In this document: piece after piece, positions 1-25,719 of the stretch
How the letters are laid out: every line of letters begins with the position of its first letter
How positions within the stretch are numbered: position 1 is the stretch's first letter
IMG/VR virus record: IMGVR_UViG_3300045825_000406
Span: 1-25,719 of that record
DNA: 25,719 nt
Source of the DNA: a virus
Strand: one strand, 5' to 3'
Translations under genes and position numbers: made by a program
The notes under the pieces: generated by a model
The model's input: only the letters and a program-made list of their open reading frames with translations
Told to the model about the DNA's origin: nothing
Databases searched by the model: none

Positions 1-2
1 AG

Positions 3-518
3 CGGCTGCTGCACGCTCTTCGCCGCTTGTCTAGCGGCGGCGTCGAGGTCTTCAGCCAGCGCTTCAATGGGGGGATCTCCGCGAAGCTGATCAGCAAGTA
101 CGCTTACAGCAAGGACGAAGGCAAGCTCTGGTCGGTGCGTGTTTTTGACAGCGAGCAGGGCATGCTCATGCTGTTTGACAAGCTGTACAGCCGCATAGAC
201 TGGGCGCTGCGCCTGGAGCTGCCCACCGGCGTCGCCACCTGGCTGCAGGCCTTTTTCGCGTCGCATAAAGAGCCGTTTGACCACAAGATCGAAACGCTGG
301 CGGCCGGCGCCGGCCTGAAGCTGCACGACGCGGCCGACGACGCGCTGGATCCGGCCAAGCAGAAGGCGAAACACAAAGCGCGGCTGGGCGAGGCTAAAAA
401 GCTGATCATCAAAGGCCTGGGCGAGTTGAAAAGCCGGGGATTTTTAACCGACTTTCTGGTCACGCCGGGTAACGTGGTCAAGGTGCGGCGGATAGGCGAC
501 GATAGGCCGGTGATGTAG
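3..518 (+). CDS. TrfA-like plasmid replication initiator, C-terminal part (5' end outside window)
   Basis: The reading frame is open from the left edge to a TAG stop, giving 171 residues of a longer protein; the TTG at 27 is internal, not a start. The fragment resembles the C-terminal half of TrfA, the IncP-type initiator that binds origin iterons and recruits host DnaB and DnaA. I recognise the block around residues 73-92 (LPTGVATWLQAFFASHKEPF), which corresponds to the L-PTARRMFDYFSSHREPY region of RK2 TrfA, followed by an ETL motif, a lysine-rich helix and a closing segment ELKSRGFL. This recognition is from memory of the family, not a search. It is transcribed away from the late operon. 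Such a gene suggests that the phage DNA can replicate as a plasmid. Alternatives are another winged-helix Rep protein used for lytic replication, or a remnant. Confidence 0.78.
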   Translation, partial: RLLHALRRLSSGGVEVFSQRFNGGISAKLISKYAYSKDEGKLWSVRVFDSEQGMLMLFDKLYSRIDWALRLELPTGVATWLQAFFASHKEPFDHKIETLAAGAGLKLHDAADDALDPAKQKAKHKARLGEAKKLIIKGLGELKSRGFLTDFLVTPGNVVKVRRIGDDRPVM

Positions 519-535
519 GGGCGCTCCGAAAACGC

Positions 536-570
536 AAAAACCCCCGCCGGCCCTTGCGGGCTGGCGGGGG
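536..570 (-). terminator. strong GC hairpin with T-tract on the minus strand
   Basis: Arms at 541-553 and 558-570 (CCCCCGCCGGCCC / GGGCTGGCGGGGG) pair over 12 of 13 positions around a TTGC loop. Five A residues at 536-540 become a T-tract after the hairpin only on the minus strand, so it best fits an intrinsic terminator for the late operon coming from the right. It is the first T-tailed hairpin I see after the muramidase stop. On the plus strand the hairpin follows the trfA-like gene but lacks a T-tract. Confidence 0.7.
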
Positions 571-584
571 AATCAATAAAAAAG

Positions 585-606
585 TATTTACGCAGTTGCG
601 TAAATA
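585..606. promoter_or_regulatory. 22-bp perfect palindrome, candidate operator
   Basis: TATTTACGCA, a GT centre and TGCGTAAATA form 10-bp perfect inverted arms. The site overlaps the probable -35 region of the promoter for the gene starting at 644, the usual place for a repressor operator. The half-site core TTGCGTA recurs elsewhere in the window (three tandem copies at 4204-4227 and an inverted pair at 14009-14024). The binding protein is unknown. Confidence 0.6.
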
Positions 607-616
607 CGTATATAAT
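587..616 (+). promoter_or_regulatory. sigma70-like promoter for the 644-859 gene
   Basis: A perfect TATAAT at 611-616 is preceded, after 18 bases, by TTTACG at 587-592, a weak -35. The predicted transcript would start near 623 and leave a leader of about 20 bases with AAGG at 634-637 ahead of the ATG at 644. The -35 lies inside the palindrome at 585-606, suggesting repression by a bound protein. Confidence 0.55.
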
Positions 617-643
617 TAAGCTATCAACAACACAAGGCAGCAA

Positions 644-859
644 ATGACTACCATCACACAACACGCCGTAGACGCCATGATCGAGACCGCGTATCAGACC
701 AAGCTGCGGCACGGATACACAGCCACGGCCTGCGTCGGCGTATCAACTAAAGGCAGTCGTATCGGCTCGCTAGGTTTCCATTTTGATGGTAGCCGCGACG
801 TCGGCGATGTAGTTGAGAACGAGGACGGAACTAAATTTAAGGTTCTGGCGCTGGTTTAA
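644..859 (+). CDS. small hypothetical protein (71 aa)
   Basis: The ATG at 644 has AAGG six bases upstream and its own promoter. The 71-residue product has an N-terminal helix-like segment (TQHAVDAMIETAYQTKLRHG) and a glycine-rich, beta-like C-terminal half. I do not recognise a family and see no clear helix-turn-helix, signal peptide or membrane segment. It follows the trfA-like gene on the same strand, so it may be an early or lysogeny-linked gene. Its 3' end points at the 3' end of the muramidase gene, so late transcripts that read past 907 would be antisense to it before reaching the terminator at 536-570. Confidence 0.65.
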   Translation: MTTITQHAVDAMIETAYQTKLRHGYTATACVGVSTKGSRIGSLGFHFDGSRDVGDVVENEDGTKFKVLALV

Positions 860-906
860 CTGGCCGCCCTATGGTCCAACCCCAGCCCGATCCGCCGGGC
901 CGGCGC

Positions 907-1500
907 TCAGGCCAGCGCCGCCCGGTCAAAGCGCTCAAACGCGCTGGCCAGCCGCGTATCGTAAGCATTGGACGCGAACCCTGGCCCGTTATACCCCCGC
1001 GCGAAGGTCACCCAATCGCGCCGCCGCAACGCCGGCGCCAGGCCGGTGGCGCGCACAAATTCCACCATGGCCATGAGCTGCTCGCGCTCGCCGGCGTACA
1101 TCGCATTGACAAACGCCTGCAGGCCCTCGTACCCGGCCAGGCCGTGGTTCCAGCCCATGATCTGCCCAAGGCCCCACGAAGCCGAACTCAGCGCCATCGC
1201 GCGATTGAGCTTCATTGCTTTTTGGAGCCTGGCTTGTTCAGCCTGCCAGCTATGCCCATACCAGCGCGTGGTCCACACCGGGTAGCTGATATCCGGGTGC
1301 GTATCATCAAAGCGCCCCCCGGTGAATTTTGAAAATTTGTGTCCCTCGAACAGCGTTACCGGGCTGCCGTCCAAGTTAAAGCCGCACCCCAGCGCCTCGA
1401 CCTGCAGCACCGCGCGCACGGCTGCCACGTCGCAGTCAAGCGCCAGGGCTGCATCCAGGTAGTCGCGCGGTTGCAGGGTGGGTTTGGTCAGTGCATTCAC
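907..1500 (-). CDS. N-acetylmuramidase endolysin (DUF3380-like)
   Basis: This 197-residue protein should hydrolyse peptidoglycan glycan strands during lysis. It matches what I know of the DUF3380/N-acetylmuramidase family: an N-terminal helical region, then VLQVEALGCGF with candidate catalytic Glu35, then the LFEGHKF motif (Glu52), and a C-terminal helix block with WGLGQIMG and the RGYNGPG segment. No signal peptide or separate cell-wall-binding domain is visible, so it probably needs the holin. The start is GTG at 1500, which overlaps the TGA of the upstream gene (GTGA), indicating translational coupling. It is the last gene of the late operon. Confidence 0.88.
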   Translation of the reverse strand: MNALTKPTLQPRDYLDAALALDCDVAAVRAVLQVEALGCGFNLDGSPVTLFEGHKFSKFTGGRFDDTHPDISYPVWTTRWYGHSWQAEQARLQKAMKLNRAMALSSASWGLGQIMGWNHGLAGYEGLQAFVNAMYAGEREQLMAMVEFVRATGLAPALRRRDWVTFARGYNGPGFASNAYDTRLASAFERFDRAALA

Positions 1501-1730
1501 GGCGCCGACCGCGCGGCCACCACGGGTGCCGCACGCTCAGCCGCCACGCGTTGCGCAATCAGCAGATCCAGCCGCGCCAGCGCCGCGTCTTTGCCAGCCA
1601 GGGCTGCGCGCACGTCTGCATCGTCCACCTCTTTTTTTCCGGTGGCGGTCAAACTCTGAATCAGCGGCATCAGCGCGCTGGCTGAGCTCATAAGGTCAGT
1701 GGCCATGGTGACCAGGGCAAGGGTATCCAT
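1497..1730 (-). CDS. small hypothetical protein in the lysis cluster (77 aa)
   Basis: I place the start at the ATG at 1730 because GGAG lies six to seven bases upstream on the minus strand; a longer reading from 1757 would begin inside the terminator hairpin. The 77-residue product has a mildly hydrophobic N-terminal half (MATDLMSSASALMPLIQSL) and an alanine- and charge-rich helical second half. No family is recognised. It overlaps the muramidase start by four bases and lies just downstream of a terminator, so its expression with the endolysin depends on read-through or an unseen promoter. Confidence 0.7.
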   Translation of the reverse strand: MDTLALVTMATDLMSSASALMPLIQSLTATGKKEVDDADVRAALAGKDAALARLDLLIAQRVAAERAAPVVAARSAP

Positions 1731-1740
1731 AAATTTCTCC

Positions 1741-1768
1741 AAAAAAAAAGCCCGCACAAAGGCGGGCT
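1741..1768 (-). terminator. intrinsic terminator between lipoprotein and 77-aa gene
   Basis: On the minus strand AGCCCGC (arm 1762-1768 read in complement) pairs with GCGGGCT (1749-1755), with a six-base loop, followed by a run of eight T residues (complement of 1741-1748). This is a typical rho-independent terminator inside the lysis gene cluster. The 1770-1912 interval upstream holds no credible gene on either strand. Confidence 0.85.
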
Positions 1769-1912
1769 GGTGACTTTAAAATCCAAATTGAAAAACACCC
1801 CATGGGGGCTAACCGCGATTCAAGCGCGGGCCGAAGTCATGGCGCTGGCCAGCTATGCAGGGCGACCCAGCCGAGTCAATTTATTGAGCCCGCCTGCATC
1901 GGCGCCCCTTTT

Positions 1913-2305
1913 CTACTTCGCCGCCTGCGCCTTCAACGCCGATTCAATCTGCGTCAGCACCCCCAGTGCCAAATTAACGTCGGTGGTCACCGTCACCGCG
2001 CACGGGTCAGGCGTCGCACCGGGCGCACCGGCATTGGCCGTACGGCAGGCCCGCAGCGTAGCCGCGCTGCCGTCGAGCGCCGCGCTGGCCGTGCCCAGCA
2101 TCGCCCGGTAGCTCTGCGCCTGCGCCAGCGTTATTTTGTTGCGCTCCAGCAGATTGGCCGCCAGGTTGCTGGCCGCCGTGTGTGCCTGCGCGCCCTGGGT
2201 GATCTGCGCCTCTGGCGTGCTGCCCATGACCGCACAGGCTGAAAGCCGGATCATCGCAAAAATCACTACAAAGCTAAATAAAAAAATCGACAAATATCTT
2301 TTCAT
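1913..2305 (-). CDS. lipoprotein in the lysis cluster, o-spanin candidate
   Basis: The start at 2305 is chosen because AGGAG lies eight bases upstream; the longer reading from 2371 overlaps the previous gene heavily. The 130-residue product begins MKRYLSIFLF and has a hydrophobic stretch up to the lipobox LSAC, with Cys24 as the likely lipidated residue. The rest is alanine-rich and helical, with two further cysteines. Its place after the holin suggests an outer-membrane spanin subunit (Rz1-like) in disruption of the outer membrane, but it is longer than a typical Rz1 and not proline-rich. No inner-membrane Rz-like partner is visible, so the role is inferred. Confidence 0.7.
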   Translation of the reverse strand: MKRYLSIFLFSFVVIFAMIRLSACAVMGSTPEAQITQGAQAHTAASNLAANLLERNKITLAQAQSYRAMLGTASAALDGSAATLRACRTANAGAPGATPDPCAVTVTTDVNLALGVLTQIESALKAQAAK

Positions 2306-2547
2306 GATGCGGTCTCCTGGTTGCGTTTTACCAAAGTCGGATTCAGTTGTTCCATCAATTTTTTGCGGCATTTCGCCGCCGCGCTATCGGCGATGTAGCC
2401 GCGCAGATTAAGCCGCGTGATCGCGTCGGCGTCGGCCTGCAGGTGCTCCAGCTTTTGGGTGTCCTTGTAGACCAGGCCCTGCGCAAAAAGCTGGTCGTCC
2501 AGCCGGGGCACTAGGGCGCCAAAATCGACCTGCAGGACTTTACTCAC
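2302..2547 (-). CDS. small hypothetical protein in the lysis cluster (81 aa)
   Basis: The GTG at 2547 overlaps the stop of the holin gene (GTGA), and the stop overlaps the lipoprotein start (ATGA), so the gene is embedded in a coupled chain. The 81-residue product is charged and helical (KLEHLQADADAITRLNLRGYIADSAAAK is read in two parts: a coiled-coil-like KLEHLQADADAI and a basic C-terminal part). No membrane segment or signal is present, so it is not an evident spanin. I do not recognise a family. Confidence 0.65.
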   Translation of the reverse strand: MSKVLQVDFGALVPRLDDQLFAQGLVYKDTQKLEHLQADADAITRLNLRGYIADSAAAKCRKKLMEQLNPTLVKRNQETAS

Positions 2548-2978
2548 TGCGGGCCGGCCTTTTGCTGCACAAACACCCGCGCCACCCGCACCGGCGGCTT
2601 GACAAACGCGCCCACGACCTCGGGGGGTATCGGCCGCACCACCGGCGCCACTTCCGGGCTCAGCGGCATCAGCACCAGCGGCTCGAACGCCTTGATGACT
2701 TCGGGCGCCTTCGCGGCCGGTACGGCTGGCGTCTTGCCAACCGTCACGTCAGCCAGCGCCACGCCCACATTCAGCGCCAGCGCGGCCTGCGCAGCGGCGG
2801 CGCGGTCGGCTTGGATTTTCTGCCAGTAACCCCAGGCGGCCGGAATCACGATCAGCGCCGCGCCGACGATCTGCTGCACCAGCTCGGCACTCACCCAGCC
2901 CTGCGCCACCAGCACACCACCGACCGCGATCAGCGTGCTGCGCACGAGGCTTAGCGTGCTTTCACCGGCGGCGGTCAC
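2544..2978 (-). CDS. holin-like membrane protein with long C-terminal tail
   Basis: The 144-residue protein has two hydrophobic segments, about residues 11-31 (VRSTLIAVGGVLVAQGWVSA) and 34-50 (QQIVGAALIVIPAAWGYW), followed by a charged stretch QKIQADRAAAAQ. This pattern, with the conserved-looking GW-S/QQIVGA turn, resembles phage holins of the Pam3-gp28 type, which form holes in the inner membrane to release or activate the endolysin. Residues 65-144 form an unusual proline- and valine-rich tail that short holins lack. The GTG start at 2978 overlaps the stop of the glycoside hydrolase gene (GTGA) and has AAGGTG upstream. Its place before the lipoprotein and muramidase supports a lysis role. 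Confidence 0.75.
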   Translation of the reverse strand: MTAAGESTLSLVRSTLIAVGGVLVAQGWVSAELVQQIVGAALIVIPAAWGYWQKIQADRAAAAQAALALNVGVALADVTVGKTPAVPAAKAPEVIKAFEPLVLMPLSPEVAPVVRPIPPEVVGAFVKPPVRVARVFVQQKAGPQ

Positions 2979-4180
2979 TGTGACACCTTATAGCCATACA
3001 CAGCAATGTCGCCCGTTCCCTCCACCGGCTCCACGCCCAGCTCGACGCTGCTGACGTACTCATTGCCCAGCGCCCACGGATTGCCTTTTACGTCCTTGCG
3101 GGTGGCCACATGGTTGATGAAGGCGGCCAGATCAAGCTCCCCGGCAGGCACGGGGAACACATCGGGCACGAATGCAATCATTTTCCAGCCGGTCCTGCCG
3201 TAACGACCATTGAGCATGCCCTGGCAGAAGTTGTACAAAAAGGCCCCGTCCGCTCCCTTGGTGGCATAGACGTGATAAAGGCGCCCGCCCAGGGTCACAT
3301 CATGGTCATACCAGCTGGAATTTCTTCCGTTGGGCAGATTGTTGGCCCCCCCATAGTTGCCCCAGTTCTGCAGGGGAATCATGATTTCATGGGTGATCGA
3401 AGAATTGGCCTTTGGCGAGTCCTGCGCCGGTGTTGACTGAAGCCAAATGTCATAGCTCAGGTGGCCCATGCCCGTAGGCGCCGTGACGTTCTTCACTGCG
3501 AATTTCGACTTCAGCGATTTGAGCGGCAGCCGCAGGGGAAAGATCGTTCCAGGCGTTACACCAGAATTCGCGGTCATGGTGCCATCGGGCTGCATGACGG
3601 GCTGGCCCCAGCTGTAGCCTGGCCTTTGGCCGCTGATGATGGCAGGGTAGGCCTTGACCTCGTTGGGGCCTGCCGGCCAGCGCCATTTCAGGCGGAACGC
3701 CACTTCCCCGCCAGCGCCCACGGCCGGATCGACGCCTACCGCCTGCTGGTACTGATAGTCGGCGCTGCCCTCGGTCATGGTACCCAGGCCCCAGCGGTTG
3801 TCCTCAACATAGTAGGCGTCCGTGGGATTGCCGACTTGCAGGAACATGTTGTCGTGGCTACCGATTGGGATGGCGGCCGGGTCAAGCGCGCCTGTTGGCG
3901 GCGGTGTGGGCGGTGGCGCTGGTGGATTGATGCCGGTGTAGGGCTCCCAGTAATAAGTGCTGACGGTCGGGTTGTAGCCCGGATTGGGGTACTTTGCCCG
4001 GTACAGCTTGCCGTCGGTGTAGCGCACGATGGCGCCGGCCGTATAGGGCTGCTTTTCGACCCAGGCTGGATAGCTAGGTGCTGGCGGTGGCGGCACCGGC
4101 GGCGCGGCGCCCTGCGCGGCTACAAATTTACCTGCGACGTCAAGCCCGGCCTGGGCTTGCGCTTTTGTGGGATCTGGCAT
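2975..4180 (-). CDS. CBM5/12-GH12-like glycoside hydrolase
   Basis: This 401-residue protein is probably a secreted-polysaccharide hydrolase. Residues 37-82 look like a chitin-binding type 3 (CBM5/12) module: PAWVEKQPYTAGAIVRY, then KLYRAK and a closing YYWEPY. Proline-rich linkers flank it (residues 27-36 and 86-96). Residues 105-400 resemble glycoside hydrolase family 12: DNRWGLG near 127, SYDIWLQ at 242-248, HEIMIPL at 264-270 with Glu265 as the likely nucleophile, VTLGG at 295-299, and a closing SSVELGVEPVEGTG with Glu384 as the likely acid/base. GH12 enzymes cleave beta-1,4-glucan or xyloglucan. There is no signal peptide, so it is either virion-bound or released at lysis. The ATG at 4180 has AAAGGA upstream. 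It overlaps the holin start by four bases. Confidence 0.78.
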   Translation of the reverse strand: MPDPTKAQAQAGLDVAGKFVAAQGAAPPVPPPPAPSYPAWVEKQPYTAGAIVRYTDGKLYRAKYPNPGYNPTVSTYYWEPYTGINPPAPPPTPPPTGALDPAAIPIGSHDNMFLQVGNPTDAYYVEDNRWGLGTMTEGSADYQYQQAVGVDPAVGAGGEVAFRLKWRWPAGPNEVKAYPAIISGQRPGYSWGQPVMQPDGTMTANSGVTPGTIFPLRLPLKSLKSKFAVKNVTAPTGMGHLSYDIWLQSTPAQDSPKANSSITHEIMIPLQNWGNYGGANNLPNGRNSSWYDHDVTLGGRLYHVYATKGADGAFLYNFCQGMLNGRYGRTGWKMIAFVPDVFPVPAGELDLAAFINHVATRKDVKGNPWALGNEYVSSVELGVEPVEGTGDIAVYGYKVSQ

Positions 4181-4196
4181 TTTGTATTTCCTTTTT

Positions 4197-4231
4197 TACG
4201 TAGTTGCGTAGTTGCGTAATTGCGTAGTTAC
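4197..4231. repeat. tandem 8-bp repeats TTGCGTAG/A
   Basis: TTGCGTAG (4204-4211), TTGCGTAA (4212-4219) and TTGCGTAG (4220-4227) are directly adjacent, preceded by a related TACGTAG (4197-4203) and followed by TTAC. The array fills the gap between the coiled-coil gene and the glycoside hydrolase gene and shares its core with the palindrome at 585-606. It could be a protein-binding array (iteron-like), an expression-control site, or a slippage product. Confidence 0.8.
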
Positions 4232-4962
4232 TTGCCGGGCTGAATCACCACCGGTGCCTGCGCTTGCGGCTGCGGCTGTACATAGATGATGGACGGCGTT
4301 TGCGCAGCGCTCTTGTCGCCGCCGCCGCCGCGCATGCTGATAAGCAGCCCGCCCAGCCCGACCGCCGCCGCTACGACGGCAATCAGCACGCCCCAGGCGC
4401 CGAAAGCGCCCTGGCCGCGTCCGTCTATCGTCGTCAGGCGCGTCCGCACGTCGTCGATCTTGTCGTTTAGCGCCGCGTTGATTGATTGCACATTCAGGTT
4501 GATCTGGTCGATCTGCTTTGTAGTGGCCGTCTCTGATTTGGCAATCGCCAGCGAGTTGCTTTCCTGCTGCTTGCCTACGGCCTCCTTCGCCGCCTGCAGG
4601 GCCGCGTCGACGGCGATTTTGCTGTCCTCGGCTGATTTTTCAGTGCGCGTATCGCGCTCGATAAACTGCAGCTGAATGCCCTCAAACTGCACCGCGACGC
4701 GGGCAAAGTGCTCGTCGTGCAGGTCGCGCAGGTTGCCTACCTGTTTGTCGACGCTGGTAGGCACGCGCGTCAGGTTGTCCGAAAAAAGCGTGACGGCCTT
4801 GTCCATGGCGTCCAGGCGCGTGAAGATCAATTCTTTGAGTGACGCGATCTCGCGGTGCCGGCCGTCTATGGCGTCCATCAGGAGCGCACTGACGTTTTCG
4901 CTCGGGTCTTTGGTCAGCGGGCCGGCGCCGAGGGTGCCGGCGATGGATTCAGGGGAGGGCAT
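4228..4962 (-). CDS. coiled-coil protein with C-terminal membrane segment (244 aa)
   Basis: I do not recognise a named family. Residues 35-180 are predicted to be almost entirely helical with heptad-like spacing (for example KEAVGKQQESNSLAIAKSE and KQIDQINLNVQSINAAL), a long coiled coil. Residues 188-210 (GAWGVLIAVVAAAVGLGGLLIS) form one strong membrane helix, followed by a glycine-rich turn and a proline/glutamine-rich tail of about 30 residues. The gene starts 11 bases beyond the tailspike stop and precedes the glycoside hydrolase. It may anchor something to the inner membrane during lysis or act in entry; its single C-terminal membrane segment does not match an Rz-type spanin. Confidence 0.72.
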   Translation of the reverse strand: MPSPESIAGTLGAGPLTKDPSENVSALLMDAIDGRHREIASLKELIFTRLDAMDKAVTLFSDNLTRVPTSVDKQVGNLRDLHDEHFARVAVQFEGIQLQFIERDTRTEKSAEDSKIAVDAALQAAKEAVGKQQESNSLAIAKSETATTKQIDQINLNVQSINAALNDKIDDVRTRLTTIDGRGQGAFGAWGVLIAVVAAAVGLGGLLISMRGGGGDKSAAQTPSIIYVQPQPQAQAPVVIQPGK

Positions 4963-4972
4963 GGCGGCGCCA

Positions 4973-7405
4973 TCAAAGCTGAATCACCCGCTCAATGCCC
5001 AGGCTTGGATAAACACCGTCTATCGTGACCCGGCCCCAATAATCACCAGATAACGCCACCTTGGCCTTGAGGATTATTTTCAGCTTGGTCAATCCGTCCT
5101 CTGCAAACAGGGCATCAGCCGACGAGAAGGAAAATATCCCGTTGGTCGTGGTGCCAGCGATACCCGAGTAGCTACCAAAAGGTGTAGTCACAATCAGCTC
5201 TGGTGTACCGTCATTTGTACTTATCCGAATCGTTGTGTGAAACGTCTTGTCTAGCACAATCGCCAGGCAGTCCGCGCCAATCGCCTTGGTAGTCGCTTCA
5301 ATTCGCCATGGCAACACGCCGGTCGTGATGTTTAGCTGGTTGCCATCGGGTATTGAGTAGCGCACACCATTACGGACAAAGGTATTGCCTTTACTGAACA
5401 GCGGCACATTGTTAGCAGCATGCTTGCCCAGGAAATACTCTACGTCCAGACCAGACGAAGTTTTGAATGGGTCGGACAGATAGCGCCATGTATTATTGAT
5501 AGCGATGCGCCTGGAGCCTGCCATATTCCATGGGACAGGGTTACGCTGGCCCGATGCCGTGGAGGTGATGAAGTAACAGTCATTGAGATCGAACCGGTTA
5601 TCGTGCAACTCCAGCGCCATTGCAATAGGTTGAGTAACAAGAGATAGCATCGCGCCGAAGTCGGTCAGACCGCTGACCGAATTGGTGTACTGTGTAGCCG
5701 TCAAAAACTTGATGTCGTTTCCTGCCAGTTTAACTGCCCCTGAATTGATAGCCATCAGCACATGCGAGTAAATATCACTGTCTGCAGGAAACGCTGTCTT
5801 GTCAAAATTGAAACGGTTGTTTTTCAGCACTACATCGGCTGTTGGCGCGAATATAAAGATCGGGTTAAAACACGTTGCCATAGCGGTATCAGAAACGCCG
5901 TTGTAGTGGCATAAAACGTCGTTGTCCTCGATCACGATGGACTTGATCTTGTTCAGCGTTGCCCCGGCCTGATTCTGGTCGTAAATCGTAATCACGGAGG
6001 CAGTCATCGCGGAATTGGTGAAGCCGTTCGCAATCAGCGCGTCGTAGCATGTCTTCATCCAGGCAGCATCGGCAGGCAACTTACCGTTTGAAAAGGTATT
6101 GCCTTTGATGGTAATAGCACCGTCCACAATACCAATCGGTACATTCCAGTTCGGGTTAGCGATGTGGAATAGGACATTATTTTCAAATGTAGAACCCTTG
6201 ACAACAAACTGACCGCAGCCGTGTGAGTCCACGCCTTTTCTGTAGTTGTGGTGCGCATAAACGCCTTTTACCAGGAACTTTCCAACTGCCACGCTCGCCG
6301 TGATGCCGTAGCCCGTGCCGGGATTACCAAGGATGCCGTTATAAGCAAACTCACCGCTGATTACCTTGACGGTTGCTGCATTGCTAATTACAAAGCCTGA
6401 GGCAACGTTGTAAAACCCTTCGCAATGCATGATGGTCACACGCTCAGTCGCGGTGCCGTAGATACTAAAACCGCGATGGTTGAAGTGCTCGGCGCGGACA
6501 CGGGTAAACCGCACGTCTTTCACGTTGTTGATGTTGAAGCCCCATACCGCGCCGAAGTAAACCGCTGCCGCATTTGCCGGGCCTGTTGTACCGTTGACCA
6601 CCCCTGCTTTTGTGGTGGCAGTAATAGTCATATCAGCGAACTCGATGCCGTTGCCCGTCGTGAAGGTTGCAATAACATTGGGTGAACTTGTTTCATCTAT
6701 ACCCGTAACCCGCGTGGCATCCTCTTTAATAAAATCAAGAATAGTTACCCCGATGCCATCGCCAAAAATGCGTAACTTGTCAAAGTTTGAGAAAGCCAGA
6801 TTGCCGGTCTTGATTCCCCAATGGCCCGCCGGAATCTTGACGGCTGAATGCCCGGCAGCAATGGCCGCGTTGACCAGCGTATTAAAGGCTGCGGTGTTGT
6901 CGGTTGCCGTGATGCGGGCCGCGTCGGCGCCATCGTAAAGTGGCGTTCCCGCATAGTCAGCAACACCGCCCTTGTTGCGTAGCGTCATGACAAGATCGAC
7001 ATCAGCAGCAGTTACCCCCTGTATCAAGCGCCACTTACTCGCATCAAATACCGCGCCGGTCACAAACGGCAGCGCCGACAGCCTGGGTGCGTAGACCTCG
7101 CTCGTGAATTCGACGGTCTGTGTCGCCGTGGTGATGCTCAACCCCGCCGCATAGGCTACCGGCGGCGCGTAGCCGAACCCGCCTATTACCAAGTCGGCTG
7201 ATGCCTGTATCGTCGTGCGCTGCGAAAGTGCGGCCGAGTCGATAGCGTTCAGCCTCGCGGTCGCATCGGCATTCACCCCCGCTATCGTTTTTTTCGTGTT
7301 AGCCAGGCGATCAGTAGCCGTCAGCGCCGGCGAGGTCGCAATCTCTGCAATATGGTCAACGTCAGTTTTCGCGTTGTTCAGGTCCATGATATTGATGGCA
7401 GGCAT
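4973..7405 (-). CDS. tailspike with right-handed beta-helix (pectate lyase-like)
   Basis: The 810-residue product probably forms the receptor-binding spike and may depolymerise a surface polysaccharide. Residues 1-140 look like a virion-attachment and linker region. From about 160, the text DNTAAFNTLVNAAIAAGHSAVKIPAGHW is the usual entry into phage pectate-lyase-superfamily beta-helices (given here as two motifs: DNTAAFNTLV and KIPAG-W). Residues 190-650 carry many short repeats with asparagine ladders, such as ENNVLFHI, IKGNTFSNG and IEDNDVL. The C-terminal 120 residues are beta-rich, probably a trimerisation or binding domain. The coding strand is visibly less GC-rich than the neighbours, consistent with exchange between phages. 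The ATG at 7405 has AGGGA about nine bases upstream. Confidence 0.82.
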   Translation of the reverse strand: MPAINIMDLNNAKTDVDHIAEIATSPALTATDRLANTKKTIAGVNADATARLNAIDSAALSQRTTIQASADLVIGGFGYAPPVAYAAGLSITTATQTVEFTSEVYAPRLSALPFVTGAVFDASKWRLIQGVTAADVDLVMTLRNKGGVADYAGTPLYDGADAARITATDNTAAFNTLVNAAIAAGHSAVKIPAGHWGIKTGNLAFSNFDKLRIFGDGIGVTILDFIKEDATRVTGIDETSSPNVIATFTTGNGIEFADMTITATTKAGVVNGTTGPANAAAVYFGAVWGFNINNVKDVRFTRVRAEHFNHRGFSIYGTATERVTIMHCEGFYNVASGFVISNAATVKVISGEFAYNGILGNPGTGYGITASVAVGKFLVKGVYAHHNYRKGVDSHGCGQFVVKGSTFENNVLFHIANPNWNVPIGIVDGAITIKGNTFSNGKLPADAAWMKTCYDALIANGFTNSAMTASVITIYDQNQAGATLNKIKSIVIEDNDVLCHYNGVSDTAMATCFNPIFIFAPTADVVLKNNRFNFDKTAFPADSDIYSHVLMAINSGAVKLAGNDIKFLTATQYTNSVSGLTDFGAMLSLVTQPIAMALELHDNRFDLNDCYFITSTASGQRNPVPWNMAGSRRIAINNTWRYLSDPFKTSSGLDVEYFLGKHAANNVPLFSKGNTFVRNGVRYSIPDGNQLNITTGVLPWRIEATTKAIGADCLAIVLDKTFHTTIRISTNDGTPELIVTTPFGSYSGIAGTTTNGIFSFSSADALFAEDGLTKLKIILKAKVALSGDYWGRVTIDGVYPSLGIERVIQL

Positions 7406-7416
7406 TTTCTGATTCC

Positions 7417-10035
7417 CTAATTAATAACCGCCGCCTTGGCCGGGATAGCGGCGAAGTCGGCGGCGTAATAGCTGTCTGCGTAATTAATCGCGCGCAGCGT
7501 GACATACTGCCCGTCGCTGATGTCAAGCTCCTGCACCAGCCAGGCCATGGCACCGCGCGCGCTGTCGGCCGCGAATGAAAAGATGGTGCGGATACCGTCC
7601 GGCCCGTAAGCCGTGGTGATCGCCTCGCTGGGCAGGCTTTGTAAAACAATCTTGTTGGGCGCGTTGCCGACCGTGGCGGGTATGCTTTGCAGCGAGCCGT
7701 CACGGCGCATCAGTACAACGCTGTGCGGCAGGGCGGGCGCAAAGGCCACGTCGCGGCTCAGCGTCAGCTCAAGCCCGCTTTGCCCCACTACCTCGCCGTC
7801 GTAGCTCTTGAATCGTGTGTTGTCGACCACGTCAATGCGCGCGTTGGGCAGCAGGCTGCGCGCGTCAAGCGTGGTGGTGGTCTCCAGCATGATGCGCTGG
7901 GCTAGTAACTTGGCATACTCGCGGCTGGCGCGCAGCCAGGCCTGGGCAAAGTTGCGGATACCCGGAATCTCGAATTTTTTTAGTTTGGTGTACAGCCCGC
8001 TTAGCGGCAGCGTGATGGTTTCGGATTGATTGCTGTCCGGGTCCACATACACAAATTCAACGCCGTCATACTCCGCATCCGATGCAAATTTGCGCGTGAT
8101 GGTTTCGGCGCTGGGCTTTTTGTTGCGGTGCGTGAACAGGGCCGAGCTGCTGGCCTGGGCATGGTCAAACGCCAGGCGGATTTTGCCATTTTGCCGATAA
8201 GCGATGCAAAAGCCGGCGTTGGCAATATTGATGATGGTCTCTTCAAAACTGGTGTTGTCGCTATCAAATGTGTAGTTAAACTGCCCACACTCCAAAGACC
8301 ACGCATTAAGCTGCTGCTGCACGCCCCAGATTTGAGCCATATCCACCTCGGTCGCCAGGTCGCGCGCACCGATCTTGGGGTCAACGCTCACCGCGGCGAT
8401 GATATCCACCAACCGGCTGGTCGCGCCTATGCCGCCGCTGGCCAGGCGCCCGCTGGCGTCAAATGCGCCCGAGAAGGAGCTGCCGTTGTAAACCGGCAGC
8501 TTGCGCGAGGCGATGCAATTGAGCTGCCGCGCCTTCGCCGCCGTGGCGCGCGGCGTGGCCTGGGTGATCGTGTGCACCGTGGTTTTGTTGCCAAAATCCG
8601 CTTTGCTGACGGGCGATACGCTGTACAGGTCAGCCCATTTGATTTCGTCTTGCACCGTGCCGGCAAAGCCGTAGTCGTAAAGCGTGGTGCGGCGCATGCG
8701 CACGCGCGCCGGGCCGGTCCAGGCGGTGGCGTGCTCTACCGTGTCGGCGCGCTCGTCGCTCGTCGCGCCCGTCAGCGTGCCGGTCACGATTTCGGGGATA
8801 CCAATAGGAAATAGCGTGGCGTCCAGCTGGTCAATCTCAATTTCAAAATTGACTGTGGCCGCTGACTTGCCGCCATTGTCTTTGAACAATCCGTTGGGCG
8901 CCGTGACGTTGACCCATACCTCGGTGCGGTCTACGTCTGGCAGCGTTACCCAGTCTGAGTATTCGCTGGCGCCGTTGATATCCAGCGTAGCCGGCCAGAA
9001 TGGAATTGCAATGGTGACATCCGGCCGGAAAACTCGGATGAAGCCGTCACCAACGCTCACGACATCAAAGATTGTCGAGTAATTGAGCGGGGTCGTGGTG
9101 CTGGTGGACGTGACGGCGCTGGGGTCGCCCTCAGGCACCACCAGGCCGCCGGCGTCATACCATGTCGTGACGGTGTAAGGGTAGTCCGCCATGGTGACTG
9201 TCACGCGATCGCCTACCGCGACGGCTGCGTTGAAATTTGGCCGCTTGTTCTGCTGCGTGATGATCATCTCAGATCCGTCGGGCGTGAACGAATAGTTTTG
9301 CGCAGCGCTGCTGTAATCAACCTGGTTGTTTGCCTTCAGCGTGATTCCGTCAACCTCGATTGCCCGCGATACCGTCAGCACGCTGTCGATGATTGCTGTG
9401 CCTATCTGCAGCTGCGGCGCGTCGCCGGAATTCGGCGAGGTGAAGGGCGCGTAGACCGAGGCGCTGGCGCCGTTGATGGCGCTGATCAGCGTATCGCCGT
9501 CGCGCAGCTCGGCCACGTCATAAAAGCCGCGCCCGATACAGTAGTACCCATGCTCAAATTTTTCGTGGTTGATGTACTTGATGTAGGGCGGCATCATCAG
9601 GCTGGGAATGCTTTTTACGGTGCCGTAGATATCCTCCACGCGCTCAAGAAAACGTACTTTGTTTGATCTGTCACCAAGTGAGTTATTGGGCGACTGTTGT
9701 GAGCGATTAATGTTGCCCGGCATGACTGGGCTCGGCATCAGCGCGTAAGCAAGCAAGCCAACGGCAACGGCGCCAACGACGTACCACCACAGCGGAATCA
9801 CAGCGGGCAGGCCGGGCGATTGCAGCACCGTGTAGTCAGGGCAATCATTGGCCAGAATGGCCGCTGCGTCATCAGAAATATCGGTTTCGGCCGATGGGTC
9901 TCCCTTGAAAATCTGCACACCCACGGTGAGCGACTCGCCGTAATAGTCAAACAGCCATTGCGCCGCGCTTTCCGCCTCAAACACTTGCGGCGCGCGTGGC
10001 TCAAACGGGTGCGTATACAGCGTGATTCGGGTCAT
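7417..10035 (-). CDS. tail tip / host specificity protein J-like (TipJ)
   Basis: The 872-residue protein is at the position of lambda gpJ, between an NlpC/P60-like gene and the spike. The N-terminus is followed by a hydrophobic segment at about 78-100 (AVIPLWWYVVGAVAVGLLAY) and a PGNINRSQQSPNNSLGDRSN-type linker, features I associate with TipJ-family tail tip proteins in which the gpI-like and gpJ-like parts are joined. The central part has the typical GYYCIGRGFYDVAELRDGDT hub segment and later beta-sandwich regions. It should form the baseplate hub that closes the tail and carries the spike. It overlaps the previous gene by ATGA. It is shorter than gpJ, with receptor binding probably delegated to the tailspike. 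Confidence 0.82.
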   Translation of the reverse strand: MTRITLYTHPFEPRAPQVFEAESAAQWLFDYYGESLTVGVQIFKGDPSAETDISDDAAAILANDCPDYTVLQSPGLPAVIPLWWYVVGAVAVGLLAYALMPSPVMPGNINRSQQSPNNSLGDRSNKVRFLERVEDIYGTVKSIPSLMMPPYIKYINHEKFEHGYYCIGRGFYDVAELRDGDTLISAINGASASVYAPFTSPNSGDAPQLQIGTAIIDSVLTVSRAIEVDGITLKANNQVDYSSAAQNYSFTPDGSEMIITQQNKRPNFNAAVAVGDRVTVTMADYPYTVTTWYDAGGLVVPEGDPSAVTSTSTTTPLNYSTIFDVVSVGDGFIRVFRPDVTIAIPFWPATLDINGASEYSDWVTLPDVDRTEVWVNVTAPNGLFKDNGGKSAATVNFEIEIDQLDATLFPIGIPEIVTGTLTGATSDERADTVEHATAWTGPARVRMRRTTLYDYGFAGTVQDEIKWADLYSVSPVSKADFGNKTTVHTITQATPRATAAKARQLNCIASRKLPVYNGSSFSGAFDASGRLASGGIGATSRLVDIIAAVSVDPKIGARDLATEVDMAQIWGVQQQLNAWSLECGQFNYTFDSDNTSFEETIINIANAGFCIAYRQNGKIRLAFDHAQASSSALFTHRNKKPSAETITRKFASDAEYDGVEFVYVDPDSNQSETITLPLSGLYTKLKKFEIPGIRNFAQAWLRASREYAKLLAQRIMLETTTTLDARSLLPNARIDVVDNTRFKSYDGEVVGQSGLELTLSRDVAFAPALPHSVVLMRRDGSLQSIPATVGNAPNKIVLQSLPSEAITTAYGPDGIRTIFSFAADSARGAMAWLVQELDISDGQYVTLRAINYADSYYAADFAAIPAKAAVIN

Positions 10036-10403
10036 GCTGATTTACCCCAAAATTCGACCAGCGTGTAGGTGTCGCCAATCACGCTCATGGGCTGGTACTG
10101 AGCGCCGCTTTCAAGCGCGTGCAGAACGCCGCCCTCGTAGTACACGCCCGCGTGTGTCAGTCCGAGTTTTTCGCTCTTGCCCATCAACACCACGCAGTAA
10201 TCAATCGGCGCGGGTAACCTGGTAAAGCCGTGCGCCGATTTATGCAGGCTCAGGGTGAACAGGCTTGCAATCGAGCGAATGGATGAATTGATGGTCTTGT
10301 AATCAAGAACACTTTGTGCGCGCTCAGTCATCAGCACGTCGGCAACCAGCGACCAGCACGGCGGGAAGGAGTACTGCTTGGCGAGGTAGTCGTTGACGTT
10401 CAT
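10032..10403 (-). CDS. NlpC/P60-like tail peptidase (lambda gpK-like)
   Basis: The start is the ATG at 10403, with GGGGGT upstream, directly after the stop of the previous gene; upstream in-frame sequence belongs to that gene. The 123-residue product keeps the order of an NlpC/P60 cysteine peptidase: PPCWSLVADVL with candidate nucleophile Cys16, GLTHAGVYY with His84, and HALES with His95 as a possible third residue. In lambda-like phages such proteins sit at the tail tip and help cell-wall penetration or tip assembly. The compact length lacks the N-terminal Mov34-like domain of gpK. Confidence 0.78.
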   Translation of the reverse strand: MNVNDYLAKQYSFPPCWSLVADVLMTERAQSVLDYKTINSSIRSIASLFTLSLHKSAHGFTRLPAPIDYCVVLMGKSEKLGLTHAGVYYEGGVLHALESGAQYQPMSVIGDTYTLVEFWGKSA

Positions 10404-10405
10404 TT

Positions 10406-10909
10406 TTAGAACCCCCGCAACATGGGCACCGAGCGCATGTCGTAAATTTCGCCCGTTCGGGTCATTGAAAGCCGGGGTGATACCGCGCTCATATTGACCG
10501 CGCCTTTGGCCCATGCCACGCTTTCAATCTGCAGCCTGCCGGTGGCTTGCACCGAGGCCAGGTCGTCGGACAAAAATTCGTAATAGGTCAGGATGGCCTT
10601 CTCGCTGGTCGCTACCGGTATGCGGTCCATTTCAGTCCGAAACTGATCCTCAATATCGACCAGACCGAGCCTGACTGTGAAGACCTGGTCCAGGTGGCCT
10701 TGCGAGCCGGCCAGTTTGATTTCAATGTTCGCTGGCTCCGTCGCCACCACCGCGCCGGCAATCGTCACAGCGCCCGCATAGGGCTCGCGCCAAAGCGTAT
10801 AAACCCGCGTCATGGCGCTATGGCTGATCTGGATAACCTGAATCGCGTGGATGGTCTGCGGTGCGCTCGCCAGAAATATCTTGAGGCGCGCTTCGGTATC
10901 CAGGCTCAT
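10406..10909 (-). CDS. distal tail protein, DUF1833-like (167 aa)
   Basis: The 167-residue product is beta-rich and ends in SAVSPRLSMTRTGEIYD and PMLRGF, a signature I associate with DUF1833 phage proteins, found between the tape measure and the NlpC/P60 gene. By position it corresponds to lambda minor tail proteins M/L and probably contributes to the distal tail or baseplate hub. The ATG at 10909 overlaps the TGA of the preceding gene, and the stop lies two bases before the next start. Confidence 0.68.
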   Translation of the reverse strand: MSLDTEARLKIFLASAPQTIHAIQVIQISHSAMTRVYTLWREPYAGAVTIAGAVVATEPANIEIKLAGSQGHLDQVFTVRLGLVDIEDQFRTEMDRIPVATSEKAILTYYEFLSDDLASVQATGRLQIESVAWAKGAVNMSAVSPRLSMTRTGEIYDMRSVPMLRGF

Positions 10910-11394
10910 CAGTAGGCCAAAACGTTGCTATCTACAGTGGCGAACTTCGCCAGGCGGGCCAGCAGGGCGTTTGAATAAGCGCCGTACAGGCCATAAAAAT
11001 CAATCAGCGCGGCGGCGTCGGCGGCGCTCATGCCATAGGCTTGGTTCTCGGTTTCAAACACATACGAGACCGCCCACATGATGCCACCGGTTCGCGCGGC
11101 CGAGTAGCTGCCGGGCACGATGTTGCCGCTGTGCGGCGACACGCCGAAGCCGCTGTCTATCGGCATGTCAAACGCTAGCGCGCCTTTTTTGATGGTGTGG
11201 TGGTAAAAGGCGCTCCACACCGAGAATGTCAACGCGTCAAGAATCAGCGTGACCTGAAAGCGCTGCGGCCCCCGGTCCCAGTCCAGCGCGTAGCGCGCGG
11301 CGCCGCCGGCTACCTCGGTGCGCAGCACGCCGCCGGGCTCGTCAAACTGATAGCCGGCAACGACGGGCTTCAGGCCGCCGGGCAGTGACGCCAT
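10909..11394 (-). CDS. minor tail protein following the tape measure (161 aa)
   Basis: The start is placed at the ATG at 11394 (TGATG overlap with the tape measure stop) because GGAG stands six bases upstream; the TTG at 11397 is too close to be preferred. The product starts MASLPGGLKPVVAGYQFDEP and is beta-rich, with a WSAFYHHTIKKGALAFDMP segment typical of lambda-like distal tail proteins that cap the tube end. I do not assign a family name. The position directly after the tape measure and before the DUF1833-like gene supports a distal tail role. Confidence 0.68.
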   Translation of the reverse strand: MASLPGGLKPVVAGYQFDEPGGVLRTEVAGGAARYALDWDRGPQRFQVTLILDALTFSVWSAFYHHTIKKGALAFDMPIDSGFGVSPHSGNIVPGSYSAARTGGIMWAVSYVFETENQAYGMSAADAAALIDFYGLYGAYSNALLARLAKFATVDSNVLAY

Positions 11395-13850
11395 CAACGG
11401 CTCCTTTGCAGTGCGAAGTTTCGGCTCATGGCGCGCGAGGTCTTGCTGTTGGGGTCGCTCAGGTGCGCGGCGGTGGCGGCCACGGCCTCCTCAATGATCA
11501 ACGCGCGCTCGCCGTTGGGCAGGGTCTGCTCGGTCACATTGCCAATGCGGGCCGATGTGTTGTTGACGATGGTCAGCTTCATCTCGCCGCCGTTGCGGCC
11601 GCTGTTCTGCGCGGCCGGGATGATGGCCTCGCCTTTGTGGATTTGCGCGACCATATCGCGGGGCACAAAGTCGGTGCCTTTGTCCAGGCTGGCTATCGCG
11701 GTGCCTGCAACGATGGCGGCCTGGGCGTAGCCGGTGGCCATGATGACGGCCGCCGCCGGGATGCCAAAAATGCCTAGCTGTGAGCCGGCCTTGGACGCGG
11801 CTACGTTGGTGTTCATGATGATTTCCGCAACCGCCAGCGCCTTCTGCGCCAGGAATAAGGTCTTGCCCAGCGCGGTCTGGTCTTTGCCGGCCTTTTCCAT
11901 CACGCCGTAGAGAGCGCCGGCCGCATGGCCCATTTGCTGCACTGACTGCAGGTCATATTGCGCCTGGGTGTCGGCCATCGCCTGACGGTGGCGGGCATGT
12001 TCGGCTTCAATGGTAGCGTTGGCGCTGACCTCGTTTTCAACGCGCAAATCATGATTGATTTGCAGCGTGGCGATGCGCTTTGAGTAGGCTTCGTTTTCCG
12101 CTTGAGCCTCAGTTAACAGGCTGACACGGATGTTCTCGACATCGGCGGCGTTTTGCACCACGGCCTGCGCGCGCGCGGCCTCGATGTCGCGTATGCCCTG
12201 GATGGAGTCCGCGTCATCCTTGCGCCGACGCGCCGCGCGCTCATTGGCAATGGCAAACGCGTCTTTGGTGGCATCAACCTCCTTTGCCAGCGTCATCAGC
12301 CGCACCTCTTGCGCGGCGCCAACCGTGAGGTTGCCGCTGCGAATGTCGGCCAGCAGCTTTTCAGCAGCGTTCAGCTCATTGGTTTTTGAAATCTGGTTTT
12401 GCAGGTTTTTCAGGTAGGCGCGGAAGTCGGCGTCGGGGTCTTTGCCGGTGGTGCCGGTTTTAGGCGTTGTGACCCCTTTGTAATCCACTTGCCCTGCCAC
12501 TTGCTGGGCAATCGTTCCGGGATTTCCCAAAATTCTCGGATCGGCGAACGGCGCGTTGGCGATGCGCCCGCGCACCTTGTCGGCCAGGCCGAAGCCGGTG
12601 GCCAGCCGTTCATACGCTGCGTTGGCGTCTTTCAGGACTTTTTCCCTGTCCTTTGCCGCTGCGGCCAGGTCGGCGGTTTGCTCGCGGTAGACATCGCCCG
12701 GTAAAAATGAGCCAAAGGCTTTGGTGGCAAAGTCGCCGGCTACCTTGGTATCGGCCAGCATCACATTCAGTGAGCCCTTGACGGCCAGCATCATGCCGAC
12801 GGCGTTGTAACCGACGTCCACCATCTCGGCCAGCGCTATCGCCGCGCCCTCGGAAAAGGCCTTGACGCCGGCATTGAGGCCTAGCGCGGTGCTTTCCTTG
12901 CCCACGCCGGCCAGCTCCTTGATGGCGTCGCCCAGGGCCTCGGTGAAGGCGGTCTGCGCGCCCAGCGCGGAGGTGGCCAGCGCTGACGCGTACAGCAGCA
13001 GCTGCTCTTTGGCCTTGGACTGCGCATCCGCGTAGGCGTCTGCCATGCGGATCTGCTCGGCCGTCAAAATGACCTGGCGCCCGCCGGCGTCCTCTACCGC
13101 TTTAAAAACCTTCAGCTGCTCGGCGCCGGCCTTACCGTACAGCGCCACGGCCACGGCGGTTTTGCCGGCGCCATCGGCAAAGCCCGATAGCGCCTTGCCT
13201 ACGGCGTCAAACTGGCCGACCGGGTCCAGCTTTTTAAAATCGGCGATGTTGATGCCGATAGACGCCAGCGCGGCGCCCACGGCCTTGCCCTCGTCATCCA
13301 CGCCGGTCAGGTTTTTTGTCAGCTTGATCGTGGCGCTCGCTACCGAGTCCATGCTGACGCCGGCCGTCGCGGCGGCCACGGCTATCGAGGCCAGGCCCTC
13401 GGCGCTGGCGCCGGTGGTTTCGGACAGATCCTGAAACTCAGCGGCTTTTTTTACGAGCTGGTCAAAGGCGGCGTAAGTGGCGATCAGGGCCGTCGCGCTG
13501 ACGGCGGCCAGGGCAACAAAGCCGGCCTTGATCTGGCCGCCCAGGATCTGGCCTTTCTCGTAGCCCTCGGTCATTTTCAGCGCGGAGTTTGCCGCTGCCA
13601 GCTGCGCATCGCTGGCGCCGCGCAGACCCAGCTTGTACAACTCGGTTTCGCGCGTGGATTTTCCGGTCGTGACGGCGGCCGTGCCCAGCTGCTTGATATA
13701 TTTATCAATCGACGCGCTTTGCCGCTTGGTGGCCTCTTCGCTGGCGATCCCCAGCGAGGCGACGGACTTCTTGGCCTCGTCTATGCCAGCCCTAAGCTTG
13801 GTTGCGTCGGCTGATACCTCGATAACACCACGCCCGATAACGTCTGCCAC
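11394..13850 (-). CDS. tail tape measure protein
   Basis: The 818-residue protein begins with the usual tape-measure opening VIEVSADATKLRAGIDEAKK, followed by long alanine-rich helices, hydrophobic segments near 105-130 (GFVALAAVSATALIATYAAF) and 700-760 (AALAVAEIIMNTNVAA, GIPAAAVIMATGYAQAAIVAG), and a short basic C-terminus. It sets tail length and is ejected with the DNA. By the usual ratio of about 0.15 nm per residue the tail would be near 120 nm, an inference. The GTG start at 13850 has AAGGAG six bases upstream and overlaps the TAG of the DUF1799 frame (TAGTG). Confidence 0.92.
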   Translation of the reverse strand: MADVIGRGVIEVSADATKLRAGIDEAKKSVASLGIASEEATKRQSASIDKYIKQLGTAAVTTGKSTRETELYKLGLRGASDAQLAAANSALKMTEGYEKGQILGGQIKAGFVALAAVSATALIATYAAFDQLVKKAAEFQDLSETTGASAEGLASIAVAAATAGVSMDSVASATIKLTKNLTGVDDEGKAVGAALASIGINIADFKKLDPVGQFDAVGKALSGFADGAGKTAVAVALYGKAGAEQLKVFKAVEDAGGRQVILTAEQIRMADAYADAQSKAKEQLLLYASALATSALGAQTAFTEALGDAIKELAGVGKESTALGLNAGVKAFSEGAAIALAEMVDVGYNAVGMMLAVKGSLNVMLADTKVAGDFATKAFGSFLPGDVYREQTADLAAAAKDREKVLKDANAAYERLATGFGLADKVRGRIANAPFADPRILGNPGTIAQQVAGQVDYKGVTTPKTGTTGKDPDADFRAYLKNLQNQISKTNELNAAEKLLADIRSGNLTVGAAQEVRLMTLAKEVDATKDAFAIANERAARRRKDDADSIQGIRDIEAARAQAVVQNAADVENIRVSLLTEAQAENEAYSKRIATLQINHDLRVENEVSANATIEAEHARHRQAMADTQAQYDLQSVQQMGHAAGALYGVMEKAGKDQTALGKTLFLAQKALAVAEIIMNTNVAASKAGSQLGIFGIPAAAVIMATGYAQAAIVAGTAIASLDKGTDFVPRDMVAQIHKGEAIIPAAQNSGRNGGEMKLTIVNNTSARIGNVTEQTLPNGERALIIEEAVAATAAHLSDPNSKTSRAMSRNFALQRSR

Positions 13851-14155
13851 TATTTCTCCTTATGCATGGTTTCCAGCGCGGCGGCTTCCAGCACGCGCAA
13901 ATCATCAAAAATTAGCGGCCACTCATGCCGCGCGATACCCATCAAACGCAACACGCCGGGTATGCAGCCATAGTCCAGGCCGGTAGGCCCGGCGTAGCCG
14001 TTACGCCATTGCGTAGATACGCAAATAAATAAATTCACACTTTGCAGGCAGTCGGGCCAGACCTCTACGTCCGGGCCGCTGGCCTCCTCGACCGTCAGGC
14101 CGAACGCTGCTGCTTCTGCGGCGCTGGGTGGTGCGGTGTACAGCGCCCGCGCCAC
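13850..14155 (-). CDS. DUF1799 frame, second part of the tail assembly chaperone (gpT-like)
   Basis: The 101-residue frame matches DUF1799, seen at the C-terminal half of frameshifted tail chaperones: DYGCIPGVLRLMGI and a C-terminal helix. The nearest start is GTG at 14155, but AAAGG is only about three bases away from it, too close for normal initiation. The frame is open upstream of this GTG to the slippery heptamer at 14164-14170 and lies in the -1 frame of the chaperone gene. It is therefore most likely made mainly as a fusion of 207 residues with the upstream chaperone, analogous to lambda gpG-T. An overlapping palindrome lies at 14009-14024. Confidence 0.8.
   Translation of the reverse strand: MARALYTAPPSAAEAAAFGLTVEEASGPDVEVWPDCLQSVNLFICVSTQWRNGYAGPTGLDYGCIPGVLRLMGIARHEWPLIFDDLRVLEAAALETMHKEK
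14009..14024. repeat. inverted repeat with TTGCGTA half-sites inside the DUF1799 frame
   Basis: TTGCGTA, GA, TACGCAA forms a perfect 7-bp inverted repeat with a 2-bp centre, using the same half-site as 585-606 and the 4204-4227 array but in the opposite half-site order. It is within coding sequence, so it may be chance or an internal binding site. Confidence 0.5.
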
Positions 14156-14160
14156 CGCCT

Positions 14161-14472
14161 TTAGTTTTTTTGTCGGAACTTGGTTAGCTCGGCTACATAG
14201 ACGCGAAAGGCCTCCAGCCCGGCGCTGGGCCGGTTTTGCAGCAGCAGCGCGATGTTTTCAGGGGTGAAGTCCTCGGCAAAATCCCAGCCCGTTACCATCA
14301 TCGGGAAGGTCTCTACATCAAGCTTTCCATCGCGCGTCTTGACAAATTCGGCGAGCTCGTCGGCGGTGCGGTGCTTGAAGGTGATGGCCACCAGCTCCGG
14401 CTCGCCGCCGGGCACAGGCATGGGCACGGGCGCGGTGAAGACGGGCGCGGGGATGATGCTGAGTTTTGCCAT
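14161..14472 (-). CDS. tail assembly chaperone (gpG-like)
   Basis: The 103-residue protein corresponds to the first part of the two-frame tail assembly chaperone that coats the tape measure during tail assembly. It has a flexible proline-rich start (PAPVFTAPVPMPVPGGEPEL), then FKHRTADELAEFVKTRDGK and a helical C-terminal part ending FRQKN. Its last codons, CAA AAA AAC TAA, contain the heptamer A AAA AAC. It lies downstream of the tail tube gene as expected, separated from it by the HNH gene and a terminator. Its ATG has only a weak GG motif upstream. Confidence 0.82.
   Translation of the reverse strand: MAKLSIIPAPVFTAPVPMPVPGGEPELVAITFKHRTADELAEFVKTRDGKLDVETFPMMVTGWDFAEDFTPENIALLLQNRPSAGLEAFRVYVAELTKFRQKN
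14164..14170 (-). promoter_or_regulatory. programmed -1 frameshift site (A AAA AAC)
   Basis: On the minus strand the chaperone reads CAA AAA AAC TAA, so the heptamer A AAA AAC sits in the X XXY YYZ register required for -1 slippage, directly before the stop. After slippage the frame continues CTA AAG GCG GTG and enters DUF1799 without interruption. The codon phases of the two frames differ by exactly -1. Confidence 0.85.
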
Positions 14473-14481
14473 GTTATGACC

Positions 14482-14507
14482 AAAAAAAAGCCCGCTGCAT
14501 GGCGGGC
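14482..14507 (-). terminator. intrinsic terminator between HNH and chaperone genes
   Basis: Arms at 14490-14495 (GCCCGC) and 14502-14507 (GCGGGC) pair around a six-base loop; eight A residues at 14482-14489 become the T-tract on the minus strand. It lies between the HNH stop and the chaperone start, so the chaperone and tape measure depend on read-through or an unseen promoter. Confidence 0.83.
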
Positions 14508-14528
14508 CTTGGATAAAAAATCAGCGGT

Positions 14529-15167
14529 TTATAGTAGAAAGCCGCGCGACCGCATAAAGTCGGCTGGGTGCTGTGCACTTTTTTGATTATTGCAACGCTG
14601 TCTTAATAGTTGTATGTTTTCGTCAATATTCGGACCGCCTAGGGCTAACGGGTTGATATGGTCCATATGGAAGTCATCGCCCAGCGGCTGCGCGCAACAA
14701 GGGCACATACCTTGCTGGAGCTTGAAAAGCTTGGCCACCAGTCCTTTTGACAACTTTCCGCCGTTTTTTGATTTTTTGGCGCGGCGGTTGTGACTGCGAA
14801 CCCGGATCACTTCTGGGTTAGCTTTTGTCCAAGCCAAAGTTGTGGCCTTAACTCTTTCAGCGTTGGCCGTATTCCAATCCCTACTCTTTGCTCTCTCTTC
14901 AAAGAGATTCAAAGACCTGTATTTGGCGCTGTACGCGTTGACCTTACCTCGGTTCGCAGCTATCCATGCAGAGGCTTTCGCTTTAATCTTTTTATAGTTG
15001 GTCGCGTGATATACCCTGCAGTCAGCTTTCGCTTTTTCAAGGTTTGCGTTCCTCCACACGAAGACCGAAATCTTTTGACATGCCTTGCATCGCCCGGTTT
15101 TATAACGGTCAGATGTTCCGCATTTGATGCAAGGGCGCACAGGAATTAGAATAGCTGCAGCTGTCAT
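14529..15167 (-). CDS. HNH homing endonuclease
   Basis: The 212-residue protein starts with a four-cysteine zinc ribbon (Cys13, Cys16, Cys27, Cys30), continues with lysine/alanine-rich repeats of the type W-AN-K-A---Y that probably bind DNA, and ends in an HNH nuclease domain: CPCC (155-158), HMDH (167-170, with the conserved Asp-His), GGPN-DEN and RCNN (191-194). Such free-standing genes are often homing endonucleases that cut phage genomes lacking the insertion. It is placed between the tail tube and chaperone genes, and its GC content is clearly lower than its neighbours. The ATG at 15167 has a weak GAAAG upstream. A role as a packaging HNH protein is less likely because it is far from the terminase. 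Confidence 0.85.
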   Translation of the reverse strand: MTAAAILIPVRPCIKCGTSDRYKTGRCKACQKISVFVWRNANLEKAKADCRVYHATNYKKIKAKASAWIAANRGKVNAYSAKYRSLNLFEERAKSRDWNTANAERVKATTLAWTKANPEVIRVRSHNRRAKKSKNGGKLSKGLVAKLFKLQQGMCPCCAQPLGDDFHMDHINPLALGGPNIDENIQLLRQRCNNQKSAQHPADFMRSRGFLL

Positions 15168-15194
15168 AACGAGTTACTTTCGTTTGGTAGTTAG

Positions 15195-15228
15195 AAGCCG
15201 GCTTGGTCTGTCAGGACCAGACCGGCTT
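15195..15228. terminator. long hairpin between tail tube and HNH genes, possible terminator
   Basis: AAGCCGG and CCGGCTT form the base of a hairpin with an inner five-pair helix and a short loop. The plus strand side is followed by TTTGCTATTTT, the minus side by no T-tract, so intrinsic termination is doubtful. It may be an RNA-stability hairpin at the end of the tail tube message or a mark of the HNH insertion edge. Confidence 0.4.
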
Positions 15229-15246
15229 TGCTATTTTAGCGCGTTG

Positions 15247-15891
15247 TCAAATCGTGTACCTCACCGGCTCGGCCAGCAGCGACACCGTGACTTCACATGC
15301 CATCAATTCATTGATGGTCAAACTGGGTGTGCGATTTAAGCTCAAATAGCCGCTGTAAAGCAAGACAGACCCTGAGGGCAGCGTGATGCGGATGGCGCGC
15401 GGCAGGCGGTCGTCGTTGGCCGCCGCCGCCAGAATAAACCCCGGCTGCGTCGCGTCATCAGCAACGGAAAACGTCAAGCCGAAAGCGCTCTTGAAGGTAG
15501 GGATTCGCTTTTCAGCATCTGACTCAAGGAATTGGTACGTGACGTAATTTGCGGTACCACCATCCGTACTGCTTGAAAGAATCTGTGACAACTGCGTCCA
15601 CCCGCTGACCTTGCGCGCCGTGCCGGCGCCGCCGGCCACCGGGTAGATGCTGGTCAGCGTCGTGTCGATGCCCTCCAGCGAAAACGCCGTGCCGCTCGGC
15701 GTCGCCACGCGCACAACTTTGTTCGTGATGCGCGACCATCCGCTCGTTATTTCCACAATATCCCCGGCGGTGAAGGTGTTGACCGCGCTGGCGACGGCCG
15801 GTGTGGCATTGGTAACGGCGGTGACCGGGACGGCGGCTGAATAGCCGGAAGCTATCGCAACGAGTGCGCCATTAGGGACCGAGACTGACAT
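15247..15891 (-). CDS. tail tube protein
   Basis: The 214-residue product is beta-rich and has the layout of lambda gpV-like major tail proteins: an N-terminal arm (SVPNGALVAIASGYSAAV), a section TAGDIVEITSGWSRITNKVVRV, a core ending KSAFGLTFSV, and a C-terminal strand region YSGYLSLNRTPSLTINELMA. It follows the tail-terminator gene, the normal place for the tube subunit. The ATG at 15891 has GAAAGGA upstream. It is bracketed by an upstream terminator and a downstream hairpin, fitting a highly expressed, separately controlled gene. Confidence 0.82.
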   Translation of the reverse strand: MSVSVPNGALVAIASGYSAAVPVTAVTNATPAVASAVNTFTAGDIVEITSGWSRITNKVVRVATPSGTAFSLEGIDTTLTSIYPVAGGAGTARKVSGWTQLSQILSSSTDGGTANYVTYQFLESDAEKRIPTFKSAFGLTFSVADDATQPGFILAAAANDDRLPRAIRITLPSGSVLLYSGYLSLNRTPSLTINELMACEVTVSLLAEPVRYTI

Positions 15892-15913
15892 GATATTTAT
15901 CCTTTCTGGGAAT

Positions 15914-15936
15914 AAAAAAAGCGCCTAAAAAGGCGC
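15914..15936 (-). terminator. intrinsic terminator upstream of the tail tube gene
   Basis: GCGCCT (15921-15926) and AGGCGC (15931-15936) pair around AAAA; the A-tract at 15914-15920 gives seven T residues on the minus strand. It separates the tail-terminator gene from the tail tube gene by only 40-60 bases and would also lie in the leader of any tube transcript that starts upstream. Confidence 0.78.
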
Positions 15937-15978
15937 CGCTGGCTATGCCCGGAAAGGGCGGGATGGAAACCTTGACGC

Positions 15979-16335
15979 TTAATCCGGCGTCCAGAAACTG
16001 AAGTCCTGCATCGAGCCGCGCAGGCGGGTATCGGGCTCGTAAATCGACACCGGCCCGCCCTCTACCGTGACTTGCAGGCCGGGCGCGGCGCGCAGCGTGT
16101 CTTCAATGATTCGTGCCAGGGCGGCGGCGCTGCCGCGCGTGTCGGCCCAGACGTTGACCTGAATGCGTGCGTTTGAGGCGCCCGGCGGCGCCTGGTCCAG
16201 AAAGTTGATGGAGCTGCCGCCTATTTTTTGGTAAGTCAGGTAAGGCCGTGGCGTGGCCTCGGGCGCTACGTCGGGGTACATGCGGCCGGCGACCAGGCCC
16301 TGCAGCGCGGCGTACACGGTAGCCTCGATGTTCAT
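15979..16335 (-). CDS. tail terminator / completion protein (DUF3168)
   Basis: The 118-residue product matches the DUF3168 pattern: a short N-terminal helix (TVYAALQGLVAGRMYPD), PYLTYQKIGG, then R-QVNVWADTRGSAAALARI and a beta-rich end. DUF3168 proteins are tail-terminator proteins (lambda gpU/HK97-like) that cap the tube and join it to the head. The ATG at 16335 overlaps the TGA of the gp10-like gene by four bases. Confidence 0.84.
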   Translation of the reverse strand: MNIEATVYAALQGLVAGRMYPDVAPEATPRPYLTYQKIGGSSINFLDQAPPGASNARIQVNVWADTRGSAAALARIIEDTLRAAPGLQVTVEGGPVSIYEPDTRLRGSMQDFSFWTPD

Positions 16336-16757
16336 GGTGGCGGCGCCTCGACCACGCCGTCGGCCAGGCGCTGCGCCATGCGGGCGCGGCCGGCGTCAAT
16401 TGCGGCCTGGATGTGGTCGAATGCCGGTCTTACAAAAGGGAATGCCGGAGCGCGTGAACTCCCAAATTCAATGATATGCCCGTGCGGGGCCTTTTTATGG
16501 TTCCATGACACCCGGTAGGTTTTTTGGTCATCTGTGGACTTTTCAGGCGAGTAGACGCGGTAGATGGCGCTGTAAAGCGTGCCGGTCTTGATATGCGGCC
16601 CGTCGTTGGCGCCGGCAGCATTGGCTTTCACCTCGTCGTAAGTCACCTTGGCCATGGCGGCCACGCCTGAAAACAGCACAGACTCCTTGAGTTTTTTCTC
16701 AAACTTTTGCAGGTCTCCGGCCAGGTCGCCGCTAAGTTTGGTGTCAACTTTGATCAT
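16332..16757 (-). CDS. HK97 gp10-like neck/tail completion protein
   Basis: I place the start at the ATG at 16757 with GGGGGTCG upstream; the longer frame from 16871 overlaps the preceding gene. The 141-residue product opens with a helix-rich lysine segment (LQKFEKKLKESV), then HIKTGTLYSAIYRVYS, a strand block, HIIEFGSSRAPAFPFVRPAFD and a closing helix, the characteristic HK97 gp10 family signature. These proteins complete the head-tail junction. Confidence 0.87.
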   Translation of the reverse strand: MIKVDTKLSGDLAGDLQKFEKKLKESVLFSGVAAMAKVTYDEVKANAAGANDGPHIKTGTLYSAIYRVYSPEKSTDDQKTYRVSWNHKKAPHGHIIEFGSSRAPAFPFVRPAFDHIQAAIDAGRARMAQRLADGVVEAPPP

Positions 16758-16938
16758 TTTGATCGACCCCCACTGGCTGAAATTCATTCGGAAAATATTC
16801 GCACTTGACGGTAACAAGCGCGTCCTCCGCGAACCTGACTTCAAACCATACCGACTGAGCCGGGATGCCAAGCTCTTTAGATAACAAAAGCATCAGCTCC
16901 CGGCCTCTGCCCTCTTTTGTCATTAAATATTTAGCCAT
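16744..16938 (-). CDS. small hypothetical protein (64 aa) in the connector block
   Basis: The start at 16938 (MAKYLMTKEGRGREL) overlaps the TGA of the preceding gene in a TGATG junction and follows a G-rich stretch, so it is preferred to 16962. The 64-residue product has one helix rich in leucine (LMLLLSKELG) and a strand-rich second half. Its stop falls after the start of the gp10-like gene (16757). No family is recognised; its place suggests a minor connector or regulatory protein. Confidence 0.6.
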   Translation of the reverse strand: MAKYLMTKEGRGRELMLLLSKELGIPAQSVWFEVRFAEDALVTVKCEYFPNEFQPVGVDQNDQS

Positions 16939-18203
16939 CACAGCCCCGCCTTGCCACGGCACCAGGCCTGCGCGGCGGCTATCTCGGCCGGCGTCATTGG
17001 CGTACCGCTGCGGTAGATTTCTGCGTACAGTTTGCCGGTAAAAAAGCCGGTGGCTGCCGCGTTGTCCCTGCCCTCGCTAAAGCCCACCGTACCGGCCACT
17101 ACGGCAGGCCGGGCGGCGCTGCTGACCGTGCCGCTGCCCACCCGCACATTCAGGTTCACGCCGTCATCCCAGGCGGTCAGCAGGGCCGCTGTACCCACGT
17201 TAACGATGGCGGCGCTGGCAGCGCTGGTGTAGGCCACGCCATCGCCCGCGCTGATCTCCAGCTGGTTCGCCGCATTGATCTGCACCGAGTAGCCGGTGAA
17301 CGCGGCCGTTACCCGGTCGCTCCATAGCCTGCGCACGGCGCCGGCGCCGCTGGTAGGATTGACGGCCCGGCACCAGAAAAAACCAGCGGTGGCGCCACCG
17401 CCCGTCGGGCTGCCCAGGCTGTCGTCAATACCATCCATCCTCAGGTAAGCCGGGAAGGCTGCGGCGGCGTCGTAGTCAGGCGCCGTGTTGACGCGCTGAT
17501 AGGCGGTGGGCGCCGCATTGGCTTCGACCTGATACGCTGTAATCCGAAACCCCTTGCCGGAATGTGTTGCTAATTTAGAAAGCCCCCAATTCGCATTCGT
17601 GGTGGTGGCAGTTACATTGCCGGATATTCGGTACTGGGATGTTCCCCCTATCTGCGTTATGACCTGTGTACCCGAACCCAGTAAATTATTCATTCCGAGT
17701 TGAAAGTCGTTAGCGGCCCCCGCCCCTATTGCAGGGGCAGAATTGTCATCCATTTGTACCGTGGCGCTGAAGGTGTAAACCGTGCCAACACTGGGCGTAA
17801 ATGGCCGATACGCCCACTTGTCCGCGCCTGCCACAAACTGCAAGGACGCGGCATAACCGGCAATAGATGTTGCGGCGTTGGTGACGCCACTATTAACCCC
17901 GGTGGTGGAAAGATTCCCCTCGCTGTTAAGTAGTAAATTAACCCGCGCCGACGCAAGCGGCCTGGCTGCAGCGGTAGCCTGTACCAGGTGGTTTCCGCGT
18001 CCTGACTTATCCAGCATCTTGCCGACCGGCTGCTCAAAGGCGGTGACCGCCGTCGTGGCTGCGCTGTCCTGGTACAGCGCGGAAAAATCGCCGGGGTCGT
18101 ACCACGCCCCTGGCTGACCTTGCGCGAACAGGGTCGCCGCATTGGCGGGCGGGGAGCGCCGCCCGCCCACACTGCCTAATTTTCCGAAATCAAGGCCAAA
18201 CAC
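16938..18203 (-). CDS. lectin-like virion protein (head fiber / LamG-like)
   Basis: The 421-residue product has three regions. Residues 25-85 contain WYDPGDFSALYQDSA, KMLDKSGRGNHLVQATAAARP, a motif common in phage surface proteins. Residues 90-235 resemble a carbohydrate-binding-like jelly roll starting VNLLLNSEGNLSTTG. Residues 240-400 resemble a ConA/LamG-like lectin domain with PAYLRMDGIDDSL. It probably decorates the head or neck and binds glycans, as phage head spike fiber proteins do. It lies inside the head-tail connector block rather than with the tail fibers. The start is GTG at 18203, 13 bases from the preceding stop, with AGGG upstream. Confidence 0.62.
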   Translation of the reverse strand: MFGLDFGKLGSVGGRRSPPANAATLFAQGQPGAWYDPGDFSALYQDSAATTAVTAFEQPVGKMLDKSGRGNHLVQATAAARPLASARVNLLLNSEGNLSTTGVNSGVTNAATSIAGYAASLQFVAGADKWAYRPFTPSVGTVYTFSATVQMDDNSAPAIGAGAANDFQLGMNNLLGSGTQVITQIGGTSQYRISGNVTATTTNANWGLSKLATHSGKGFRITAYQVEANAAPTAYQRVNTAPDYDAAAAFPAYLRMDGIDDSLGSPTGGGATAGFFWCRAVNPTSGAGAVRRLWSDRVTAAFTGYSVQINAANQLEISAGDGVAYTSAASAAIVNVGTAALLTAWDDGVNLNVRVGSGTVSSAARPAVVAGTVGFSEGRDNAAATGFFTGKLYAEIYRSGTPMTPAEIAAAQAWCRGKAGL

Positions 18204-18215
18204 AGCGCTGCGCCC

Positions 18216-18518
18216 TCAGGTGTTGGTGATGACGGCGACCTTGTCGCCCGGCGACACGCCGATGTATTCCACCGCGTCGGCGGCCAGCCGCATGGTGTTG
18301 GCTGTCGCTACCGGCGCGGCGCCAAATTTAAGGCTGCAGGTCACGTCGGTCGTGACCCGAACGAATCCGGTGGCGACATTGAACGCGGCCGACACAACGG
18401 AGGCCGCGCCTATCGCCAGCGTCTGGTCGGCCACCGAGGGCGCCAGCGCGACAGGCATCAGGCCGCCGCGTATGTCGTAGTCCTGCCCGGCGAATTCGGT
18501 GATGTAAAGCTTTGCCAT
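18216..18518 (-). CDS. small beta-rich structural protein (100 aa)
   Basis: The ATG at 18518 has AAGGAA upstream. The 100-residue product (MAKLYITEFAG at the start, then APSVADQTLAIGAASVVSAA) is beta-rich, with a two-part jelly-roll-like pattern. It stands before the lectin-like gene, a pair seen in several phages; it may anchor or adapt that protein to the capsid. I do not assign a family. Confidence 0.65.
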   Translation of the reverse strand: MAKLYITEFAGQDYDIRGGLMPVALAPSVADQTLAIGAASVVSAAFNVATGFVRVTTDVTCSLKFGAAPVATANTMRLAADAVEYIGVSPGDKVAVITNT

Positions 18519-18536
18519 TTTTGATTCCTTGTTAAA

Positions 18537-18875
18537 TCAGCCCTGCCGCGTGCACATGAGCCGCAGCCAGGGCTCTTCGCGCAGCGCGGCGACGATGTTG
18601 TAGGTGTCCACATGCGCCGGGTCGGTATGGTCGATTACCTGCATGGCGGGCAGCACGTCGGGGCGAAACCAGATCGTGATCTCGGTGGAGACGCGGGCCT
18701 GCTCAGCCGCTGCGGCCAGGAACTCGCGGCCCGATATGTCGCGCACGCGGGCGTAAATATCAGTCGCCAGATCGGTCCAGCCGGGGATCATCTCGCCGTA
18801 TTCGTCGCGCACCGTTCCGGCGATCTGGATGGTCAGGCGCCGGTCGAGCTCGCCGGGGCGTATCTTGATGGCCAC
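18537..18875 (-). CDS. head-tail adaptor (SPP1 gp16-like, phage_H_T_join)
   Basis: The 112-residue protein opens RPGELDRRLTIQI and continues RDEYGEMIPGWTDLATDIYARVRDISGREF, then ITIWFRPDVLPAMQVIDHT, the standard layout of the SPP1 gp16/HK97 head-tail joining family. It stops the channel and receives the tail. The start is GTG at 18875, a few bases beyond the stop of the connector gene, with GGGGGT upstream. Confidence 0.87.
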   Translation of the reverse strand: MAIKIRPGELDRRLTIQIAGTVRDEYGEMIPGWTDLATDIYARVRDISGREFLAAAAEQARVSTEITIWFRPDVLPAMQVIDHTDPAHVDTYNIVAALREEPWLRLMCTRQG

Positions 18876-18878
18876 CGG

Positions 18879-19334
18879 CTACACCCCCAGCCCGACGCGG
18901 TAATCCCACAGCAGGTACTCACTGCCCAGCGGCATGGCGGCCTCGCCGCGCTCGGCGTACAGGTGCTCAAAAATCACCAGGATGGCGGCGCGGATCTGGT
19001 CGTTGATGACCATGCCGGCCAGGGTCTCGCGCGCGGCAAACTGTGCGGTGCAGTACACACTGGCGGCATAGGCCTGCTGCACGCCACGCAGCACCGGGTC
19101 CATCTCCGCGTCATATGCCAGCACGGCGGCGGCGTAAGCGGTGCCGGCTGCGGCCAGCGCGGCGGGAGCTGCGGCCACGGCTGCATCGAGCGCGGCCTGG
19201 TCGGAAAACACACGACGATTCATGAATGATTGCGCCTTGGCTTCAGCGGCCAGCAGATAGGGCAGAATCTGCTCGTCGGGGTAGCTGGCCTCGCGGTGCA
19301 CATGGGCCTTAGCCTGGGCGGCGGTGACTAGCAT
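18879..19334 (-). CDS. head-tail connector (HK97 gp6-like)
   Basis: The start is set at the ATG at 19334 because GGAAAG stands about eight bases upstream; the upstream in-frame start at 19370 lies deep in the previous gene. The 151-residue product begins MLVTAAQAKAHVHREASYPDEQ and has the helical gp6/phiE125-gp8 connector pattern with an alanine-rich insertion at about 50-75 that looks like an extended helix, then AILVIFEHLYAERGEAAMP. It forms the ring under the portal. Confidence 0.82.
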   Translation of the reverse strand: MLVTAAQAKAHVHREASYPDEQILPYLLAAEAKAQSFMNRRVFSDQAALDAAVAAAPAALAAAGTAYAAAVLAYDAEMDPVLRGVQQAYAASVYCTAQFAARETLAGMVINDQIRAAILVIFEHLYAERGEAAMPLGSEYLLWDYRVGLGV

Positions 19335-19690
19335 GGTTTGTCTTTCCACTCCGATGCAAGGCTGCGGCAAGCGAGAAAATCAGTCGCACCGGGCCGCGCG
19401 GGTGCCCATGCTGGCGGGCTGTAGTAATCGCCGGTGGTGGCGTTGTTGTGAAGCGGCGGCGGCAGGGCTGGCCCCGGCGCATCACTCAAAAACGCGCGGC
19501 CGGCGGGCGTGATGGCGTAGCGGCTTTTACGCAGGTGCGCGTAGCCCAGCCGGTACAAATTTTTCAGGTGCCCGATAGCGACGCTCTCCTCGAGGCCGTC
19601 CCGCTCCGCGCTGGTCTGCCGGCATAAGGTGCGCGCGCTGCCGGCGCCCAGGTGCAGGGCGTGCAGCAGCTGCAGCTCAAGCGGGTGCAT
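19328..19690 (-). CDS. winged-helix-like small protein in the head operon (120 aa)
   Basis: Residues 1-70 (LELQLLHALHLGAGSARTL, then HLKNLYRLGYAHLRKSRYAITPAGRAFL) look like a winged helix-turn-helix, with a recognition helix followed by a beta wing. Residues 72-120 are proline-rich and probably disordered, ending in WKDKPC. It overlaps the start of the connector gene by seven bases. A DNA- or RNA-binding-like fold here is unusual; it may be a regulator of the head operon or a structural protein using the fold. No family is assigned. Confidence 0.65.
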   Translation of the reverse strand: MHPLELQLLHALHLGAGSARTLCRQTSAERDGLEESVAIGHLKNLYRLGYAHLRKSRYAITPAGRAFLSDAPGPALPPPLHNNATTGDYYSPPAWAPARPGATDFLACRSLASEWKDKPC

Positions 19691-19705
19691 GGCGGGCGCG
19701 GCGGC

Positions 19706-20071
19706 TTAGACGGTGGGCGTTACCGGTACAACGGGCGGTGTCAGCGCGTCAGCGGCCTCGATGCGGGCGGACAGCGCCTCGCCCTGGGCCTGCAGCGTAT
19801 CGAGCAGGCCCTGGTCTTCGGCGGTGATGGTGCCCTGCGTGCCTTGCAGCGTGGCGATGGTGGCATTGAGCGTGTCAATGTCGCCGGATAGCCCGGTTAG
19901 CGCGGCGTCGATGCGGTCGTTATGGGCCTTCTGGGCGGCGGCGAAGTCTGAAATTGCAGTCATGATGGTTCTTTCGGTGTGGGTTAGTTGACGGGAAATC
20001 TTGTCGAGCTGGGCGCGGAATGCGTCGTCGGCGCTCGGGCTGTGCATAAAAACGTGGATGGTGATTTCCAT
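19706..20071 (-). CDS. small coiled-coil protein downstream of the capsid (121 aa)
   Basis: The frame starting at 20071 reads MEITIHVFMHSPSADD and then becomes a long helix with heptad-like spacing (DFAAAQKAHNDRIDAAL, LNATIATLQG, LLDTLQAQGEALSARIEAADAL), ending in a proline-rich tail. No Shine-Dalgarno motif is seen at 20071, whereas the ATG at 19963 has GAAAG upstream and gives an 85-residue coiled coil, so both starts or only the shorter may be used. Similar small helical genes are common between capsid and connector genes. Function unknown. Confidence 0.62.
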   Translation of the reverse strand: MEITIHVFMHSPSADDAFRAQLDKISRQLTHTERTIMTAISDFAAAQKAHNDRIDAALTGLSGDIDTLNATIATLQGTQGTITAEDQGLLDTLQAQGEALSARIEAADALTPPVVPVTPTV

Positions 20072-20101
20072 AGGAGGTTTCTGGAGAGGGTTGGCTGCGG
20101 C

Positions 20102-20338
20102 TTACTTTTTGGTGGTGGCCTCCTGGATGGGTTGGTGGGCGGTTTTGTTGTCGGGCTCCAGCGCCATCTTGTTGTCGGCAACGGGCGCCTGCTTGGCGGC
20201 GGAGTTAGGTTCTCCGGCGAGGTCAACCAGCCCGGCGGCGGCTAGCTCCTGGGCAGTGTGGTCGTCCACATCGGCGGTGTCGCCCTGCTGCAGCGCCAGG
20301 CTGCCGTGAACGAAGCTGGTTTTTGCTTTGACTTGCAT
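20102..20338 (-). CDS. small protein after the capsid gene (78 aa)
   Basis: The ATG at 20338 has AAAGGA upstream and follows the terminator after the capsid gene. The 78-residue product has an N-terminal strand-helix unit (VKAKTSFVHGSLALQQGD, then AQELAAAGLVDLAGEP) of the kind found in small phage proteins next to capsid genes, and a polar lysine-rich tail. Possibly a capsid-associated protein; function unknown. Confidence 0.6.
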   Translation of the reverse strand: MQVKAKTSFVHGSLALQQGDTADVDDHTAQELAAAGLVDLAGEPNSAAKQAPVADNKMALEPDNKTAHQPIQEATTKK

Positions 20339-20351
20339 GGTTAGTTCCTTT

Positions 20352-20378
20352 AAAAAAAGCCCGCTGATGAGGCGGGCT
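20352..20378 (-). terminator. intrinsic terminator after the major capsid gene
   Basis: AGCCCGC at 20358-20364 and GCGGGCT at 20372-20378 pair around a seven-base loop; the A-tract at 20352-20357 gives T residues on the minus strand. It lies between the capsid stop and the 78-aa gene, so it limits expression of the connector genes relative to the capsid. Confidence 0.85.
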
Positions 20379-20387
20379 GGTGGCTAA

Positions 20388-21569
20388 TTAAGGCAAGGTG
20401 CCTTTCACGAAGGCCTGAGGCCTATAAACGGCCAGGCCGAGGCGCTCTTCGATCAAAATCACGACCATGTTTTTCAGAAAGTCATCCTCGGACTCGGTGG
20501 CCACCTGCACATTGGCCTGCTGGCGGTCAAACACCTGTGCGCCCAACTTGAAGGCGCCGACCAGGAAACTGCCCAGCGTCATGCTCAGGCTGCTGACGAC
20601 CGGCCGCGCCCACAGCGTGGGCTGTGCCAGCGACTGCGGATTGGCAAAAATGTATTCGCCGGTGCTTGATTTCGTCAGCTCGATGGAGGCCCAGTCAGCC
20701 GGATTGAGCACAATGCCAGTCGGCGGGAATAGCGCAATTTCGGCCTGCAGCAGCGCCAGGCGCAGCACGTCAATACGCGTGGGCGTCAGCACCACAATGG
20801 GCGCGACATAGGCGGTGGCCTGGGTGTAAATACCGTTGAGGTTGTTGCCGATGCCAGAGCCATTGAGCAGCTGCGCCTCCTCGGCAAAGTCGAGCATGTA
20901 GCGCAGGCGGTAGTCGATGTAGCTTTGCAGCATGGCGGCATCGGCCAGAATCTCGGTGGACGCCTTGACGTAGGTTGCAATCTTGACGACGGCGCTGGCG
21001 ATCAGGGCGAAGCTGATGTCGGACTTGGGCTTGGCCGCGCCCTCCAGCACGGTGGCGGCCAGATTCTGATACCCCGTCTCACGCACGTACTGGATCAGCG
21101 GGCTGCCGGTGGTGCCGGGCGTGATCAGGTCGCGTACCGTCATGCGGCGGTCGGGCACGCCGACAATGCCGGGCAGGCGCAGGGGCGCGATGGCGGTGCC
21201 GGCGCTGCCGGCGCCGCTGGTGATGTCAACCACGGCCTTGATGGGAAAATTGAAGTCTCGGCGGTAGTTGCCGGCGGCAACGAAGGCCTTGAATTCGGCG
21301 GAATCGACCATTTGCCGGCCTGGCGTCATGGGCGCGCCCAGGCCTTGCATATTCACGCCGCGCACCAGCTGCTTTTGCTCGACCTCCTGCAGCCGGGCCT
21401 GCAGCTCGCCCTGCTTGACCAGCAGGCCGTCGACGATTTCCTTGGACTTGGCGGTCATATCGCCGGCCTTTTTGGCCTCGGCCAGGGCTTTTTCGCCGGC
21501 CTCTTTGACCTGGTCGCCTATCTGCGCGAGCGCGGCCTTGATCTCTGCATTGACTGATTCGTCAGACAT
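20388..21569 (-). CDS. major capsid protein (HK97 fold)
   Basis: The 393-residue product starts with a charged, coiled-coil delta/scaffold region (residues 1-75, for example KAALAQIGDQVKEAGEKALA) and continues into an HK97-type fold: GTAIAPLRLPGIVGVPDRRM, VRDLITPGTTGSPLIQY, KPKSDISFALIASAVVKIA, and the C-terminal domain with NGSGIGNNLNGIYTQA. It builds the icosahedral shell; the N-terminal region should be cut off by the protease encoded upstream. The ATG at 21569 has AGAAGGA upstream. Terminators lie on both sides. Confidence 0.93.
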   Translation of the reverse strand: MSDESVNAEIKAALAQIGDQVKEAGEKALAEAKKAGDMTAKSKEIVDGLLVKQGELQARLQEVEQKQLVRGVNMQGLGAPMTPGRQMVDSAEFKAFVAAGNYRRDFNFPIKAVVDITSGAGSAGTAIAPLRLPGIVGVPDRRMTVRDLITPGTTGSPLIQYVRETGYQNLAATVLEGAAKPKSDISFALIASAVVKIATYVKASTEILADAAMLQSYIDYRLRYMLDFAEEAQLLNGSGIGNNLNGIYTQATAYVAPIVVLTPTRIDVLRLALLQAEIALFPPTGIVLNPADWASIELTKSSTGEYIFANPQSLAQPTLWARPVVSSLSMTLGSFLVGAFKLGAQVFDRQQANVQVATESEDDFLKNMVVILIEERLGLAVYRPQAFVKGTLP

Positions 21570-21600
21570 TTCGTTTTTCCTTCTTTCCCGTTTTGGGAAT

Positions 21601-21626
21601 AAAAAAAGCCGCTTGAAAAAGCGGCT
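21601..21626 (-). terminator. intrinsic terminator between protease and capsid genes
   Basis: AGCCGCTT at 21607-21614 and AAGCGGCT at 21619-21626 form eight pairs around GAAA, with T residues from 21601-21606 on the minus strand. It sits 24 bases after the protease stop and ends about 30 bases before the capsid start. Confidence 0.85.
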
Positions 21627-21650
21627 GGGTTGAGTACGGCGGGACTTTCT

Positions 21651-22331
21651 TTACGGCAGCTTGAAGTTCCATTGCTTCAAAAGCTGCAGCGCATCGGCCG
21701 GGTTGCCACCGGACTCACTCCGGGAAAGCAGTTTGCTCAGGCCATGGCCGGCGACAACCGTGGCCTGAGATTTAGAAAAACCGCCTGCCTCGCGCAGGAA
21801 GTTTTCAAATTCGGGAAGTGTGGGTAGGCGCCCGCTTTTGACCAGCTGGTCGAATGACTTGACGGTTTCGACCTTCGCCAGCTCATTGGCGGCGAAGGTG
21901 ACCAGGCTGTATTCCTGCAAATCAATCTTGAGCAGGGTGCGAATCCGGTTTTTTTCGTCATACGAATCGGCCTCTACGTAATAGCCGATGGACAGGCCTT
22001 TGACGACGCGGCGCTTCATGAGGGCCAGGGCCTCGCGGGCGCGCGGTACTTCGTTGGTCAGCAGCCAGCCGGCCACCTTCAGGCCGTACTTGTCTTCTTC
22101 CAGCTTGTCGCTGCCGCCTATGGGCTCGCCGCTACGGTGCTGCCACAAGATGGGCAGCGGGTCGCCGCTTTCCTTGATGCGCTTGAGGCTGTCGGCAAAG
22201 GCACCGGGCGCGACGATTTCGCGGTACGCGTCGACGTTCGAAAAAACCGACGCGTAGCCGGTAAAGGTTCCATCGTCGGCTACCTTGTCGGCTTTGAAGG
22301 CGAGATTTTTGGTTTCAATTTGCACGGTCAA
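21651..22331 (-). CDS. HK97-type prohead protease
   Basis: The 226-residue protein is a serine protease that matures the procapsid by cleaving the capsid delta domain. The family layout is clear: TGYASVFSNVDAYREIVAPGAF, DPLPILWQHRSGEPIGG with catalytic His65, a strand block, KRRVVKGLSIGYYV with catalytic Ser114, and ELAKVETVKS. Residues 160-226 are a lysine- and leucine-rich C-terminal extension. The start is TTG at 22331, with AAAGGAG seven bases upstream; an internal GTG at 22325 is too far from this motif. Confidence 0.9.
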   Translation of the reverse strand: MTVQIETKNLAFKADKVADDGTFTGYASVFSNVDAYREIVAPGAFADSLKRIKESGDPLPILWQHRSGEPIGGSDKLEEDKYGLKVAGWLLTNEVPRAREALALMKRRVVKGLSIGYYVEADSYDEKNRIRTLLKIDLQEYSLVTFAANELAKVETVKSFDQLVKSGRLPTLPEFENFLREAGGFSKSQATVVAGHGLSKLLSRSESGGNPADALQLLKQWNFKLP

Positions 22332-22388
22332 GGTGGCTCTCCTTTGGGCTGCAGAAGCAACCGCTGTTTGCAGACTAAAAGTATTTAT

Positions 22389-22416
22389 TTGAATGTATGC
22401 CTAATTGCTATACAAT
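22389..22416 (+). promoter_or_regulatory. promoter of the RHH / GIY-YIG cassette
   Basis: TTGAAT (22389-22394), a 16-base spacer and TACAAT (22411-22416) form a good sigma70-like promoter. The ATG of the ribbon-helix-helix gene begins only six bases after the -10, so the transcript would be leaderless or nearly so; no Shine-Dalgarno motif is seen. Confidence 0.6.
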
Positions 22417-22421
22417 ACGGT

Positions 22422-22556
22422 ATGAAACGAACTAGCCTATTTCTTCCAGAGCCGATGACAAAACGTCTAACAGCCCTATCAAAAAAAACTGGATTGCCGA
22501 TTGCTGAGCATATCCGGCGCGCTATCGAGGTTTATTTAAAAGAGGATAAAAAATGA
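22422..22556 (+). CDS. ribbon-helix-helix (CopG/Arc-like) small protein (44 aa)
   Basis: The 44-residue product reads MKRTSLFLPEPMTKRLTALS, then a helical section GLPIAEHIRRAIEVYLKE, the strand-helix-turn-helix layout of RHH DNA-binding proteins. It probably represses its own promoter and the downstream endonuclease gene. It overlaps the GIY-YIG gene start by ATGA and is transcribed from a strong promoter with almost no leader. No partner toxin is seen beyond the endonuclease. The cassette is low in GC. Confidence 0.75.
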   Translation: MKRTSLFLPEPMTKRLTALSKKTGLPIAEHIRRAIEVYLKEDKK

Positions 22557-23404
22557 CCTGCGGAATTTATTTAATTACTCATTACGAGACTGGGAAAAAA
22601 TATGTAGGGCAAAGTATAAATATTAAGAATCGGCTATCTATACATGCACGTGGCTATAGCAAAACAATACTCGGTAGAACAATACTAAAATACAACTGGT
22701 CATCTTTTAATACAGAGATATTGCAAATATGTGAACGGGCTTTATTAAATGATGCAGAAAAACAATGGATTGTATTTTATGACTGTGTATCCCCGAAAGG
22801 TTTTAACCTCACATCAGGCGGAAATCAAGCCGAATTCAGCATAGAGACAATCCAAAAATTACGGAAAGCTCAGCAAAACAGATCACCGGAACATATCGCT
22901 AATAAAAATGCGGCTGCATCACGGCCAGAAACAAGGGCAAAAATATCTGAGTCCCTAAAAGGAAGGGTTTTTTCTGATAAAACTAAAAATCTATTAAGAG
23001 AGGCGAAAAAAGGATTTAAATATTCAGATGAAAGTAAAGCCTCTATGAGTGCGTCCGCAAAAATACGAGTAGTAGAGACAGGATTCGTTGAAAGGATGAT
23101 AAAAATTCATAAAGGAACACATCATTCAGAAAACCATCGAGCAAAAATATCTGCGGCCAATAGCAACCCATCCGCCGAGGTAAGAGCTAATATGTCCGCT
23201 GGCCAAATTGGGAGGGTCCATTCACCAGAGGTTTTAGCTGTTATGCGAGAAGTACGGAAATCAGCAGAATGGAAATTAATGTGCGCTAAGGGAGCTAAAG
23301 GTAAAAAACAATCCCCTGAACAGATCGCTAAGAGAATTGCATCCACCAAGGCGACTAAAGCAAAAAATAATTTATCTACCAATTCGAAAACGTTAATTTA
23401 CTAG
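22553..23404 (+). CDS. GIY-YIG homing endonuclease with NUMOD3 repeats
   Basis: The 283-residue product opens with a GIY-YIG nuclease domain: GIYLI (Gly4-Ile5-Tyr6), KYVGQS (Tyr17-Val18-Gly19), candidate catalytic Arg27, His31 and Glu69 in DAEKQWI, and a GFNLTSGG turn. The rest consists of repeated NUMOD3-like DNA-binding modules, for example ETRAKISESLKGRVFS, NHRAKISAANSN and SPEQIAKRIASTKA. These are typical free-standing phage homing endonucleases, which cut cognate genomes lacking the insertion and spread by repair. It is on the plus strand, antisense to the late operon, and strikingly AT-rich relative to its neighbours, indicating recent acquisition. Confidence 0.9.
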   Translation: MTCGIYLITHYETGKKYVGQSINIKNRLSIHARGYSKTILGRTILKYNWSSFNTEILQICERALLNDAEKQWIVFYDCVSPKGFNLTSGGNQAEFSIETIQKLRKAQQNRSPEHIANKNAAASRPETRAKISESLKGRVFSDKTKNLLREAKKGFKYSDESKASMSASAKIRVVETGFVERMIKIHKGTHHSENHRAKISAANSNPSAEVRANMSAGQIGRVHSPEVLAVMREVRKSAEWKLMCAKGAKGKKQSPEQIAKRIASTKATKAKNNLSTNSKTLIY

Positions 23405-23423
23405 CCCACGCTGTTTGCCATGT

Positions 23424-23639
23424 TCAAAATAATGCTCCTTCGGGTTGCGTGGCGGGTGACGGTGCGGCGTCAAAATCCTTGCAATGAATAGCCCAGCCAG
23501 GTGCAGTAACTGTCCATTCCTTGTGGTCAAAGCTACAGCCAACATAACCAAAGCGGCTGTTCATTTCATTGAGATATCGCGATCCTTCGAGTCGTACGTG
23601 CCTGCAGTCGGTACAGCAGCGCGGTTTTTCATTCGGCAT
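23424..23639 (-). CDS. small cysteine-rich protein (71 aa), possible zinc binder
   Basis: The start is placed at the ATG at 23639, which overlaps the end of the preceding gene; the longer frame from 23825 lies in the portal-side gene. The 71-residue product has PRCCTDCRHVR (Cys8, Cys9, Cys12), a Cys at 35 in YVGCSFDH and another at 53 in IHCKDFDAAP, an arrangement that could hold one zinc ion. Such small CxxC proteins are common in phage genomes. The GIY-YIG cassette ends 20 bases beyond its stop, on the other strand. Confidence 0.6.
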   Translation of the reverse strand: MPNEKPRCCTDCRHVRLEGSRYLNEMNSRFGYVGCSFDHKEWTVTAPGWAIHCKDFDAAPSPATQPEGALF

Positions 23640-23877
23640 CGCCGGCCTCCAGTGTGGTCTTGCGCACTTTGTACTGGTCCAGCCACACCAGCGCATCGGC
23701 CAGCGTGTCAAAGTCCGACTCAAAGCAGTTTTTCGTACAAAAATAGCGCGAGATCGGCAGGCCAGGCTGGCGCACGCGGTAAAAATCAAAGCCATCTTTT
23801 TTAAATAAGGCGCGCACAGTTTCAAAGCGTTTAGCAGCGGCCACCAGGTAATTACGCGTTGCTGTCTGTTGGCTCAC
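23629..23877 (-). CDS. small hypothetical protein after the portal gene (82 aa)
   Basis: The GTG at 23877 lies inside the 3' end of the portal gene (26-base overlap), with no clear Shine-Dalgarno, so it is probably translated by coupling. The 82-residue product has a helical N-terminus (NYLVAAAKRFETVRALFKKDG), a middle RYFCTKNCFESDFDTLADAL and a final helix. No family is recognised. Confidence 0.6.
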   Translation of the reverse strand: MSQQTATRNYLVAAAKRFETVRALFKKDGFDFYRVRQPGLPISRYFCTKNCFESDFDTLADALVWLDQYKVRKTTLEAGDAE

Positions 23878-25222
23878 GAGGATTCAAATCCAGCCAGGTA
23901 AGCGCGGCATTTTTGGCGGCGTTGGCGGCGGCGTTGCTGCCTTTGTTCATGTCGTCGATATTGATCATGGCGCTTTGCACGCGCAGCACTGCGGCATTGC
24001 CACCCATGGGCGGCAGGTTTTCTTTGCCCCTGCATTCGTCTGAGGTCATCAGGCCGTTGGACGTCATTGCGGTGTAAAACGCGGCGCGTATAGCGGTATT
24101 GCCGCGTAGCAGCCCATCAAAATTAAACTCGGCGCTGACCGTGGGGCGCTCTGCCACTGGCAGCAGCGACATGCGCGCGCTTTGCTCTATGCGCACGGCC
24201 AACGGGCGTAGCGTCATGGTTACCAGCCACAACATTTTTTCTTCTAATCCGGTGCCCCAGTTGGAGTCCTTTGACCCATGGCCTACAAGCGCCGGATCAG
24301 TGCGAAACCAGCGACAAATCTCGCTGATCTGAAACTCGCGTGTAGCCAGCAGCTCGGCGTCTTGCGGGTTCATCGTTAACGGCGTGTAGCCAGCGCCTTT
24401 CTCAAAAACAAAGACGCCGCCCTCGGACGTCACCTTTTTAACGTGGGCGCGGATCTCGTCGCGCTGCGTTGGCTTGAGTACCGCGTCGACGGTCACCAGA
24501 CCGCTCGATTTCATCCCATTTACAAATGTGTTGGCACTGGCCTCGTCGGCGGCCATGGCGCTGCCAAAAATATTGGCGCCCATGGCGATTGGCGAGATTG
24601 CCGTGAAGCCATCGAGCGTAAAAAACGGGGTACGCCACATGGCCGCTTCGGGGATGATGCGCGTCTCTCGGCTGACGGGGTCGTTGTAATACCAGGTCAC
24701 GCTGCCGTCTGTCTCGCGCCAGTACATGACGTGGTCGGGCTGTAAAAACTCTATGCCGACCAACTGTGCGCCGTTGTAGTGCTTCTCGGCATACCCGACG
24801 CCCCACAGCAGCAGGCTGGCGATGTAGCACTGCCAGAACACGGCGGCCGTCATGGTGGTATTGGGCTGCGTGTGCAGCAGGCCGTACAGGCTGTGCTGGG
24901 TATCGGACACCTTGGCGCCGCTGGCGGCCTGCCGCAAAACATTGAATGGCAGGGTTGAAAGCGTCTCTGAAATTAGCCGCACACAGGCCCAGGCGGCACT
25001 GAGCTGCAGGGCGGAATTGACCGTTACCGACTTGCCGCTGAAGTTATTGCCTCTGTACCAGGATGACCAGAACGCGCCGTCGCCCAAGCCTATCGCGCGC
25101 CCCATCCAGCCAGCCAGGCCGCCGGCGATGGTGCCGGCAATGGCGGACTTGACGCGGGCCGGCAGCGCCTGGCGGGCGCTGATGCGCCCGAGCTGGTTCC
25201 CGTCGGGCATTTGGTACGACAT
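23852..25222 (-). CDS. portal protein (HK97 type)
   Basis: The 456-residue product is the dodecameric DNA gate at the head vertex. The N-terminus contains a mildly hydrophobic glycine/alanine stretch (AIAGTIAGGLAGWMGRAIGL), then VTVNSALQLSAAWACVRLIS, the standard portal opening, AVFWQCYIASLLLWGVGYAE, LLATREFQISEICRWFRTDP and NWGTGLEEKMLWLVTMTLRP, all typical of HK97-family portals. The C-terminus (GKENLPPMGGNAAVLRVQSA) is also usual. The ATG at 25222 has AAAGG upstream. Confidence 0.93.
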   Translation of the reverse strand: MSYQMPDGNQLGRISARQALPARVKSAIAGTIAGGLAGWMGRAIGLGDGAFWSSWYRGNNFSGKSVTVNSALQLSAAWACVRLISETLSTLPFNVLRQAASGAKVSDTQHSLYGLLHTQPNTTMTAAVFWQCYIASLLLWGVGYAEKHYNGAQLVGIEFLQPDHVMYWRETDGSVTWYYNDPVSRETRIIPEAAMWRTPFFTLDGFTAISPIAMGANIFGSAMAADEASANTFVNGMKSSGLVTVDAVLKPTQRDEIRAHVKKVTSEGGVFVFEKGAGYTPLTMNPQDAELLATREFQISEICRWFRTDPALVGHGSKDSNWGTGLEEKMLWLVTMTLRPLAVRIEQSARMSLLPVAERPTVSAEFNFDGLLRGNTAIRAAFYTAMTSNGLMTSDECRGKENLPPMGGNAAVLRVQSAMINIDDMNKGSNAAANAAKNAALTWLDLNPREPTDSNA

Positions 25223-25250
25223 CAGGGCCTTTCTTTTTTATCCGGTGGCC

Positions 25251-25280
25251 AAAAAAAGAGCCCGCTCAAAGGCGGGCTCT
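25251..25280 (-). terminator. intrinsic terminator between terminase and portal
   Basis: AGAGCCCGC (25257-25265) and GCGGGCTCT (25272-25280) form nine pairs around a six-base loop, with a T-tract from 25251-25256 on the minus strand. It is nearly the same in sequence as the terminator at 1741-1768. Confidence 0.87.
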
Positions 25281-25303
25281 AACTACGGACCACCGCGAAA
25301 TTT

Positions 25304-25719
25304 TTAAACGATGATGGGGTTAGCCAGGAATTCATCCAGGCTGAAACCGTGTTCTGTGTTCAGCATGGCCCGGCCCATAGCTAGAATCAGCGCGACTGCG
25401 GCGTCAATCTTGGTTTCTGCACGCTGTTTTCTCGGAAAAATCCGCTCGTAGCGGTCGGGATAGACCTCTACATTGCTCAACATCCAGATAAACGCACGAT
25501 TGCCGTCATGGTGAAAGCGGCCGTCTTCGACCAGCGCTTGAATGTGCTTCATGGGCTCGCTCAGGTAGCGTAATTGCATGGGCACGTCGATCACGGTGAA
25601 GCCCTGCTCCATCAAACTGGGCGCCATCTCGCGTGCGCCCCAGGCGTCCAGCGCGACCTCGCTGACTACAAACTTTTCAGCGTCGGCTATCAGCTCTTCC
25701 TCAATTTGTTTGAGGTTGA
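25304..25719 (-). CDS. terminase large subunit, C-terminal part (5' end outside window)
   Basis: The frame is open to the right edge, so 137 residues of the nuclease end are visible. The text DAWGAREMAPSLMEQGFTVI, LRYLSEPMKHIQALVEDGRF-HHDGNRAFIWMLSNV and KIDAAVALILAMGRA fits the C-terminal nuclease domain of HK97-type large terminases (here split into motifs). The Asp in KIDAAVAL is the likely third metal-binding residue of the RNase H-like site. The enzyme packages DNA into the prohead through the portal encoded next. Confidence 0.87.
   Translation of the reverse strand, partial: NLKQIEEELIADAEKFVVSEVALDAWGAREMAPSLMEQGFTVIDVPMQLRYLSEPMKHIQALVEDGRFHHDGNRAFIWMLSNVEVYPDRYERIFPRKQRAETKIDAAVALILAMGRAMLNTEHGFSLDEFLANPIIV

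Follow-up and report, generated by a model that had tools for sequence, protein, structure and literature searches.

A predicted GH12-type beta-glucanase with a CBM5/12-like module encoded next to the holin gene of an environmental phage

GH12 enzymes hydrolyze beta-1,4/1,3-glucans, but not peptidoglycan, through a retaining mechanism that relies on two glutamates, and modules of the CBM5/12 type bind chitin-like GlcNAc polymers. In phages, depolymerases are of interest since they reveal which surface polymers shield bacteria. The Erwinia amylovora phage S6 encodes two cellulases, gp094 (GH48) and gp095 (GH5), and cellulose acts as its first receptor (PMC9544554). Phage cellulases are, therefore, already known, while the GH12 version described here is new among the phage records searched. 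No GH12 relative was found in PHROGs or in 50,697 phage records (INPHARED), for which tblastn with two other phage GH12 variants also returned none, and a fold search of BFVD gave nothing at E ≤ 0.001. The literature searched, which covered few subscription papers, held no description of a phage GH12 enzyme; matches for GH12 combined with phage or viral terms were, where checked, homonyms or matches to part of a longer name (GH127, GH129, GH120 and 'peptide GH12'). With GH12 encoded beside the lysis genes in this virus, and within or next to tail genes in related uncultured phages, it seems that phages have enlisted a further enzyme family, new to them, for cutting through the slime-like sugar coats around bacteria.

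The GH12 gene and its surroundings

The window analyzed is a stretch of 25,719 nucleotides of viral DNA (IMG/VR record IMGVR_UViG_3300045825_000406). The gene spans positions 2975 to 4180 on the minus strand, from an ATG at 4180, preceded by the Shine-Dalgarno sequence AGGA, to a TGA at 2977–2975. An earlier note on this DNA had reported the gene over the same interval; the 401-residue open reading frame is present there, with the strand now corrected to minus. Its stop overlaps by 4 nt the start of a holin gene of the Pam3 gp28 family (PF23987; 2544–2978, minus), and the lysis region continues downstream to an N-acetylmuramidase endolysin (PF11860; 907–1500, minus). On the opposite side lie a gene for a 244-residue coiled-coil protein with a C-terminal transmembrane (TM) segment and a conserved C-tail (4228–4962, minus) and, upstream of it, that of a beta-helix tailspike-like protein (4973–7405, minus). 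The note's placement of the gene, with the tailspike block on one side and the holin on the other, is, therefore, accurate, the coiled-coil/TM gene standing next to the tailspike. The structural genes are co-directional and run from a portal-type gene through tail tip J (phrog_469), the beta-helix tailspike, the coiled-coil/TM protein and the GH12 protein to the holin and the muramidase.

Further features were observed in the window. A terminator-like hairpin followed by a T-run is located at 1749–1768 (minus), between a 152-residue gene and an 86-residue gene/muramidase, so that the endolysin may have a separate transcript; the scan of the window for promoters and terminators was at chance level overall. 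Inspection by eye also revealed a 212-residue HNH-endonuclease-like frame among the structural genes (14529–15167, minus) and a GIY-YIG/NUMOD homing endonuclease-like frame on the strand opposite to them (22553–23404, plus).

GH12 fold and catalytic residues

Searches of the window protein against Pfam, PHROGs, NCBIfam and the INPHARED/plasmid set produced no usable GH12 match, and the Pfam GH12 profile (PF01670) did not match it at E < 0.1. The identification of the domain, which encompasses residues 101 to 401 approximately (2978–3880, minus), rests consequently on the sequence search of the PDB, on the profiles of its relatives and on the structure. With phmmer, the protein matches the GH12 xyloglucanase of Bacillus licheniformis (PDB code 2jem) with an E-value of 1.6e-8. 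A profile built from 18 relatives retrieves the same structure at 4.9e-17, together with 1oa4, 2bw8 and 1h0b at 2e-6 to 2e-5. The orthologue in contig L003, which is 89% identical, scores 29.2 bits against PF01670 and exceeds the cut-off of 27, which is also passed by L008, L015 and L071. The AlphaFold2 model has pLDDT values of mostly 84–97 in 10-residue blocks across the domain, and low values at residues 271–290. A Foldseek search of the PDB with residues ~100–401 of the model revealed 2jem as the best match (E 5.1e-16; 24% identity in the fold alignment), and all the PDB fold matches listed are GH12 with a probability of 1.00. The best matches are thus catalytic GH12 enzymes and not phage fibres, and the proposal of a GH12-like domain is upheld by phmmer, by the profile of the relatives and by Foldseek alike. 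As judged from sequence comparison and the predicted structure, the window protein contains a GH12-type domain with the GH12 fold. Its size, about 300 residues versus 220–235 in the listed GH12 chains, results from insertions between the conserved segments, and its specificity may, therefore, differ from that of classical GH12 enzymes.

The two carboxylates to which attention had been drawn, Glu265 in HEIMI (codon 3386–3388) and Glu384 in GVEPVEG (codon 3029–3031), are both found at those residues. Glu265 occupies the position of the GH12 nucleophile (EIM motif) and Glu384 that of the acid/base (GxE-P). They are invariant in 18 aligned sequences, align in the 18-relative profile with the glutamates of 1oa4 and 1h0b, and are positioned on conserved core strands. 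The residues aligned with Glu265 in 2jem and 2jen are Q and A, presumably in active-site variants. Pairwise dN/dS values range from 0.08 to 0.14, including the comparison with a Polaromonas copy, and on these sequence-based ratios the gene is under purifying selection. From the alignments and the model, the protein is probably an active GH12 endo-beta-glucanase. A catalytically dead protein that solely binds polymers is the least probable of all the explanations considered, as the glutamate pair and the neighbouring motif residues are kept in all complete copies collected and selection is purifying.

The N-terminal region and the lysis cassette

Residues 1–97 comprise a predicted helix (residues 6–23), a Pro-rich linker, a CBM5/12-like module (residues 38–81 approximately) and a second Pro-rich linker; the part from the helix through the module is encoded at 3929–4180 (minus). 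The N-terminus has low confidence in the full-length fold, which improved when it was folded separately with its CBM relatives. The resulting model displays three strands and resembles the chitin-binding domains of ChiC/ChiB, with a best E-value of 0.0076 that makes the fold match by itself only suggestive. The scores for PF02839 (14.4 bits, and 15.4 in L003) fall below the cut-off of 26.2. Over 43 residues, however, the module is 72% identical to that of the Ramlibacter protein L015, which passes PF02839. The chitin-binding-type module of the earlier note is thus CBM5/12-like by this homology and by its fold, with a sub-threshold Pfam score. The fold is also weakly similar (E about 0.02) to baseplate/fibre chains in the tail structures of the Agrobacterium phages Milano and 7-7-1. 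L047, with a protein 55% identical over its whole length, retains the N-terminal helix. The conserved helix and the phage-chain-like fold of the CBM could constitute a virion dock. No virion-attachment domain was recognized in the window protein by Pfam or PHROGs, and no peptidoglycan hydrolase domain was found, the only signals being those of GH12 and CBM5/12.

The organization of the locus recurs. A helix-CBM-GH12 gene directly precedes a holin-type gene, with the 4-nt overlap, in three different phages, represented by the window and its near-identical contigs, by L003 (42.7 kb) and by L047/L048 (45 and 86 kb). In all three, a coiled-coil TM protein is encoded upstream, with the C-tail IIYVQP...APVVIQPxK. 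The window copy (4228–4962) has a single C-terminal TM segment, and across the three phages the tail motif, IIYVQP..APVVIQPxK, is near-invariant. The cassette of L003 is interrupted by a first holin-like gene and endolysin/Rz-like genes, and that of L047 by one small frame, with an endolysin (phrog_7) following. The Variovorax phage VarioGold, the nearest cultured relative as judged by tail tip J, has a TM protein and a holin in succession, with no GH12 gene between them.

The position in the lysis region and the affinity of CBM5/12 modules for chitin-like GlcNAc polymers would suit a lysis helper that attacks the host envelope from inside, at peptidoglycan or a periplasmic glucan, instead of exopolysaccharide. 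This role is very unlikely, given that GH12 substrates are glucans and not peptidoglycan, that a separate muramidase endolysin is present, and that relatives are found in tail genes.

The absence of a signal peptide, as previously noted, agrees with the hydropathy of the window protein, in which no Sec-like signal is found: the maximum over 15 residues is 0.87, compared with 1.9–2.3 in secreted bacterial relatives. Export through the Sec route from a living infected cell or lysogen is consequently not expected for the phage copies. This bears on the idea of an auxiliary metabolic gene that would supply the infected cell or lysogen with glucose from plant or algal beta-glucan. In Comamonadaceae from soil and plants, the cellular relatives resemble glucanases and are secreted, and L003 has an integrase gene, which would be in line with such a function. 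Nevertheless, with phage copies devoid of signal peptides and the gene set in a late lysis region, it is an even less probable explanation than the lysis helper.

GH12 relatives in other phages and in bacteria

The broadest viral scan for GH12 relatives (IMG/VR) yielded 33 contigs. In many siphophage contigs, the GH12 gene is located between the tail-tube gene (phrog_290) and the tail-chaperone (phrog_313)/tape-measure genes, and its product also includes a repeat at the N-terminus and a further domain that looks carbohydrate-binding; two cultured relatives have no GH12 gene at the tail-tube site. The siphophage proteins of L077, L083, L086 and their relatives share a repeat of the TGTF type at the N-terminus and a domain around GGWWKW that could represent a module for carbohydrate binding or virion docking not described before.

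Elsewhere, the domain forms the C-terminus of a 910-residue fibre-like protein, whose gene in L009/L027 has a connector gene on one side and a major head gene on the other, and of a 749-residue protein with a CBM35 (L005); an assignment of the N-terminal domain of the latter as a tail-tubular protein was rejected, as no PHROG supported it. It is accompanied by two CBM5/12-like modules in a gene beside the terminase in L008/L028. A 1989-residue fibre-like protein (L029:63-6032) combines a beta-helix, GH12, a GH18-like stretch recognized by eye and GH8 (PF01270, 52.7 bits), and a 1142-residue beta-helix protein whose gene adjoins the terminase (L037:1761-5189) contains a GH18-like domain that appears to be nested inside GH12. 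Taken with GH12, the GH8 and GH18-like domains point to a beta-1,4-linked polymer in which glucosamine could be present, and the presence of GH8 beside GH12 in the L029 fibre fits a beta-1,4-linked substrate.

These arrangements bear on a virion-borne depolymerase, in which the helix, the CBM or both would dock on the tail or a fibre and the GH12 domain would cut a beta-glucan exopolysaccharide, perhaps also a first receptor, at adsorption, as proposed for S6. Because relatives lie in or next to tail genes, a role on the virion comes close in likelihood to release at lysis. Fusion of the subfamily to long fibre-like proteins (L009, L029 and L037), its position at the tail-tube site, the helix kept in L047, the resemblance of the CBM fold to the Milano and 7-7-1 chains, and the S6 precedent (PMC9544554) all speak for it. 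By contrast, no fibre or baseplate domain was recognized in the window copy, the holin gene follows it immediately, and the fold matches to phage chains are weak. We consider this reading quite possible, while not the one that we favor.

The closest cellular relatives are proteins of Polaromonas and Ramlibacter (L012–L018), which are secreted or lipoproteins. The bacterial loci examined have ordinary chromosomal surroundings, and any match was found in only 2 of 87 genomes of the genus Polaromonas and, across the family, in 7 of 401. In the phylogenetic tree, two Polaromonas copies are the sisters of the window clade, and copies from phages are intermixed with those from bacteria, so that five label changes are needed, at least two of which are forced by supported branches. 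This supports gene exchange, the direction of which is not given by the tree. A search for BcsB, which would have supported cellulose as the substrate, found it in none of five bacteria that carry the subfamily; for this reason, no claim is made for cellulose, and bacterial cellulose is only one candidate substrate.

Proposed role and comparison with known systems

We favor, with a probability of about 0.52, a beta-1,4-glucanase that is synthesized late and, once released at lysis, removes the exopolysaccharide of the host. This reading is based on the 4-nt overlap with the holin, on the recurrence of the cassette near endolysin-like genes in L047/L048 and L003, and on the absence of a signal peptide. 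The enzyme would be made late together with the lysis proteins and build up in the cytoplasm until holin and endolysin open the cell and free it. Outside, the CBM would hold it on a beta-1,4-linked exopolysaccharide of a Comamonadaceae-type host, cellulose-like and possibly containing GlcN/GlcNAc; the GH12 domain would cleave this polymer internally, using the retaining mechanism with two glutamates that is known for GH12. Cutting of the matrix would liberate the progeny and expose neighbouring cells. A host of this type is supported by the Polaromonas and Ramlibacter affinities of the protein and by VarioGold being the closest cultured phage by J. Against release at lysis, GH12 in the relatives is mostly found in or beside tail proteins, which favors use in the virion. 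The helix and CBM fold that could form a virion dock, the greater length of the domain and the lack of BcsB in the cellular carriers tested also weigh against the favored reading. Removal of a beta-glucan exopolysaccharide, whether virion-borne or after lysis, as the earlier note envisaged, fits both the tail-type fusions of the relatives and the conserved lysis-gene neighbourhood.

More tentatively, and with a doubt that outweighs our belief, a distinct long-loop GH12 subfamily may serve uncultured phages, whose hosts are Comamonadaceae-like and other bacteria, as an interchangeable module against exopolysaccharide. Repeated transfers would have carried it among bacteria, lysis cassettes, the surroundings of tail-tube genes and multi-enzyme fibres (GH12 with GH8 and GH18-like domains), and its target would be an undescribed beta-1,4-linked host exopolysaccharide instead of canonical cellulose. 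A GH12 module that phages use in several gene arrangements, and that is absent from the cultured phage records searched, would extend their anti-matrix toolkit by an enzyme family, point to an uncharacterized coat of the beta-1,4-glucan type on environmental Comamonadaceae, and provide a source of small soluble glucanases for biofilm work.

A comparison with GH12 enzymes such as the B. licheniformis xyloglucanase (2jem) and Cel12A of Trichoderma reesei reveals a common fold, glutamate pair and EIM and WG motifs, whereas the window domain is about 70–80 residues longer, is phage-encoded and has no signal peptide. The Ramlibacter and Polaromonas CBM5/12-GH12 proteins (L012–L018) belong to the same subfamily, with 52–83% identity, and several of them contain a CBM5/12; they have signal or lipoprotein peptides and C-terminal CBMs, whereas the phage copies lack a signal and have both the helix and the CBM at the N-terminus. 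With beta-helix tailspikes and exopolysaccharide depolymerases, the window enzyme shares the proposed role of removing surface polysaccharide, but its predicted fold is the GH12 jelly roll and not a beta-helix, and it is only a candidate for virion attachment. The cellulases gp094 and gp095 of S6 likewise hydrolyze beta-1,4-glucan and are encoded by a phage, for which they were proposed to breach a matrix of cellulose (PMC9544554). They belong, however, to other families; they are large and have non-catalytic domains at the N-terminus, in contrast to the enzyme of 401 residues encoded in the lysis region of the window.
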